Assembly: GCA_031261175.1 (NCBI GenBank)
Contig: JAISJW010000021.1
Span: 90,109 to 154,108, forward strand
Length of the DNA: 64,000 bases
Source of the DNA: Lactobacillales bacterium
GTDB taxonomy: Bacteria > Bacillota > Bacilli > Lactobacillales > Streptococcaceae
Direction: 5' to 3'
Part shown: piece by piece, positions 1 to 64,000 of the stretch
Position numbering within the stretch: the stretch's first letter is position 1
How the letters are laid out: every line of letters starts with the position of its first letter
Made by a program: the position numbers and the translations under genes
The notes under the pieces: generated by a model
What the model was told of the DNA's origin: nothing
What the model saw: the letters and a program-made list of their open reading frames with translations, nothing else
The model's database searches: none

Positions 1-763
1 TTCCGTCTGGGCGTTCTAAACCAACCGGTTTCAGCGGGCCAAACAACATCGTCTTAATCCCGCGGCGCGCCATAACCTCAATCGGCATACAACCTTCAAA
101 GAATTTTTCCTTCTCCTCGGGATTGTGAATCGGCGCATCTTCCGCCGCCACCAAAGCCTCGTAAAAACGCTCGAACTCTTCTTTATCCATCGCGCAGTTG
201 TAATAAGCCGCCTCGCCCTTATCGTAGCGCGATTTGTAGTAAACCTTATCAAGATCGACCGTCGAAATATCGACAATCGGTGCCGCCGCGTCATAAAAGT
301 AAAAGCCGTTTCCGCCATTCAATTCTTGAATACTTTGGGCAAGTGCCCCGTCCGTTAACGGCCCACTCGCAACGATCACAATTCCGTCTTCAGGGATCGA
401 ATCGATTTCTTCGTTGATAACCGTAATGTTGGGATGCCCACTCACAAGCTCAGTCACGCGTTTTGCGAAACCTTCACGGTCAACCGCAAGCGCCCCGCCT
501 GCCGGAACTTGCGTTTCATCAGCCGCTTTAATAATGACTGAATCCAAACGGCGCATTTCTTCCTTCAACAAACCGACCGCGTTAGTCAAACTAGCTCCTC
601 TGAGCGAATTCGAACAAACGAGTTCCGCAAAATCATCCGTCTTGTGCGCCCCACTTCGCTTACCCGGACGCATCTCATATAATTCGACTTCGATGCCGCG
701 CTGGGCGATTTGCCAAGCTGCTTCCGAGCCCGCTAGGCCGGCCCCGATAACTTTAATTTTCAT
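1..763 (-). CDS. trmFO: TrmFO, tRNA uracil-54 C5-methyltransferase, N-terminal part (gene runs off the window)
   Basis: Folate- and FAD-dependent methyltransferase that makes ribothymidine at U54 of tRNA in most Gram-positive bacteria. The minus strand reads without a stop from ATG at 763 to the window edge. The protein begins with the dinucleotide-binding motif [12 protein letters not shown], followed by the TrmFO signatures [24 protein letters not shown] and [10 protein letters not shown]. About 254 residues are present of a usual 440 or so; the C-terminus lies beyond position 1. The start shares one base with the cysS stop (TAATG), so it is probably translated by coupling to cysS. The identification is secure. 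Confidence 0.93.
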
Positions 764-2157
764 TATGATTTTTTCCATCTCACACCGTCTGGCGTGTCTT
801 CCAGTATAATCCCGCGCGCGCTCAAATCGTCGCGAATTTCGTCGCTTCGGGCGAAATCCTTGTTCTTGCGGGCAAGTTGGCGCTCCTCAATCAAAGCTTC
901 GATCTCAGCTGCTAAATCGTCACTTTCTTCCTCGAACGAAATACCAAAGACTTCGGTTAAGCTCAAGAATAACGCGCGTGCTTTTTCGAACACTTCGCGC
1001 GAAGCGTCAAGCGTGTTGATGAATTTCGTCAATTCATAGATAACACTAATTCCGTTCGCCGCATTGATGTCATCATCCATCGCTGTCACGAATTCGTTTT
1101 CGATTTCGCTCAAAACTTGCAGGTGACGATTATCAGTCGCATCAACCAAATCTGTCGTCAATTTAAAATCTAAGTTAGCGAGAGCGTTTTTTAATTTTTC
1201 ATAATTGGCAGTCGCCTCTTGAATCGTTGCATCACTAAAGCGAATCGGACGACGATAGTGAGCTGATGCCATCATCAGACGCAAAACCTTAGGGTCAATT
1301 ATCTCAATCATTTCGTGAACCGTTTTGAAATTCCCCAAAGATTTCGACATTTTTTCATCGTTGTCGCCAACAGTTACAAAGCCGTTGTGCATCCAGTAAT
1401 TAGCGAACTTAACGCCCGTTTTTGCTTCCGACTGTGCGATTTCATTTTCATGGTGCGGAAACTCTAAGTCCTGACCGCCACCGTGAATATCGATTGTGTC
1501 CGCCAAATGTTTAGTCGCCATCACCGAACACTCGATGTGCCACCCCGGACGACCCGCACCCCACGGCGAATCCCACGAAACCTCATCAACCTTAGCCGAT
1601 TTCCACAACGCAAAATCTAAAGGATCTTCTTTCAAATCAGCCGCGTCAACGCGACCGCTCGCCCCACTTTCAAGCTCTTCAATCGTCTTGTTCGCAAGAT
1701 GACCATAGTCCGCAAATTTCGTCGTGCGATAATAAACGTCGCCCGCCGACTCATACGCGTAACCTTTCGAAATCAAAACTTCGATAAAAGAAATAATGTC
1801 GTCGATATGGTCAACGACTCGCGGATTGCAGCACGCTTTTTTCACGTTCAACGCGCCAGTATCTTCGAAATACGCCTTAATATAAGTTTCCGCGACATTA
1901 CTTGCCGTCGTTCCAAGCTCCTTGGCGCGGTTAATGATTTTGTCATCGACGTCCGTGAAGTTCGAGACGAAATTGACCTTGTAGCCGCGGTATTCGAGGT
2001 AGCGACGCACGACATCAAACGCGATAGCGCTGCGGGCGTTACCGATGTGGATATAATTGTAGACGGTCGGGCCGCAGACGTACATCATGACCTCACCTTC
2101 GTTGATCGGCTTGAACGCCTCAAGCTCGCGCGTAAAAGTATTATAAATTTTCAGCAT
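763..2157 (-). CDS. cysS: Cysteinyl-tRNA synthetase
   Basis: Class I aminoacyl-tRNA synthetase charging tRNA-Cys. The 464-residue product has the usual family length. It shows [16 protein letters not shown] (zinc cysteine plus HIGH-type motif), HIECSVMA and [11 protein letters not shown] (zinc and active-site region) and the KMSKS-type loop KMSKSLGN. An ATG further upstream would add 15 residues but would start on the promoter side. The ATG at 2157 has a good Shine-Dalgarno (TTTAGGAGCG) and was chosen. An extended -10 (TGGTATAAT) lies about 30 nt upstream, leaving no room for a T-box. It is co-transcribed with trmFO, whose start overlaps its stop. Confidence 0.95.
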
Positions 2158-2183
2158 CCTAACGCTCCTAAAAGTTTTATTAA

Positions 2184-2192
2184 TTATACCAC
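2184..2192 (-). promoter_or_regulatory. Extended -10 promoter of cysS-trmFO
   Basis: On the minus strand TGGTATAAT precedes the cysS Shine-Dalgarno by about 12 nt. The short leader contains no T-box-like structure. Confidence 0.6.
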
Positions 2193-2215
2193 ATTTGGGC
2201 AAGTAACCGCCCTTT

Positions 2216-3286
2216 TTATTTCATCTTGAATTCCAAGAATAAATCGTTGTAAAGTTCGAGATATTTCTGTCCTAAGTCGGCAAATGTCTCAAGTTGTTTC
2301 ACCTGCTCGTTATTCGGATACATCGTCGCATTCTCGCGCACATCCTTGTCGAGCAATTTCAGCGCTTCGGCATTCGGGGTCGAATATCCGACGTAGTCCG
2401 AATTGCGGGCGGCGTTTTCCGGGCGCAGCATAAAGTTGATAAAAGCGTAGGCACCCTCGGGGTTCTTCGCCGTTTTCGGAATCACGATATTATCAAACCA
2501 AATGTTCCCGATCCCTTCCGGAATTATATAGTGCAAGTGTTCGTTGTCTTCCATCGCAGCCTCGGCCTCTCCCGAGAACGTCACGCCAATCGGCGCTTCC
2601 TCTTGAACGAGATACATCTTCATCTCGTCGGCGACAAAAGCCTTAACGTTCGGCGTCAGCTTCTTCTTCAGCGTATAAAGCGCCAAATCAAGCTCATCTC
2701 GACTCTTCGTATTACTAGACAGCCCGTTCGACCAAAGTCCTAGCCCCATCGTTTCGCGCGCCCCGTCAAAGAGCATCACCTGATTTTTATATTCCGGCTT
2801 GAACAGGTCCTTCCACGTTCTGATATCGCCGTCCTTAACGAATTTATCGTTGTAGACAATCCCCAGCGTCCCCCAGAAATACGGTACCGAATACTCATTC
2901 TTCGAATCGAATGGCAAGTCCAAAAACCGCTCGTCGATATTTTCCAACCCGACAAGTTTCGAGTGGTCAATCTTTTCCAAAAGACCCGCCTTCTTCATCC
3001 GCGCAATCATATAATCACTCGGAAACGCGAGATCGTAGCCCGTCCCGCCCTGTTCAATCTTCGTCACCATCACTTCGTTGGCGTCAAAAGTTTCGTAATC
3101 GACCTTGTAGCCCGTCTCTTTTTCAAAATCCGTCAGCAGCGTCGGATCGATGTAATCACCCCAATTATAAAGCGTCACGACCTTTTTCGCATCGTTGTTT
3201 TCCTGCTTTTCAAGGGCGAAAACCCCGGCAATTAAAACCACCACGATGGCTGCGATTCCGATAAATAATAAATTTAATTTTTTCAT
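2216..3286 (-). CDS. potD: Spermidine/putrescine ABC transporter, substrate-binding protein
   Basis: Extracytoplasmic polyamine-binding component of PotABCD. The 356-residue protein has an N-terminal membrane segment (about residues 5-25) followed by TLYNWGDYIDP, the typical start of the mature PotD fold. Further motifs are FPSDYMIARM, VPYFWGTLGIVYN and FINFMLRPENA. The N-terminal segment contains no cysteine, so there is no lipobox; the protein is probably held by an uncleaved membrane helix or released. Its ATG directly follows the potC stop with no spacer, and its Shine-Dalgarno AGGAGG lies inside potC. It is the last gene of the pot operon. Confidence 0.93.
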   Translation of the reverse strand: MKKLNLLFIGIAAIVVVLIAGVFALEKQENNDAKKVVTLYNWGDYIDPTLLTDFEKETGYKVDYETFDANEVMVTKIEQGGTGYDLAFPSDYMIARMKKAGLLEKIDHSKLVGLENIDERFLDLPFDSKNEYSVPYFWGTLGIVYNDKFVKDGDIRTWKDLFKPEYKNQVMLFDGARETMGLGLWSNGLSSNTKSRDELDLALYTLKKKLTPNVKAFVADEMKMYLVQEEAPIGVTFSGEAEAAMEDNEHLHYIIPEGIGNIWFDNIVIPKTAKNPEGAYAFINFMLRPENAARNSDYVGYSTPNAEALKLLDKDVRENATMYPNNEQVKQLETFADLGQKYLELYNDLFLEFKMK

Positions 3287-4063
3287 TTATCTCGCCTCCT
3301 TCGCTGATTTCTCGCGCGTAATCAGATAATAACCGACGACGAGAATACAAGCAAATAAGAACACAAGAGCACTCAAGGCATTGATTTCAAGACTCACTCC
3401 GCGGCGAGCGCGCGAATAAATTTCGACCGATAAAGTCGTAAAGCCATTTCCGGTCGTAAAGAAAGTTACCGCGAAATCATCAAGCGAATATGTGAACGCC
3501 ATAAAGTAACCGGCAATAATTCCTGGCGTCAAAAACGGCAAGATAACCTGAGTCATCGTCTGAAAACTATTTGCACCGAGGTCGCGCGCCGCATCGATTT
3601 GCGACTTGCTCAATTCGTGGATTTTAGGCAGAACCATCAAAACAACGATTGGAATACTAAACGCCACGTGGCTTAAAAACACGCTCAATACGCCGAGTTG
3701 CAAGCCGATAAAAGTGAACAACAGGATAAAACTCGCACCGATTAAAACGTCTGGCGAAACGAGCAAAATATTGTTTAAACTCATAAACGCGGTGTTAGCT
3801 AAACGCGAGCGCAAATTCGTGATATATAAAGCCCCGAAAGTTCCAATCACAGTCGCAACCGCAGCTGAAGCAAAGGCTAAAATAAAGGTTTCAAGCAAAA
3901 TCACAAGCATCCGCGTATCGGCAAATAATTCGCTAAAATGGGTCCACGAAAAACCTTCAAAAGAATTCATCGAATCCCCCGAATTAAACGCGTAAAATAT
4001 CAAATAAAAAATCGGCGCATACATCACAAAAAAGATGAAAGCAAGATATAATTTTTTGATCAT
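3287..4063 (-). CDS. potC: Spermidine/putrescine ABC transporter permease PotC
   Basis: Inner-membrane permease subunit of the polyamine importer. The 258 residues show six hydrophobic segments and the binding-protein-dependent permease EAA-loop region (AARDLGANSFQTMTQVILP, about residues 165-185) that contacts the ATPase PotA. The ATG overlaps the potB TGA by 4 nt (ATGA), and AAGGGGAGG serves as ribosome binding site. It pairs with PotB to form the channel. Confidence 0.93.
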   Translation of the reverse strand: MIKKLYLAFIFFVMYAPIFYLIFYAFNSGDSMNSFEGFSWTHFSELFADTRMLVILLETFILAFASAAVATVIGTFGALYITNLRSRLANTAFMSLNNILLVSPDVLIGASFILLFTFIGLQLGVLSVFLSHVAFSIPIVVLMVLPKIHELSKSQIDAARDLGANSFQTMTQVILPFLTPGIIAGYFMAFTYSLDDFAVTFFTTGNGFTTLSVEIYSRARRGVSLEINALSALVFLFACILVVGYYLITREKSAKEAR

Positions 4064-4857
4064 TTTTTCTTACCTCCCCTTGTCACAAACATCACGACAA
4101 CCATTGCGGCAATTAAAACAATCCCAATCGTCGAGCCCATTCCCCAGTTCTGGGTCGATAAAAAGTGCTCTTCGATCGCCGTTCCCAAAGTGATAACTTT
4201 GTTTCCGCCTATTAAACGAGCTAGCATAAATAGCGACAATGCCGGAATAAAGATAGCCTGAATTCCGCTACGCACTCCCGGAAGAGATAAAGGATAGACA
4301 ATTTTGCGGAATGTATCAAGACGCGACGCACCCAAGTCTTGGCTCGCCGTGATTAAATTATTAGGGATTTCTTCGATTGAATTAAAAATCGGTAAAATCA
4401 TAAATGGAATTTCAACGTAGGCTGCAACCAATACAAATCCTAAATCAGTAAATAAAAACTGGAACGGCCCAACACCAAACATCGACAAGAAGTGATTGAC
4501 ACTACCGTCAACGCTAAAAATCCCGATGAAGGCGTAAGCTTTCAATAATAAATTGACCCAAGTTGGTAAAATTATGAGCAAAAGCCACAACTCTTTATGC
4601 TTTAATTTCGTCAAAATATAAGCGCAAGGATAGCTCAAAACAAGACAGATTAAAGTTACTAAAAACGCGAAAACAATTGACTCAAAAGTCATTTTTAAAT
4701 AAATTGAACTGCGGAAATAAGTCGCATAATTCGCCAAGGTGAAATGGTGATTGACATCGAAAAATGACTGATACAACACCATAACTAAAGGCGTTACGAC
4801 GAATAAAGCCAACCACAAAAAATAAGGAATCGTGAAAAATTTATTCTTCATTGGCAT
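4060..4857 (-). CDS. potB: Spermidine/putrescine ABC transporter permease PotB
   Basis: Second permease subunit of PotABCD. Residues 10-260 hold six membrane segments, with the EAA loop [19 protein letters not shown] before the fifth. The open frame extends far upstream inside potA, but the PotB homology begins at [16 protein letters not shown]. The start is therefore one of two ATGs, 4857 (MPMKNK) or 4851 (MKNK), both inside the last codons of potA. 4857 was chosen because GAGGAAT sits at a suitable distance. The overlap with potA implies translational coupling. Confidence 0.9.
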
Positions 4858-5923
4858 ATTCCTCGATCCGCTTGTCAAACGCTTCTTCAGTTTCATTGAA
4901 GCGCATAATATGGATGTCTTCCGGCTCGAAATCAAGTCCGATAATCTCGTTTGACTCAACGTGTTTTGTCGAATGCACAAGCCACTCGTGCCCTAAATTA
5001 TCATAACAACTCATCTCGTAATGCACGCCGCGGAACAAGACCATATCAACGCGAACGTCAACCTGCCCCGCACCTTCGGCCACGATATCGAGATCCTCAG
5101 GGCGAATCACAACTTCAACAGCCTCGTTCGCTCGCATCCCACCATCGAGACACTCGAACTCTTTGCCGTTAAATTCAACGAGGTAATCCTCTTTCATCAC
5201 GCCGTCGACGATGTTACTTTCGCCGATAAAATCCGCGACAAAATGGTTGATCGGCTCGTCATAAATATCGACCGGCGTCCCACTTTGCACGACTTCACCT
5301 TCATTGATAACGTAAATCCAGTCGCTCATCGCAAGCGCCTCTTCTTGGTCGTGCGTCACGAAAATAAACGTAATCCCAAGCTCCTGTTGCAGCTCGCGCA
5401 GCTCGTACTGCATATCCGTGCGCAGCTTTAAATCAAGCGCGCTCAACGGCTCGTCTAAAAGCAAAATCTTCGGCTCGTTGATCAAAGCCCGGGCAATTGC
5501 AACCCGCTGTTTTTGGCCCCCACTCATCTCGTCGATGTGGCGACGTTCAAAACCTTCAAGGCGAACGAGTTTCAAAATTTTTGAAACTTTTTCGTCGATT
5601 ATATTTTTAGCAACTTTTTTTAATTTCAAGCCAAAAGCAACGTTTTCGTAAACGTTCAAATGCGGGAACAGCGCGTAGTCTTGAAACACCGTGTTGACAT
5701 TGCGCTTTTCGGCATTGATCTGCGTGATATCGGCTCCTTCAAAGACGATATCCCCACTCGTCAACTTTTCAAAACCCGCGATCAAACGTAAAATTGTCGT
5801 TTTCCCACACCCTGAAGGTCCTAGTAAAGTGTAGAATTTCCCCTGCTCGATTTCGATGTCGATATTTTTTAAAACTTCATTATCATCGTAAGATTTACTC
5901 ACGTTTTTTAATTCTAATAACAT
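4841..5923 (-). CDS. potA: Spermidine/putrescine ABC transporter ATPase PotA
   Basis: Cytoplasmic ATPase energising polyamine uptake. The 360-residue protein shows Walker [10 protein letters not shown] (about residue 35), the ABC signature [15 protein letters not shown], Walker [13 protein letters not shown], and a C-terminal TOBE-type regulatory domain (about 240-350). The ATG at 5923 with AGGGGAT upstream was preferred over an upstream in-frame ATG that would add 12 unrelated residues. It is the first gene of the operon potA-potB-potC-potD. The region just upstream holds a hairpin that also ends yqeG. Confidence 0.95.
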
Positions 5924-5944
5924 ATTTTTATCCCCTATAAACGC

Positions 5945-5980
5945 ATTTTTTGCGAGCACCGCTAAGCGCTCGCAAAAAAT
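5945..5980. repeat. Stop-codon hairpin H0 (T-first/A-last)
   Basis: Perfect 13-bp inverted repeat, ATTTTTTGCGAGC paired with GCTCGCAAAAAAT, separated by 10 nt. The right arm ends in the first base of the yqeG stop codon. On both strands the T-run comes before the stem and the A-run after it, so it is not a canonical intrinsic terminator. Confidence 0.7.
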
Positions 5981-6516
5981 TATAAACTATCTTTCCAGAT
6001 GAAATCTTCTGGATGTTTTTTTGTAAAATGTCCCACAATTTTACGCTCAAAAATTCGGTTGATACGCGTAATTGCAAGATCGCTTGCAACAAGTTGGCGA
6101 ACCAAAACGGTATCAACGCCAAGCAAGTTCGCTGACAAGATATCCGTCAACATTTGATCCCCGATCATAATGACTTCTTTCTTCGTCACGCCCTTAGCGC
6201 CCAAGCGTTTTAGCGCCTTATTAACTCCCCGCGGAAGTGGCTTCAAACTCCACGCAACGCCGTCGACGCCGAGTTGCTCGGACACTTTAGCGACGCGTTT
6301 TGTCGTATTATTAGACACCAGAATAATCTCGAGACCGCTCGCGTAGATGTCTCTGATCCACTCGAGAATTTCGGGCGATCCGTAAGGATCGTGCCAGGCG
6401 ACGAGAGTGTTGTCGACGTCGGCGAGAATTGCCTTAATTCCCAGCTCTTTCAGGCGAGCCGGTTTGATGTCGGTTACTTTGTTTAGTAGGTAGGTTGGTT
6501 TAAATATTCTCAGCAT
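5980..6516 (-). CDS. yqeG: YqeG-family HAD phosphatase
   Basis: HAD superfamily subclass IIIA phosphatase of the YqeG family, 178 residues, the usual length. The nucleophile motif is DVDNTLVAW (about residue 33), followed by motif II LVSNNTT and motif [15 protein letters not shown]. In Firmicutes this gene often sits near yqeH and ribosome-assembly genes; here it is alone. There is no Shine-Dalgarno: a -10 box (TATAAT) ends 6 nt before the ATG, predicting a leaderless mRNA. The stop codon touches hairpin H0. The physiological substrate is unknown. Confidence 0.88.
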
Positions 6517-6522
6517 AGGTTA

Positions 6523-6528
6523 ATTATA
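6523..6528 (-). promoter_or_regulatory. -10 box of a predicted leaderless yqeG transcript
   Basis: TATAAT on the minus strand, then 6 nt, then the ATG of yqeG. A start site 6-7 nt downstream of the -10 would fall on the ATG itself, and no Shine-Dalgarno is present. Confidence 0.6.
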
Positions 6529-6562
6529 CTAAGAAAAGCGGGCAAGTGCAAGTGCCGCCGTA

Positions 6563-6593
6563 AAGAAAAACACCCCCACATGAGGAGGTGTCT
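6563..6593 (-). terminator. Intrinsic terminator of the first oppA
   Basis: Minus-strand stem ACACC(T)CC / GG(G)GGTGT followed by TTTTTCTTT, directly after the oppA stop. Confidence 0.8.
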
Positions 6594-6604
6594 AGGGTAT
6601 TTAA

Positions 6605-8572
6605 TTATTTAGATGCAGCGTTACGTTTAGCAGTCCATTCTTTTTGGGCTTTATCGTAGTCTTTACCTAAAACTGGAGTTTTTTGAAGTTTCATGTATTT
6701 GTAACGATCTCCAGAAGTTCCGCTTGACGCGTATGCTCCAGTAAATGGAACGCGGTAAGTAAGCGCTGGAACTGAACCGGCATTGTTAGTCGGGATGATG
6801 ATACCGTCACCGATTAAGAATGCTTCAGCTTTAGCGTAAGCAGCGTAACGTTCGTTAGTTTTATCTGTAGCAGTGATAGCAGCTGCTGCATCTAGAAGGT
6901 CTTTGTAATCGTAAAGACCAGCAGCTTTTTTAGCTGCGTATTCTGGATCAGTAGCATCATCTTTACCAGGGTTTTTATCAAGACCAAAGTTTTTAAGGAT
7001 ATCACCATTTTCAGGATTAGCAATATTCAAGTAAGTTGATGGATCTTGGAAGTCAGCTCCCCAAGCTCCTGGGAATGATAAGTCGAAGTCAGAAGCAGCG
7101 CCGGTTTCAGCGAAGTAAGTTGCTCCCATTGCTTTGTCGTCATTAACGATGTTAATGTCGAAGACAACGTTGTCTTTGCCTAAAGCAGATTCAACTGATT
7201 GTTTGTAAGATTTGAATTTGTTGATTTGGTTTGCATATTTTTCAGAAACAGGAATGTCAATGTGGATTGGCCATTTAACGCTGTCGCCTAATGTTTCTTT
7301 AGCTTTTGCTAATTCAGATTTCGCTACATCAACATTGTAGAAGTCATCAACGCCATCAGCGAATTTAACGCCTGTCCAAGATTCGCCACCTTGTTCAACG
7401 ATGTTCTTTTGAACTGCATCAGAGTAAGTTCCACCATCTACTGTTACGAAATCAGAAGGTGTAAGTTGGTTACGGATGCGGTCTCCACCGTATTCTTTAC
7501 CGTAAGCTGATTGTAAGTACGCAGTACGGTTGATTGAACGAACGATTGCAAGACGGAAGTCTTTGTTGGCAATTGCCGCTTTTGTAGAAGCGTTGTCGTG
7601 TTTATCAGTTGTGATTTCGTATGCTTGACGGTTTAAGTTAAACGAACCGAACAAAGTGAATAAGTTTGGTTGTGAAACATAAATGTTATCGCCATTGTTT
7701 TTCTTAACATCTTTGAAGTAAGCTTCTTGAGGTTGTAGAGCAACTGAAGATACAGCACCTTTTTTGAAGGCTTCGTAGTCACCAGCAGGATTGCTTTCTT
7801 GAGAGAAAGTGAATTTAACGCCTGTAAGGTGAACGTTTTTAGTATCCCAATATTGATCATTTGCTTTCAACTCAATTGCTGATTTAGAAGTGTAGTTAGC
7901 AAGAACAAATGGTCCGCTGTAAAGGATATCTTCAGCTTTAGTTTTACCGAATTCTTTACCTTTTTCAGTTGCGAATTTTTCGTTGATTGGGTAGAAAGGT
8001 CCAGTAGTTAATAATGAAACGAAGTATGGTGTAGGTTTGATTAAAGTGAATACCAAAGTGTTGTCATCTTTAGCAACGACACCAACTTTAGAGAAATCAG
8101 TTTCTTTACCATCTAAGTAATCTTGGTAGCCAGCGATAACATCTGCTGGGAATGACGAGAATGGAACTTGGTTGTCAGCCGCACGTTTAAGAGCGTAAAC
8201 GAAGTCTTGCGCTTTAACTTTAGCGTATTCTTCGCCTTCAGAAGTAACCCATTTAACGTCTTTTCTAAGATTGAAAGTCCAAGTTAAACCGTCTTCAGAA
8301 ATTCCACCATTATCAAGTGTTGGGATTTCTTTAGCCACTGCGGGAACGAATTCGCCGTATTCATTAGTTTCAACTAATTGTTCGATGAAGTTAGCTCCTA
8401 ATGCGAAGTCTTCTTCACCAGTCGCTTTACCGAAGTCAAACGTTGTTGGATCAGTTGTGTAAAACTCTTGTTGGACGCCAGTAGATTTAAGGCCTTGGCT
8501 TCCGCAACCTGTTAAAGTCGCACCTAGAATTAATGCAGTTCCTAGACCTGCAAATAATTTACTGTTTTTCAT
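6605..8572 (-). CDS. oppA: Oligopeptide ABC transporter substrate-binding lipoprotein (OppA type), copy 1
   Basis: Family 5 solute-binding protein (SBP_bac_5), 655 residues, a peptide-binding lipoprotein at the cell surface. The signal peptide ends in the lipobox LTGC (Cys about residue 22). Family features include GISEDGLTWTFNLRKDVKW and the C-terminal region ending in SGDRYKYMKLQ. The ATG at 8572 has AGGAGA at a good distance; the longer frame adds only seven residues. No opp permease or ATPase genes are nearby, so it must use a system encoded elsewhere. It is closely similar along its length to the next gene, a clear tandem duplication, and its codon use looks like that of a highly expressed gene. 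Confidence 0.92.
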   Translation of the reverse strand: MKNSKLFAGLGTALILGATLTGCGSQGLKSTGVQQEFYTTDPTTFDFGKATGEEDFALGANFIEQLVETNEYGEFVPAVAKEIPTLDNGGISEDGLTWTFNLRKDVKWVTSEGEEYAKVKAQDFVYALKRAADNQVPFSSFPADVIAGYQDYLDGKETDFSKVGVVAKDDNTLVFTLIKPTPYFVSLLTTGPFYPINEKFATEKGKEFGKTKAEDILYSGPFVLANYTSKSAIELKANDQYWDTKNVHLTGVKFTFSQESNPAGDYEAFKKGAVSSVALQPQEAYFKDVKKNNGDNIYVSQPNLFTLFGSFNLNRQAYEITTDKHDNASTKAAIANKDFRLAIVRSINRTAYLQSAYGKEYGGDRIRNQLTPSDFVTVDGGTYSDAVQKNIVEQGGESWTGVKFADGVDDFYNVDVAKSELAKAKETLGDSVKWPIHIDIPVSEKYANQINKFKSYKQSVESALGKDNVVFDINIVNDDKAMGATYFAETGAASDFDLSFPGAWGADFQDPSTYLNIANPENGDILKNFGLDKNPGKDDATDPEYAAKKAAGLYDYKDLLDAAAAITATDKTNERYAAYAKAEAFLIGDGIIIPTNNAGSVPALTYRVPFTGAYASSGTSGDRYKYMKLQKTPVLGKDYDKAQKEWTAKRNAASK

Positions 8573-8608
8573 TTGTAATCTTCTCCTATTCATATTTGAA
8601 TTTAAGAT

Positions 8609-8643
8609 ATTATATCACGCACACAAACGTTTGTGAAGACTTT
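8609..8643 (-). promoter_or_regulatory. oppA copy 1 promoter with a palindromic operator
   Basis: On the minus strand a -35-like TTCACA, a 17-nt spacer and TGATATAAT form a good promoter. The perfect 14-bp palindrome CACAAACGTTTGTG (8622-8635) covers the -35 and spacer, where a repressor would block RNA polymerase. It is close to, but does not match, the CcpA cre consensus. Confidence 0.55.
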
Positions 8644-8815
8644 AAACATATTTAGTATTACTACTTTTATATAGTTTTAAGCTATACGCAAATATCTTGT
8701 GATAATTATAGCACTTTGGGCAAGTCAAATCGGGAATTTTAAGGCGAAATGTATCAAATCCTAAGATTTTTCAACATTCTTGCATATATACCAAGAATGA
8801 AACCTTTTTCAATGT

Positions 8816-10762
8816 TTATTTCCCCCTTGCTTCTCGCTCTTTTTGAAACTTGACGAAATCGGCGTTTTTAATTGCCGCCTTCTGTAGTTCGATGAATTTA
8901 TAACGTTCGCCGCTCGTTCCGCTGTGCGCAAGTGGTTGAGTTCCCGGTTTGATGTGACTCAACATTATCTCTGAACCCATATTTTGATACGGTAAGATCA
9001 GAGCGTTCCCAACCAAGTAAGCTTCCGCTTTCGCGTAAGCGTCGTCGCGCGCATTGAGGTCGTTGACGTCAGTAATTGCCCCCGCTTTTTCCAGTAAATC
9101 TGTGTATTCGTAAAGCCCCACCGTCTTTTTAACTTCGAATTGCGGGTCGGATTTCGGCTCGCCCGCGAAAGGATCAAGCCCCAGCCCGGCAAGTAAGCTT
9201 CCTGATTTCGCGTTGTAAATATTCAGATAGGCACTGGGGTCTTGGAAGCTTGAGCCCCAACCGTAAGAAAAGTCCATATCAAAGTCAGACTGTGCTCCGG
9301 TCGTGGCAGCGTATGTCGCCGTCCCGACTTGATCCTCATTCCCAAGGTTAATGTCGAGAACAACGTTATCTTTTCCGAGCGCTGCTTCGATACTTGCCTT
9401 AAATGATTTAACCCGGTTAATTCTGTTTTCGGCTTTCGAACCAACGGCTAAGTCGAGATGAATCGGCCATTTAACGCTGTCGCCTAGTTCGGCTTTGGCT
9501 TTCGCTAAATAAGCTTTAGCGATTTTTACGTCGTGAAAATCATCCACTCCATCTGCAAAGCTCACGCCTTTCCAACCGCTGTCGCCTTCTTCTGGTGCGT
9601 GGGCCGCGACAGCTTCAGCGTAAGTGCCGCCGTTTACGCTCACAAAATCGCTCGGTGTCATTTCGTTACGAATTGATGCATCTGCGTATTTTTTAGTGTT
9701 AATCATCGTAAGATATGCAGTTCGATCCCAACCGCGAAGGATAGCCAGCCTGAAATTTTTATTCAACAGCGCCGCTTTTGTCGATGCGTTGTCATGCTCA
9801 GCCGTTGAGAATTCGTAAGCCGCCCGGTTGAGATTGAACTTGCCGAAAGCAGTGAACGCCGATGGATTGGCGATGAAGATGTTATCTTTATACTCTTTTT
9901 CAACGTTCTTGAAATAGTTTTCCGCCGGTTTGAGCACCGCGCAAGTCAGGTTTCCATTTTTGAAGTTTTCGTAAGCTTGATCGCTTTCGACACTTTCGCT
10001 ATAACTAAGTTTCACATGTTTAACGTGGACGTTTTTTAGGTCCCAATACTCGTCGTTCGCCTTGAGTTCGATGACCGATTTAGAAGAGAACGCGTCAAGG
10101 ATATAAGGGCCGCTATATAGGATGTCGTCCGCTGCAATCTTCCCGTAATCAGCACCTTTCTCTGTCGCAAATTTTTCGTTAACCGGGAAATATGGTCCAG
10201 TCGTCAAAAGCGAAATGAAATAAGGAGTCGGCGTAGCAAGGGTGAATTGTAGCGTGTGATCATCTACCGCCTTAACTCCGACCGTCGAAAAGTCAGTTGT
10301 CGTGCCGTCTAAATAGTCCTTATAGCCTGCGATTACATCAGCCGAAAAGTGCGCGAATTCGGCTTTCACGTCCGCCGCATGTTTCAGCGCGAATACGTAA
10401 TCGCCTGCTGTTTCCTCGCCATATACCTCGCCTTCTGAAGTCACCCATTTAACACCTTTGCGGATTTTGAATGTCCAAGTCAGTCCGTCCTCGGAAATTC
10501 CGCCGTTTTCGGTCGTCGGAATTTCGCTCGCAGCCGCCGGTAAGTAATCACCATATGCGTTTGTTTCAACTAGCGGTTCGATAAAGTTCGCACCTAATTT
10601 CAAATCTTCCTCAAAAGTTGCTTTACCGAAATCCAATGTATTCGGATCCAGATTGAAATAATCTTGGAACGTTTCGGTCGAATTCGCTCCTTTTTTCCCA
10701 CATCCCGCAAGCGTTGCACAAATTAGTAACCCTATCGCAAAAATTTTACCAATTTTCATCAT
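8816..10762 (-). CDS. oppA: Oligopeptide ABC transporter substrate-binding lipoprotein (OppA type), copy 2
   Basis: Second SBP_bac_5 peptide-binding lipoprotein, 648 residues, with lipobox LAGC (Cys about residue 20). It aligns with copy 1 over the whole length (shared FDFGKAT, GISEDGLTWTF, SGTSGERYKF), with enough divergence to suggest different peptide preferences. Two adjacent ATGs are possible starts; AAGGAGC lies upstream. An extended -10 (TGGTATAAT) at about 10793-10801 gives it its own promoter. No terminator is obvious between it and copy 1; the 240-bp gap holds the copy-1 promoter region and nothing else recognised. Confidence 0.92.
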   Translation of the reverse strand: MMKIGKIFAIGLLICATLAGCGKKGANSTETFQDYFNLDPNTLDFGKATFEEDLKLGANFIEPLVETNAYGDYLPAAASEIPTTENGGISEDGLTWTFKIRKGVKWVTSEGEVYGEETAGDYVFALKHAADVKAEFAHFSADVIAGYKDYLDGTTTDFSTVGVKAVDDHTLQFTLATPTPYFISLLTTGPYFPVNEKFATEKGADYGKIAADDILYSGPYILDAFSSKSVIELKANDEYWDLKNVHVKHVKLSYSESVESDQAYENFKNGNLTCAVLKPAENYFKNVEKEYKDNIFIANPSAFTAFGKFNLNRAAYEFSTAEHDNASTKAALLNKNFRLAILRGWDRTAYLTMINTKKYADASIRNEMTPSDFVSVNGGTYAEAVAAHAPEEGDSGWKGVSFADGVDDFHDVKIAKAYLAKAKAELGDSVKWPIHLDLAVGSKAENRINRVKSFKASIEAALGKDNVVLDINLGNEDQVGTATYAATTGAQSDFDMDFSYGWGSSFQDPSAYLNIYNAKSGSLLAGLGLDPFAGEPKSDPQFEVKKTVGLYEYTDLLEKAGAITDVNDLNARDDAYAKAEAYLVGNALILPYQNMGSEIMLSHIKPGTQPLAHSGTSGERYKFIELQKAAIKNADFVKFQKEREARGK

Positions 10763-10860
10763 AGTTATTGCTCCTTATTTTTAATTTCACCAATTATACC
10801 ATTAAATGATAGCGTTTTCTCAACTTTTAAGTTAATTGCCCACGGCATTTGTAAAGGTTA

Positions 10861-10947
10861 AAATCTCCTAATCGCTTTTATCGCGATTTCGGGACATTTC
10901 AGACCTCGAAATGCGCAAAAAACGGCTTAAATACGATTAGGAATTTT
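10861..10947. repeat. Intergenic hairpin H1 (degenerate member)
   Basis: Outer arms TCCTAATCG (10866-10874) and CGATTAGGA (10934-10942), inner arms ATTTCG and CGAAAT around a GGGACATTTC-like core. The core resembles hairpins H2 and H10, and the outer arm resembles H4. It is less perfect than its relatives. Confidence 0.5.
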
Positions 10948-10955
10948 TACTTGCC

Positions 10956-10985
10956 AAAAAAGCCGACCCGGAGGCCGACTTTTCG
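10956..10985 (-). terminator. Intrinsic terminator of the adhE operon
   Basis: Minus-strand stem AAGTCGGCCTC / GGGTCGGCTTTTTT, with a T-run, just after the stop of the AdhE-like short protein. Confidence 0.85.
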
Positions 10986-10993
10986 TTAGTTAT

Positions 10994-11608
10994 TTAAGCA
11001 ATTGTATTCGCATAGGCGATGTTTGCTAGGATTGATGCGTTCAAGACGTGTTCTTTATCAAGAACAGTCGCAGCATCCATGTGGTTTTCAAGAGCGCGTT
11101 TAGCGTCGTAAGCCACACCCTCAACGAAGTCGTTAAGGTTTTCGCTTTTAAGAACCGCCTCTGCTTTAGCCAAAGAAACTTTGGCGTTTTCAGCAGTTAC
11201 CGCAGCTGGGAAGTCTTGCGAGAAAGCAACGTCAGCTAGGACAACATCGGCGTAAACTTCTGAACCTTGCGGTGCAGTTGGAATCGCGATGAAGACTACT
11301 GCGCGTTCAGCGCCTTCTTTGTAAGCTTTCGCAGCGGCTTGGGCATCTTCGTCACCGATGGCGATAACCATATCGAAATACGATTTGATTTTACCAGCGT
11401 TAGCTTCGGTAGTTGTCACAGCTGTCACGTCGATGTTTTCGCCATCAACGCGGGCTGCGAAGCGACTTGCCACCGCAAGTTCTGCGCTTGTAAGAGTCAA
11501 ATCGTCAGAGATGACTAAGACGTTGCGCGGGTTCTCGAACATTGTAAGGTACAATGACGAGTTTTTTTCAAAGAATAGTTTTGGGAATTTAAATACAGGA
11601 ACTGTCAT
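10994..11608 (-). CDS. Short AdhE-derived protein: decayed Fe-alcohol dehydrogenase domain without metal ligands
   Basis: 204 residues with intact frame and a good Shine-Dalgarno (GGAGGGC). It aligns by eye to residues about 462-724 of the AdhE encoded 12 nt upstream: PKLFFEKNSSLYLTMFEN matches the linker/start of the ADH domain, DMVIAIGDEDAQAAAK matches DTIIALGGGSSMDAAK, IPTAPQGSEV matches IPTTSGTGSEV, and its end HVLNASILANIAYAN matches KMHNASAIAGMAFAN. The cofactor glycine cluster is altered (IGDED for GGGSS). The Asp/His iron-ligand segment (AdhE D660, H664) is replaced by ENAKVSLAKAE. The protein stops just before the last iron histidines. It is therefore unlikely to be an enzyme. A role in AdhE filament assembly or regulation is inference only. 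Confidence 0.8.
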   Translation of the reverse strand: MTVPVFKFPKLFFEKNSSLYLTMFENPRNVLVISDDLTLTSAELAVASRFAARVDGENIDVTAVTTTEANAGKIKSYFDMVIAIGDEDAQAAAKAYKEGAERAVVFIAIPTAPQGSEVYADVVLADVAFSQDFPAAVTAENAKVSLAKAEAVLKSENLNDFVEGVAYDAKRALENHMDAATVLDKEHVLNASILANIAYANTIA

Positions 11609-11620
11609 TTAATTGCCCTC

Positions 11621-14224
11621 CTATTTGGCAGTGTAAGAATCCAAGATGATTTGTTTCAACTCAGAGATCAATGGTTGTTTAGGGTTAGCAGTTGTACATT
11701 GATCTTCGTAAGCAAGTTCAGCCAAACGGTCAACAGTTGTGTCAAGGACTTCTTGAGTGATTCCTTGTTCAGAGATTGACATCTTGATTCCGCAAGTTGC
11801 GCCTAAATCGTAGATAGCAGTCGCTAGCGCTTCAACCAATTCTTCAGTTGTTTCACCAGCTAGGCCAACGTAACGAGCTACTTCAGCGTAATCTTCGTGA
11901 GCGCGGAAGAAGTCATATTTAGGGAACATAGCGTGTTTTTGAGGATCCTTAGCGTTGTAGCGAACTACTTGCGGTAATAGGATCGCATTGGCACGTCCGT
12001 GAGGAATGTTGTATTCTCCACCGATTTTGTGTGCGATTGAGTGAGTAACACCCAAGAACGCATTGGCGAACGCCATACCGGCAATTGCCGACGCATTGTG
12101 CATTTTTTCACGGTTGATCGGGTTAGGATTTTTAACTGAATCTTCAAGGTAATCGAAGACAAGTTTGATCGCTTGCAAGCTAAGACCACGAGTGTAGTCA
12201 GATGCCATTACAGACACATAAGCTTCAAGAGCGTGAGTTAATACGTCCATACCAGTATCAGCAGTAACCGAAGCTGGAACTGTAAGTACGAATTGAGGGT
12301 CGATGATTGCTACATCTGGAGTCAACGCGTAGTCAGCTAGTGGGTATTTAACGTGAGTTTCGCTGTCAGTGATAACGGCGAATGGAGTAACTTCCGAACC
12401 AGTACCTGAAGTAGTTGGGATACAAACTAATTTAGAGAACGCTGGGCGGTCAATTTTGTAAGTACGTTTTAGGATATCTAAGAATTTTTGTTTAGCGCCG
12501 AAGAAACGAGTTTCTGGACGTTCGTAGAATAACCACATACCTTTGGCAGCATCCATTGATGAACCACCACCTAAAGCGATGATTGTATCTGGTTTGAATT
12601 CTTTAGCCAACTCTGTACCAGCGTAAACTGTGTTAGTTGAAGGGTTAGGTTCAACGTCAGAGAAGATTTTGATTTCAACGTTGTTAGAACGTTTGCGCAA
12701 TTCTTGCTCAACGATCTTAACGAAACCGAATTGAACCATTCCTGGGTCACAAACGATCATAGCGCGTTCAACGTTTTCCATCATTGTTAAGTATTGTAGA
12801 GAGTTTTTCTCGAAGAATACTTTCGGTGGCAATTGCATCCATTGCATGTTGTTACGACGTTTAGCGATTGTCTTAACGTTGATCAAGTTTACAGCAGATA
12901 CGTTTTTCGATACAGAGTTACGTCCGTATGAACCACAACCTAGTGTAAGTGAAGGGATCATTTCGTTGTAGATGTTACCGATACCACCGACAGCTGTTGG
13001 TGAATTTACAAGCACGCGACAAGCTTTCATTTCGATACCGAATTGAACTTGCAAGTCTTCGTCTTCAGTGTGGATACAAGCCGTGTGTCCAGCTCCACCG
13101 ATGTGTAGCATAGTCGCACAGTGCGCGAATCCGTCTTTTTCGTCTTCAGCTTTAACCATTGCTAGAACTGGAGAAAGTTTTTCGTATGAAAGTGGGTGAT
13201 CAACACCAGTACCACCGATTGGGGCAAGTAGAATACGAGTTGTCGGAGCAACTTCGATTCCAGCACCAGCAGCGATTTCAGTAGCGTGTTTACCTACGAT
13301 TGGCGCATTTACACCGTGACCGACAACGTTTCCGTCAGCGTCAAGGTTTTCGTGCATTGCGTATGCAGTTAATTTAGCGATTTCTTCTTCGTTACACACG
13401 TGAACTTGGTGAGCGTCGAATTCAGCTAAAACTTCATCGTAGATGTCTTTGTGAACGATAACTGCTTGTTCAGAGGCACAGATCATACCGTTATCGAATG
13501 ATTTAGAAACGATAACGTCGTTAACTGCGCGTTTAACGTGAGCGTCGCTGTGGAAGTAAACTGGTACGTTACCAGGACCTACACCTAAGGCTGGTTTACC
13601 TTGAGAGTAAGCATTTTTAACCATCGCTGGGCCACCAGTTGCCAGGATTGTCATGACGATGTCATTTCCTAGTAAAAGGTTAGTCGCTTCGATTGATGGT
13701 TGTTCGATCCATTGGATACAGTTTTCAGGAGCACCGGCTGCAATTGCCGCGTCACGAACGATTTTAGCCGCCGCGATTGAACATTGCAAAGCTGATGGGT
13801 GGAAGCTGAAGATGATTGGGTTACGAGTTTTCAATGCGATCATCGATTTGAAGATTGCAGTTGAAGTCGGGTTAGTTGTCGGAACTAGACCGGCAATTGT
13901 CCCTACTGGTTCAGCAACCTCGATAAGACCAGTTTGTTTATCTTCGCTGATAACACCTACTGTTTTGTTGTCTTTGATTGAGTGCCAGATGTACTCAGAT
14001 GCGTACATGTTTTTGATTGCTTTGTCTTCGTAAACTCCGCGACCAGTTTCATCTACTGCGTGTTTAGCCAACACCATGTGTTTGTCTAATGCAGCCATTG
14101 CCATATCGTGAACGATGTGGTCAACTTCCTCTTGCGTGAAGTTAGCCATAGCGTCTAGCGCTACTTTAGCATTGTCACACAATGTGTTAATAGTGATTTG
14201 AACATCAGTTAATTGTTCAGCCAT
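11621..14224 (-). CDS. adhE: Bifunctional acetaldehyde-CoA/alcohol dehydrogenase AdhE
   Basis: Converts acetyl-CoA to acetaldehyde and then ethanol, reoxidising two NADH. Residues 1-445 are the aldehyde dehydrogenase domain, with catalytic Cys in GMICASEQ (about 249). Residues 465-867 are the Fe-dependent alcohol dehydrogenase, with GGGSSMDAAK, PTTSGTGSEVTPF and iron ligands in TGMDVLTHALEAY and GVTHSIAHKIGG...IPHG. The 867 residues fit the family. Two Rex-type operators flank the promoter, consistent with induction by high NADH/NAD. It is followed after 12 nt by a short AdhE-like gene in the same operon. Confidence 0.97.
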   Translation of the reverse strand: MAEQLTDVQITINTLCDNAKVALDAMANFTQEEVDHIVHDMAMAALDKHMVLAKHAVDETGRGVYEDKAIKNMYASEYIWHSIKDNKTVGVISEDKQTGLIEVAEPVGTIAGLVPTTNPTSTAIFKSMIALKTRNPIIFSFHPSALQCSIAAAKIVRDAAIAAGAPENCIQWIEQPSIEATNLLLGNDIVMTILATGGPAMVKNAYSQGKPALGVGPGNVPVYFHSDAHVKRAVNDVIVSKSFDNGMICASEQAVIVHKDIYDEVLAEFDAHQVHVCNEEEIAKLTAYAMHENLDADGNVVGHGVNAPIVGKHATEIAAGAGIEVAPTTRILLAPIGGTGVDHPLSYEKLSPVLAMVKAEDEKDGFAHCATMLHIGGAGHTACIHTEDEDLQVQFGIEMKACRVLVNSPTAVGGIGNIYNEMIPSLTLGCGSYGRNSVSKNVSAVNLINVKTIAKRRNNMQWMQLPPKVFFEKNSLQYLTMMENVERAMIVCDPGMVQFGFVKIVEQELRKRSNNVEIKIFSDVEPNPSTNTVYAGTELAKEFKPDTIIALGGGSSMDAAKGMWLFYERPETRFFGAKQKFLDILKRTYKIDRPAFSKLVCIPTTSGTGSEVTPFAVITDSETHVKYPLADYALTPDVAIIDPQFVLTVPASVTADTGMDVLTHALEAYVSVMASDYTRGLSLQAIKLVFDYLEDSVKNPNPINREKMHNASAIAGMAFANAFLGVTHSIAHKIGGEYNIPHGRANAILLPQVVRYNAKDPQKHAMFPKYDFFRAHEDYAEVARYVGLAGETTEELVEALATAIYDLGATCGIKMSISEQGITQEVLDTTVDRLAELAYEDQCTTANPKQPLISELKQIILDSYTAK

Positions 14225-14270
14225 TTTGGTTCTCCTTTTTATGAGTTGTTTTTGTTTACCAATTTAAAAA

Positions 14271-14294
14271 AGTTTGTTAAATAATTAACAAACT
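14271..14294. promoter_or_regulatory. Rex operator 1 of adhE
   Basis: Palindrome with half sites TTTGTTAA and TTAACAAA around ATAA. It lies just downstream of the -10, as expected for the NADH-sensing repressor Rex. Confidence 0.75.
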
Positions 14295-14295
14295 T

Positions 14296-14324
14296 ATTAT
14301 ACCATTTATTTGGAGTTCTTGCAA
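14296..14324 (-). promoter_or_regulatory. adhE promoter
   Basis: Minus-strand TTGCAA, 17-nt spacer, then TATAAT preceded by TGG. It lies between the two Rex-type operators. Confidence 0.65.
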
Positions 14325-14325
14325 A

Positions 14326-14351
14326 AAGTTTGTTACATTTTTAACAAACTT
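14326..14351. promoter_or_regulatory. Rex operator 2 of adhE
   Basis: TTTGTTACATTTTTAACAAA, a second 20-bp Rex-like palindrome, just upstream of the -35. Confidence 0.65.
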
Positions 14352-14368
14352 CTTAATAATTTATTTTT

Positions 14369-14435
14369 ATTCCTTTTTTTGCGTATTTGGGACATTTCGA
14401 CCTCTGAAATGTCCCAAATACGCAAAAAAAGGAAT
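14369..14435. repeat. Hairpin H2, perfect 30-bp inverted repeat
   Basis: 30-nt arms (14369-14398 and 14406-14435) are exactly complementary around a 7-nt loop. The core is TGCGTATTTGGGACATTTC. The T-run precedes the stem and the A-run follows on both strands, so it lacks terminator polarity. It starts 9 nt beyond the ilvE stop. It shares its core with H10. Confidence 0.85.
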
Positions 14436-14444
14436 TATTTGTTT

Positions 14445-15464
14445 TTATACTTTAACAATCCAACCTTCCGGCGCTTCAATGTCGCCGAATTGGATGCCGA
14501 CTAGCTCGTTATAGAGCTTAGTCGTAACCGGACCGACCTCTTCGGTCGAATAAAACTTGTGGAAGTTGTCGCCGATTTGAATTCCGCCGATTGGCGAAAT
14601 AACTGCGGCCGTACCACACGCTCCAGCTTCGACGAACTTGTCTAAACCGTCAAGAGGCACGTCGCCTTCGATCGTTTCCATTCCGAAGCGCTCGCCCGCG
14701 ATATGTAACAACGAATATTTAGTAATCGACGGCAGAATCGATGGTGACAAAGGCGTGATAAATTGGTTATCAGCTGTGATACCAAAGAAGTTAGCTCCAC
14801 CGATTTCTTCTATTTTAGTGTGCGTCGCAGGATCTAGGTAAACGCAATCCGCAAACCCAGCATCGTGGGCAAGTTGCCCCGGCAAAATTGAAGCGGCGTA
14901 ATTGCCCCCAACTTTGTTAGCTCCAGTTCCGTGTGGCGCAGCGCGGTCGAACTCAGCCGTGATGTAATTGTTCGGTTTCAGACCACCTTTATAGTAAGGA
15001 CCAACCGGCATCGCGAAAATCGTGAAGATGTATTCCGGCGCCGGACGAACGCCGATCACCGAACCGACCCCAATCAACAATGGACGCAAATACAAAGTCG
15101 CGCCACTTCCATAAGGCGGTACCCAGTCGATATTCGCCGCCACAACTTGACGACAAGCTTCAACGAATTGTTCTGTTTCAACGTGTGGCATAATCAAACG
15201 ATCCGCCGTTTTTTGCAGACGTTCAGCATTTTTATCAGGACGGAAAAGTTGCACGCTTCCGTCTTTTGTGCGATAAGCTTTCAGGCCTTCAAAGCCCTGC
15301 TGGCCGTAGTGCAGCGCCGCCGATGCCTCGCTGACGTGAAGAGTCGAATCCTCTGTCAGCGTGCCGGCGTCCCACTTGCCATCTTTCCATTTAGAAATGT
15401 AGCGAAACGGCAGGTCGCGGTATTCAAAGCCAAGATTGTTCCAGTCTAAGTCAGGTATAGTCAT
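14445..15464 (-). CDS. ilvE: Branched-chain amino acid aminotransferase
   Basis: PLP-dependent fold type IV aminotransferase interconverting Leu, Ile and Val with their 2-keto acids. The 339 residues match class II BCATs of Gram-positives. The N-terminus LGFEYRDLPFRYISKWKDGKW and SEASAALHYGQQGFEGLKAYR are typical. The PLP lysine is in GANKVGGNYAAS (about residue 186). The 3' region carries EEVGPVTTKLYNELVGIQFG. It is a single gene followed by the long hairpin H2 rather than a normal terminator. Confidence 0.93.
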   Translation of the reverse strand: MTIPDLDWNNLGFEYRDLPFRYISKWKDGKWDAGTLTEDSTLHVSEASAALHYGQQGFEGLKAYRTKDGSVQLFRPDKNAERLQKTADRLIMPHVETEQFVEACRQVVAANIDWVPPYGSGATLYLRPLLIGVGSVIGVRPAPEYIFTIFAMPVGPYYKGGLKPNNYITAEFDRAAPHGTGANKVGGNYAASILPGQLAHDAGFADCVYLDPATHTKIEEIGGANFFGITADNQFITPLSPSILPSITKYSLLHIAGERFGMETIEGDVPLDGLDKFVEAGACGTAAVISPIGGIQIGDNFHKFYSTEEVGPVTTKLYNELVGIQFGDIEAPEGWIVKV

Positions 15465-15479
15465 TTTTCACCTCGTATT

Positions 15480-17762
15480 TTAGTTCACAGGCGGACGCCC
15501 AGTTTTAATGAAATTTTCGTAATAAGCGTTCAGAATGTCGCGCACGATCTCCTGATTCGCGGTCATGTGCTTCGTCGTAATGTGCGGAAGCATCAGCGCC
15601 ACCGCCACCTGCGGGTTCTCCGCCGGAGCATAGGCAATTAAGTTCGAGTTGGTCACCGGAACCGGCTCTTTCCCCGGAATCGGCTTCCCGTCTTCATCGG
15701 TGAAAATGTGGAACGTTTCGGCCGTCCCCGTCTTCGCCTCGACGTGCATCCCTTGGACGCCTTGCAGGATTTTCCCGGTCGTGTAAGGATCCGTACCGTA
15801 AACCACGTTGTACATCCCCTGCTTAATCAAGCCCATGTGGCCCGGCGTAATATCGACCTTATTCATAATCTTCGGATCGAACTTGCGAATCTGCTCGCCA
15901 AGCGTCGCGTTCTCGCCCGACGTGTAAATCCCCTCGACAAAGTGCGGGGCAATTCGCGTCCCGCCGTTGGCAAGTGTCGCGCAATATTGGGCAAGTTGGA
16001 TCGGCGTGTAGTTGTCGAACTGACCGAACGAAAGATCGAGCAAGTTACCCATCGCGCCGTCGTAAGAGTAGTCGCCAGTGCGTTTGAACCCTTCGATTTC
16101 GTTTGGCATGTCGACGCCGGTTAGGACGCCAAGGCCGTATTCGCCGTAGTATTTGCGGAGTTTTTCGAAGAGGTCGCCACGAAGCGGAAGGCTCATGCCT
16201 TCTTTATATTCAACACCCATCATTTTGAAGACGAGCTTGATCATGTAGACATTGGAAGACCATTCTAGGGCTTTCAGCGCCGAAACTGGTAGCGGGTGAG
16301 CCCCCGCTCCCGAGTTGAAGATTGAGTATTTGGTCGGCGAACCTTGGATGATAATCGGCTCATCGATTTGTGTTTCGTTTCCGCTGATAACACCCATATC
16401 ATAGGCTGCGGTTAGTGTCGCAGGTTTCACGACCGACCCCGGCTCGAAGTTTTTCGTAATGATGCCGAGCGCGTCACTTGAAACTTTACCGGTTTTTAGG
16501 TCGTGCGAGAATCCACTCGCCGCTAAGACTCCACCGGTGTTGACATCTAAGACCACAGCGTAAACGCCTTGGCTGTACATCATTTTTTTGTCGGCGTAAG
16601 AAAGCGAGTTGTCGGCTTGAAGCAAGCCGTTATAAGTGTTTTGCAGGATATCATCGACTTGTTTTTGGAAGTCGAGATTAATTGTTAAACGTAGGTTGTC
16701 ACCCGGCGAGCCCGAATCGACGATCTTATCACTCTTAATAGCACCCTTGTCGTTAAGAGTTATTTCTTCTTTGCGTTTCGCACCTTTTAGGACGTCTTCG
16801 TATTCGTATTCAAGATAGCTCGTGCCCACGCGGTCGTTGAGCTCGTAGCCTTTGTCTTGATATTCTTTTAATTTATCCGCCGGAAGTCCGTTTTTCGAAA
16901 CGGTTCCGATGAAGTCGCCGATAGTCAAGCTATCCGTCACTTCGCGGCGCCAGTCTTCGCCGACCCCGACCCCGTCAAGCTCAGTCGTGCGTTCGCCGAC
17001 GATGGCGATTTCTTCTTGGGTTACGCCTTCGTTTTTGATGAAGACGGTCGACATACTGCTCGCCGAGTTCATCCGTTTGAAGATGGTCGCAACTTCAAGT
17101 TGTTCCGGTGTCAAGTTCATTTCTTCCGGTGTCACCGCTGCGACTTCGACGGCGTAAGCTGCCGCCGGTTCAAGCGGAGCACCACGTTTGTCGAGGAAGT
17201 CCTTGGCCGGGATTCGTTTATCGACCGCTTTCAAATGTTCCGGATCAGCTAAATACCAATCGGCTTTATCGCGATCTCTTAGGTTGGGATCAGCAGGCAC
17301 ATCGATGTATTGTGCTAATTTAGTCGCAATCGCTAAAATTTCTGGCGCGGTTACATCTTTCGCACGACTGTATTGAATCGCGAATTCCTTGCGGTTTCCG
17401 ACGATTACTTTTCCGCTTTCGTCAAAAATTCCGCCCCGCGCAACGTTCGTTGTCACGACTCGTTCTTGACCAGCTTCTTTTTGAATTTCTTGTTTATATG
17501 TGTGCGAGTTGGTTACTTGGAGATAGCTAAGTCTTAAAATCAGCGCCAACATCAGCGTAAAGATGATGAAGAACAGCATGTGAAGACGTAAATTGAAGTT
17601 GATTTTTTTGTCTTCAACCTCGGTGGCAGCCGGGGACTTGCCCGCACTACGGGTTTCACGTTCTTCTTTTTCGTCCAGCTCGATGTCTTCGATCACTGTG
17701 ATCTCGGACTTCTGCTCGCGCTTTTGCTGCATATATTTTTCTAAATCGAATTTTTCACTCAA
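15480..17762 (-). CDS. Class B penicillin-binding protein (PBP2b-like transpeptidase)
   Basis: Peptidoglycan transpeptidase, about 760 residues: a cytoplasmic tail, one membrane helix (about residues 60-85), a dimerisation domain, and a transpeptidase with SVVK (in EPGSVVKPATLTAAY), SSN (WSSNVYMIK) and KTG (EAKTGTAETFHIF). There are no PASTA repeats, which favours the elongation-type PBP2b over PBP2x. The open frame can start at 17816, but a -10 box (TATAAT) lies inside that extension. A TTG at 17762 with AGAGG upstream is therefore the likely start. Confidence 0.88.
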   Translation of the reverse strand: MSEKFDLEKYMQQKREQKSEITVIEDIELDEKEERETRSAGKSPAATEVEDKKINFNLRLHMLFFIIFTLMLALILRLSYLQVTNSHTYKQEIQKEAGQERVVTTNVARGGIFDESGKVIVGNRKEFAIQYSRAKDVTAPEILAIATKLAQYIDVPADPNLRDRDKADWYLADPEHLKAVDKRIPAKDFLDKRGAPLEPAAAYAVEVAAVTPEEMNLTPEQLEVATIFKRMNSASSMSTVFIKNEGVTQEEIAIVGERTTELDGVGVGEDWRREVTDSLTIGDFIGTVSKNGLPADKLKEYQDKGYELNDRVGTSYLEYEYEDVLKGAKRKEEITLNDKGAIKSDKIVDSGSPGDNLRLTINLDFQKQVDDILQNTYNGLLQADNSLSYADKKMMYSQGVYAVVLDVNTGGVLAASGFSHDLKTGKVSSDALGIITKNFEPGSVVKPATLTAAYDMGVISGNETQIDEPIIIQGSPTKYSIFNSGAGAHPLPVSALKALEWSSNVYMIKLVFKMMGVEYKEGMSLPLRGDLFEKLRKYYGEYGLGVLTGVDMPNEIEGFKRTGDYSYDGAMGNLLDLSFGQFDNYTPIQLAQYCATLANGGTRIAPHFVEGIYTSGENATLGEQIRKFDPKIMNKVDITPGHMGLIKQGMYNVVYGTDPYTTGKILQGVQGMHVEAKTGTAETFHIFTDEDGKPIPGKEPVPVTNSNLIAYAPAENPQVAVALMLPHITTKHMTANQEIVRDILNAYYENFIKTGRPPVN

Positions 17763-17814
17763 TATTTTTTGACCTCTATTTTTGGCATATTCCTTAATAT
17801 TATACCATAAACGC

Positions 17815-17855
17815 AAAAAAAAACGCTGTGCTTCCTTATAGAAGTTACAGCGTTA
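17815..17855 (-). terminator. Intrinsic terminator of rpsT
   Basis: Minus-strand AACGCTGT / ACAGCGTT stem followed by nine Ts. Confidence 0.85.
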
Positions 17856-17864
17856 GTGACTAAA

Positions 17865-18119
17865 TTATTTAGCCAATTTTTTCGCAAGACGTGATTTATC
17901 GCGGCTAGCTTTGTTTTTGTGGATCAAACCTTTTGTTTCAGCTTGGTCGATCGCTTTAGTCGCAGCGGCGAACAATTCTTGAACGTTGTCAGCGTTAGCA
18001 GCAATAGCAGCATCAAATTTCTTGATAGTTGTGCGTAGAGACGCTTTCTTTTCAGAATTTTTTGTGTTAGCAATTTTGCTTGTGCGGTCACGTTTGATTT
18101 GTGATTGAATGTTAGGCAT
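17865..18119 (-). CDS. rpsT: 30S ribosomal protein S20
   Basis: 84-residue basic helical protein binding 16S rRNA in the small subunit. [20 protein letters not shown] and the C-terminal [16 protein letters not shown] are typical of S20. The ATG has GAAAGGAG upstream. It is a single gene with its own terminator, as in many Firmicutes. Confidence 0.95.
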
Positions 18120-18260
18120 CAGATTTCTCCTTTCGTTGGAATGGCGCGCCCGAGGGACTTCGGGACAACTTTACCATTATACCAAAATTTGCCGAGCGTC
18201 GCAAGTTCTACGTTAGGCAAGTTAAAAACCTCGGCAATTTCGTAATTAGCAAGTCGTTTT

Positions 18261-18386
18261 GGCCCCTAAACGACATGTTTTTGAAATTTGTCCCTCTTTT
18301 TGTCACAAAGGGCTAATATAGATTCTATACTAGCCCTTTTGTGACAAAATATGGGTGTTTTTTGAAAATCGTGTCGTTCAGGGGCC
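18261..18386. repeat. Long two-stem hairpin H3
   Basis: Outer arms GGCCCCT-AACGACA and TGTCGTT-AGGGGCC, an asymmetric internal region, then inner arms TTTTGTCACAAAGGGCTA (18298-18315) and TAGCCCTTTTGTGACAAAA (18331-18349) that extend into the loop. It has the same plan as H8 with compensatory differences. Confidence 0.75.
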
Positions 18387-18410
18387 GCTTGAACAAGTTT
18401 TAAAAATCAT

Positions 18411-18481
18411 TAATCGTATTTAGGGCGATTTTGTTGCAGTTCAAGCGCTGAATTGCAACAAAATCGCGTTAAATACGATTA
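18411..18481. repeat. Hairpin H4 overlapping the stop of the Vga-like gene
   Basis: 33-nt arms (18411-18443 and 18449-18481) with three mismatches and a 5-nt loop. The right arm contains the TAA stop codon of the Vga-like ABC-F gene. Confidence 0.8.
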
Positions 18482-19834
18482 GCGTAATTTATCACGTTCT
18501 ATTTCCCATTTTTTTACATTGATGTTATTTATAAAGGTTTGGTCGTGGCTAACAATTATGACTGCCCCTTCGTAGTTGTTTATAAAACCTTCCAAGGCGA
18601 TAATTGCCTGAATATCTAAGAAGTTTGTCGGCTCATCGAGGATTAGGAAGTTGCTGTCGCTTAGGAGAACTTTCGCAAGGCTAGCTTTCACCAGTTCACC
18701 ACCGCTCAATATTTCAACTTGCTTATCGATTGCATCACGCCTGAAACCCAAAGCTCCTAGAATGTTTCGAGCGGTTTGAATATCTTGTTTAGTGGTTAGC
18801 ATTACGTTTTCAATTATCGATTTTTGTTCGTCAAGATTTTTAAGATTCTGCGCGAAATAAGACATACGAGCTCTCTCGGACGTTTCAATATCGCCGTTCA
18901 TAATTTGTTTTAAGAACGTCGTTTTCCCTGATTTGTTTTCGCCAATCAATACTACCTTTTCACCAAATTGCAATTTCAAATTATCAATTTCAAATAAATC
19001 TTTGACCAGGTGATGCTCAATATTAAAAATAGTTCCTCGCGCGGCATTTGCGTCATCCGTCGAAATCAATTTAATCGGTTTCGCCTTTTTATATTGCTCA
19101 ACTTTTTCCTGATTCTCAATCCGCGACTCAATTGCCTTAGCCTTGCTATTCATCCGCTTTTCTTGCCCGGCAATTCGCCCGCCGAACGCCCGTGCTTTCG
19201 CATCACTTGCGCCCGATTTGATATTCGTCGTATGCTGTAATTTCGCCGCTCGCTCCTTTCGTTTTTGAATTTCAGCTTTCAGCTTTTTCGTTTCCCTTTG
19301 TTGCGCGTTATATTGATTGTTTTGCGCTTCGACCTCTTGTTGTTTAACCGCCAAATAAGTTTCGTAATCATAATTATATTTTTTTATTTGCTGGTTATCA
19401 AATTCGATCACCGCGTCTACCGTTTGCTTCAAAAACTCACGATCATGCGAAACAATTATTGTTAAACCATCTTTGCGCTTCAATCGATTAATTAACCAAT
19501 TAATATTTTTAGTGTCGAGATTGCTCGTCGGCTCATCTAAAATCAGCACCGACGGATCCAGAATTATCGCTTCATTAATCTCGCGTTTGGACTGTTCCCC
19601 TCCACTTTCTTGCGACGTTTCGTGAATCTGCTCAACATAAATCGTCCATTCGTTATTAATTATTTCGCCTTCATATTCATCGTCAAGCCCCGCCAACATC
19701 TTCATCAAAGTTGATTTTCCGCTACCGTTATTCCCAACAATTCCGATTTTCCCACTATCTGACAGCACTATATTTTCACACTTGAACAGCGAATTGCCGC
19801 CGATATTTTTTTCTACCTTTTTAAATTGAATCAT
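18479..19834 (-). CDS. ABC-F ribosome protection protein, Vga/VmlR-like
   Basis: Antibiotic-resistance-type ABC-F ATPase, 451 residues, no membrane domain. Domain 1 has Walker A GNNGSGKST and a very short segment from Q-loop to signature (ETSQESGGEQSKREI), as in Vga proteins. Walker B is LILDEPTSNLD. A long charged linker (about residues 155-240) is the antibiotic-resistance domain that reaches the ribosomal P site. Domain 2 has GENKSGKTT, LSGGELVKASLAKVLL and LILDEPTNFLD. Family members displace lincosamides, streptogramin A and pleuromutilins; the actual spectrum cannot be read here. A 14-codon leader ORF ends 11 nt before the start, and the stop lies inside hairpin H4. Confidence 0.85.
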   Translation of the reverse strand: MIQFKKVEKNIGGNSLFKCENIVLSDSGKIGIVGNNGSGKSTLMKMLAGLDDEYEGEIINNEWTIYVEQIHETSQESGGEQSKREINEAIILDPSVLILDEPTSNLDTKNINWLINRLKRKDGLTIIVSHDREFLKQTVDAVIEFDNQQIKKYNYDYETYLAVKQQEVEAQNNQYNAQQRETKKLKAEIQKRKERAAKLQHTTNIKSGASDAKARAFGGRIAGQEKRMNSKAKAIESRIENQEKVEQYKKAKPIKLISTDDANAARGTIFNIEHHLVKDLFEIDNLKLQFGEKVVLIGENKSGKTTFLKQIMNGDIETSERARMSYFAQNLKNLDEQKSIIENVMLTTKQDIQTARNILGALGFRRDAIDKQVEILSGGELVKASLAKVLLSDSNFLILDEPTNFLDIQAIIALEGFINNYEGAVIIVSHDQTFINNINVKKWEIERDKLR

Positions 19835-19845
19835 TTAATTCCTCG

Positions 19846-19890
19846 CTATTTCTGACTTTGAACTTTACCAGAAATTTCAGTTACGATCAT
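19846..19890 (-). CDS. 14-residue leader peptide between the two ABC-F genes
   Basis: Reads MIVTEISGKVQSQK, then TAG, from ATG at 19890. Its ribosome binding site contains AAGGAGGTGATC, the full complement of the 16S rRNA 3' end, much stronger than that of the following gene. The Shine-Dalgarno of the Vga-like gene (GAGGAA) overlaps the region of this stop codon. This is the layout of a stalling leader peptide that governs translation of a resistance gene. The function is inferred; no known leader family was matched. Confidence 0.6.
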   Translation of the reverse strand: MIVTEISGKVQSQK

Positions 19891-19919
19891 GGCGATCACC
19901 TCCTTCTTTTGAGTCTGAG

Positions 19920-21419
19920 CTAGTTCCTTTTCAACTCGATAACTTCTGCTCCTATATTTTCGATGAACGCGAGGTCGTGCTCGATGATTAGCATCGACGG
20001 CTCAAATTTATTAATTAATTCTTCAATTTGTTCGTGGTTGATTACGTCGAGATAATTCAGCGGCTCGTCCCAGATATAAAGCTCCGCCGGTTCGGCAAGT
20101 GACTTCGCAAGCTCGACCTTTTTTTGCTGACCCATCGACATCTGTTCGATTGGTGTATTGAATACCGCTCGTTCCATTCCGAGTTTTTTTAGATTGGATA
20201 AAAATTGTTCGTAGTCGAGTTTTTTGAGTTCGGCGAATTCGCGCAAAGTTCCGCGATTGTCTTCATATTCTTGGCGGACATAAGAGATTTTTATGCCTTT
20301 AGGAATAAATATTTCTCCTTTTGAATCGCCATCAAATTCATTAATTAAATATTTAATTAACGAAGATTTCCCAGTTCCGTTTGCGCCTTTGATTACAACG
20401 CGCTCGCCCTTATTTACTTTAAAAGTTAGCGGTTGAAATAACGGCGTACCATCATAGGAAAGCTCAACATTTTCACAATTTATTAAATTATGATGGTGCG
20501 AAGGCTGAAAATTAATTTTTAAAGGATCAACGAATTCTAAATCCTTGAGCAGCTTTTCCTTCTCTTCGATTTCATTGTTCATTCGCCGTTCTAAAACCTT
20601 GGATTTCTTCATCATCCGGGCAGCGCGGGCAGCTGTAAATCCATCGTGTCCGGTTCCGCCACTTCCTTTAATATTCGGATTTCCGTAGTTATCCCCCTCG
20701 CGCCCTAGCGACCAATCATGTTTGTCGCTAGCCGTTTTCTTCAGTCGCGATATCTCGCCGCGCAACTTAACGTCTTGTTCCAACTCGAAAGAATCCTGCA
20801 GTTTCTTCTGCTCGTCAAAAGTCGAAAAGTTCCCTTGATACAGCTGGATCTGTGCCTTATTAATCGACACCACGTGATCAACTACTTCATCAACAAAGTG
20901 CCGATCGTGACTAACCACGATAAATCCTTGTTTCTTACGACGCAGATATTCCGCTACCTGCTCCCGTCCTTTAACATCTAAATGGTTCGTCGGCTCATCA
21001 ATCAACGGAAAATTATTTTCATCGACAAATAGTAAACTCAACAACACCTTTGTTTTTTCGCCGCCACTCAAGGTCGCAAACGGCCGCCACAAAACATCTA
21101 AATCAACCCCGAGCAAAGTCAGTTCACGCTCTAATTTCCACTCTTCATATTCTGCCAACTCCTGCAATGCATAACTCGTAAGCTGCTGCGGATCACGAAC
21201 TGCTTGCGGAAAATAAACGAAATCTTGCGCACCGATTATCTCACCTGAAAACTCGACCTGCCCCTGCAAAATCCGCAAAAGCGTCGTCTTCCCGCGCCCG
21301 TTGCGCCCAATCAGGCCCAACTTCCAATCGCTATCAATAATCAAATTTGCGCGATCAAATATCGGCGCGACTTGCCCGTCGTAGGCGAACGTTAAATTTC
21401 TAAATTCTATCTTGGACAT
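19920..21419 (-). CDS. ABC-F ribosome protection protein, Lsa-like
   Basis: 499 residues, close in length and sequence to Lsa(A)/Lsa(E). MSKIEFRNLTFAYDGQ, WKLGLIGRNGRGKTTLLR (Walker A), FATLSGGEKTKVLLSLLF (signature), PLIDEPTNHLD (Walker B), and in domain 2 IKGANGTGKSS, MSMGQQKKVELAKSL and YIWDEPLNYLD. The family protects ribosomes from lincosamides, streptogramin A and pleuromutilins. The open frame runs further upstream, but Lsa homology and AAGGAGG place the start at 21419. It is preceded by a leader of about 205 nt with a tiny ORF and a terminator, and followed in the same operon by the leader peptide and the Vga-like gene. Confidence 0.9.
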   Translation of the reverse strand: MSKIEFRNLTFAYDGQVAPIFDRANLIIDSDWKLGLIGRNGRGKTTLLRILQGQVEFSGEIIGAQDFVYFPQAVRDPQQLTSYALQELAEYEEWKLERELTLLGVDLDVLWRPFATLSGGEKTKVLLSLLFVDENNFPLIDEPTNHLDVKGREQVAEYLRRKKQGFIVVSHDRHFVDEVVDHVVSINKAQIQLYQGNFSTFDEQKKLQDSFELEQDVKLRGEISRLKKTASDKHDWSLGREGDNYGNPNIKGSGGTGHDGFTAARAARMMKKSKVLERRMNNEIEEKEKLLKDLEFVDPLKINFQPSHHHNLINCENVELSYDGTPLFQPLTFKVNKGERVVIKGANGTGKSSLIKYLINEFDGDSKGEIFIPKGIKISYVRQEYEDNRGTLREFAELKKLDYEQFLSNLKKLGMERAVFNTPIEQMSMGQQKKVELAKSLAEPAELYIWDEPLNYLDVINHEQIEELINKFEPSMLIIEHDLAFIENIGAEVIELKRN

Positions 21420-21436
21420 AAATACCTCCTTGTCCA

Positions 21437-21473
21437 TACAAAAATGGACCAATCCTTTACAGAAATTGGCCCA
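21437..21473 (-). terminator. Attenuator-like terminator in the lsa leader
   Basis: Minus-strand TGGGCCAAT / ATTGGTCCA stem followed by TTTTTG, ending about 18 nt before the lsa start. A terminator upstream of the gene it precedes suggests transcription attenuation. Confidence 0.7.
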
Positions 21474-21587
21474 TCGATAGAATGCGGGTATCCGCCTACT
21501 AAACCGAACAAAAGCCAATCTCGAAATTCGCGCAATTCTCCCTACCCGTGGCAAGTGAAAAGCATTACGAATTTCCAACGATTAGAC

Positions 21588-21599
21588 TTATTTGTTCAT
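21588..21599 (-). CDS. Three-codon ORF (MNK) in the lsa leader
   Basis: ATG AAC AAA TAA behind AGGGGGTACC, early in the leader. Very short ORFs upstream of attenuators control some resistance ABC-F genes by drug-induced stalling. Possible but unproven here. Confidence 0.4.
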   Translation of the reverse strand: MNK

Positions 21600-21633
21600 T
21601 TCGGCAGGTACCCCCTAGTGATTTGATAAATAA

Positions 21634-21642
21634 ATTATAACA
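21634..21642 (-). promoter_or_regulatory. Extended -10 promoter of the lsa-vga operon
   Basis: Minus-strand TGTTATAAT, giving a transcript leader of about 205 nt before lsa. Confidence 0.6.
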
Positions 21643-21646
21643 CATC

Positions 21647-21779
21647 TGACTCAAAATAACCACTTTTCTTTAAAAATGCCCCTATTTTGGACAGTTTGAG
21701 TACATATAGATTTCACATGTACTCAAACTGTCCAAAACAGGGTCGAAATTCAAAGTTTTCGGTCATTTGGAGCTAGTTC
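21647..21779. repeat. Long two-stem hairpin H5
   Basis: Inner arms 21680-21705 and 21717-21742 pair with one mismatch over 26 bp (core AGTTTGAGTACAT). The outer arms are imperfect and reach the DUF1831 stop. About 90 nt are nearly identical to H6 at 35.6 kb. Confidence 0.75.
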
Positions 21780-22111
21780 TTAGCGAACACTCCGCGTTCG
21801 ATGAATCCGTCCATCATAAAGTAGAACTTGTCAGCTACCATTTCGTGGTTGCCATCGAAGATGTCGACCGTTTTCAAGCCGTTAGGTGTTGTAACTTTCA
21901 TTCTGAATCCGCTCAAGTCACCTTCAACCATAATTTCAAGTTTGAAGTCTTCTTTTGAAGTCGGTAACGGTTTGATTGCGCGAACTAATTTGAAGTTCCC
22001 CGCTTTCGTTTCTTCGAAGCCCACGTCTTTAAGCAGGAAGCGCTTAACGTCTGCTCCCAACGTGTACGTGAACTCACTGTTTTCTAATTTTACCTCTTTT
22101 GCAAAAGCCAT
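21773..22111 (-). CDS. DUF1831 family protein
   Basis: 112-residue small cytoplasmic protein of the DUF1831 family, whose members in Lactobacillales sit next to cysteine desulfurase genes, as here. The start lies one base after the cysteine desulfurase stop (TAAAATG), so the two are translationally coupled. No catalytic motif is visible. A role in sulfur transfer or tRNA thiolation is suggested only by this conserved neighbourhood. Confidence 0.75.
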   Translation of the reverse strand: MAFAKEVKLENSEFTYTLGADVKRFLLKDVGFEETKAGNFKLVRAIKPLPTSKEDFKLEIMVEGDLSGFRMKVTTPNGLKTVDIFDGNHEMVADKFYFMMDGFIERGVFAKN

Positions 22112-22112
22112 T

Positions 22113-23141
22113 TTAATTCCCTCTCATTCGACTAATTATTTTTTTTAATTTCTTAACAAATTCCACAACTTCGGCATCCGTATTATATTTCGAAAAACTA
22201 ATCCGAATACTCTCGCTCGCCGCAACGTCACTCAGCCCCATATTTTTCAGGACCCGACTGGCTTTAAGAGCTCCAGCACTACAGGCACTCCCAGCGCTAA
22301 TATAAATCTCTTCGAGATCAAGATTGGCAAGTAAGCGGTCGTTTTTAACGCCCGCTAAGCGCAAATTCACCGTTTTCTCAACTGAATTTTCGCTCGAATT
22401 AAGTTCAAACTCGATTTCGTTTTTATTTAATTCTTCAATTAATTTTGCTTTTAATCCTAATTTCGGAAGTGATTCTAAAGCTAACGTACTAGCATAGATA
22501 CCGACAACATCTTGCGTACCGCTGATTAAGCCAGATTCCTGACCGCCACCTGCGATCAACGTTTTCAAGTGATGACCTTTTTTGATGTATAGCGCTCCCA
22601 CACCTTTTAGGCCATGAATTTTATGAAGCGATAAACTTAGAAAATCAACGTTTAATTTACGGACATCGATGTCGATAGCCCCTATCGCTTGAACAGCATC
22701 GATGTGAACTAGCACACCTTCAGGTCGCTCACTCAACAACTCCTCAACCGGTAAAATTTCGCCAGTTTCGTTGTTAACATACATCATACTTACAAGCTCC
22801 GTATCAGGCGTAATTGCACCCAACACTTCGCTCGGCCGAAATTTATTTTCGACGATTTCATCCACACTCGGGTGTTCAATATCGCTCGAAATAATATGCT
22901 CAAAACTTTTCAAAACTAAATTGTTCGCAGCCGATGCGCTCGGCGTAAAAACTATTTCACTCTCATCCGCCCCGATGAACGCTGCGACATTGCGTCGCGC
23001 TTCGTTTAATAAAAACTTAGCATCGCGTCCTAATTTATGTAAAGACGAAGAATTTCCGTAGACGTCCAAATGCGAAATCAAAGCATCTTTAACTCGTGGA
23101 TCAAGTTCGGTTGTCGCTGCATTATCAAAGTAAATACTCAT
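22113..23141 (-). CDS. Cysteine desulfurase (NifS/IscS family)
   Basis: PLP enzyme that removes sulfur from cysteine for tRNA thiolation or Fe-S assembly, 342 residues, slightly shorter than IscS (about 380-400). YFDNAATTELDP opens the protein. SLHKIHGLKGVGALYI carries the PLP lysine, and SAGSACSAGALKAS carries the catalytic cysteine (about residue 285). The start overlaps the ftsK stop by one base, with GGAGG inside ftsK. In Gram-positives a copy in this setting usually feeds ThiI or MnmA rather than the SUF system. Confidence 0.92.
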   Translation of the reverse strand: MSIYFDNAATTELDPRVKDALISHLDVYGNSSSLHKLGRDAKFLLNEARRNVAAFIGADESEIVFTPSASAANNLVLKSFEHIISSDIEHPSVDEIVENKFRPSEVLGAITPDTELVSMMYVNNETGEILPVEELLSERPEGVLVHIDAVQAIGAIDIDVRKLNVDFLSLSLHKIHGLKGVGALYIKKGHHLKTLIAGGGQESGLISGTQDVVGIYASTLALESLPKLGLKAKLIEELNKNEIEFELNSSENSVEKTVNLRLAGVKNDRLLANLDLEEIYISAGSACSAGALKASRVLKNMGLSDVAASESIRISFSKYNTDAEVVEFVKKLKKIISRMRGN

Positions 23142-25777
23142 TAATATTCAGCCTCCGCATCATCAACTAGACTCAGCTGTTCGTTCTTTCCGACCAACAC
23201 CTCGCGCGGTTTGTTTCCGATAGCTGGCGAGATAATCCCTGCTTCTTCAAGCTCGTCCACAATGCGCGCCGCTCGGTTATAGCCGACCCGGAACTTGCGT
23301 TGTAACAACGAAGTCGAAGCTTTTTGCTGCTCGATAAACAGCGCCTTAGCCTCTTCGAACAATTCGTCCTGCTCGTATTCGCCCGAAGAACCGTCGCTCG
23401 AATTGCCCGCAGTAGTCTCCGCCTCACTAACTTCCATGCTTTCCATATATTGAACCTCGTGCTGCGATTTAACAAAATCAACCACACGCCCAACTTCGTC
23501 ATCGCCGATAAAGGCGCCCTGAATCCGAATCGGTTTATTTTCGCCAATCGGCATAAACAGCATATCGCCACGCCCGAGCAATTTCTCGGCACCATTCATA
23601 TCAAGAATCGTGCGCGAATCCACCCCACTCGAAACCGCGAAGGCAATTCGACTCGGCACATTCGCCTTGATTAGCCCAGTGATAACATCAACTGATGGAC
23701 GTTGCGTTGCAAGAATCATGTGAATCCCCGCCGCCCGCGCCTTCTGCGCTAAGCGAATAATCGCGTCTTCGACTTGGTTTCCGCTAGCCATCATCAAATC
23801 GGCTAACTCATCAACGATAACTACTATATAAGGAAGTGTTGCGTAATCTTCGCCGTTTTCCATGTTCCTTTTATTTATATAACTATTATAAGCTTCAATA
23901 TTGCGCGTGCCAGTAGTCGCAAACAACTCGTAACGTTCTTCCATCTTCGCAACGACTTTTTGCAGCGCACCCGCAGCCTTCTTAGCGTTGGTTACAACTG
24001 GCGTCATCAAGTGCCCGATGTCGTTATACATCGAAAGCTCAACCATTTTCGGATCAATCATCAACATCTTGACTTCGTTCGGTTTAGCTTTCATCAGGAT
24101 GCTCGTAATAATCGTGTTGATACAAACCGACTTCCCGCTACCCGTCGAACCTGCGACAAGCAAGTGAGGCATCTTAGTCAAATCCGCACAGCGAACTCGA
24201 CCCGAAACGTCACGTCCAAGAGGAACTTCCAAAAGCCCGTGTGCGTTCTTAACCGCATCAGCTATCGTTTCAAAGTAAGTAACGCTCGCCGTTGTCGCAT
24301 TCGGAACTTCAATTCCGACCAACGGTTTCCCAGGAATCGGCGCTTCGATGCGGACATCCTTCGCCGCCAAAGCCAATGAAATATCATCAGCCAAAGAAGT
24401 AATTCGGCTAACCTTAACCCCAACCGCTGGTTGAAGTTCATATTTTGTGACCGAAGGCCCCATCTTCATATCGACCACGCGCACTTCAACTCCGAAGCTG
24501 CGCAACGTATCTTCTAAAACTTTCGCTTTTGCGACCGCGTTCTGATGCTCGCTCGACATATCAATTTTCTCCGGTCGATCAAGCAAAGCCAGGCTCGGCA
24601 ATTTATAATTAACCAACTTTTCAGGCTCGTCGTATTCTTTTAATTGAACATCCTCGACCGGCCCGTTATCAGGTTCAACTTCAGCCACCGGCGCAGCCGC
24701 CACTTGCCGAAGCTCTTCTGGCACTTCGAAGTCGTGCATCGTGTCTTCTAAAACGGAATGCGCTTCGACAATCTCAACGCCCCCCGCCAAATGCTGCGAG
24801 TTCAAAATCGAGTCCTCGTCGAAGAAATTCGTGTTGATCAACGTGTTGTATTCCGTGTCGTTGTTATAAAAACTCGGCACCATGTCGTCCGGCTTGTAGC
24901 TCGTCACGCCCGTCAGCGACGCATAAACGCCCATCTGCTCGGCACTATAAGCATCCCCGGCAAATCCGTCGCCCGAATAATCGCGGGCATCCCAAACGTC
25001 CCCGGCACGCATCGCCTTCTCGCGCGCTTCTTCTTCAAGTCGCGCCTGCTCTTTCTTGTGCGCCTCGTGCAATTCCTGCGCCTTTTCCTGCTCAACAAGC
25101 TCACGCAGCCGCGCCTCTTTTTGCTCCATCGCACTTTCGCGCGCCTGTTCCTTCTCGTCGATCACCGCGCCCAACTTGCCTTTAAGATCAAGCGCCTTAA
25201 ACGGCAGAACGTTGTAAATGCCTGTGAAAAGCAAAATGATGGCAAGTCCAATTGTCCCTGGCAAAGCGAGCAAGACGTAGGTTATGTGGAACAGTCCCGC
25301 CCCAATCAGACCTCCGCCCGTGTGGTGAGCGCTACTGAAAGTTTTTAGGTTGTCAATCAAAAATTCAAGCGTCTTCGTCATCAAACTTGGCGCGTCGATA
25401 TCGTGTTCGATAAACATGATGATTTCAAGCGCAAGCGTAATCCCAAGCGTTAAACAGATAATTCCGATAACCATGCTTAGTTTCGGTCTGAATTTTCCGA
25501 TATTTATCACTTGAATGGCCCAACCGAAGATGATTGCGACTGCTGCAATGATATAGGTTTCGCCGAACGCAAAGCTCATCAGGTTCGCGACAGTTACGCC
25601 GAGCAAGCCTAGTTGGAAAATCCCAACTAGCATAATCAAAGTCGTAATAAAGGCTGCGATTAAAATTTTCTGCAGACGTTTTTTCTCCGCCCGCGCCTGA
25701 AGCTCGCCTTTAGACGGCCGCCCCGGCTTTTTAGCGGCCGGTTTCGCCTTAGGTGTTACTTTTTTATTTTTAGCCAC
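23141..25777 (-). CDS. ftsK: DNA translocase FtsK/SpoIIIE
   Basis: Septal DNA pump that clears chromosomes during division. The 878-residue protein has four membrane helices (about residues 38-185), a charged Glu/Lys-rich linker, the motor with Walker [15 protein letters not shown] and Walker [12 protein letters not shown], and a C-terminal winged-helix gamma domain ([26 protein letters not shown]) that reads orienting sequences. GTG start with AAGGAG. Unusual: the first 37 residues are Lys/Ala/Pro-rich with an AT-hook-like [17 protein letters not shown], similar to repeats in the tail of GlgA at 41.5 kb. Confidence 0.95.
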
Positions 25778-25819
25778 GTAATAGGCTCCTTAATGTTTTT
25801 TGAGGTTTATACAATAACA

Positions 25820-25845
25820 GGCTAGAGTTTTCACCCTAGCCGGTT
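25820..25845 (-). terminator. Probable terminator after tRNA-Lys
   Basis: Minus-strand GGCTAGGGTGAAAACTCTAGCC stem-loop about 30 nt after the tRNA, with only a weak T-run. Confidence 0.4.
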
Positions 25846-25873
25846 GCGGGCTTAATTGCCCAGATTTTTTGGA

Positions 25874-25946
<73 letters not shown>

Positions 25947-26062
25947 AATACAAGAGATATTTTAACATGAGAGCTCTTACAATGCAAGGTTTTAAGGGAA
26001 AATTTACGATTTTTTTGAGTCGTGTTATAATAGGTAAGATAGATTTTGAAAGGTTAGGTTTT

Positions 26063-27490
26063 ATGATTCCGTTTACTGAAGATTCGAAGGTCCAAAAGCG
26101 CCGGTGGATTATTTTGTCCATCGTTTGTATGTGCACATTTATGAGTTGTCTCGATGGCTCGATCGTTAATATCGCGATGCCCGACATCCAGCGCGAGCTC
26201 CACGTTGACACCAATCAGGTACAGTGGATCGTGTCGATTTACCTGATCGTCTGCTGCTCGACGCTAGTGCTTTTTGGCAAGTTGGGTGATAGCCTCGGAA
26301 AAATCAAAATTTTGAAGCTCGGGAATCTGTTATTTGTTGCTGGTTCGCTAATGTGCGCGTTATCTGGAAATTTGCTTTTTCTATTGATTGCCCGCGTTCT
26401 GCAAGGGATTGGCGCTTCGATGCCGATGGCGACTAACTCAGGGATTATTACCGAGATTTTCAAAAAAGAAGAACGAGGACGCGCTTTGAGTCTGATTGGC
26501 GTTTTCGTCTCTCTTGGGTTGATTGTCGGGCCGGGGATTGGCGGGATTCTGCTGAGCCTGTTCTCGTGGCAAGCTATCTTTATGATCAACGTGCCGATTG
26601 GGATTGTGTTGTTCTTGGTTGGTCAGTTCGTTCTGCCGGCTGACCGCTCGAAAACGCACGAGAAAATCGATTGGGCTTCGTTTGTCTTTTGGAGTTTGAC
26701 GATTGTCTTCTTCTTTGGAACTCTGTTCACTTTGCAGGATTCTGGATGGCGCACGCCTTTACTCGTACCTTTAGTTGTCGCGTTCGTTGTCGGAATCGGC
26801 GGCTTCATCGCTTTAGAGTTAAAAGAGAAACAACAGCTTATTGATTTGTCGATGTTCAAAAATCGCAATTTCTCGCACGGTTTATTTGCCGGCGTGTTGT
26901 TGTTTACGGCACTCTTCTTCAATAATTTAATCTTCCCGTTTTATTTACAGGAAACCAACCATATCACTGAAATGCACGCTGGAATTTTGATGATGATTTT
27001 CCCGATGTCGATGGTCGTCTTCGCGCCAATTAGCGGGATGTTGACTGACAAGTTGAACCCGCGCGCTTTGACTCAATTCGGTCTAGCGCTAGTTATCGCT
27101 GGCTTCTCGATGTATTGCATCTTTGGTCTGAAAATTTCAATTCCGTTATTTGTTGTCGCGGCTTTGTTACAAGGTTGCGGAAATGCCTTCTTCTCAACGC
27201 CTAACAACACGATTGTTATGAGTTCAGTTGAACCTCAGGACTACGGAATCGCGTCGTCTTTACTAGCCCTATCGCGTAACCTAGGCTCAACTATCGGTTC
27301 AGTCGTTGCGACCTCTGCCCTATTCGGTGCAATGTCGTTATTCTTAGGCCATTCGACGAAAACCTACATCGAAGATCGTCCAGACGTCTTCGTAAACGGA
27401 ATGCGCGTCGCCTTTATCATCGCGGCTGCGATTTCAATTGCCGCTCTGGTTCTTGTTTCGACGGTCAACGTTAAAGTTCGTAAAAAATAA
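26063..27490 (+). CDS. MFS drug:H+ antiporter, DHA2 (14-helix) family
   Basis: Predicted multidrug exporter of 475 residues with about 14 hydrophobic segments. Motif A is LFGKLGDSLGK, motif C is LGLIVGPGIGG, and the DHA2 start is FMSCLDGSIVNIAMPDIQREL. The frame is open upstream, but the ATG at 26063 follows GAAAGGTTAGG and the conserved N-terminus starts there. A -10 (TATAAT, about 26026-26031) gives a leader of about 30 nt. First of three plus-strand genes in a mainly minus-strand region. Confidence 0.88.
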   Translation: MIPFTEDSKVQKRRWIILSIVCMCTFMSCLDGSIVNIAMPDIQRELHVDTNQVQWIVSIYLIVCCSTLVLFGKLGDSLGKIKILKLGNLLFVAGSLMCALSGNLLFLLIARVLQGIGASMPMATNSGIITEIFKKEERGRALSLIGVFVSLGLIVGPGIGGILLSLFSWQAIFMINVPIGIVLFLVGQFVLPADRSKTHEKIDWASFVFWSLTIVFFFGTLFTLQDSGWRTPLLVPLVVAFVVGIGGFIALELKEKQQLIDLSMFKNRNFSHGLFAGVLLFTALFFNNLIFPFYLQETNHITEMHAGILMMIFPMSMVVFAPISGMLTDKLNPRALTQFGLALVIAGFSMYCIFGLKISIPLFVVAALLQGCGNAFFSTPNNTIVMSSVEPQDYGIASSLLALSRNLGSTIGSVVATSALFGAMSLFLGHSTKTYIEDRPDVFVNGMRVAFIIAAAISIAALVLVSTVNVKVRKK

Positions 27491-27557
27491 AATTTGCAAT
27501 ATAATTTGCCACGCACCCCTTGTTCGTTCTATAATGGAAGAATAAGGGGGTGTTTTT

Positions 27558-27914
27558 ATGAAAGAATCCTTGGAAATTTTCGACAGCGTTTTTCAGGTCA
27601 TCAGCTTCGCGCTCTCGACCTTCTCGATTTTGATTTTAGTCAAAGGCGCGGTCGTGTCGCTTTGGCTATTCATCAAGAACTTCACCGGTTCGATCAAGTG
27701 CCAAGCACACTCTAACAACGAAATTAAAAACCTATTTGCGGGCTACGTGTTGTTGTCGCTCGAAATCCTAATTGGCGCCGATATCGTCGAATCGATCATC
27801 AAACCCGACTTCAACGATTTGATGGCTCTAGGCATAATCGTCGTCATCAGAACTGTTATCTCCTTCTTCCTGCAACGCGAAATCGCAATTGATGAAAAGA
27901 ATAAAGCGGCCTAG
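27558..27914 (+). CDS. DUF1622 family membrane protein
   Basis: 118 residues with three hydrophobic segments. GYVLLSLEILIGADIVESII and VVIRTVISFFLQREI are typical of the DUF1622 family, integral membrane proteins of unknown function. Strong Shine-Dalgarno AAGGGGGTG. The terminator stem begins within its last codons. It has its own promoter-like TATAAT at 27528-27533 and is probably monocistronic. Confidence 0.8.
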   Translation: MKESLEIFDSVFQVISFALSTFSILILVKGAVVSLWLFIKNFTGSIKCQAHSNNEIKNLFAGYVLLSLEILIGADIVESIIKPDFNDLMALGIIVVIRTVISFFLQREIAIDEKNKAA

Positions 27915-27928
27915 GTCGCTTTTTTATT
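27901..27928 (+). terminator. Terminator of the DUF1622 gene
   Basis: AAAGCG / CGCTTTTTT stem around the stop codon TAG, with T-run. Confidence 0.75.
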
Positions 27929-28025
27929 ATGGTTTTCTTAAATAATTGCGATATTACAACGCTTACATATCTAAATATGATATAATTTCATAATATTTTA
28001 TTTCTTTCTAAAAAAAGGAGTCATC

Positions 28026-29294
28026 GTGGGCAAATCAAAGTTACAAATGTATAAAGTCATCGCCGGTGAGTTTACCAGCACAATCGGGAGCGCTATGTTT
28101 ATGTTCGGGCTCGGCATTTACATCCTAAATCAAACCGGTTCGACCATTCAGTTCGCTATCGCCGTGGCAATTCCATCGGTCGCGTCATGCGTCTTGTCTC
28201 CGATTGCCGGCGTCGTAACCGATCGGTTTGAACACAAAAAAATTGTGACCCATTGCCAAATGATTGCGATCGCTGCCCTTGTTCTCTTCGCCCTGACCCA
28301 CAGCCTGTTCGGAAAGAATCTGATTATTCCGACCGTGCTCCTGCTTTGCATCACGAATACGGTTTCGATTTTTGTCGGCAACGCGCTCGATTCATCAATC
28401 GTGACGATTATTCACGAAGACCTGATTCCAAAATGTCGCGGTTACATCAACGTTGGTAATTCATCAAGTCGTATGATCGCCCCGCTCATTGGCGCTTCGG
28501 TAGTGGCTCTTGTACCTTTGTGGGGATTCGTCCTGATAATGGCTACGACCGAGTTGATTACCTTGGCAATTAATTTCAGCATCGATTTCCACGACAATTC
28601 AAGCGTTGAACACGCAGACCTTAAAGAGCACAACGAGTCGGTCGGACCGTTGCAGCTGTTCACCGAGGGACTTGCCTATGTTTGGCAATTAAAGCGACTG
28701 TTCGTTATTTGTATCACGCTTTTCCTCTTTAATTTTATGACGACGGCCAATATCGTCGGACGCCCTATTTTACTACTTCAAGGTTATCACGCGACGAATT
28801 TCCAATACGGCGTGGTGAACTCGCTAACCCTTGTCGGTTCAATCGTCGGTGGTTTAGTCTTCGGCCGCAAGCCTTTCAAAGGAAAACTCCTGTCAATCGC
28901 CTTCAAAATCGTAACTGCGGTAGCTACGCTCTTCCTTTTCCAAAGTTTGATTTTCTTCTTCGTTAAATCGAGTTGGCTAGCTGTCTGCTTCATCTGCCTG
29001 CACTCGCTCTTCACTGGCTCGCTTGTCGTCTGCGCTTCGATTTCGTATCGAACTTGGATGGCTGTCAACATCCCGGTCGAAAACCAGGGGCGTGCAAACA
29101 GCTTTTTATCAATTGCGGCAAGTCTCCCTAACGCTTTCGGGATTATTCTCTTCGGCTTCATCTTCGGCATTAAGGGCGTTTCGAAGCTGACAATTGGTGG
29201 CTTTTACTGGCTGATTGCTCCTGTTGTTATCGTTTCGCTAATGCTTCTCGCCTATAAATTATTATGGAATAAAGAAAAAAATCCGATCAATTAA
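28026..29294 (+). CDS. MFS transporter, MefA/Tet(V)-like (MFS_3)
   Basis: 12-helix major facilitator, 422 residues, predicted exporter. The N-terminus KVIAGEFTSTIGSAMFMFGLG and the motif A-like loop GVVTDRFEHKK resemble the MefA/macrolide-efflux group. GTG start behind AAAAGGAG. An extended -10 (TGATATAAT) lies near 27978. It is convergent with the Rgg-like regulator, sharing a bidirectional terminator. The substrate is unknown; export of the nearby small peptide would be speculation. Confidence 0.82.
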   Translation: MGKSKLQMYKVIAGEFTSTIGSAMFMFGLGIYILNQTGSTIQFAIAVAIPSVASCVLSPIAGVVTDRFEHKKIVTHCQMIAIAALVLFALTHSLFGKNLIIPTVLLLCITNTVSIFVGNALDSSIVTIIHEDLIPKCRGYINVGNSSSRMIAPLIGASVVALVPLWGFVLIMATTELITLAINFSIDFHDNSSVEHADLKEHNESVGPLQLFTEGLAYVWQLKRLFVICITLFLFNFMTTANIVGRPILLLQGYHATNFQYGVVNSLTLVGSIVGGLVFGRKPFKGKLLSIAFKIVTAVATLFLFQSLIFFFVKSSWLAVCFICLHSLFTGSLVVCASISYRTWMAVNIPVENQGRANSFLSIAASLPNAFGIILFGFIFGIKGVSKLTIGGFYWLIAPVVIVSLMLLAYKLLWNKEKNPIN

Positions 29295-29308
29295 GATCGG
29301 GTTTTTTA
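29275..29308. terminator. Bidirectional terminator between the MFS and rgg-like genes
   Basis: AAAAAATCCGATC / GATCGGGTTTTTT stem with A-run before and T-run after, the classical arrangement for two convergent genes. Confidence 0.85.
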
Positions 29309-29312
29309 TTAG

Positions 29313-30167
29313 TTATTTGTTGAGAATCTTTTCCAAATATTTTACTTGAATGTCGATACGAGAGAAGTTGAATTCTTCCATAATTTCGATAACGTGCTCG
29401 CAAGTAGCAGTTCCAAGTTCGCGATCACCGTAAGCAACTTCTAAAATACCTCGATAGAATTTAATTAGGACTTTTTCACGGACTGATCTATTTCCTAGTT
29501 CGCCAAACTCTTTATCCATTGTAATAAGGATTTTTTCAGCATTAAGCTTCTCGTTGTCCTCGATATATGATTCGAAGAAGTTGGCAAGTGCCGAGAAGAT
29601 AAGATTGATATTATTTCGATCTAAGTGTTTGATTGAAATACTGCTGATAAATTTAGTGATTAGGTTATCTTTATGTTTAGGTTCGACAACGTCAAAGAGA
29701 ATGGTGAACAACGATTTATCTAAGAACGTCCAAACGCTTAACTGTTGATAATAATTGCTCACAATTTTTTTCTCAGCCTTAGTGACTTCGCCTTCTTCTT
29801 CGATGGCAAAAATTAATTGTTTAATATAGATAGAAACAATCTGATATGTTTTTCTCGAAACAACGCTATATTCGTCATATAAACGTTTCAATTCCTTAAC
29901 GTTTTGCGCAGCATGGGCCAAGCGAATTCCGCTTATGACAGACTCAGCTTGATAAGCCTCAAAATTATTTGCCATCAAAATAAACTCATCCCAAGTGATA
30001 AGCATTTTGTCTAACAACATAATTACTTCTTCGGTTTTTAGCAATAAATTTCCTGCTTCAAACTTGATTAATCTATCACGCGAAATCCCCGTTTCTGCGA
30101 TTGTTTCTGCGATTGACATTTTTCGGTCATCGCGTAATTCCCTATATAATATCCCAAAACTTTTCAT
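29313..30167 (-). CDS. Rgg/GadR/MutR-type transcriptional regulator
   Basis: 284 residues: an N-terminal helix-turn-helix (about 5-60, LYRELRDDRKMSIAETIAETGISRDRLIKFEAG) and a helical repeat domain (about 70-284) typical of Rgg proteins, which bind short peptide pheromones. ATG with AGGGGGAG. Immediately upstream, 71 bp away and on the same strand, is a gene for a small secreted repeat peptide, the usual relation of Rgg to its peptide. The regulated targets are unknown. Confidence 0.8.
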   Translation of the reverse strand: MKSFGILYRELRDDRKMSIAETIAETGISRDRLIKFEAGNLLLKTEEVIMLLDKMLITWDEFILMANNFEAYQAESVISGIRLAHAAQNVKELKRLYDEYSVVSRKTYQIVSIYIKQLIFAIEEEGEVTKAEKKIVSNYYQQLSVWTFLDKSLFTILFDVVEPKHKDNLITKFISSISIKHLDRNNINLIFSALANFFESYIEDNEKLNAEKILITMDKEFGELGNRSVREKVLIKFYRGILEVAYGDRELGTATCEHVIEIMEEFNFSRIDIQVKYLEKILNK

Positions 30168-30185
30168 TTTTACTCCCCCTAAGGT

Positions 30186-30216
30186 AAAAAGACAAGACCA
30201 ATTAAGCCTTGTCTTC
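30186..30216 (-). terminator. Terminator between the small peptide gene and rgg-like gene
   Basis: Minus-strand AAGACAAGGC / GGTCTTGTCTTTTT stem-loop with T-run. It limits read-through into the regulator. Confidence 0.8.
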
Positions 30217-30238
30217 TATGTGATTTTTAACTAGCTTT

Positions 30239-30421
30239 TTAGTTGTTGTAGTCGTGACCAGGACCATCACCACCATCGGTTTTACTGTTGTTATAATCAC
30301 CACTACCTGCAAGAACTACTGATGTTTTACCGTTATTGTAATCTCCGCTTCCGCTAACTGTTACAACAACTCCTGATGCCAAGCTTACTAAAACTGCTAC
30401 TACTGCTAATTTCTTTAACAT
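30239..30421 (-). CDS. Small secreted peptide with three DYNN repeats
   Basis: 60 residues. An N-terminal hydrophobic signal (MLKKLAVVAVLVSLASG) is followed by GSGDYNNGKT, GSGDYNNSKT and a terminal GPGHDYNN. It has its own extended -10 (TGGTATAAT) and Shine-Dalgarno (AAAGGGGAG). It sits just upstream of an Rgg-like regulator. Repeat-bearing secreted precursors that release short peptides are known in signalling systems, but this one does not match the SHP or ComS type. The pheromone role is inference; it could also be a short exported peptide of another kind. Confidence 0.6.
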   Translation of the reverse strand: MLKKLAVVAVLVSLASGVVVTVSGSGDYNNGKTSVVLAGSGDYNNSKTDGGDGPGHDYNN

Positions 30422-30544
30422 AATATTGCTCCCCTTTGAGTAATTAATCTCTTTGTTTATGTTGTAATTATACCACTATAAAACTCAGAAATGAGCAGAA
30501 TTTTTAAATTTTTAGTGAATTCTTAATATTTATAATTTACAACA

Positions 30545-30592
30545 AAAAGAACGAAGCAAGCATCCCGAAGGGCACTTGCCACGCTCTGTGTT
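30545..30592 (-). terminator. Terminator of hpf
   Basis: Minus-strand hairpin GCAAGTGCCC-ttcg-GGG...GCTTGC followed by CTTTTTG; contains the iterated motif GGCAAGT. Confidence 0.7.
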
Positions 30593-30593
30593 T

Positions 30594-31136
30594 TTATTCT
30601 GTTTCAATCAGACCATATCGGCCGTCTTTACGGGCGTAGACGATATTTACGTTGTCGTCTTCGGCGTCTTTAAAGACGTAGAATGGGTGACCTAACAAGT
30701 TCATTTGAAGGACAGCTTCCTCAGCGCTCATCGGCTTAGGCTCAACTGTTTTGTTACGAATGATATCGAAGTCGTTCGCGTGGTCAGCGACTGGTGTTTC
30801 TTCAAACACTGGATGTTCCGCTACGAAACGTCCGCTGCGTGCACGACGATGAATTTTAGTTTTATACTTGTGAATTTGACGCTCCAGCTTTTCGACAACA
30901 AAATCGATCGCTTGGTAAAGATCCGGCTCAGTGTCCTCAGCGCGCAAAGTTAAACGCGGCATCGGAATTGTAACCTCAACCTTAGCGGTTTTTTCCTTGT
31001 AAGTGCGAATGTTTACGTGAACCGTCGCCTCAACGTCGTTGAAATATTTTTCAAGCTTTTCAACACGTTTCACAGCGTAGTCACGAATCGCTTCAGTAAC
31101 CTCGATGTTTTCTCCATGTACATTGTATGTGAACAT
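30594..31136 (-). CDS. hpf: Long-form ribosome hibernation promoting factor
   Basis: 180 residues: N-terminal HPF domain (YNVHGENIEVTEAIRDYAVKRVEKLEKYF) that sits in the 30S decoding centre, a linker, and a C-terminal domain (FYVFKDAEDDNVNIVYARKDGRYGLIE) that dimerises ribosomes into inactive 100S. The start was set at MFTYNVHGENIEV, with AAAGGAG ahead, rather than the longer frame. Monocistronic with its own terminator. Confidence 0.93.
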   Translation of the reverse strand: MFTYNVHGENIEVTEAIRDYAVKRVEKLEKYFNDVEATVHVNIRTYKEKTAKVEVTIPMPRLTLRAEDTEPDLYQAIDFVVEKLERQIHKYKTKIHRRARSGRFVAEHPVFEETPVADHANDFDIIRNKTVEPKPMSAEEAVLQMNLLGHPFYVFKDAEDDNVNIVYARKDGRYGLIETE

Positions 31137-31325
31137 AATAAAAACTCCTTTCGACTGCCTACTCTCTCTCATTTATACTTTAATGAGAAATTTCCCGTCA
31201 GCCATAAATTTATTAGATTGGGCAATTGCACAACGCAACTACTAACCTTATATTCATTATACGCCTTGTTTGAAATTTTGTAAACTTTTTATAGAAAGTT
31301 TATTAAAAGCAAAACGCGGGCAAGT

Positions 31326-31354
31326 AAAACGACCTTCCGCCGGAAGGTCGTTTG
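31326..31354 (-). terminator. Terminator of the WxL gene pair
   Basis: Near-perfect AAACGACCTTCC / GGAAGGTCGTTTT hairpin just after the stop of the second WxL gene. Confidence 0.8.
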
Positions 31355-31361
31355 GTAGTGA

Positions 31362-32516
31362 TTAATTCATAGTTAAATTGAAATAACCTTTTTCGGTGCG
31401 AATTCTAACGGTCGTTTCACTATTAAAGATTACATTATAATAAAAAGGAAGCCCTCCATTCCCTTCATCTTGAACGGCGTACGGTGGTATTAATGTGATT
31501 TGATTTCCAGAAATCGTCGCTTCGGCTTCGGTATCTATACCCTCGTTGGCATTCACAATTTTTGCATAAAATATATCTTTTCCAATAGTTGCCATTTGTG
31601 CTGGGGATAGCCCGAGATAGTAATACCCTCCGTTATTCCCGAGGGCGGAGAATGTCATATACTGCTCTGAAATATTTGACGGAGTTGAAGATAACGTCCA
31701 TACCAAATCAGCGTGATAGGTGACGCCAACTTTAGGTCTGTCGGCAGCCGGCACAATTAGTTGAACTCCATCCGATTTGCCCCGAGTGTTTGTTATGCTA
31801 TCAATTTTCCCATCTACGCCGGTAATCGTACCATCAAAAGTTTCATCGTGATTTGTTGAAACCGGACCGAAGACATAACTCCATTTCGCTCCGTTCACCA
31901 TGTTAGCTGATGTGGCAGCGTGCGAAAGAATAGTCTTCGCTTCCGCTCCGGGAACGAAATAATCAGTTCCGCCATTTGTATATGCGGTTCCATCCCAAGT
32001 AATCCCTGCGATGTCATTTAAGACGTTACCTGTAGTTATTTTCAGCTTTGTCGTTTCCAGCGTATCCGATCCGGTTGTAAACTTGTTAGCGAGTTGTAAT
32101 TTCAAATCCCAATTGAACGTTCCATCCGTGTAGTCAACAACTTGCGCAAACGGGTTTAACCAGCCTGTTGTTTTATCATCGACTAGCGCTGGGACTTGCC
32201 GAACTGAATAAGCTGATTCTTCTTTATAATTCACTTTAACTGTTCCAAAATCGAAATTCGGCGCATAAAGCAATTTCACGAAGCCAGAGCTTGTATTTTC
32301 ATTGACCTGACACCATCCGTAATCGCCTTCGCTCTCCAAAACTTCGCTATCTAAATTGGAATTCGTTCCAGGCTGAACAATTCTTAAATCACTCGTATCA
32401 AACTCAAATGCAACTTTACCATCTGTCGGGGTTGATTCTGCAAACGCCCCTGTTGGTGCGAGCATACTGAGTGTTACCACTGTAACCAGTGGTAATTTTA
32501 GGTTCCTAAAATCCAT
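31362..32516 (-). CDS. WxL-domain surface protein 2
   Basis: 384 residues, secreted (signal peptide ending APTGAFA, about residue 26). It shows both halves of a WxL domain: FDFGTVKV...LNPFAQVVDYTDGTFNWDLKL (first WxL) and HADLVWTLSSTPSN (second WxL). Such domains bind peptidoglycan non-covalently. The gene starts 15 bp after the stop of the paralogue upstream; the first 17 codons and the leader are almost identical in DNA, so the pair arose by tandem duplication or is homogenised by gene conversion. No DUF916 or LPXTG partner is nearby. Confidence 0.78.
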   Translation of the reverse strand: MDFRNLKLPLVTVVTLSMLAPTGAFAESTPTDGKVAFEFDTSDLRIVQPGTNSNLDSEVLESEGDYGWCQVNENTSSGFVKLLYAPNFDFGTVKVNYKEESAYSVRQVPALVDDKTTGWLNPFAQVVDYTDGTFNWDLKLQLANKFTTGSDTLETTKLKITTGNVLNDIAGITWDGTAYTNGGTDYFVPGAEAKTILSHAATSANMVNGAKWSYVFGPVSTNHDETFDGTITGVDGKIDSITNTRGKSDGVQLIVPAADRPKVGVTYHADLVWTLSSTPSNISEQYMTFSALGNNGGYYYLGLSPAQMATIGKDIFYAKIVNANEGIDTEAEATISGNQITLIPPYAVQDEGNGGLPFYYNVIFNSETTVRIRTEKGYFNLTMN

Positions 32517-32530
32517 AATCTAAATCCCCT

Positions 32531-33766
32531 TTATTCAATAATTGTATAAGTCAGTTTGTGATATCCTGTCTCCGTGTGAAGCGTCACTTCGTGTGTGCCG
32601 AGAGTGATATCTGATGGAGTATATCCGTAAACCATTAATGTTGAGTAGTCTTGCGGTGCACCCGGAGCTCCTGCCATAGACGGCGTTCCGCGAAGATCCT
32701 TATTTTTTCCATCGATATATCCCTCAAGATAGGTAACTCCATTCGCCCCTATTTCTGTGATTACCTGGTCGGTGTACGGTAACGCTAGATATACACCATA
32801 CCCTATAAGACCATATGGTTCTGTCTCGCTCCAATTATGTAACTGCGATTGACTAATGGTGGTTGTATAAGCGCTCGTTGTATAACCATCTTTAGGAGTT
32901 GAGCTTAGTGTCCATAACAAATCAGCCGTGTATAGACGTCCAACTTTCGGCTTAGCCGCCGCTGGCACTACTAATTGTACACCGGCAGTGCGGTCTCGTG
33001 ATCCGGTAATAATTTTATCGACATAGGTATTAGCTGCAGCGCCATCGACTTTATCCACCAAATCTTGCGGCGCTGCAACTGAGCCGAAGACGTAACTCCA
33101 TTTCGCTCCGTTAATCATCGTAGAATTAGTTGAACTATGATCTAAAATGTTAATGGTACCTAAGGCGTTCAGGGTATCGGTTGCTTGACCCCCCACTAAT
33201 TTCGTATCCGTTCCTGGCCAAGACCACAAAGGAACATCATTCAGAACGTTACCAGCTCCAAATTTCAGATACGCACCCGTAAGGACATCGCTCGGGCTAG
33301 TCGCAAATTGAGACGCCAGAGTTAAATCCAACTTCCAATCCGTTTCGCCATTAGTAAAATCAGCTACTTGGGCAAATGGGTTGAGATAGCCGCCAGTTTC
33401 CCAATCGGCCGAGTCAACTTGCGCAGGTATTTTTAAAACATCATACGTTGCAGAGTCTTTATAGTTTGCTTTGACCGTTCCGAAATCGAAATCCGGAGCG
33501 AATAATAATTGCACAAACCCGGAATTGTCATAAGCGTACGCCCCACCGGCCGCCCCGTTATTCAAGATATTAAAGTTAGGATACGTGGTGTTGGTATCAA
33601 CCAAATGCGCATTAGTACCTGGCTGCACGATTCGCAAATCGCTCGAATCCAGTTCAAACGTGACCTTGCCGTCGGTTTCGGTTGTCGCCGCAAACGCCCC
33701 CGTTGGCGCGAGCAGACTAAGAGTTACCACTGTAACCAGTGGTAATTTTAGGTTCCTAAAATCCAT
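32531..33766 (-). CDS. WxL-domain surface protein 1
   Basis: 411 residues, same signal peptide and plan as the following gene: FDFGTVKANYKD, LNPFAQVADFTNGETDWKLDL (first WxL motif) and YTADLLWTLSSTPKDG (second WxL motif). Predicted cell-wall-associated protein, ligand unknown. First of the two-gene unit, with a promoter presumed in the AT-rich 33770-33850 stretch. No other members of the usual WxL gene cluster are present. Confidence 0.78.
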   Translation of the reverse strand: MDFRNLKLPLVTVVTLSLLAPTGAFAATTETDGKVTFELDSSDLRIVQPGTNAHLVDTNTTYPNFNILNNGAAGGAYAYDNSGFVQLLFAPDFDFGTVKANYKDSATYDVLKIPAQVDSADWETGGYLNPFAQVADFTNGETDWKLDLTLASQFATSPSDVLTGAYLKFGAGNVLNDVPLWSWPGTDTKLVGGQATDTLNALGTINILDHSSTNSTMINGAKWSYVFGSVAAPQDLVDKVDGAAANTYVDKIITGSRDRTAGVQLVVPAAAKPKVGRLYTADLLWTLSSTPKDGYTTSAYTTTISQSQLHNWSETEPYGLIGYGVYLALPYTDQVITEIGANGVTYLEGYIDGKNKDLRGTPSMAGAPGAPQDYSTLMVYGYTPSDITLGTHEVTLHTETGYHKLTYTIIE

Positions 33767-33859
33767 AATGTAAATCTCCTTTGTTTTGTAAATTCTACAT
33801 AATATAAATTCTACTCCTCATTTTTATATTTCTCAAATATTTATGCAAAAAAATTCAAC

Positions 33860-33889
33860 AAAAAAAGTCGGCCTAAAAGCCGGCTTTTT
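33860..33889 (-). terminator. Terminator of the ANT(6)-like gene
   Basis: Minus-strand AAAGCCGGCTTTTAGGCCGACTTT hairpin followed by a T-run. Confidence 0.8.
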
Positions 33890-33895
33890 CATAGT

Positions 33896-34759
33896 TTACA
33901 TCAACAATCCTCGGCAATAAGCCCGAACGTTGTTTTCGTCTTCAAAATTATACTCATAGCCAAATTCATCCGCGACCGCCTGGGCGACCTTGCTAAAAAT
34001 ATTACTCGCCGCAATCAGCGCTGCTAAAATCTCATCAGGCTCAGCGCTCGAATAGGTCTTCAGATATTCCGCATATTTCCAATCATCCAGATAATTGGCT
34101 AGATACTTGTTAAATTTCCCGAGATTCACATCAAACCCGTGCTCTATCGCAACGTACCAGTCGATCATCTTCTCAAGCTCGAGGCGCGTCACCGTGTTGA
34201 GCATCTCGAACGCGTACGGATACTGCCCGCGCGCCGCACCTTTCGCAACGTTCTGCATCGTCCACCAAAACTCGTTGCAGCACCCCTTGTACAGCGCCTT
34301 CTCAATTTTCTTGATTGGGTGGCGGTTTGACTTGCCCAGGTTTTCTGCTTTTAGAATCCCCTGCTCGTCGAAGAGCACCTGAATCGGCCGGTCCTTCTTC
34401 GCCTGGAAACTCGCACACTCGGCAGTCACCATCGTCAGGTCGATGCGCGTCCCGTCCTTGAAGAGCATCAACCACGCGTAGTCGTCGGGCACCTCGCCGC
34501 ACTCCGCCCACCCGAAATACATGCTCGACGGCTCCTGCACAATCGCCGGCTCGCCGAACACCTTGAACCAATCGCGGTCCATCATATACTTGGCAAGTGT
34601 CGGCATCTCGTCGACCACGTAAACTACGTCGTAGTCGCTGAGGTTGTCGACCGTGTCAGCCGGGTTCGCGCGCGAACCGCAGAGGTAGGCCGCTAGGATT
34701 TTCTCGTTGGCTTTCGCGGTGTCGTTGATTAGTTTCATCATTTCATCATAATTTCTCAT
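33896..34759 (-). CDS. ANT(6)/AadK-like aminoglycoside 6-adenylyltransferase
   Basis: 287 residues, the length of streptomycin 6-adenylyltransferases. The nucleotidyltransferase motif is LCGSRANPADTVDNLSDYDVVYVV (GS and DxD-type metal ligands), and FKDGTRIDLTMV carries the third acidic residue. Further ANT(6)-like features are MRNYDEMMKLINDTAKANEKI and MLNTVTRLELEKMIDWYV. The real start is the ATG at 34759: TATAAT ends 6 nt before it, so it is predicted leaderless. Resistance itself is not shown; some chromosomal homologues have little activity. Confidence 0.8.
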   Translation of the reverse strand: MRNYDEMMKLINDTAKANEKILAAYLCGSRANPADTVDNLSDYDVVYVVDEMPTLAKYMMDRDWFKVFGEPAIVQEPSSMYFGWAECGEVPDDYAWLMLFKDGTRIDLTMVTAECASFQAKKDRPIQVLFDEQGILKAENLGKSNRHPIKKIEKALYKGCCNEFWWTMQNVAKGAARGQYPYAFEMLNTVTRLELEKMIDWYVAIEHGFDVNLGKFNKYLANYLDDWKYAEYLKTYSSAEPDEILAALIAASNIFSKVAQAVADEFGYEYNFEDENNVRAYCRGLLM

Positions 34760-34765
34760 TCGTAA

Positions 34766-34774
34766 ATTATAACA
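34766..34774 (-). promoter_or_regulatory. Extended -10 of a predicted leaderless ANT(6)-like transcript
   Basis: TGTTATAAT followed by exactly 6 nt and the ATG. The box abuts the T-run of the preceding terminator. Confidence 0.65.
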
Positions 34775-34775
34775 C

Positions 34776-34802
34776 AAAAAGCCACGAAACACGCGGCTTT
34801 AA
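34776..34802 (-). terminator. Terminator of the phosphoesterase gene, abutting the next promoter
   Basis: Minus-strand AAAGCCGCG / CGTGGCTTTTT stem; its T-run leads straight into the TGTTATAAT promoter. Confidence 0.75.
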
Positions 34803-34808
34803 GGTCTA

Positions 34809-35588
34809 TTATTTTTCAATTTCTTTGCGCCAGTTTCCATTTTCGTATTGTTCCCAAATAACGTTTGGGATCGCTTCGTCGTCTTCGGCGCATTTGTCGA
34901 TCATGTGATACAAGACTTTGTTGACGTAATTTATATTTTCTGTCATCGATGCGATTGTCAGATCCAGCCAAAGCGAGCCGTCTGGTTCTAGTTGACCAAA
35001 GTCGTAATTAGCTATTTTGAACTCGACTTCCACTTCGCCGTCGCTATCGATTATCGCATAGCTCGCCTCGCCCGGTTTTAGAATATCTTTCCCGGTTGCG
35101 ATTCCGCCCGCCGTTCCTGGCCTGACGTTTACCGTTCCGTTTTCGTCTTCGACTAAATTTCTATTGTGGGCGTGCCCATTTAGGACGTAATCAACGTCTG
35201 GATCAATATCAAATTTTAGGTCGCCATGCGTGACGAAAAATCTATTTCCATCTAGCTCGATATCCACTTTATCAGGAATTTCGGATATCCACTTCAAGTC
35301 TTCTTCGCTCAATCGTTCATAAGTTTTTAGGTTTGAACCGAATTGCTTATAATCGTTATAAAGCGTTCCGAGTTCACCTCGGTGCTGAGCCAGAATTTCA
35401 CGCTCGCGATTGCCACTGACGATGATTGCGCCTTCGGCTTGAAGTTTTTTGATGCGTTCGATCATTTCCTGCGTGTATTGATAGAAATCCGTCAAGAAAT
35501 CTCCGACGATAATTAGTTGGTCGCCTTTTGGGATGGAATCTAATGCAAAGATGTTCCCGTGTAAATCACCTATTACTACTATCTTCAT
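34809..35588 (-). CDS. Calcineurin-like metallophosphoesterase
   Basis: 259 residues. Metal-binding motifs in order: IGDLHGN (near the start), VGDFLTD, SGNREREIL, VTHGDLKF and NGHAHNR. They define a binuclear metallophosphoesterase of the YfcE/DHH-independent calcineurin type. The C-terminal 60 residues are not recognised. GGAGGAAAC precedes the ATG. The substrate cannot be told; candidates include cyclic nucleotides or phosphodiesters. Hairpin H6 lies just upstream. Confidence 0.75.
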   Translation of the reverse strand: MKIVVIGDLHGNIFALDSIPKGDQLIIVGDFLTDFYQYTQEMIERIKKLQAEGAIIVSGNREREILAQHRGELGTLYNDYKQFGSNLKTYERLSEEDLKWISEIPDKVDIELDGNRFFVTHGDLKFDIDPDVDYVLNGHAHNRNLVEDENGTVNVRPGTAGGIATGKDILKPGEASYAIIDSDGEVEVEFKIANYDFGQLEPDGSLWLDLTIASMTENINYVNKVLYHMIDKCAEDDEAIPNVIWEQYENGNWRKEIEK

Positions 35589-35601
35589 AACGTTTCCTCC
35601 A

Positions 35602-35737
35602 AACTGACTCCAAATGACCGGAAACCTGTGAAAAGCCCCTGTTTTTTACCAGTTTGAGTACATGTAGATTTTATATGTACTCAAACTGTCCAAAAAGAGG
35701 TCTGAATTCAAAGTTTTCGGTCATTCGGAGTCAGTTC
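35602..35737. repeat. Long two-stem hairpin H6
   Basis: Outer arms AACTGACTCC-AATGACCG and CGGTCATTCGGAGTCAGTT, an internal asymmetric region, and inner arms CAGTTTGAGTACAT / ATGTACTCAAACTG. Nearly identical over about 90 nt to H5. It ends 6 nt before the queA stop. Confidence 0.8.
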
Positions 35738-35743
35738 TCATAG

Positions 35744-36769
35744 TTACTTAATAAACATCGCATCGCCAAAACTGAAAAAGCGATATTTTTCATCAATTGC
35801 ATGTTGATAGGCTACTAAAATCGTATCTCGGTCAGCAAATGCTGAGATCAACATCATCAAAGTCGACTTAGGTAAATGGAAATTGGTCGACAAAGCATCA
35901 ACCACTTTGAATTCATACCCAGGCGTGATGAAAATATCAGTCCACCCACTATCTCCTCGCAACTTACCATCAAATTTAGACGCCACCGTCTCTAACACCC
36001 TCACACTCGTTGTGCCGACTGCGACGACACGTTCGGCCGCGTTGATAACCGAAGCAACCTCATCAGAGATTTCGTAATATTCCGAGTGCATTTTGTGGGC
36101 GTCGATGTCATCAACGCTGACCGGACGGAAAGTTCCAAGCCCAACGTGCAAAGTAACATAAGCCAGCTTCACACCCTTAGCTTCGATAGCCGCGAGCAAT
36201 TCCGGTGTAAAGTGCAACCCAGCTGTCGGCGCTGCGGCCGCTCCATTATTCTTAGCATAAACTGTTTGATAGCGTTCTTGATCGTCCAACTTTTCGTGGA
36301 TATACGGCGGCAAAGGCATTTCGCCTAACGACTCCAAAACCTCCAGAAAAATTCCGTCATACGAAAATTCGATTACTCGTCCACCGTCTTCTTTGATGTC
36401 GACAACAACTGCGTTCAGCGCGCCTTCGCCAAACGAAATCACCGTGCCCACCTTAGTTCGCTTAGCGGGTTTCATCAAACATTCCCACTTGTCACCTTCG
36501 GTATTCGTCAAAAGCAAAACTTCGATCGCGCCACCCGTTTCGGGCTTAACACCGTACAAGCGCGCTGGCAAAACACGCGTGTCGTTCATCACTAAAACGT
36601 CGCCCTCGCTAAGCTCGTCGATTATATTATAAAAGTGTTTGTCGTAGACTTCCCGCGTCGAACGGTCCAATACCAACAACCGCGAAGTTTCGCGGTCGCT
36701 TAAAGGCGTCTGCGCAATTTGCGCTTCGGGCAAGTCAAAATCAAAGTCGTCTGTCGTATATTTTCTCAT
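35744..36769 (-). CDS. queA: S-adenosylmethionine:tRNA ribosyltransferase-isomerase
   Basis: Makes epoxyqueuosine in tRNA anticodons. 341 residues, family-typical: [56 protein letters not shown] and [10 protein letters not shown]. The start was moved to [14 protein letters not shown] because TATAAT ends 6 nt before this ATG, predicting a leaderless mRNA; there is no Shine-Dalgarno. No other queuosine gene is in the window. Confidence 0.93.
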
Positions 36770-36775
36770 AAAAAT

Positions 36776-36784
36776 ATTATAACA
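36776..36784 (-). promoter_or_regulatory. Extended -10 of a predicted leaderless queA transcript
   Basis: TGTTATAAT, 6 nt, ATG. It directly follows the T-run of the upstream terminator. Confidence 0.65.
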
Positions 36785-36815
36785 AAAACGCAGTGCATTT
36801 ATCATACACTGCGCT
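36784..36815 (-). terminator. Terminator of the clpP-GNAT unit, abutting the queA promoter
   Basis: Minus-strand GCGCAGTG / CACTGCGTTTTTG hairpin whose T-run runs into the queA -10. Confidence 0.8.
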
Positions 36816-36820
36816 AAATG

Positions 36821-37255
36821 TTATAAAACTTTTTCCATTTTTACGTGGGCAATTCCCGCCTCGTCGAACTCGTCACCAAACGCGACAAAACCTAACGATG
36901 TATAGAAAGGAACCGCACTCACTTGGGCGTTCATCACGGCTTTTTTATAGCCCGCGACGTGTTTCGCCCATTTCAAAGCTTGGGTCAGCAAAGTTTTACC
37001 AAATCCTAAGCGACGGAATTTTTTCAAGACCGCCATGCGTTCAACTTTAACTACACCTTCTTCATCAAGTCCGCGCAGACGCAAAACCGCTGCTGGCACG
37101 CTTGAAACGTAAAACGTAAAGTTTTCGCTAACCGATTCATACTCATCTAACTCGATGTTTTCTGGAACGTGTTCTTCCTCGACGAAAACCTCGTAGCGAA
37201 TTTGCAAACCGTCAGCGTAAGCCAAAGTATCTGTTGAATTGGAATGTTTAATCAT
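36821..37255 (-). CDS. GNAT acetyltransferase (ElaA/YjcF-like)
   Basis: 144-residue N-acetyltransferase: IRYEVFVEEEHVPENIELDEY is the ElaA-like start, VERMAVLKKFRRLGFGKTLL is the acetyl-CoA-binding motif A, and AQVSAVPFYTSLGFVAFGDEF is motif B. Substrate unknown. It begins 13 nt after clpP and shares its terminator, so it is probably co-transcribed with the protease. Confidence 0.82.
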   Translation of the reverse strand: MIKHSNSTDTLAYADGLQIRYEVFVEEEHVPENIELDEYESVSENFTFYVSSVPAAVLRLRGLDEEGVVKVERMAVLKKFRRLGFGKTLLTQALKWAKHVAGYKKAVMNAQVSAVPFYTSLGFVAFGDEFDEAGIAHVKMEKVL

Positions 37256-37268
37256 AAAACTGCGCTCC

Positions 37269-37868
37269 TTATTTCAACTCGTTGTTAGCCATTATTTCAT
37301 CGATGAAGCCGTATTCTAAAGTTTCTTCGGCCGTCATCCAGTTATCGCGTTCAGCGTCACGGTTGATTTCTTCAAGCGATTTACCTGAATTGTCAGCCAA
37401 GATTTTTTCTAAACGTTCACGCGTTTTCAGCAAGTGTTCAGCCGCAATCGCCATGTCAGTTTGCTGCGTTCCGCCGCCTGTTCCGCCCATTGGTTGGTGA
37501 ATCATATATTCAGCGTTTGGCAACATGAAGCGTTTGCCTTTTGTTCCGCTTGAGGCCAAAATCGTCCCCATCGAAGCCGCCATCCCCATAACGATTGTTT
37601 GGACGTCGCTCTTGATGAAATTCATCGTATCAACGATCGCAAGCCCAGCCGAAACACTACCGCCTGGCGTGTTAATATACAAATAAATATCCTTCGTGTT
37701 GTCCTGCGCGTCAAGGAAAAGCAGTTGCGCGATGATCGCGTTCGCCATCCCGTCTTCCACCGGACCCGTCAGCATAATGATTCTATCTTTTAGAAGTCGC
37801 GAGTAAATATCGTATGCGCGTTCGCCGCGACTCGACTGCTCGATGACTGTAGGTACTAAATAACTCAT
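37269..37868 (-). CDS. clpP: ATP-dependent Clp protease proteolytic subunit
   Basis: Serine protease forming the 14-mer core of ClpXP/ClpCP. 199 residues, very close to Lactococcus/Streptococcus ClpP. The catalytic Ser is in [12 protein letters not shown] (about 98), the His in MIHQPMGG (about 123), and the Asp in [23 protein letters not shown] precedes the ATG. The promoter has TTGAAT-17-TACAAT, and a CIRCE-like repeat lies about 30 nt further upstream, pointing to HrcA control. No CtsR box was seen. Confidence 0.97.
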
Positions 37869-37933
37869 TCAAATTTCCTCCGTTTATTAAGAATAAAGAT
37901 ATTGTATCACAAAACCTCGGGCAATTCAAGTTC

Positions 37934-37960
37934 TTGGCACTTAACTTTAACGAGTGCTAA
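37934..37960. promoter_or_regulatory. CIRCE-like operator (HrcA) upstream of clpP
   Basis: TTGGCACTT-N9-GAGTGCTAA, against the consensus TTAGCACTC-N9-GAGTGCTAA: one perfect half site and one with two changes, with exact 9-nt spacing. Confidence 0.7.
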
Positions 37961-37978
37961 AAACTTTTTCTCGGCAAG

Positions 37979-38016
37979 TAAAAAGCAAGCCCCTCGCGTG
38001 AGCGAGGCGACTTGCC
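37979..38016 (-). terminator. Terminator of rplK-rplA-rpmF
   Basis: Minus-strand GCAAGTCGCCTCGC-tcac-GCGAGGGGCTTGC hairpin followed by TTTTT. Confidence 0.85.
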
Positions 38017-38038
38017 TAAAGTATTTTAGCGGAAGTGT

Positions 38039-38218
38039 TTACGCTTCCTTTGAAATTACTTCTTTACCGTCGTAGAATCCGCAAGCCGGACATACGTGGT
38101 GAGATTTTTTCAATTCGCCGCAGTTAGGACAAGCGTTAAGTCCTGGAATTTCTAATTTGTAGTGAGTACGACGTTTAGCTTTTTTAGCTTTTGAAGTTCT
38201 TCTAGCTGGAACTGCCAT
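38039..38218 (-). CDS. rpmF: 50S ribosomal protein L32 (zinc form)
   Basis: 59 residues: [20 protein letters not shown], then CPNCGE and CPACGF, which supply the four zinc cysteines, then the end [13 protein letters not shown] at 38218 with AGGAGG ahead. It lies 15 nt after rplA and ends in the shared terminator; L32 joined to the L11-L1 operon is not the commonest arrangement. Confidence 0.93.
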
Positions 38219-38233
38219 TGTTTGATCCTCCTA

Positions 38234-38923
38234 TTAGAATGACGCAGAATCAACTTTGATTCCAGGTCCTTGAGTTGTAGTGATTGTTAAGCTAGTGATG
38301 TAAGTACCTTTAGCTCCCGATGGTTTAGATTTAGTGATAACTTCGTTAAGAGCTTTGAAGTTTTCTACCAATTTAGCATCGTCGAATGAAACTTTACCGA
38401 TTGGAGCGTGGACGATACCAGCTTTGTCGACACGGTAAGTAACTTTACCAGCTTTTACATCGTTGATTGCTTTAGTTACGTCCATAGTAACTGTTCCTGT
38501 TTTAGGGTTAGGCATAAGACCTTTAGGTCCTAATACACGTCCTAGACGACCAACAACGGCCATCATGTCAGGAGTCGCAACAACTACATCAAAGTCAAAC
38601 CAACCAGAAGTGATTTTTTGAACAAGTTCGTCATCACCAACGTAGTCTGCACCAGCAGCTTCTGCTTCTTTAGCTTTTTCGCCTTTAGCGAAAACTAAAA
38701 CTTTTTGTGTTTTACCAGTACCGTTAGGTAATACTAACGCACCACGGATTTGTTGATCCGCTTTTTTCGGATCTAAGTTCAAGTTGTATGCAATTTCAAC
38801 AGTTGCATCGTAACTTGCAACGCTTGTTTCTTTAGCTAGCGCAACGGCAGCTTCAACAGCGTATTTTGTGTTTTTATCAACTTTAGCAGTAGCTTCAGTT
38901 AATTTTTTGCTTAATTTAGCCAT
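38234..38923 (-). CDS. rplA: 50S ribosomal protein L1
   Basis: 229 residues binding 23S rRNA at the L1 stalk near the E site. [28 protein letters not shown] and [15 protein letters not shown] are diagnostic. AGGAGGAATT precedes the ATG. In many bacteria L1 represses its own operon by binding the leader; the rplK leader upstream is structured. Confidence 0.96.
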
Positions 38924-38954
38924 TTAATTAATTCCTCCTATTTAAATTTACTGA

Positions 38955-39380
38955 TTATTCAGCAACTAAAACTCCCATAGAGCGAGCTGTTCCTTCGATC
39001 ATACGCATTGCAGACTCGATGTTTGCAGCGTTTAAGTCTTCCATCTTAAGCTGAGCAATTTCTTGCACTTGAGCTTTAGTAAGAGTTCCGACTTTATCTT
39101 TGTTGGGAACGCTAGATCCTTTGTCTAATTTAAGAGCTTTCTTAATTAGAACTGGAGCTGGAGGTGTTTTTGTAATGAAAGTAAATGAACGGTCTTCATA
39201 AACTGAGATTACAACTGGGATGATTAAGCCAGCTTGATCAGCAGTACGAGCATTGAATTCTTTGGTGAATCCCATGATGTTAATACCTGCTTGTCCAAGT
39301 GCTGGACCTACTGGCGGAGCTGGTGTCGCTTTACCGGCAGGGATTTGCAATTTAACTAATTTTTCAACTTTTTTAGCCAC
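38955..39380 (-). CDS. rplK: 50S ribosomal protein L11
   Basis: 141 residues, part of the GTPase-associated centre. [26 protein letters not shown] and the C-terminal [15 protein letters not shown] are typical. GTG start with AAGGAGGAATT. First gene of rplK-rplA-rpmF. Confidence 0.96.
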
Positions 39381-39530
39381 TTTTGAATTCCTCCTTGAAA
39401 GGTGTAAGTGATGTGGTTTCAGTGGGCAATTGAGTTTTTCGCCCTCCCACGCTCTAGGTTTTTCGCCTAGGCACGTTTAGCTTTTCCAAGGCTATAAAAA
39501 ACATGCCCTACAATAATACCATAAATGGCT
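39381..39530 (-). promoter_or_regulatory. rplK leader with structured RNA and promoter
   Basis: On the minus strand a -10-like TGGTATTAT (about 39511-39519) is followed by some 125 nt containing GCCTAGGCGAAAAACCTAG and GGGAGGGCGAAAAACTC elements that can form hairpins with GCGAAAAAC loops. This suits a site for L1 autoregulation, but no consensus was verified. Confidence 0.45.
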
Positions 39531-39608
39531 CTGCGGGGCAAGTAATTGGTTAATTAGGTTAAGATTTGTAAGGTCAGGTTATTTTTTTGCGCTCCTTTAT
39601 TCGCTATT

Positions 39609-39675
39609 GTTCATTTTAATGCGTATTTGGGACATTTCGCAGCCTGAAATGTCCCAAATAGGCATTAAAATGAAC
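39609..39675. repeat. Hairpin H10
   Basis: 30-nt arms (39609-39638, 39646-39675) with one mismatch and a 7-nt loop. Core TGCGTATTTGGGACATTTC as in H2, but different outer stems. Ends 5 nt before the stop of the peptidase. Confidence 0.85.
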
Positions 39676-39680
39676 ATTTA

Positions 39681-41345
39681 TTATTTGTAGTCGAGCGAAA
39701 TGTTGTTTTGGCCGATAACTTTTGTTGAAAGTTCGCCAACAAACAGGTCATCACGGTGTAAATCAATGCTGTAAACCGTACCACCACTGATAACTCCGTA
39801 GTAAGATTCGCCCGCAACTTCCTCTGCTGTTTTGTAAGGCGTCTCTGCGATATTGTAATCAACATCGCTCGCTTCTTCCGGAATCGTCTGCTCAACAACA
39901 ACTGTATATTTGTGCCCCGCTTCGAGCGTGTAAGAAAACGGAATCTTCTTCGCATGGGCAAATTTCGCCGTCCCCGTAACCGTCTTCAAGCTGTTTTGAG
40001 CAAAATCCTCATAGGCAAGTCGGTGCTTAAGCGCATTCCCGCTTTCAAGATCATCCTCTCCGAGATTCAAATCACCTTCGATAAGCGACACTTTAAAACC
40101 AGTATTTTCAGCGACTAGAATCGCATTAACAGCTTCGATATTACGGTCATAATCGACTGCGTCGAATGTTTCAGCCGAGTAGAACTTGCCATCGTATTGC
40201 GAGAACGAATCCGGATTCAAATAGGCTTCGTCGGTCGTCAAAACGTTTTGTGCGACTTTGTGCTCGTCATGCGCGCCTAACTGGAACGCAAACTCATCGT
40301 TATCCGTAAAAATTTGCGACTCGTAACTAATCCAGCAATAGCCATCCTTAGCGTTCGCCGTTCCGAAACTATTTTTCACAAGGAACGCACCGTTTGAGCG
40401 CGGACGGAATTTTTCGTTGAAATTATTTTTCGAATAATTGTCATCATAGCCGACAATTGTCACCTCGTGGTCGGGATGAAGGAACGTAATTCCTCTCTTC
40501 GTACCGTTAGTCAAAGTAACCGTCGCCGTTTTTTGCAGACCAAACGGAATATTCAAAGCATAAGTTTCCTTGTTCAAAGGCCCGCCATTATCCGGAAAAT
40601 TCTCGTTTAGTAGCCACACGTTCATCGCTAAATCACTCGCCCCATACTTCGCAATTAGCGTTTTCAGCTCTTGAGTGTGTTGCGCGACCGTTACGCTTGA
40701 AATGTTTTTGCGCACCGCTTTTACTTCTTGAACGTTTTGAATGTCATAACTCGAATCACCTGCATTCAGCAAGCTATCAAGCGCGCCTTGTCCTTCAAGC
40801 GGATTCCCCACGAAATCAGGCCCGCTCGCATCATCCTTCGTCCCAAGCGCACCGCCACTCGTCGCAAAATCAGCTTCCTTAACCGGCTTAATCCCGTGAA
40901 CCTGGAAATCAGTAGCGGCAAGTCGCCCGTCACCGGGCCCGCCTAGCCAACGATAATCGCTCGGCGCAACCCAGTTAGCGTATGGGTTAACGCTATCACC
41001 AAGCGTTTCTCCGGCAGTTAGATAATTCAAGAAATTAGGCGAATACTGCATTTTATAGCCGGTTTGCACATATTGATCAATCCCGAGAATGTCACTCGTC
41101 GAATAAGCCCAGCAAAGTTGCGTCCCCCCTTGGTCGCGCACCGGCGTTTCGCGCTCTGAGCCGAGCGGATTGATACTGTCCGGCAAGTTATCAGCGATAT
41201 TTCCTTGTTTAATAAGCTCATCCAAATCCAATTGAATCGTCGGGTCGATCGAAACCCCAGATGTTGCGGCAAGTGTCGATGTCGGTGTTGCAAAAATTGA
41301 TGCTAAAACTATAGTGCCTAGAGTTAATACCGTACCCTTTTTCAT
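39681..41345 (-). CDS. Secreted papain-like (C1) cysteine peptidase
   Basis: 554 residues with a signal peptide (MKKGTVLTLGTIVLASIF...TLA). Catalytic motifs: oxyanion Gln and Cys in PVRDQGGTQLCWAYS (Cys about 79), His in HEVTIVGYDDN (about 300), Asn in FLVKNSFG (about 331). The last 180 residues form a beta-rich domain resembling the lectin-like part of some exported bacterial C1 peptidases. No sorting signal. Followed by hairpin H10. Substrate unknown. Confidence 0.78.
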   Translation of the reverse strand: MKKGTVLTLGTIVLASIFATPTSTLAATSGVSIDPTIQLDLDELIKQGNIADNLPDSINPLGSERETPVRDQGGTQLCWAYSTSDILGIDQYVQTGYKMQYSPNFLNYLTAGETLGDSVNPYANWVAPSDYRWLGGPGDGRLAATDFQVHGIKPVKEADFATSGGALGTKDDASGPDFVGNPLEGQGALDSLLNAGDSSYDIQNVQEVKAVRKNISSVTVAQHTQELKTLIAKYGASDLAMNVWLLNENFPDNGGPLNKETYALNIPFGLQKTATVTLTNGTKRGITFLHPDHEVTIVGYDDNYSKNNFNEKFRPRSNGAFLVKNSFGTANAKDGYCWISYESQIFTDNDEFAFQLGAHDEHKVAQNVLTTDEAYLNPDSFSQYDGKFYSAETFDAVDYDRNIEAVNAILVAENTGFKVSLIEGDLNLGEDDLESGNALKHRLAYEDFAQNSLKTVTGTAKFAHAKKIPFSYTLEAGHKYTVVVEQTIPEEASDVDYNIAETPYKTAEEVAGESYYGVISGGTVYSIDLHRDDLFVGELSTKVIGQNNISLDYK

Positions 41346-41464
41346 AAATAACCTCTTTCGTTGTCTTTTTGCTATTTTTTATACATTATATCACGTTAAA
41401 GTTGAAAATAAAAGACTTTATCTATATCTTTTGACTAATCTTACGTATAGTTAGAGAATATATC

Positions 41465-41494
41465 AAAAAAGCACCCTTATAATAAGGATGCTTG
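41465..41494 (-). terminator. Terminator of glgA
   Basis: Minus-strand AAGCATCCTTAT / ATAAGGGTGCTTTTTTG hairpin with T-run. Confidence 0.85.
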
Positions 41495-41501
41495 GGAAAA
41501 A

Positions 41502-43358
41502 TTATTTTTTAGTTGTTTTCTTAGCAGCAGGTTTCTTGGCAGTTGCTTTTTTGGCAACCGGTTTTGCGGCTTTTTCAGCAGCGCGTTTAGCTTTTTCTTC
41601 TTCCGTTAATTTTGGACGACCAGCTTTACCTTTTGGCTTAGCTGCTTTTTCAGCAGCACGTTTTGCTTTTTCTTCTTCAGAAAGTTTTGGACGACCACGA
41701 CCGCGTTTAGGCGCATCCGGATCAACTACCTTAGGAGTCGCAACTTTTTTAGTTGCAGCTTTCTTAGCAGCCGGTTTAGCAGCCGGTTTTTCTTCGACTT
41801 TTTTAGTCGCAGCTTTTTTAGCCGGAGCTTTTTTCGCTGCAGGTTTTTTCGCAGCCGCTTTTTTCTTCGGTTTAAGCTCGCGAACGTCGCTATGCGGCTG
41901 CTCACTTGCCGGTGTTCCTGTTAAGACACTCTTGTAAAGGTCAAGGTAGGCGTCGGCGCTCTTGTTCCACGAGAAGTCGGCGGTCATGGCGTTGCCCATT
42001 AGGGTGTACCACGTGTCGCGTTCGTTGTAGTAGACGTTGATCGCGCGAAGGACCGATTCAGTCAGGCGGTAGCCGTTGAAGTCAACGAAGCCAAAGCCAG
42101 TGCCGGTTTTTTCGACGTCGTTGTAGATGTCGACCGTGTCTTTTAGGCCACCGATTTCGTGCACGATTGGAAGCGTTCCGTAGCGCATTGAAATCATCTG
42201 CGAAAGTCCGCACGGCTCGAAAGCAGACGGCATCAAGAACAGATCCGCACCCGCGTAGAACAATTGGGCAAGTTTCGGATCGAAGCTGATTGATGCTGAG
42301 AATTTTTCAGGGTAGCGTTTTGCGAAGTATTTGAAACCTTCTTCGAAGTGGTGATCGCCAGTTCCGATGAGAACGATTTGGATATCGAAGCTCATTAATT
42401 GCTCGAATTGTTCTAATAATAGGTGGAAACCTTTTTGGAAAGTCAGGCGGCTAACGCACGCGATAACGGGAACAAACGGATTAACCGGAAGACCCATACG
42501 CGCTTGAAGTTGAGCTTTCGCGTTTTCTTTGCCGCGCAGGTTGTCGATTGAATAGTGTTCGTAGTCGTTAAGAGCCGCGTCCGTTTCAGGGTTGAAGACG
42601 TCATAGTCGATCCCGTTGACGATGCCGCTCAATTTGTTGTTTTCCATGCGGAGAACTTGGTCTAAGCCCATACCGAATTGTCCAGTTTGGATTTCGCCAG
42701 CGTAGCTCGGAGAAACCGTGTTGACGCGGTCAGCATAAAGGATGCCGGTTTTCAGGACGTTGAAGTCGTTGCTCCAACGAACAGTTCCGTCGTAGTAACG
42801 TTCCATGCCAACGCCGTAAAGGTCGCTCAAAACGCCGCCATCATATTGACCTTGGAATTCGATGTTGTGAATTGTTAGGACAGTGCGGATGCCTTTGTAT
42901 GCGTTGATCCAGTGATATTTTTCTTTCAATAGGAACGGAATCATCGCCGTGTGGTAATCGTTGGCGTGAAGCACGTCCGGGATGAAGTCGATGCGTTCCA
43001 TCGCTTCGATCAAGGCAAGTTGGAAGAAAGCAAAGCGCTCAGCTTCGTCGAAGTAACCGTAAACGCCATCGCGCCCGAAATATTTTTCGTTGTCGATAAA
43101 GTAGAATTTAACGCCATCTAAAATAGTCGATTTAATTCCAACATATTCATCGCGCCATCCAACTTTTGTATAGAAAAATTGTAGGTCGATAATATTTTCT
43201 TTTAATTTATCAGATATTTTTTGTGAGTAGTAAGGCATTACAACTGCTACTTCTTCACCTTTTTTAACTAATTCTTTTGGTAGAGCTCCTGCAACGTCCC
43301 CTAGTCCGCCTGTCTTGACGAAAGGTGCTGCTTCGCTTGCGGCAAATAATATTTTCAT
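41502..43358 (-). CDS. glgA: Glycogen synthase with a histone-H1/AT-hook-like C-terminal tail
   Basis: 618 residues. Residues 1-480 are a normal GT5 ADP-glucose glycogen synthase: [61 protein letters not shown]. The usual length is about 480. The last 122 residues (about 497-618) are Lys/Ala/Pro-rich (PAAKK repeats) and carry two copies of [17 protein letters not shown], the first preceded by RGR, an AT-hook-like core. Such tails bind DNA in histone-like bacterial proteins; here the role is unknown. The frame is continuous and a terminator follows. No other glg gene is adjacent. ATG with GGAGAAAT. Confidence 0.9.
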
Positions 43359-43458
43359 TAATTTATTTCTCCATTTAATTATTTAATTAACTGATTTTAT
43401 TTTAACATTTTTTTATTTGTTTTTTTAATTAATTAATTAAATTTAATAATTAATTTTA

Positions 43459-44901
<1,443 letters not shown>

Positions 44902-44983
44902 TTAAAATTGTGTATGTTAGGCAAATTTTAACATAAAATGGCCGAAAATCAACTTTTTTTGAAAAAAATTGAACTTTTTTGCC

Positions 44984-45041
44984 CAAAAATGTAACAAAAC
45001 GCAAAAAAATACGTATATATATAGTATAGGGGTAAAAAAAT
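44984..45041 (+). promoter_or_regulatory. com-box-like promoter block of the YdbC-like gene
   Basis: An 18-nt block (44984-45001), 8 variable nt, then TACGTATA (45010-45017) within a 32-nt block ending in GGGGTAAAAAAAT. It is identical in both blocks to 50336-50393. TACGTATA after a homopolymer run resembles the SigX/ComX com-box (TACGAATA) of streptococci; a SigA -10 (TAGTAT) within the same block is an alternative. Confidence 0.6.
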
Positions 45042-45086
45042 CTCTATATCTGATTTAGCGAAATCTTGATGAAAGGAGGAAATCAA

Positions 45087-45365
45087 ATGTCAGAAACTAA
45101 ACAACTATTAGACCGCGATGGAAATGTCAAAGCGACTGTTGTAATCAAGGAGCGACTTGCCGTTCTTGGCGAAAGCTACGAAGGCTATACGAAAGAATTG
45201 AATCTTGTGCAATGGAACGAAGGCGCAGAGAAATACGATATTCGCGAATGGTCGCCAAACCACAACGTTGTGCATAAAGGCGTACTGTTGACTGCTGAAG
45301 AATTAGATGCACTGCGCAACTACTTCTTGAGCGAAGCGGGTATCACCGTTAAAAAAGCTTCGTAA
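45087..45365 (+). CDS. YdbC/PC4-like single-stranded DNA-binding protein
   Basis: 92 residues from ATG at 45087, which has GAAAGGAGGA upstream; the TTG 21 nt earlier was rejected. LAVLGESYEGYTKELNLVQWNEGAEKYDIREWSPNHN is typical of the YdbC family, small dimeric ssDNA-binding proteins with a PC4-like fold (S. pneumoniae SP_0782). From memory, the pneumococcal homologue is a late competence gene with a com-box, which fits the promoter seen here. Function in transformation is inferred. Confidence 0.78.
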   Translation: MSETKQLLDRDGNVKATVVIKERLAVLGESYEGYTKELNLVQWNEGAEKYDIREWSPNHNVVHKGVLLTAEELDALRNYFLSEAGITVKKAS

Positions 45366-45443
45366 AAAATTTTAGTTCCATAATTTTTTTCAAGATAAAA
45401 AAACCTACCTACCCAAAAAACAAAACTATTTAATCGCTAAATT

Positions 45444-45479
45444 AAAGCGCTAGGCTCTTGATAGAGTCTGGCGCTATTT
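45444..45479 (+). terminator. Hairpin preceding the yigZ promoter
   Basis: AGCGC-CTCT / AGAG-GCGCT stem that ends right before TGTTATAAT. The T-run is weak (ATTTG), so termination is uncertain. Confidence 0.45.
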
Positions 45480-45487
45480 GTTATAAT
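45479..45487 (+). promoter_or_regulatory. Extended -10 of a predicted leaderless yigZ transcript
   Basis: TGTTATAAT, 6 nt, ATG; no Shine-Dalgarno. Confidence 0.65.
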
Positions 45488-45493
45488 CAATTT

Positions 45494-46129
45494 ATGAAAA
45501 ACTATTTAACGATTGCGCGCGATGGCGAGCACGAATTCGTCGAGAAAAAATCGCGTTTTATCTGTCATTTAAAACGAGTTAAAACCGAAGATGAAGCTCG
45601 CGAATTTATTTTGAGCGTGAAAAAATTACATTTCAAAGCGCGTCATAATTGTAGCGCCTTTGTCTTAGGCACGGATTCGGCTATCAAGCGTTCAAGCGAT
45701 GATGGCGAACCGAGCGGCACAGCCGGCATCCCTATCTTAGAAGTTCTGCTCAAAAATGAGTTGACCGATGTTGTCGCAGTCGTTACCCGCTACTTCGGCG
45801 GCATCAAACTCGGTGCCGGCGGCTTGATCCGCGCTTACTCGACGAGCGTTAGCGAAGCAGTCGCCACCGTAGGCATCGCTGAGAACAAACTCGTCAGCGT
45901 TATTACATTTTCGGTCGAATATCCTCTATATTCGCCGCTCGAAAACTTTATCAGCAGTTCCTCTTACACTTTGAACGACTCTGCGTTCGATGAAAAGGTC
46001 ACTTTGAGCGTTTTAGTCGATTCCGGCAGCGAAGAACAGTTCGAACACGAAATTCGCGACCTCACAAGTGGTAAATATACTATTATTTCAACCGAGTCAA
46101 AGTATATAGAAATCCCTACTGTGTTTTAA
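45494..46129 (+). CDS. yigZ: IMPACT/YigZ family protein
   Basis: 211 residues, UPF0029 (IMPACT) family. HNCSAFVLGTDSAIKRSSDDGEPSGTAG is the family signature, with VVTRYFGGIKLGAGGLIRAYS following, then a ferredoxin-like C-terminal domain. The biochemical role is not settled; the E. coli and Thermus homologues bind nucleic acid or protein. The start is the ATG at 45494, set by the leaderless promoter arrangement. Its last residues PTVF are encoded in a large inverted repeat shared with the convergent tmcAL gene. Confidence 0.87.
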   Translation: MKNYLTIARDGEHEFVEKKSRFICHLKRVKTEDEAREFILSVKKLHFKARHNCSAFVLGTDSAIKRSSDDGEPSGTAGIPILEVLLKNELTDVVAVVTRYFGGIKLGAGGLIRAYSTSVSEAVATVGIAENKLVSVITFSVEYPLYSPLENFISSSSYTLNDSAFDEKVTLSVLVDSGSEEQFEHEIRDLTSGKYTIISTESKYIEIPTVF

Positions 46130-46190
46130 GCCCTTTTTTAGGCGTTTCGAGTCTCGAAAGCACTAAAAAACGCCCTAAAAAACAGTAGGG
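46114..46190. repeat. Hairpin H11 spanning both stops of yigZ and tmcAL
   Basis: 38-nt arms around one central base, 31 of 38 pairs matched, with inner TTTCGAG/CTCGAAA. It covers the last codons and stop codons of both convergent genes. Confidence 0.75.
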
Positions 46191-47233
46191 CGAATTATAG
46201 GGTATTTACTGAAGTTCTGTTCGTCCTTATTATCGGTCATCAGATTAAAAATCCGGTCCGCCTTGATCTCAAGTTCGAGCAGTTCCGCCTCGTTTCGGCG
46301 AACGTTGCTAATATATTCGACTTCGCGCATCACGGCCTTCCCAATCTCATTCATCCCGAGCAACCTCAGATAAGTGTGCTCCGGCATCTCCGAAATCCCA
46401 AGTAAAATATATTTCAGCGCTCTTCGAACCCGACTGGCACTATAGTTTCGCGACTTAGTCAGCTCGATCAATTCGTCGAGCGTTTTTGCGTTCTCCGCAT
46501 TTTTCGTCAACCTCAGCAGCAAACCGTCATCGACCTGAAAAACATTCCGAACCCCGCGGGCAAGTAAAAACCGCACCGCTTCGAATTCGCCGACTACGCG
46601 ATTAATATGAGCCCCCTCAATCGTTTCGGTTCCATCAAGCAACTTTTCGCGAATCGCTGACGCACTATGATATCCCTCGCCCACTCGTTTTATCGGCATT
46701 AATTCCAAATTGGTGAACTTCGCATAGCTCAAAGCTAAAACGTGATTAGGCGTATTATCTTCGAACTCGAATTCAGGATATAATTTTTCGTAGACCAATT
46801 TCATTTTTTCAGTGTAGCTTAAACGCGGATCTTCGATCAATTCAAACTCACGCAAAATCGATTCCGTATTAGAGCGATAAAACTCGCCAAATTTAGCGTA
46901 ATCAAAGTCACTTTCCGTGCCAAAAGCTAAATGCGTACAACCTGCTTTTTCTAAAATTTCAACCGCTCCGCGCGCAAAATAATCGGCGGAATTTAGCGTA
47001 AATTGAACCGGCAATTCTAAAACGACATCGACTCCGCCCTCTAACGCCATCTGGGTTTTTGCCCATTTGTCGACGATCGAAAACTCGCCTCGCTGGGTAT
47101 AATTGCCCCCGACGACGGCGATGACGGCGTCGGCTCCACTTGCCCGCACTTGCTCGATTAAGTATTTGTGCCCGGCGTGGAACGGGTTGAACTCGGCGAC
47201 GATGCCGACGATTTTTCTAGCGCTGGCTGGCAT
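46175..47233 (-). CDS. tmcAL: tRNA(Met) cytidine acetate ligase TmcAL
   Basis: 352 residues. GIVAEFNPFHAGHKYLIEQ carries the nucleotidyltransferase HxGH-type motif; VVGGNYTQRGEFSIVDKWAK and HLAFGTESDF are typical of the family, which forms N4-acetylcytidine at the elongator tRNA-Met anticodon using acetate and ATP. The frame extends 35 codons upstream inside the CLC gene, but the start at 47233 has GGGAGGGGA and matches the family start. It overlaps the upstream gene by 17 nt. Confidence 0.85.
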   Translation of the reverse strand: MPASARKIVGIVAEFNPFHAGHKYLIEQVRASGADAVIAVVGGNYTQRGEFSIVDKWAKTQMALEGGVDVVLELPVQFTLNSADYFARGAVEILEKAGCTHLAFGTESDFDYAKFGEFYRSNTESILREFELIEDPRLSYTEKMKLVYEKLYPEFEFEDNTPNHVLALSYAKFTNLELMPIKRVGEGYHSASAIREKLLDGTETIEGAHINRVVGEFEAVRFLLARGVRNVFQVDDGLLLRLTKNAENAKTLDELIELTKSRNYSASRVRRALKYILLGISEMPEHTYLRLLGMNEIGKAVMREVEYISNVRRNEAELLELEIKADRIFNLMTDNKDEQNFSKYPIIRPTVF

Positions 47234-48398
47234 AAATCCCCTCCCGGCCGCTCGCGACATAGGCGACCACCGCCGCAACGAGCAGATACAGTGCAATCTG
47301 GGCGCCGAAAAGCTCGACCCCCATAATAAAGCAGGCAATTGGCGCCTTAGTGGCGCCGCTGAAAACGCCGACGAAGCCGCACGCAGCGAAAACGGCGATG
47401 TTTAAGCCAAAAGCTACAGCAATCGAGTTTCCAAGTGTGGCACCGATGACAAATAACGGCGTAACCTCACCGCCCTGGAAACCCGCTCCAAGGGACAGGA
47501 CGGTCATCGCAAGTTTCCCGAGAAAGTCGAGCGGATGAACAGGATTGGTGAACGAGTATTGTAAGAGGTCGAGACTCAGACCTTCGTATTTATGATTGGT
47601 TGCGACAGCGAAAATAATTACGATTATTGCGCCGGCAAGCATTATTAGATATGGATTTTTGATGAAGCGTGCGTAATTTAGGCGAAGCAGTTTTAGTGCT
47701 TTGACAAACACGAGTGCGACTACGCCGAAGACGATGCTCGCTAAGGCAATTTGGGCTAAGTTCCAAATTGTGAAGTCCATCGGAAGCGCTATTTGTGGGC
47801 ATTCCATGTGGACCGCGCCAAAGAGTTTCCCGAATTGGTTTGCGAAAAACGCTGATAATAACGCTGGATAAATCGCGTCTTTTCGTAAATAACCAAAGGC
47901 TAGAATTTCGAGAGCGAAAATCGTGCCGGCAATTGGCGTGCCGAAAACGGCCGAAAATCCCGCAGCGATCCCTGAGATAATTACGATGTCGCGGTCGAGG
48001 AATTTTCCGCGAGTTAATTTTGCCAAGTTGTCAGCGAGTGCACCGCCCATTTGAAAAGCCGTGCCTTCGCGGCCGACACTTGCCCCGAAAAGGTGCGCCG
48101 TGATGGTGCCGAAAAGGGTTAGCGGGATTAGACGGAGCTGGATTTTTTCGCCGCCTCCGGCTGCGCTGTCGATGATGAGGTTGTTGCCTTTGTGCGAATT
48201 GCCCCCGAATTTTTTATAGAGGAAAACGAACAAAAGACCGCAGATCGGCAGGAAGTAGATCAGCCACTCGTGGTCGATGCGGGTTTGGGTCACCCAGGCG
48301 AGCGCGTTCAGGAAGAACGAGGCCAACGCACCGGTGCCGATGCCGAGAATTAGGGCGAAAATGAAATAAGTCACTATGTATTTAGCCGTTTTTATCAT
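47217..48398 (-). CDS. CLC family antiporter, CLC-F (fluoride)-like
   Basis: 393 residues, about ten membrane helices. The usual first selectivity motif GSGIP is replaced by GNNLI. The second motif reads GREGT, and the third region GFQGGEVTPLFVIGA. As I recall, this combination marks CLC-F fluoride/proton antiporters rather than chloride CLCs. The start MIKTAKYIV (48398) has CAAGGAAAAA; an upstream ATG lies on the -10 box and was rejected. No fluoride riboswitch was recognised in the upstream 150 nt. Fluoride export is likely but not certain. Confidence 0.75.
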   Translation of the reverse strand: MIKTAKYIVTYFIFALILGIGTGALASFFLNALAWVTQTRIDHEWLIYFLPICGLLFVFLYKKFGGNSHKGNNLIIDSAAGGGEKIQLRLIPLTLFGTITAHLFGASVGREGTAFQMGGALADNLAKLTRGKFLDRDIVIISGIAAGFSAVFGTPIAGTIFALEILAFGYLRKDAIYPALLSAFFANQFGKLFGAVHMECPQIALPMDFTIWNLAQIALASIVFGVVALVFVKALKLLRLNYARFIKNPYLIMLAGAIIVIIFAVATNHKYEGLSLDLLQYSFTNPVHPLDFLGKLAMTVLSLGAGFQGGEVTPLFVIGATLGNSIAVAFGLNIAVFAACGFVGVFSGATKAPIACFIMGVELFGAQIALYLLVAAVVAYVASGREGIYASQR

Positions 48399-48574
48399 GA
48401 TTTTTCCTTGTTTGACTTTTTTTAGTTTCTTGTTCATTATATAGGAGAAACGGCCGTTTTTCAAGAATATTTTAGGTTGTTTAGCTGTTCCTAAAACTTT
48501 ACGACGAATTAGTTTTCAGTGGTTAGCGTGTGGTATAATGGTTTATATTTTGCAACTTACATATAGAAAGAGAA

Positions 48575-49630
48575 GTGAAAGTATTGTTAAAAATCAACAT
48601 GCAATCTTCTGCACATAAAATCGCAGGTCAAGGTGTCGGTAGTGCCTATTTTGAATTAATCAAAATGTTGGGCGAAAAAAAATCTGATTCCTTAGATGTC
48701 ACTATAAATAAGCGGACTAAGGCGGACATTACTCATTTTCATACGGTTGATTTCCAATTTTACGTTTCGACGTTATTTAAGGGAACAGTTGGTCGCACAC
48801 TTGGCTACGTTCACTTTGTCCCAGACACTTTGGATGGAAGCTTGAAATTGCCAAAAATTGCTTCTGTTTTTTTCAATAAATATTTAGTTGCGTTTTACAA
48901 GCGAATGGACCACCTTATCGTGGTAAACCCGAGCTTCATCGACGAATTGGTGAAAATTGGAATCCCTCGCGAAAACGTGACCTACATTCCTAATTTCGTT
49001 TCGAAAGAAAAGTGGTACGACCTTTCTCCGGAGGCAAAATCAGATTTTCGTAAATCTAAAGGCTTCACGGACGAGCAAACGATTATTTTGGGAGCTGGGC
49101 AAATCCAAAAGCGCAAAGGGATCGATGATTTCTATGAACTTGCCGTCCAAAATCCCGATACGCAGTTTATCTGGGCTGGCGGTTTCTCGTTCGGCATGAT
49201 TACTGACGGCTATGAAAAATATAAAAAAATGATGAAAAACCCGCCGGCGAACCTTACGTTTACTGGTATTATCGACCGTTCGGAAATGATGAATTACTAT
49301 AACATCGCCGATACGTTCCTTTTGCCTTCGTACACCGAGTTGTTCCCGATGACAATTTTAGAGGCTGCGACTTGCGGCACTCCGATTATGTTGCGCGACC
49401 TGGAATTGTATCACTCAATTCTTGAAGGTCAGTACATGGCAGCTGCTGACTTTGCTGAGATGGACAAATTTGTCAAAGAAATCACCGCTGATCCGTCGAT
49501 TCTTGATGCTTATAAAGAAAAAGCTAGAGAAGTAGCGAGCTACTATTCCGAAGAACATTTGGCAGAAATTTGGGAAGAGTTTTACTACTCGCAAGCAGGC
49601 CTTGAAACCTTAAACGAATCAATAGCCTAA
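48575..49630 (+). CDS. GT4 family glycosyltransferase, possibly a glycolipid glucosyltransferase (LafA/BgsB-like)
   Basis: 351 residues, cytoplasmic face of the membrane. AGQGVGSAYFELIKML resembles the start of Listeria LafA and enterococcal BgsB, which glucosylate diacylglycerol for lipoteichoic acid anchors. ILGAGQIQKRKGIDDF is the GT4 donor-binding start, and PSYTELFPMTILEAATCGTP is the E-x7-E motif. The start is GTG at 48575 or TTG nine nt later. It stands alone; its usual partner is not adjacent. Ends in a terminator. Confidence 0.78.
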   Translation: MKVLLKINMQSSAHKIAGQGVGSAYFELIKMLGEKKSDSLDVTINKRTKADITHFHTVDFQFYVSTLFKGTVGRTLGYVHFVPDTLDGSLKLPKIASVFFNKYLVAFYKRMDHLIVVNPSFIDELVKIGIPRENVTYIPNFVSKEKWYDLSPEAKSDFRKSKGFTDEQTIILGAGQIQKRKGIDDFYELAVQNPDTQFIWAGGFSFGMITDGYEKYKKMMKNPPANLTFTGIIDRSEMMNYYNIADTFLLPSYTELFPMTILEAATCGTPIMLRDLELYHSILEGQYMAAADFAEMDKFVKEITADPSILDAYKEKAREVASYYSEEHLAEIWEEFYYSQAGLETLNESIA

Positions 49631-49633
49631 TCT

Positions 49634-49668
49634 AAAAAAGCGACCTTTCAAATGAGAGGTCGTTTTTA
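49634..49668 (+). terminator. Terminator of the glycosyltransferase gene
   Basis: AAAGCGACCTTTC / GAGAGGTCGTTTTTA hairpin with T-run. Confidence 0.8.
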
Positions 49669-49683
49669 TTGTTAGTAAATTTA

Positions 49684-49757
49684 ATTTTGCGGACTTTTTG
49701 CGTTTTTTGCCTTTTTCAAGCTATAAAAAGGCAAAAAACGCGAAAAGTCCGCAAATT
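49684..49757. repeat. Hairpin H7
   Basis: 33-nt arms with one mismatch and one bulge around an 8-nt loop, T-rich left arm (TTTTTTGCCTTTTT) and A-rich right arm. Its right end falls in the stop codon of the GNAT gene. Confidence 0.8.
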
Positions 49758-50248
49758 CATTTTATATCAACTTCCATTTTGTAAGAAGGGACGCTTTGTC
49801 CAGCTATCTTCATATCGGGAATAAATTCGATTTCTTCGAAGCCGTTTTTCTGCCAAAATCGCAAGCCGGGCAAGTTTTGTTCTGCGACGGTTAAGCGGAT
49901 CTTTTCGCCACCATTTTCTTTGATAAATGCTACTAATTTTTGATAGGCGGTTTGCGACTTGCCCTGTCCGCGCGACTTCGGGACAAGGAAAAAGAGCCCG
50001 ATGAACCATGTGCTTTCGGTCGGGAAGCCCTTTACAACATCGATAAAACCAACTGGCTCGTTTTTATCTAGTATCAAAAGTGAATATTTATCTTCGTTGG
50101 TTTTATCAGGTGGCAATAATTCGAACATACTTTTTACGCTATTTTTCGTTGGCTCACCGCCGCCCAGTTTTACAAAAAGCTCTCTTGATTGTTCAGCCAA
50201 ATCGCGCACTGTCTCGCTTTGCTCAATCGTAATTCGTTTAAGTTTCAT
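49757..50248 (-). CDS. GNAT family N-acetyltransferase
   Basis: 163 residues. VGFIDVVKGFPTESTWFIGLFFLVPKSRGQGKSQTAYQKL contains acetyl-CoA-binding motif A (RGQGKSQ), and FWQKNGFEE is motif B. Substrate unknown. AGGGAAG upstream of the ATG. Convergent with the glycosyltransferase gene; H7 lies between. Confidence 0.8.
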   Translation of the reverse strand: MKLKRITIEQSETVRDLAEQSRELFVKLGGGEPTKNSVKSMFELLPPDKTNEDKYSLLILDKNEPVGFIDVVKGFPTESTWFIGLFFLVPKSRGQGKSQTAYQKLVAFIKENGGEKIRLTVAEQNLPGLRFWQKNGFEEIEFIPDMKIAGQSVPSYKMEVDIK

Positions 50249-50335
50249 TGCTTATCTTCCCTTAACGTTTTCGCTAATTATAACGCGCAAACGCTATTTT
50301 TTCAATATTTGAAAAGTTTTTTGAATTATTTTGGT

Positions 50336-50393
50336 CAAAAATGTAACAAAACGGATTTTTTTACGTATATATATAGTATAGGGGTAAAAAAAT
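50336..50393 (+). promoter_or_regulatory. com-box-like promoter block of the DUF1016 nuclease gene
   Basis: Same 18-nt and 32-nt blocks as at 44984-45041, with TACGTATA at 50362-50369 after a T-run. Only the 8 nt between the blocks differ. Confidence 0.6.
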
Positions 50394-50417
50394 TACTCGA
50401 AGAAAGGAAGTATTAAA

Positions 50418-51428
50418 ATGAAAAAAATTGAAACTAACGAACGCGATTTTTTCGACAACGTCGCTAAATTAATCAACGATGCCCGCGGCCATCTTGTCAA
50501 AGCGGTTAACTCAACAATGGTCATCACCTATTATGAAATCGGCCGGCGAATTGTCGAGAAGGAACAAAACGGCGCTGAGCGAGCTGAGTATGGAACGCAG
50601 TTAATAAAGGGGCTATCAGCCTATTTAACCGAAAAATTGGGCAAAGGATTTTCGGTGCGTAACTTAACAAACATGCGTCAATTTTACCAAATATATTCTA
50701 AAAATCAAATTCGGCAATCGGCAATTGCCGAATTCAATCCCGCCATAAGTTGGACTCATTATCTTCAACTGCTGAGGATAACAGATTTGAATGAACGCCA
50801 ATTCTATGAGCAAGAAATAGTAGCTAACGATTGGACTGTCAAGGAATTACAAAGGCAGTTCGATACTGCCTTGTACGAAAGATTAGTCCTATCGCGCAAT
50901 AAGGAAAAAGTTCTCGACTTATCTAAAGAAGGCCAAATCATCGAAAGTCCGGCTGACATCATAAAAGATCCATACGTTTTGGAGTTTCTTGACTTGCCGG
51001 AATTTGCTAGCTACAGCGAAAGTGAGTTGGAGCAAGGCATCATCGACCACTTGCAGGAATTTATGCTCGAACTCGGCAAAGGATTTTCGTTCGTCGCGCG
51101 TCAAGAGCGCTTCACCTTCGCCGAGGACTCGTTCTACGTCGACCTAGTTTTCTACAACCGCTTGCTTCGCGGCTTCGTTTTAATCGACTTAAAAATCGGA
51201 AAAATCACACCTCAGGACGCCGGGCAAATGCAGCTGTATGTTAATTATTATGATCGCGAAATAAAGCTCGACGACGAGCATCCAACAATCGGAATCGTTC
51301 TCTGCAAAGAAAAGAACGACAGCGTTGTCAAGATGATGCTCCCCGAGGATAACGACCAAATTTTCGCCTCGAAATACGAAACATTGCTGCCGACCAAAGA
51401 ACAACTTTTAAAATTGCTGGATGCCTAA
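50418..51428 (+). CDS. DUF1016 (YhcG-type) PD-(D/E)xK nuclease family protein
   Basis: 336 residues. Residues 10-150 form the DUF1016 N-terminal domain (YYEIGRRIVEKEQ, LGKGFSVRNLTNMRQFYQIY, ISWTHYLQLLRI). Residues 170-330 carry a PD-(D/E)xK fold with D242, D257-x-K259 (FVLIDLKIGK) and a following Gln motif (AGQMQLYVNYY). Family members are often next to restriction systems; this one stands alone. GAAAGGAAG precedes the ATG. The promoter is almost a copy of that of the YdbC-like gene, suggesting co-regulation, perhaps with competence. The role in DNA processing is inferred. Confidence 0.85.
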   Translation: MKKIETNERDFFDNVAKLINDARGHLVKAVNSTMVITYYEIGRRIVEKEQNGAERAEYGTQLIKGLSAYLTEKLGKGFSVRNLTNMRQFYQIYSKNQIRQSAIAEFNPAISWTHYLQLLRITDLNERQFYEQEIVANDWTVKELQRQFDTALYERLVLSRNKEKVLDLSKEGQIIESPADIIKDPYVLEFLDLPEFASYSESELEQGIIDHLQEFMLELGKGFSFVARQERFTFAEDSFYVDLVFYNRLLRGFVLIDLKIGKITPQDAGQMQLYVNYYDREIKLDDEHPTIGIVLCKEKNDSVVKMMLPEDNDQIFASKYETLLPTKEQLLKLLDA

Positions 51429-51452
51429 TTTTTTTTGGTCAGTTAAAAAGAA

Positions 51453-51493
51453 AAACCCGGGCAATTTTTCATAATTGCCAGGTTCTTGGGTTT
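51453..51493. terminator. Bidirectional hairpin after the DUF1016 gene
   Basis: AAACCCGGGCAATT / AATTGCCAGG-TGGGTTT imperfect stem between convergent genes. Confidence 0.55.
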
Positions 51494-51524
51494 ACGTTGG
51501 TTCTAAGCTTTTGAGTTATGAACC
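51491..51524. repeat. Palindromic repeat copy A (GGTTCTAAGCTTTTGAGTT...GAACC)
   Basis: About 34 nt, containing GGTTC...GAACC outer arms and an AAGCT/AACTC-type inner stem. A second copy lies at 53677-53711, and a degenerate one at 52236-52258. Copies A and B bracket the GNAT-Fic segment. Confidence 0.6.
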
Positions 51525-51551
51525 GGAATTTATTCCTTTCCTCAAACACAA

Positions 51552-52067
51552 TTATTTTCTCACACTGAAAATATAATGCGGCATATCCTCGCCTTTATAA
51601 TGCTTCGTATAGCGTCCGCGAACGAGCATACCGTTTCGTATCGCCACATTCATTGACGCATAATTATTGTCACGAATAAGCGAGAATACTTCATCATATC
51701 CCAACACATCAAAAGTGTATCGTTTGCAAGCAATAGCGGCTTCGGCGGCATAACCGTTGTGCCAAAAAGCACGATTGAACAAGTAGCCGATTTCAAGCAC
51801 ACGGTCAGCATCGGTGTCCCACCACATCGGCCCGCACATTCCGATAACCCGCCCTGTTTCTTTTAGAACGACCGCCCAACGCCCAAATCCGTTCTCAAGA
51901 TAACCGCAAATTTGCTTTTCCAATCCGTCAATGTTTTCTTGTTCGCTCCAAGCCCCATTCCACGCATACATAGTTTCATCGTCACCGACAATTTCCCACA
52001 TTGCAGATAAATCGCCGATTGTCATTTCGCGGAGGATCAATCGTTCGGTTTCAAGAATTATTTTCAA
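51552..52067 (-). CDS. GNAT family acetyltransferase (RimJ/RimL-like)
   Basis: 171 residues. ILETERLILREMTIGDL is the RimJ/RimL-type start, and EIGYLFNRAFWHNGYAAEAA the acetyl-CoA-binding motif. Members acetylate ribosomal proteins, antibiotics or other substrates; none can be named here. TTG start with AAGGGGAACGG upstream. Downstream it faces the DUF1016 gene. Confidence 0.8.
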   Translation of the reverse strand: MKIILETERLILREMTIGDLSAMWEIVGDDETMYAWNGAWSEQENIDGLEKQICGYLENGFGRWAVVLKETGRVIGMCGPMWWDTDADRVLEIGYLFNRAFWHNGYAAEAAIACKRYTFDVLGYDEVFSLIRDNNYASMNVAIRNGMLVRGRYTKHYKGEDMPHYIFSVRK

Positions 52068-52235
52068 TTGCCGTTCCCCTTATCTATAAAGCTATCCGAA
52101 CTTGCCCTGCCGTCGCCTTTAAAAAATCCCGGCAAGTTTTCCCTCGCTGTCGCTCGGTCTGCCTTTGTGCAGAAACTCAAACTTGCCCCGGCAACTAAAT
52201 CCTTTTTTCACAGAAATCTTCTTTTCGTCAAGCAG

Positions 52236-52258
52236 TTTCTAAACTCTCGAGTTATAAA
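52236..52258. repeat. Degenerate palindromic repeat copy C
   Basis: TTTCTAAACTCTCGAGTTATAAA resembles copies A and B but has lost the GGTTC/GAACC ends. It lies in the 285-bp gap between the GNAT and fic genes, which also has three copies of the GGCAAGT/ACTTGCC motif and no convincing gene. Confidence 0.45.
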
Positions 52259-52352
52259 CTTCCCGATTCAGCCGTATTCTTATCAACTAATGGCCAGCTA
52301 CCGTATTTCCAAAATTATCAACTACATACCAATTTACCTTGATAGCTACTCC

Positions 52353-52964
52353 TTATTTTTCCTCAAGTATTATATCGAACAGTTTAGTTAATTTGGCAAC
52401 GTCACCGAATACCGTGCCCTCCATGTACAGATTGTAAATTTCATCATCGGTAGCAATATCGACGTCAGCGTAGTAGCCTTTTTCAATTGCTAGCGAACGA
52501 ATAACTTCGCGTTGTGTTCTGCCGTTGCCTTCGCGGAACGGGTGCATATAATTGAGGTTATCTAAAATCTCGGCTAATGATTTAGCGATTTCCGAGCGTG
52601 AGTTAGCTCGATTGTAGAAATCAACAATCAACGAATTTAGGTATTCGATGCCAGTATCAAATGATTGAAGCGGCATGAACGCATTGCCTTCTTTTGAGAT
52701 ATTTACTTTGCGCAGTTGACCTGCCCATGTGTACATATCACCAAAGATAGCTTCGTGAATTTTTAGAACTTCATTTATCGTTGTAACCTTAATCGGTTTA
52801 AATCCCAATTTAACAAGGTTACTAGATGCCAATTCATATTCTTTATTTCTCGAAGTTTCGTAATCTGTTATATTTAATTTATTAACTAAAACTGGTGAAT
52901 CGCGATAGGTGTATAAATTGTCATGGTCTAGGTATTCATATTCTTCATATTCATTTCTAGCCAT
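52353..52964 (-). CDS. Fic-domain toxin (putative AMP-transferase)
   Basis: 203 residues. The complete Fic motif HPFREGNGRTQREVIRSL (about residues 140-157) includes the catalytic His. FGDMYTWAGQLRKVNISKEGNAFMP is typical of the flap region. Enzymes with this motif transfer AMP to target proteins such as gyrase. It begins inside the last codons of the preceding small gene (8-nt overlap), which carries the inhibitory helix motif, so this is a class I Fic toxin-antitoxin pair of VbhTA type. Confidence 0.88.
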   Translation of the reverse strand: MARNEYEEYEYLDHDNLYTYRDSPVLVNKLNITDYETSRNKEYELASSNLVKLGFKPIKVTTINEVLKIHEAIFGDMYTWAGQLRKVNISKEGNAFMPLQSFDTGIEYLNSLIVDFYNRANSRSEIAKSLAEILDNLNYMHPFREGNGRTQREVIRSLAIEKGYYADVDIATDDEIYNLYMEGTVFGDVAKLTKLFDIILEEK

Positions 52965-53145
52965 TCTCAGTTACCAAACGCATTTCGTTAGCTTGGCGTT
53001 GTAAATTTTTAACGTCTTCTTTGGTCGGATTCCAACCTTCAATCATATTAGAGCTGATGGCATACCAAACAACACGAAACTCCTGCTTGTTGGTAAAGCG
53101 AACACCCATTATGGTCATGTTTTGCTTATCTACGTCTAGTGTCAT
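52957..53145 (-). CDS. Fic antitoxin (VbhA-like inhibitory helix)
   Basis: 62 residues. SNMIEGWNPTKEDV fits the class I inhibitory motif (S/T)xxxE(G/N), whose Glu blocks ATP binding in the Fic active site. ATG with AAGGAGGG. The promoter has an extended -10 (TGGTATAAT, about 53177-53185). Overlaps the toxin by 8 nt, ensuring coupled translation. Confidence 0.82.
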   Translation of the reverse strand: MTLDVDKQNMTIMGVRFTNKQEFRVVWYAISSNMIEGWNPTKEDVKNLQRQANEMRLVTENG

Positions 53146-53360
53146 AGTGGTACCCTCCTTGTTATCTGTACCCCTATTATACCAAAAACAGCAGATTATT
53201 GAAACACGTTTCCCTATTCTTACCTATTTAGTTGATAAAGATATAATCATCAGATTCAGCTTTGCCGGTGTTCTTGCCGATAGAAGCAGAGGCAATTGTC
53301 GTTCTTACCCACGCCCAACCATCAGCAATTATCAACTTCTCAGTGGCAGGCAACGTCGGC

Positions 53361-53403
53361 AAAAAAAGAAGCTACTAACCGATAGGCTGGTAGCTTCTTT
53401 TTT
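53361..53403. terminator. Bidirectional terminator in the 53.2-53.7 kb gap
   Basis: AAAAAAAGAAGCTACTA / TGGTAGCTTCTTTTTT, a strong stem with A-run and T-run. No recognised gene ends here. Confidence 0.7.
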
Positions 53404-53532
53404 ATATCCATCCAAATTTGACAAGTTCAGTATATATAAAACAGTTACGTTAGTTATGAACCCCCGTTCGTGGATCAATACAATTGTTTTGAAGCGTGAA
53501 GAAGAGCTGATTGATATCGTTACAAGAAAATA
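53404..53532 (+). other. Possible 25-codon ORF in a 570-bp gap
   Basis: The gap 53146-53713 holds no confident gene. An ATG at about 53456 opens a 25-codon frame (MNPRSWINTIVLKREEELID...), followed by a long hairpin at 53533-53598. No Shine-Dalgarno is seen and no family is recognised. Confidence 0.2.
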
Positions 53533-53598
53533 AAAAAACATCAGCACTCGTCGCCCAACCTTAAAGGTCTTAGCGGGCAACGAGTTTGATGTTTTTGA
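53533..53598. terminator. Long hairpin, AAACATCA...TGATGTTTTT
   Basis: Stem AAACATCA-ACTCGT-GCCC with GGGC-ACGAGT-TGATGTTT, A-run first and T-run last, so it can terminate on either strand. Confidence 0.6.
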
Positions 53599-53676
53599 TA
53601 ATTACATTATACAACACAGATGCTTTAAAAGCAACGATTTAATCAATAATTAAGCCGTCCGAAGGGGTGGGCTTTT

Positions 53677-53711
53677 GGTTACGCTGGTTCTAAACTCTTG
53701 AGTTGCGAACC
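53677..53711. repeat. Palindromic repeat copy B
   Basis: GGTTCTAAACTCTTGAGTT...GAACC, about 6 differences from copy A over 34 nt, placed just before the stop of the SpoU-like gene and after a weak terminator-like stem (53651-53677). Confidence 0.6.
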
Positions 53712-53713
53712 CT

Positions 53714-54421
53714 TTAGCGCCGCAAAATATACATAATAATTCCCGAAGCGACGCCGACGTTTAGGGATTCGGCGTTTCCGGTCATCGGGATGTAGAGTTT
53801 GTCTTGGGCAAGTTCAAGCAGCTCAGGGCTCACTCCCTGCCCCTCGTTTCCGAGCACGACAATCGTATTTTCTTCGATTCGGAAGTTCTCAGGCCGGCGC
53901 GCTGTTTCGTCAAGCGCCGTCGCAATCACCCGGTGATTTTTAGCTAATTCTACCAAGTCGACGTCCGTAAAAATCGGCAAGTGAAAGTTGCTTCCCTGCA
54001 TGCTGCGCATCACCTTCGGTGAATAAATATCGGCCGTTCCGGCGCCGATTAAAACGCCTCTAAAGCCAAACGCATCGGCATTCCTGACGATCGTTCCAAC
54101 GTTTCCGGGGTCTTGAACGTTATCCAAAGCGATATAGCGACCGAAGTTGAAGTCCGGTTTCTCAGGCTTGCTTTTGCGCACAACCGCCACAACTTCTGGC
54201 GTCGAAGGCAGATCGCTCAGACTTACCAAAACTTCTTTTGTCACCAACGTCGTCGCACGCTCGGGATCCGTCGAAAGCACCTCGATTACGGCATCTCCCG
54301 CCTCTTCAAGCAAGTGCCAACCCTCAATCAAATACGTCCCCGTCTCGTCGCGATACTTCTTTTTCGCCAACTTCTTGAGCTCCTTGATGTGCTCGTTTTT
54401 CGCAGAATTTATCTCTCTCAT
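53714..54421 (-). CDS. SpoU/TrmH-family rRNA or tRNA 2'-O-methyltransferase
   Basis: 235 residues, SPOUT fold. YIALDNVQDPGNVGTIVRNADAFGF, VVLGNEGQGVSPELL and LYIPMTGNAESLNVGVASGI are the three SpoU motifs forming the knotted SAM site. The N-terminal 90 residues are a substrate-binding domain of RlmB type. The target nucleotide cannot be told. Starts in a 4-nt overlap (ATGA) with tlyA. Last gene of the operon. Confidence 0.87.
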   Translation of the reverse strand: MREINSAKNEHIKELKKLAKKKYRDETGTYLIEGWHLLEEAGDAVIEVLSTDPERATTLVTKEVLVSLSDLPSTPEVVAVVRKSKPEKPDFNFGRYIALDNVQDPGNVGTIVRNADAFGFRGVLIGAGTADIYSPKVMRSMQGSNFHLPIFTDVDLVELAKNHRVIATALDETARRPENFRIEENTIVVLGNEGQGVSPELLELAQDKLYIPMTGNAESLNVGVASGIIMYILRR

Positions 54422-55212
54422 AGCTCGTGCGCCTTCTTCACAATCTCGGCAATTTGCAGGTCGATAGACTTGCCACCTTTTTTCAGATACAATAAAAATT
54501 CGATATTTCCAGCCCCGCCGCGAATCGGCGAGTAGTCCAGACCAAGCGTTGCAAAGCCCAAACCACGGGCAAGTCCCGCAATCTGTTCGACGACATCTTC
54601 GTGAACTTTCGCATCGCGAACGATGCCTTTTTTACCTACAAGCTCCCGCCCCGCCTCAAACTGCGGTTTAATCAACGCCACAACTTCGCCGTCATCTTTT
54701 AAAATCTGGAATAAATTGGGCAGAATAATTCCAAGCGAAATAAAGCTAACGTCGATGCAGCTAAAATCAGGTCGCTCCGGGAAATCTTTGAGTTCGCTAT
54801 AACGGAAATTCGTCTGCTCCATCACGACTACGCGCTCATCTTGGCGTAATTTCCACGCCAACTGATTCGTTCCGACATCAAGAGCGTAAACCATTTTAGC
54901 ACCGCTTTGCAACGACACGTCCGTGAATCCGCCAGTTGATGAGCCGATATCTAAAACAGTTCGACCTTCTAAATCGATATCAAAAACTTGCAGCGCTTTT
55001 TCAAGTTTCAAACCACCGCGCGATACATATTTTAGAGTTTCGCCTTTGATACGAAGCTCGGTCGCATCATCAATTTTTTCACCGGGTTTATCATAGCGTT
55101 CGCCGTTTTTTTCGCTTACGACAATGCCTGCCATGACCCCGCGCTTAGCCTTTTCGCGTGTTTCGAACAACCCCTGATTAAACGCTAGTACGTCAACTCT
55201 CTCCTTAGGCAT
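54418..55212 (-). CDS. tlyA: TlyA family rRNA 2'-O-methyltransferase
   Basis: 264 residues: N-terminal S4 RNA-binding domain (MPKERVDVLAFNQGLFETREKAKRGVMAG) and an FtsJ-like Rossmann domain (TVLDIGSSTGGFTDVSLQSGAKMVYALDVG). In other bacteria the enzyme methylates 16S and/or 23S rRNA ribose. The start was placed at MPKERVDVL, the family start, overlapping xseB by 8 nt. Usual neighbour of xseAB, although ispA is missing here. Confidence 0.9.
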   Translation of the reverse strand: MPKERVDVLAFNQGLFETREKAKRGVMAGIVVSEKNGERYDKPGEKIDDATELRIKGETLKYVSRGGLKLEKALQVFDIDLEGRTVLDIGSSTGGFTDVSLQSGAKMVYALDVGTNQLAWKLRQDERVVVMEQTNFRYSELKDFPERPDFSCIDVSFISLGIILPNLFQILKDDGEVVALIKPQFEAGRELVGKKGIVRDAKVHEDVVEQIAGLARGLGFATLGLDYSPIRGGAGNIEFLLYLKKGGKSIDLQIAEIVKKAHEL

Positions 55213-55414
55213 CGAAGTCACTCGCCTGGCCATCTGCTTCCACAAGTTTGGCGATGACTTCCTGCGCTTGCGTCAATTTTTCGTTGGCCTGTGCGGAAAG
55301 TTCCACACCAGCTTTGTATTTTTCGATTGCTTTTTCGAGCGGCAATTCGCTGTTGTTCAATTCTTTTGTGATTGCTTCAAGCTCGACAATCACTTCTTCA
55401 AAAGACTTACTCAT
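55205..55414 (-). CDS. xseB: Exodeoxyribonuclease VII small subunit
   Basis: 69 residues, two-helix protein: SFEEVIVELEAITKELNNSELPLEKAIEKYKAGVEL is typical. Several copies bind each XseA. ATG at 55414 with GGAGGAAATC, overlapping the xseA stop by 8 nt. Confidence 0.92.
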   Translation of the reverse strand: MSKSFEEVIVELEAITKELNNSELPLEKAIEKYKAGVELSAQANEKLTQAQEVIAKLVEADGQASDFDA

Positions 55415-56690
55415 TGATTTCCTCCACGACGGCAAGTAGCTCGCCATCCGCATAATTTACTTTTATTTTTTCGTTTATTTTTACGTCTTTAACGCTCTTA
55501 ACGAGCTTGCCATCGGCATCCGTCGTATAGGCAAATCCGCGCCCCATAATTTTAAGTGGAGATGACAACTCCAAAGCATCACGCTTTAAAATAAATTGAT
55601 TATTTTTATTATTAATTAAATTAATAATATTTTTATTTAATTCTCGCTTTAAATTATCGTATTTTTCGCGGTAATTTTCGACCCGATTTTTCGGCGAATT
55701 ATTTTCTAGTCGCGCCACTATATTATTAAATTGCAGGATTTTATTTTCGTATATTTTATTCGGATTTTTTAATATCGGATTTTCGAGTAACAGATTTAAT
55801 TTATTATTTTTATTTTCGATTAATTTATTCAAATAAACCATCATCGAATATTTTTGATTAGCGACATTTTGCAACTCTTCCTGCAAATTCGGCGTCGCAA
55901 TTTCCGCCGCAGCAGTTGGCGTCGCCGCCCTTACATCTGCTACTAAGTCAGCAATCGTTGTATCCGTTTCGTGTCCGACACTAGAGATTACCGGTGTCTT
56001 AGCCGCAAAAATCGCCCGCGCCACAACTTCTTCGTTGAACGACCACAAATCTTCAAGCGAGCCGCCACCACGCCCGATAATCAAGGTGTCATATCCATCC
56101 GCATCAGCTCGCGCAATGTTCGCCGCGATGTCAGCCGCCGAACCTTCACCCTGAACTTGCGTCGGATATAAATAAACTTGTACAAGCGGATAACGACGTT
56201 TAACTGTCGTAATAATATCGTGAATTACCGCCCCGTCACGACTCGTCACAACCCCGATTTTTTCGGGATATTTTTTTATCGGTTTTTTGTATTCAGAATT
56301 AAACAAACCTTCGTCATATAAACGCGCCTTCATTTTTTCAAACTGCGCATAGAGAACCCCGACAGAGTCGACCTCCAAAGTGTCAATTATAAAACTATAA
56401 CTTCCGCTCGGAATATAAACACTAAGCGTTCCTGTTACGAAAACCTTCAAACCATCCTCGATTTTTAGACTAGGATTTGCCCGGCGGAACGCCGCCCACT
56501 TGCCCTGAAAGAAGTTGGCATTGATACTCGATTCGCCGTCTTTCAGCGAGAAATATTGATGCCGCTCACGCTCGCGAAAGCCCGAAATCTCGCCCGTCAG
56601 AAAGACCTTCGCGTTCAGATTCGGATCCTGATCGAACTTATATTTCACGTATTTATTGAGCTGCGACACGCTCAGATATTTTTGCGCCAT
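55407..56690 (-). CDS. xseA: Exodeoxyribonuclease VII large subunit
   Basis: 427 residues. An OB-fold (about 1-100: VFLTGEISGFRERERHQYFSLKDGESSINANFF) is followed by the catalytic domain with VVTSRDGAVIHDIITTVKRRYP, DTLIIGRGGGSLEDLWSFNEE and ISSVGHETDTTIADLVADVRAATPTAAAE. A C-terminal coiled coil follows, then the OB-like end. Degrades single-stranded DNA in repair. The stop of the upstream lipoprotein gene abuts its ATG. Confidence 0.95.
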   Translation of the reverse strand: MAQKYLSVSQLNKYVKYKFDQDPNLNAKVFLTGEISGFRERERHQYFSLKDGESSINANFFQGKWAAFRRANPSLKIEDGLKVFVTGTLSVYIPSGSYSFIIDTLEVDSVGVLYAQFEKMKARLYDEGLFNSEYKKPIKKYPEKIGVVTSRDGAVIHDIITTVKRRYPLVQVYLYPTQVQGEGSAADIAANIARADADGYDTLIIGRGGGSLEDLWSFNEEVVARAIFAAKTPVISSVGHETDTTIADLVADVRAATPTAAAEIATPNLQEELQNVANQKYSMMVYLNKLIENKNNKLNLLLENPILKNPNKIYENKILQFNNIVARLENNSPKNRVENYREKYDNLKRELNKNIINLINNKNNQFILKRDALELSSPLKIMGRGFAYTTDADGKLVKSVKDVKINEKIKVNYADGELLAVVEEINE

Positions 56691-57782
56691 CTAATTCTCC
56701 TCAAAAATCTTGATCGTCAGATAATTGTCGTTCGAAACCGTTTGCGCCTTCGAACTCTTCGTCAGCTTGAAAATCTCCTGCCGGTTGAACAGGTGCTCCT
56801 TGGCAAGTGCATACGCCTCCGGCGTACTATAACGCACCTGCGTGAAGCCCTGCTTGAAATTATCCAGATTGTACTCCGTGAACATTATGTTGTTTTTGAC
56901 GAAATAATCATCAGCGTTCGACTCCGCTACCGGATAATTGAGCAGCGTTTCGTCCGTCGTGTGCTCCTTGTTCAGCTGATCGCTCGTCATCGCAAAATAC
57001 GAATAATCAATCCACGTATCCTGATCGCCCCAAGTCGGATCGATGTAGTAATACTCGCCGTCGAGCTTCGCTAAAACCCATTCGTGGCCCTCGCCTGACT
57101 TGCCCGTCCCGGTGACGCTCACAGCCTCGATGCCCAAACGGTGAGCGAGCAACTCGAACGCCTGCGCGTAGCCAGAACAGATGGCGGTGTGATTCAGGAA
57201 AACGCCTTCGATTGAAGTTGATGGATTATACGGCGCACTTTCAGTCGTATCCGCCTTCGATGCGTCAGCGAACGCCTCGTCATACGTCACGTTTTCAGCT
57301 AGGTAGTTGAAAATCGCGAGCGCCTTTTCGTAGTCGGTCGCGTAAGCATTTTTGCTCGCAAAGTCACTTGCTATCGAATCGATTTGGGCAAGGTTATTTT
57401 TTGTAGTATTTTTATCTAAATCATAAGTCAGGTCGAGCTCGTGGACGCCTTCGTCGTCATACTTAACGTTGCAGCCGCCCGTGAAGTAATAAATTTCAGG
57501 ATGTTCAAGCATTATGTAATTAGCAACTTTGAAAGCCTCGTCGACCGAAACGCTTCCGTCAACGCTGGTGATTTTAGCCTGATAATTATTTATCGCATCA
57601 AGCATCCGCGCATACAAAACCTGCTCGCTAGAACTCAACTCCGAGTAAGCGTAATAGCTAATTGTCGTATCAATCGGAGCGTAAGTCGGCACCGGGTTTT
57701 TTATCGTTTTCGCCTGTTTTTGCGTCGTGCCACACCCTGTCAGCGCAAGGAGCAAAAAGCAAGCAACTAAAATTTTTTTCAT
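56691..57782 (-). CDS. Transglutaminase-like domain lipoprotein
   Basis: 363 residues. Lipobox ALTGCG gives a surface-anchored lipoprotein (Cys about 16). The transglutaminase-like core has Cys in AICSGYAQAFELLAHRLG (about 190), His in GEGHEWVLAKLDG and Asp in YYIDPTWGDQD. Such proteins may be proteases or cross-linking enzymes at the cell wall. The start MKKILVACFLL at 57782 lies 6 nt after TGTTATAAT, so it is predicted leaderless. It heads the xseA-xseB-tlyA-spoU operon, an unusual position. Confidence 0.8.
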   Translation of the reverse strand: MKKILVACFLLLALTGCGTTQKQAKTIKNPVPTYAPIDTTISYYAYSELSSSEQVLYARMLDAINNYQAKITSVDGSVSVDEAFKVANYIMLEHPEIYYFTGGCNVKYDDEGVHELDLTYDLDKNTTKNNLAQIDSIASDFASKNAYATDYEKALAIFNYLAENVTYDEAFADASKADTTESAPYNPSTSIEGVFLNHTAICSGYAQAFELLAHRLGIEAVSVTGTGKSGEGHEWVLAKLDGEYYYIDPTWGDQDTWIDYSYFAMTSDQLNKEHTTDETLLNYPVAESNADDYFVKNNIMFTEYNLDNFKQGFTQVRYSTPEAYALAKEHLFNRQEIFKLTKSSKAQTVSNDNYLTIKIFEEN

Positions 57783-57788
57783 GAGTAA

Positions 57789-57797
57789 ATTATAACA
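57789..57797 (-). promoter_or_regulatory. Extended -10 of a predicted leaderless lipoprotein-xse operon
   Basis: TGTTATAAT, 6 nt, ATG; no Shine-Dalgarno. Confidence 0.65.
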
Positions 57798-57809
57798 CAT
57801 TTTTCATAT

Positions 57810-57942
57810 TTAGGCCCCAAATGACGAGATTTTTCGAGTTTTGCCCTTATTTTGGCACAAAAGGGCCTGGTTAAAAAATAACCAGGCCCTTTTGTGCCAA
57901 AAATCGCATGTTTTTCGGAAAATCTCGTCATTTGGGGCCTAA
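57810..57942. repeat. Long two-stem hairpin H8
   Basis: Perfect 24-bp outer arms (57919-57942 with its partner from 57810), an asymmetric internal region, and perfect 23-bp inner arms (57850-57872 and 57880-57902) with a 7-nt loop. The stop codon of the MFS-CBS gene lies in the right outer arm. Same plan as H3. Confidence 0.85.
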
Positions 57943-59780
57943 TTTAATTTTGTCATCAAATATTGCATTAGATCGACCCGACTAATCGTGCCAATCAAGC
58001 GTTTGCCTTCAACAACTGCCACCTTGTTCAGTTTATGCTGATTGAAAAACTTCGTAATCTGCGTTAAATTCATTTCGTGCGTAATCGTCAGCGGATTTTC
58101 GTTCGCTACTGCCATCACGTTCATCCCCATCAACGCACTCGCTTTCGTAGTGAAGCTCTCCGAATCAAGGATGTCGATTGACACCCCTTCGTCACTGAGC
58201 AGGTGGGCATCATTATTTTCAAGGAAGCGAATCACATCTCCATCCGAGATAAAGCCGACCATCTCGCGAGCTTTGTTGATTACCGGAATTCCGCTCGTTC
58301 TGTTCGCCGTAAAAATCTCGATCACTCGCGCAATCGTATCCGAATCGCTGACCGTATAAGGCTTCGCGTTCAGCGCAAAACTCATGTCGAATTCAGGAAT
58401 CGTCTTCGGCTCAACGTCAACATTTTTAATCTTAACGAGCACCATTACTAGCGCAATCGCCGCAATCACCAAACTCAGATAGAAAGTCCAGTGCACCCCG
58501 TCGAGCTGCCCAGCAATTGGATCAGTCGTATTGCGCGAAGCAACCAGGTTCATCACCGAGACCATCAGGCCTACGCACATCGTCGATGAAACCTGACGCA
58601 GTGTACTTGTAACGGCATTCCCGTGGTTGAGTTTATCGTTCGGCAGATTCGCAACCGACCAAGAATTCAGCGGCGTATTCGCCATCATCAGCCCCATCGA
58701 CCGCAGCGAATAAAACACAATCACCGTAATCACAAGCGTCGTCATGCTGTAACAAGCCATCCCAATCGACCCCAAGGCAATTAAAATCACCCCAGCAATT
58801 GAAAGCTTGCGCGCTCCGATTTTATCGAAAATTTTACCGGCAAATAACCCGCTAAACGCGCCAAGAATGGCGCCGGGCATCATCGCGATTCCAGAAACGG
58901 TCGCTGACATTCCGCGGACGTTTTGAAGATAGAGCGGAAGCATAATCGCTGCCGCTGCGAGCGACGCTTGAACGAGCATCAAAATGATAGCACCGGTCGC
59001 AAATTGTTTATCCGCTAAAACACGTAGCTGTAAGAATGGCGTTTCCATTTTAAGTTGGCGACGGGCGAAGAATGCTAAAATAATTGCGCCGACAACGATT
59101 AGCACGCCTGCTTCAATCAAGGTCCCTGTCGAACCGATTTTCGAGAATCCATATAAAAGGGCGAACAACCCAGCAGATGACATCGCGACAGAGGGTACGT
59201 CGAGCGTGACGTTTTTGGTTTCCCCGAAATTGTCGAGCTCAAAGAAAGCGAAGACGATTACGAAGAGACTTGCCACTGCCATTATAAGGAACATCGCGCG
59301 CCAGCCGATGCTGTCGGTCAGGATGCCGGAGATGCTCGGGCCGATGGCCGGGGCGAACATGATGACGAGGCTGTATAGGCCCATCGCCGTGCCGCGTTTT
59401 TCTTTCGGGAAGACGATCATGAGAACCGTCATCGCCATTGGGAGCATCAGGCCGGACGTGACTGCTTGGAGGAAACGGCCGACTAGTAACACAGGGAAGT
59501 TCGGACCCCAGCCGCCTAAAACCGAGCCGACAAAGAACAAGACGAAGCTTCCGATAAAGAGTTTGCGCGTCGAGAATTTGTCCATTAAGAAAGCCGATGT
59601 CGCGATGACGATGGCGTTGACGAGCGTGAAGCCAGATGACAGCCACTGCGCCGTTGGTGCGTCGATATGGAGGTCGTGCATCACGCGTGGAATCGCTGGA
59701 TTCATCGTCGTTTGGTTGAGGACGGCGATAAACGCGCCCGCAATTAATATTACCACAATAATTTTGTTTTTCTTAGTCAT
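57939..59780 (-). CDS. DHA2 MFS transporter fused to tandem CBS domains
   Basis: 613 residues. Residues 1-470 are a 14-helix DHA2 exporter (LNQTTMNPAIPRVMHDL; motif C MFAPAIGPSISGIL). Residues about 490-613 form two CBS modules (FTANRTSGIPVINKAREMVGFISDGDVIRFL and HKLNKVAVVEGKRLIGTISRVDLMQYL) that could bind adenine nucleotides and gate transport. The start at 59780 has GAGGAGAAAAA and overlaps the marR stop by 8 nt, so the pair is a regulator-exporter operon. Substrate unknown. The stop lies inside hairpin H8. Confidence 0.87.
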   Translation of the reverse strand: MTKKNKIIVVILIAGAFIAVLNQTTMNPAIPRVMHDLHIDAPTAQWLSSGFTLVNAIVIATSAFLMDKFSTRKLFIGSFVLFFVGSVLGGWGPNFPVLLVGRFLQAVTSGLMLPMAMTVLMIVFPKEKRGTAMGLYSLVIMFAPAIGPSISGILTDSIGWRAMFLIMAVASLFVIVFAFFELDNFGETKNVTLDVPSVAMSSAGLFALLYGFSKIGSTGTLIEAGVLIVVGAIILAFFARRQLKMETPFLQLRVLADKQFATGAIILMLVQASLAAAAIMLPLYLQNVRGMSATVSGIAMMPGAILGAFSGLFAGKIFDKIGARKLSIAGVILIALGSIGMACYSMTTLVITVIVFYSLRSMGLMMANTPLNSWSVANLPNDKLNHGNAVTSTLRQVSSTMCVGLMVSVMNLVASRNTTDPIAGQLDGVHWTFYLSLVIAAIALVMVLVKIKNVDVEPKTIPEFDMSFALNAKPYTVSDSDTIARVIEIFTANRTSGIPVINKAREMVGFISDGDVIRFLENNDAHLLSDEGVSIDILDSESFTTKASALMGMNVMAVANENPLTITHEMNLTQITKFFNQHKLNKVAVVEGKRLIGTISRVDLMQYLMTKLN

Positions 59781-60219
59781 TTTTCTCCTCGTTGTTTCTA
59801 GTCGAAATCTCAATATATTTTTGGAACAATTCGATGAATTTTTCGGCTTCATCCGCGCCCATTTCTTCGAACACATCTGCCGTTTTTTGATTAACCCGCT
59901 CATGACTCTCTATGGCGTGTTTTTCACCTTTTGGCGTGATCCGAACGATAACTTTCCGTTTGTCCGCTTCGTCCGCCGTGCGCGTTATCATCTCTTTTTC
60001 TTCGAGCGTTTTTAAGAGCATGGCAATTCGCGCCGTGCTACTTCCAAGTTCCTCTTTCAAATAACTCGGCGATGCACTTCCTTTGTTGCGCAACAATCTC
60101 GTCAGCACAAAAGTTTCCCCTTTTGAAAAGCGATACAATAGGTGCAGCATCGCGTCCTTACGGAACTCCGGTACCACAGTCACTAAAAATTTACTAGCCA
60201 TTTCATTGTATTGATTCAT
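59773..60219 (-). CDS. MarR family transcriptional regulator
   Basis: 148 residues with a winged helix: GETFVLTRLLRNKGSASPSYLKEELGSSTARIAMLLKTLEEKEMITRTADEADKRKVIVRITPKG contains the recognition helix and wing. It probably represses itself and the exporter downstream. A direct repeat TTACCTA-N6-TTACCTA lies next to its -10. The ligand is unknown. Confidence 0.88.
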   Translation of the reverse strand: MNQYNEMASKFLVTVVPEFRKDAMLHLLYRFSKGETFVLTRLLRNKGSASPSYLKEELGSSTARIAMLLKTLEEKEMITRTADEADKRKVIVRITPKGEKHAIESHERVNQKTADVFEEMGADEAEKFIELFQKYIEISTRNNEEKND

Positions 60220-60233
60220 AATTCACCTCGTAT

Positions 60234-60262
60234 TTACCTAACACTGTTACCTATTATATCAC
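60234..60262 (-). promoter_or_regulatory. marR-exporter promoter with direct repeat
   Basis: TTACCTA at 60234-60240 and 60247-60253 (13-bp period), adjacent to a TGATATAAT -10 on the minus strand. A possible regulator site. Confidence 0.4.
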
Positions 60263-60278
60263 AACTTGTTTTAAAACG

Positions 60279-60308
60279 CAAAAAAGGACGAAGCGAGTTC
60301 GTCCTTCT
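60279..60308 (-). terminator. Terminator of glnPH-glnQ
   Basis: Minus-strand AAGGACGAA / TTCGTCCTTTTTT hairpin with T-run. Confidence 0.85.
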
Positions 60309-60315
60309 TAATTAT

Positions 60316-61065
60316 TTAATCGTCTTTGCGCGTTCCAGCTAGGACCATGCTCAAGAATTCTTGGGCGCGTTCCGTTTGCGGGTTAGCAAAAAATTCGCTC
60401 GGTTTACCAACCTCAACGATTTCGCCCTCGGCCATAAAGACCACGCGGTCGCTGATATTTTCGGCGAATTCCATTTGGTGCGTTACGATAATCATCGTCA
60501 TCCCACCTTCGGCAAGTTCGCGCATAACGCGCAACACTTCACCGACCATTTCAGGATCAAGCGCTGAAGTCGCTTCGTCAAACAGCATAACGTCAGGGTT
60601 CATCGCAAGCGCGCGGGCAATTGCCACACGTTGTTTTTGTCCGCCTGATAATGATGACGGCATTTCTTTGGCTTTTTCTTCCAAGCCAACGCGCGTCAAT
60701 AAGTCCATAGCGAGTTTATTAGCTTCAGCTCTAGGCGTTTTCAAAACTTCGCGAACACCGAACGTTACGTTATCTAAAACGTTCATGTGCGGGAACAGGT
60801 TGAAGTGTTGGAACACCATCCCGATGTGGCGGCGAACCGCGTTGATGTCGGTATCGTTTTTCGCCACGTTCACACCGTTGATCACAACTTCGCCAGCCGT
60901 GATGTCTTCAAGGCGATTCAGACAGCGAAGGAAGGTTGACTTGCCCGAACCTGATGGCCCGATGACCGAGATAACCTCGCCCTCCTCGACCTCGAAATTC
61001 ACGCCCGTCAGCACAGTTTTTTCACCGAATTTTTTGACTAGATCTTTTACAAAAATTTTACTCAT
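60316..61065 (-). CDS. glnQ: Polar amino acid ABC transporter ATPase (GlnQ type)
   Basis: 249 residues. Walker [10 protein letters not shown], signature [15 protein letters not shown], Walker [13 protein letters not shown], and H-loop IVTHQMEFA. It powers uptake by the fused binding protein-permease encoded 12 nt upstream. Glutamine or glutamate is the likely substrate, given the GlnR boxes. Confidence 0.93.
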
Positions 61066-61077
61066 CTTTTCACCCTC

Positions 61078-62532
61078 CTAATACTGCGTGCGCTTTTCAA
61101 GCGCCTTGGCAAGTTTCGTAAGCGCCAGAATAATGACAAGGTAAATCACCCCGATAATCAGGTAAACCTTGAAACTTTGGAGGTTACGCGCAACGATGAT
61201 TTTCCCAGCTTGAAGCAACTCGATCAGACCGATAGCCGAAATAATCGTCGTATCTTTCAGCGTGATGACAAACTGATTCACAAGTGACGGAATCATAATC
61301 TTGAAAGCCTGCGGAAGCACGACTTTGCGCATCGTGATGCCGTAAGTTACACCGAGCGAGCGACTTGCCTCGATTTGGCCTTTGTCGATTGCGTTGATCC
61401 CGCCGCGGACGATTTCCGCGATGTAGGCCGAAGCGTTGAGGGCAAGTGCGATGACACCCGCGACGAAGTCGTTGAGTGGGTGTTGGATTAGTTGTGGTAG
61501 GCCGAAGAAGATGAAGAATACTAGCACCATCAACGGCAGACCACGGAATACGTCAACATAAGCGCTGGCTAGGAAGCTAGTGAATTTGTTTTCCGATACG
61601 CCGGCCAGGCCGATCAAAGTGCCGACAACTGTCGCGATGAAGAACGACACAAGAGTCAAGGCGATAGTGATGCCTAGACCTTTTAGAAGCGGTTTCCAGT
61701 TTTTCGCTAGAATTGCTGAAATAGTACCCTCATTTGAGGCTAAGTTCTTTTTGTTGTTACCATCTGCGATGTACTCGTTGATGATTTCGTCGTAACGACC
61801 ACTTTTCTTAAGCTTAGCTAGACCGTCGTTGAACGCAGCTAGAAGCTCAGCGTTTTGACCTTTTGCAACCGGGAAACCGAAGCTGCCGGCTGGTTGTTTT
61901 TTACAAACTAGTGCAAAGTTACGTCCTTGAGCCGCAGCGTAAGCTAGAATCGGATAGTCGTCCATGATGCCGTCGACTTGCCCAGCTTCAAGAGCCGCCC
62001 ACGAACCTTCGCCCGTGTCGAACAATTTAACCGTGTAGCCGTATTCAGCGGCGTGGTCGTTCAGCCATTCGGCGTTGGTCGAGCCAACTTTCCCAGCGAA
62101 AACCTTGCCCTTCATATCTTTGTAAGATTTATATTTGTCCTTGTCTTCCTTGCGCACGGCAAGTTGAAGCGACGTTTCGTAGTAAGGTTTACTGAAGTCG
62201 AATTTTTTCTCGCGTTCCGGCGTGATCGAGCAACCGCCCATCAAACCGTCGGCTTGGCCAGATTCAAGCGCTTGAACCGCAGCGTTGAAGCCGATGTTTT
62301 TGATTTCAACTTTGAAACCTTCGACTTTGGCGATTTCTTTCATCAGGCTCATGTCGATGCCGACCCACTTGCCATTTGCGTCCTGGAACTCGAACGGCGC
62401 GTACGTCGTGTCGCTCACGATCTTGTAAGTCTTCCCTTTAACGCTCGCAAAGGCGTCAACTGCACCAAAGATCGATGCGGCAAGTGTAGCGGTGATAAAT
62501 GCTAATGATAGTAGTTTTTTGAACTTCTTCAT
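61078..62532 (-). CDS. Fused amino acid-binding protein and permease (GlnPH type)
   Basis: 484 residues. A signal segment (about 1-25), a single SBP_bac_3 binding domain (about 28-255, YAPFEFQDANGKWVGIDMSLM, GLMGGCSITPEREKKFDFSKPYYET) and a permease domain (about 280-484) with EAA loop EASRSLGVTYGITMRKVVLPQA. Lactococcal GlnP carries two binding domains; this one has a single domain. The start at 62532 has GGGGGAAGTT. Two GlnR boxes upstream indicate nitrogen control. Confidence 0.92.
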   Translation of the reverse strand: MKKFKKLLSLAFITATLAASIFGAVDAFASVKGKTYKIVSDTTYAPFEFQDANGKWVGIDMSLMKEIAKVEGFKVEIKNIGFNAAVQALESGQADGLMGGCSITPEREKKFDFSKPYYETSLQLAVRKEDKDKYKSYKDMKGKVFAGKVGSTNAEWLNDHAAEYGYTVKLFDTGEGSWAALEAGQVDGIMDDYPILAYAAAQGRNFALVCKKQPAGSFGFPVAKGQNAELLAAFNDGLAKLKKSGRYDEIINEYIADGNNKKNLASNEGTISAILAKNWKPLLKGLGITIALTLVSFFIATVVGTLIGLAGVSENKFTSFLASAYVDVFRGLPLMVLVFFIFFGLPQLIQHPLNDFVAGVIALALNASAYIAEIVRGGINAIDKGQIEASRSLGVTYGITMRKVVLPQAFKIMIPSLVNQFVITLKDTTIISAIGLIELLQAGKIIVARNLQSFKVYLIIGVIYLVIILALTKLAKALEKRTQY

Positions 62533-62559
62533 AAATAACTTCCCCCTAATTTGGTTGTT

Positions 62560-62576
62560 TGTTAGGTTTTGTAACA
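62560..62576. promoter_or_regulatory. GlnR box 1
   Basis: TGTTAGGTTTTGTAACA fits TGTNA-N7-TNACA exactly. It is 28 nt upstream of the glnPH start, just downstream of a TGCTAAAAT -10. Confidence 0.75.
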
Positions 62577-62654
62577 AACGATAATGCTATTTTAGCACTT
62601 TTTTGCTTTTGATTTCTCGAATGTTAAAGTGAAAACGCAATCATTTAATTTTTG

Positions 62655-62671
62655 TGTTATATTTTGTAACA
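62655..62671. promoter_or_regulatory. GlnR box 2
   Basis: TGTTATATTTTGTAACA, also an exact TGTNA-N7-TNACA match, about 95 bp upstream of box 1, next to the galE terminator. Confidence 0.75.
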
Positions 62672-62672
62672 T

Positions 62673-62697
62673 AAAAAGCCGAGTGATTACTCGACTT
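62673..62697 (-). terminator. Terminator of galE overlapping its stop
   Basis: Minus-strand AGTCGAGT / ACTCGGCTTTTT hairpin that includes the last galE codons. Confidence 0.75.
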
Positions 62698-63706
62698 CTT
62701 CAAAACCGTTAGGATTTAGGCGCTGCCATTTCCAAGCATCAGCAGCCATTTCTTCTATATCATATTCAACTTCGAAGCCCAGGACTTCTTTAGCTTTAGT
62801 TGCATCAGCGAAGTATTCGTCGAGGTCACCTGCGCGGCGAGGACCGAATTCCCAGTTAACTTTTGTTCCCGCTGCTTTTTCGAAAGCTTCGATAACTTCG
62901 AGGTTTGAGTAACCTTTTGCGCTTCCGATATTGATCGCGTCAAAGCCAATTTCGTTTTCTAATAGGTAATTAAGCGCGACAACGTGGGCACGCGCTAAAT
63001 CTAGAACGTGGATGTAGTCACGAATGTTTGTGCCGTCTGGTGTGTTGTAGTCGTTTCCGAAAACGGTTAGTTTTTCGCGTTTCCCAACTAAGGTTTGCGT
63101 GATGAACGGCGCTAGATTATTAGGAATTCCCTGCGGATTTTCCCCGATTTTTCCACTCTTGTGCGAGCCAACCGGATTGAAATATCTCAGCGCAAGCGAG
63201 TTGAACCCATCCGCTTTCAAATTCATCAATGCGTATTCGATAACTTCTTTTGTTTTCCCGTAAACCGGAACCGCGCCCAAAGGCATCCCCTCTTTATATG
63301 GAAACGGATTGCGATCACCATAAACTGTCGCGCTCGACGAGAAGATGATATTTTTGACGTCAAAACGCTTCATAGCCGCAAAAAGTTTAATCGAGCCATC
63401 AACGTTGTTAACCCAATATTTCAAAGGTTCTCTTTCGCTTTCGCCGACCGCTTTTAATCCAGCAAAGTGGATAACTCCGCTAAATTCGAACGCATTAAAC
63501 AACAGGTCCAAATCCTCATCGCGCGTGATGTCGCCTTTAATCACTTCGACTTCGACGCCCGTGATTTCTTCGACGCGTTTAATTGCCACCGCACTTGAAT
63601 TTGAGAAGTTGTCGAAGACGATTGGCCGGTAGCCCTCTTCGATTAGTGCCACTAACGTGTGGCTGCCGATATAGCCGGCTCCGCCGGTCACTAGGATATT
63701 TTTCAT
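62687..63706 (-). CDS. galE: UDP-glucose 4-epimerase
   Basis: 339 residues, short-chain dehydrogenase fold. GGAGYIGSH binds NAD, SSSATVYGD and YGKTK supply the catalytic Ser/Tyr/Lys, and RYFNPVGSHKSGKIGE is family-specific. Interconverts UDP-glucose and UDP-galactose. No galK or galT adjoins it, which suggests a housekeeping role in envelope sugars. A -10 (TGATATAAT) ends 7 nt before the ATG with no Shine-Dalgarno, so leaderless. Confidence 0.95.
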   Translation of the reverse strand: MKNILVTGGAGYIGSHTLVALIEEGYRPIVFDNFSNSSAVAIKRVEEITGVEVEVIKGDITRDEDLDLLFNAFEFSGVIHFAGLKAVGESEREPLKYWVNNVDGSIKLFAAMKRFDVKNIIFSSSATVYGDRNPFPYKEGMPLGAVPVYGKTKEVIEYALMNLKADGFNSLALRYFNPVGSHKSGKIGENPQGIPNNLAPFITQTLVGKREKLTVFGNDYNTPDGTNIRDYIHVLDLARAHVVALNYLLENEIGFDAINIGSAKGYSNLEVIEAFEKAAGTKVNWEFGPRRAGDLDEYFADATKAKEVLGFEVEYDIEEMAADAWKWQRLNPNGFEEVE

Positions 63707-63713
63707 AAGGTTA

Positions 63714-63722
63714 ATTATATCA
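63714..63722 (-). promoter_or_regulatory. Extended -10 of a predicted leaderless galE transcript
   Basis: TGATATAAT, 7 nt, ATG. Confidence 0.6.
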
Positions 63723-63767
63723 AAAAGCTAGTGTTTTTTCCAGACCAGCGTTAAAACCCGTTTTTCA

Positions 63768-63838
63768 TTTTTGCGAGTATAAACTCGACGTTTTCAGCCC
63801 GAAATCTGCTCAAAATTCAAAGTTTATACTCGCAAAAA
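63768..63838. repeat. Hairpin H9
   Basis: Perfect 18-bp arms TTTTTGCGAGTATAAACT / AGTTTATACTCGCAAAAA, with a weaker inner TTTTCAGC/GCTCAAAA stem. T-first, A-last. Confidence 0.75.
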
Positions 63839-63870
63839 GCACCCAACCTTTTACAGTTGAGTGCTTGGGG
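63837..63870 (-). terminator. Terminator-like hairpin with no gene in front
   Basis: Minus-strand AAGCACTCAAC / GTTGGGTGCTTTTTG. No minus-strand gene is recognised between it and the window end. Confidence 0.5.
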
Positions 63871-64000
63871 GTTATTCAATTATTTTGGTTGTATACTTTC
63901 TAATGGGGTTTGTTCGAAAACTCAAAAGACATATTGATTCCAATTTCTGATAAAATGATTTTACACTACTAAAATCAACCACAAGAAAGAGGAGAATCAA
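63871..64000 (+). promoter_or_regulatory. 5' region of a plus-strand gene starting beyond the window
   Basis: The last 15 bases include AAAGAGGAG, a good Shine-Dalgarno placed for a start codon at or just past 64000. A TAAAAT box lies at about 63954-63959. Nothing else is recognised in the stretch. Confidence 0.45.

Follow-up and report, generated by a model that had tools for sequence, protein, structure and literature searches.

A degenerate relative of the alcohol dehydrogenase (ADH) domain of AdhE, here named P0001, is encoded immediately 3' of adhE in a genome of the Streptococcaceae, and its sequence suggests a pseudoenzyme, in which the catalytic residues have been lost and the gene appears, from its open frame and codon usage, to have been kept in use. 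The surface through which AdhE dimers join into filaments (spirosomes) is retained at every contact position compared, and most of the loops that seal the contact between the ADH and aldehyde dehydrogenase (ALDH) domains are gone. The reading favoured here, to which we would assign a probability of about 0.4, is that P0001 is a functional, well-translated pseudoenzyme that would bind exposed ADH ends and cap or shorten AdhE spirosomes. If this were true, a natural dead ADH domain beside AdhE would be a protein control element of filament length, offering a direct way to test the reason for AdhE filament formation and a natural means of making the filaments shorter. Such filaments are widespread, and in E. 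coli filament length is associated with the direction of best enzyme performance (PMC12173503). The whole stretch of DNA analysed, 64,000 nucleotides of contig JAISJW010000021.1, is referred to as the window.

Layout of the adhE locus

The sequence-only reading of this DNA had described a 204-residue frame 12 nt after adhE, equipped with a good ribosome site. Its coordinates were confirmed from the sequence, as were the spacer between the adhE stop codon and the ATG of P0001 (exactly 12 nt) and the AGGAGG motif, which overlaps the adhE stop codon (11621-11623). This is the layout of a two-gene operon, in which adhE and P0001 would presumably be co-transcribed and translational coupling may occur. 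The ADH domain of the window AdhE is intact in the alignment, in its metal residues (D, H, H, H) as well as its cofactor glycines. P0001 is followed directly by a hairpin resembling an intrinsic terminator (Table 1), which is absent from the output of the consensus terminator scan, and the spacer region between adhE and P0001 folds no better than its shuffles (z 0.07). Further 3' in the window lie two adjoining genes for oligopeptide-binding proteins, the more distant of which has a codon adaptation among the two highest of the 38 window open reading frames (ORFs) compared.

Table 1. Features of the adhE locus, in window coordinates; residue numbers of E. coli AdhE as in the text.
Feature	Coordinates	Strand	Basis
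adhE, 867 aa, normal bifunctional aldehyde-alcohol dehydrogenase	11621..14224	-	NCBIfam PRK13805, 1352 bits; D, H, H, H
Shine-Dalgarno motif AGGAGG, 8 nt 5' of the P0001 ATG	11617..11622	-	sequence
P0001, degenerate ADH-like ORF, 204 aa, ATG start	10994..11608	-	ORF list, BLASTP, Smith-Waterman
P0001 residues 9-23, PKLFFEKNSSLYLTM; L11 and F13 align with E. coli I460 and F462 (hydrophobic pocket, ADH-ADH contact)	11540..11584	-	alignment
P0001 F161, aligned with E. coli F670	11126..11128	-	alignment
P0001 residues 190-197, with N190 opposite E. coli S705 and I197 opposite I712 (ADH-ADH contact)	11018..11041	-	alignment
Terminator-like hairpin, 12 pairs and U-run, directly 3' of P0001	10957..10984	-	folding z -2.52
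Oligopeptide-binding protein gene (SBP_bac_5)	8816..10762	-	
Oligopeptide-binding protein gene (SBP_bac_5)	6605..8593	-	

Kinship to AdhE and loss of the catalytic site

The in-order alignment with AdhE residues of approximately 462-724 that had been proposed was recovered by BLASTP against the window AdhE as one ordered alignment over residues 467-721 (25% identity, E = 7e-12). The Smith-Waterman score of the pair is 140, and 500 shuffles gave a mean of 39.8 (sd 5.6) and a maximum of 69, by which chance similarity is ruled out. The segment opening the ADH domain, said to have been retained, is indeed recognisable as FFEKNSSLYLTM in P0001, agreeing with FFEKNSLQYLTM of AdhE at 10 of 12 positions. 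On the evidence of BLASTP and the shuffles, P0001 shares common ancestry with the iron alcohol dehydrogenase (Fe-ADH) family. A closest kinship to single-domain Fe-ADHs was considered and rejected, given a best AdhE score of 56.2 bits vs 31.6 for the best single-domain enzyme, and contact residues that also differ. P0001 represents the ADH part only, the N-terminal ALDH domain being missing from its 204 residues.

With profile methods, phmmer matched P0001 to the solved AdhE ADH domain 3zdr with a full-sequence E-value of 3.6e-5, the sum over several pieces of which the best is weak (i-Evalue 0.045), and the NCBIfam AdhE model PRK13805 gave 0.0019 and 16.1 bits, below its cut-off of 951. A profile match to the ADH domain, suggested beforehand as a check, stayed below the cut-off with the Pfam Fe-ADH model (PF00465), which returned E = 0.027 and 14.5 bits, its gathering score being 31.3; annotation by this model would therefore miss the gene.

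Residues are numbered according to E. coli AdhE (record CP088590.1), whose D653, H657, H723, and H737 we take to be the iron ligands. At these positions the alignment gives V, K, gap, and gap for P0001, and the cofactor glycine cluster GGGS has become GDED. The protein terminates about 4 residues before the position of H723, leaving it short of some 150 C-terminal residues of the ADH domain. The sequence-only reading had claimed the loss of the glycine cluster and the Asp/His iron ligands, together with an end just before the last two iron histidines, and it was right on both counts.

A counterpart in a second genome

The genus of the P0001 host is represented by one genome. When 336 genomes of the family were searched with P0001 (E <= 1e-3), matches were obtained in 17 genomes (19 rows). 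Judged by the length of the open frame, 17 of the 19 rows are accounted for by AdhE-length frames, a contig-cut AdhE (586 aa), and a single frame as long as a single-domain ADH (394 aa). The remaining two were P0001 itself and P0003, such that this kind of gene occurs in 2 of the 336 family genomes. P0003 is a 269-aa degenerate ADH-like protein encoded 55 nt 3' of adhE on a 4147 bp contig of G038 (JAITHN010000038.1, the metagenome-assembled genome Streptococcaceae bacterium Pc512_bin8, 59% complete). It carries K, N, E, and a gap at the metal positions in the alignment, and passes the cut-offs of both Pfam Fe-ADH (41.6 bits vs 31.3) and ADH_Fe_C. The proposed check that relatives keep the gene beside adhE was thus answered in part, with one adhE-adjacent counterpart in a gene that is otherwise rare.

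P0001 and P0003 have their adjacency to adhE in common and their downstream genes are different. In G038, P0003 is followed by a further terminator-like hairpin and by cdaA, which apparently also follows adhE in G009 with no such gene in between (the G009 gene being judged by its start only), and the contig ends before the region upstream of adhE. A terminator-like hairpin was also seen by eye between adhE and P0003 (L066, ~1540-1575); it would lower the expression of P0003 relative to adhE. In G038, a frame at the end of contig C64 (L079) that contains one stop resembles P0003 weakly (24% identity, E 0.009).

None of the 17 other adhE loci inspected (18 fetched) contains such a gene, the 3' sequence being short in G039 (~520 bp) and G006 (472 bp) and the second adhE of G011 being cut off; in the second genome of the P0003 host's genus, no such gene lies within ~520 bp 3' of adhE. 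With P0003 as query, 333 of the 336 family genomes match, nearly all with AdhE among the matches listed, and complete match lists were then obtained for 15 genomes from seven genera. The genome-contig search gave no relative of P0001 and, for P0003, its own contig only, and the order-wide search with P0001 matched 2 of 395 genomes, once through P0001 itself and once through an AdhE-length frame. A class search of 200 genomes with a two-row profile gave, among the matches listed, no further frame that was both free of stops and shorter than single-domain ADHs, and one short frame with two stops (G816). The genome-contig, order, and class samples overlap. A plasmid search with P0003 returned 68 records, in none of which 80% or more of the query matched at a single place, and the best 10 of the 68 comprised six annotated as AdhE (or its Listeria name) and four without annotation there. 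The viral-contig search gave no relative, and a mobile origin would still be conceivable.

Filament contacts kept and ALDH contacts mostly lost

According to Kim et al. (PMC6778083), a pocket formed by I460, F462, and I712 of one ADH domain receives F670 of the neighbouring one, and F670 mutants gave no spirosomes by negative stain. The contact between AdhE dimers was described as involving two ADH domains only, with the F670 and S705 positions affecting spirosome formation or length (PMC12204686, eLife 2025). Loops 2 (561-589) and 3 (758-772) were reported by Pony et al. to be specific to AdhE and to seal the ALDH-ADH contact (PMC7080775). The ALDH-ADH contact loops are likewise treated as AdhE-specific in PMC12454647, in which the ADH-ADH contact is regarded as inherited from single-domain enzymes; single-domain Fe-ADHs also use this surface for their usual dimerisation (PMC7080775).

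At positions 460, 462, 670, 705, and 712, P0001 carries L, F, F, N, I and P0003 carries I, F, Y, N, I, where the AdhEs of the two genomes have V, F, Y, N, M. Relative to its own AdhE, each protein shows identity or a conservative exchange at all five positions. Other conserved columns are kept at 85 of 222 positions in P0001 and 115 of 222 in P0003, and without conservation matching the hypergeometric values for the five contact residues are 0.025 and 0.061, respectively. When five columns matched for conservation were drawn instead, all five were kept in 269 of 20000 draws for P0001 and in 1025 of 20000 for P0003, under a control that is coarse, its column pools being broad and four of the five residues lying in generally well kept stretches. 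The matched draws amount to modest evidence that these residues were preferentially retained. The N-terminal contact strand is the segment of highest identity in both proteins (14 of 22 positions in P0001 and 17 of 23 in P0003; hypergeometric 3.8e-4 and 2.2e-4).

The ALDH-contact loops fared differently, with 8 of 28 positions of loop 2 remaining in P0001 and 7 of 28 in P0003, and with none and one position of loop 3 remaining, respectively, the loss of loop 3 in P0001 being part of its C-terminal truncation. The inter-turn contacts R488, N492, and Q821 of Kim et al. (PMC6778083) are absent from P0001, as they also are from the AdhEs of G038, G039, and the window. Six single-domain ADHs of the family keep D, H, H, H and are variable at the five contact positions; the combination of F at 462, F/Y at 670, and N at 705, which is present in P0001, P0003, and most of the AdhEs compared, occurs in none of these six. 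Of the link to spirosomes that had been drawn from the sequence, the part that stands is the retention of the ADH-ADH contacts while the ALDH-contact loops are mostly deleted; the capping or dosing of AdhE is what we infer from it.

Signs of use

A clean frame had been put forward as an argument against a pseudogene, and this argument was strengthened by simulation. When the aligned adhE codons were substituted at random down to the 29% identity of P0001, none of 500 runs was free of stops, the mean being 6.4. The codon adaptation index of P0001, taken against 18 ribosomal-operon ORFs, is 0.575, and 38 other window ORFs have a median of 0.384, with 36 below P0001 and two exceeding it (the 38 window and 18 ribosomal-operon ORFs having been chosen by length, position, and sequence start, and not each by profile). 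The same protein recoded with average window codons reached 0.391 (sd 0.026, maximum 0.483 in 2000 draws), and neutral decay from adhE led to 0.342 (sd 0.034, maximum 0.444 in 300 runs). With a broader codon reference P0001 scores 0.660, again above 36 of the 38 window ORFs. Its coding score is 0.335 per codon, to be set beside 0.263 (sd 0.067) for the window ORFs and -0.325 to 0.035 for the other five frames.

Ribosomal genes were used as the codon reference because EF-Tu was not found in the host's own genome. Its domain 3 (PF03143) escaped detection in this 96% complete assembly (G000) and was found in 14 of 14 controls; an assembly gap is the probable cause.

The codon usage of P0001 is that of the highly expressed class, which may be taken as an indirect sign of strong translation under selection. 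A neutral pseudogene is contradicted by the stop-free frame and by a codon adaptation above that of the neutral-decay runs, and P0001 is probably not a decaying pseudogene.

Origin of the two genes

P0001 and P0003 are grouped in the maximum likelihood tree with a support of 97.5/98, and of 88 under a mixture model (197 columns), both on very long branches and both lacking most of loop 2. In the full tree the pair is placed beside all AdhEs, that of E. coli included, and not within the AdhEs of the family (weak support, 18.7/28), a placement that weakly counts against descent of the pair from the neighbouring adhE. The AU test rejected neither separate descent of each gene from the AdhE of its own host (p = 0.228) nor placement of the pair among the AdhEs of the family (p = 0.617). 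P0001 scores 42.0 bits against P0003, lower than against 12 of 17 AdhE ADH domains. With independent origins, the same losses and retentions would have occurred in two duplicates, strengthening the functional reading; with a shared origin, the gene would be old and mostly lost.

Tandem adhE-like genes were seen on contig C78 of G011 (L053; 3-1709 and 2007-4610, minus strand), the second being cut by the contig end. They are possibly an early stage of the duplication that yields degenerate partners.

A possible spirosome cap and its alternatives

In the mechanism proposed, P0001 would be made from the same operon as AdhE, by which its dose would be set, and its ADH-ADH surface would pair with the exposed ADH end of an AdhE dimer or filament. 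With this surface kept and loops 2 and 3 mostly lost, P0001 would occupy ADH ends without extending filaments: without the ALDH domain and loop 3, and with little of loop 2 left, a bound end could not be elongated further, and the protein would behave as a cap or chain terminator. The amount of P0001 relative to AdhE would then set spirosome length, and spirosome length in turn the balance between making and oxidising ethanol. In E. coli, a fraction dominated by short spirosomes oxidised ethanol far more effectively and performed the forward reaction equally well (PMC12173503), and the AdhE of Streptococcus pneumoniae is reported to form spirosomes (PMC4398557). The folding of P0001, its binding to AdhE, the capping, and the effect on flux are all predicted from sequence. 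Several considerations speak against capping: the ADH-ADH surface is shared with Fe-ADH dimers, and P0001 might only self-associate; about 150 C-terminal ADH residues are missing, and P0001 may not fold stably; and such a gene is present in just two family genomes, with the five contact residues being few. More tentative still is the general proposition that proteins of this kind are dedicated AdhE spirosome regulators, namely dead ADH domains born by duplication, perhaps more than once, which would cap filament ends and tune how fast, and in which direction, ethanol is metabolised.

An intact frame and adapted codons indicate that P0001 is used, though not for what, and it could instead be a functional degenerate ADH paralogue whose job has nothing to do with the ends of filaments, for example as a ligand sensor, a chaperone or activator of AdhE, or a moonlighting protein, its position merely reflecting birth by duplication. 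That P0003 still scores above the Pfam Fe-ADH and ADH_Fe_C cut-offs would suit such a role; AdhE is however indicated as the partner by the ADH-ADH contact residues that both proteins keep, by the ALDH-contact loops that both have mostly lost, and by an adjacency to adhE maintained despite different downstream genes, and we consider an unrelated job somewhat less probable than capping. Less probable again is a fast-evolving tandem duplicate of adhE that is decaying, still translated, and without a selected function. Patchy presence, very long branches, unequal lengths (204 vs 269 aa), and the existence of tandem adhE copies in the family (G011) are what such a duplicate would lead one to expect, but 204 codons without a stop, which no neutral simulation reproduced, codon usage above the level of neutral decay, and a good ribosome site all weigh against it. 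An element acting through the translation or mRNA of the adhE transcript, and not through a protein, was considered in view of the terminator-like hairpin between adhE and P0003; with similarity to AdhE at the protein level, coding-type codon statistics, and a distant tRNA as the sole Rfam match in the window at the gathering threshold, it is very improbable.

Comparison with known systems

Among the open-licence papers listed in a literature search, neither an AdhE-derived protein partner nor a protein controlling the length of AdhE filaments appeared; a small molecule perturbing AdhE filaments did. P0001 resembles AdhE (spirosin) itself in aligning in order with the ADH domain and in keeping the N-terminal strand and positions 460, 462, 670, 705, and 712 as identical or conservative residues, and differs from it in lacking the ALDH domain, the metal ligands, the glycine cluster, loop 3, and the greater part of loop 2. 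Like P0001, the single-domain iron alcohol dehydrogenases (PF00465) are stand-alone proteins, and such enzymes are also described as devoid of loops 2 and 3 (PMC7080775), yet the six compared keep D, H, H, H, of which P0001 keeps none.

Beyond the AdhE family, the PRPS pseudoenzymes are discussed together with filaments and paralogues of a metabolic enzyme (PMC13252144, as far as its excerpt goes), although they belong to an unrelated family. The idea of a catalysis-less paralogue that keeps a filament interface is already known from the septins, whose pseudoGTPases are described in PMC10731463 as paralogues without catalysis in which the filament assembly interface is preserved. The septins, however, constitute an unrelated eukaryotic family, and their pseudoGTPases are subunits inside the filament, whereas P0001 is proposed to act as a cap at its end.
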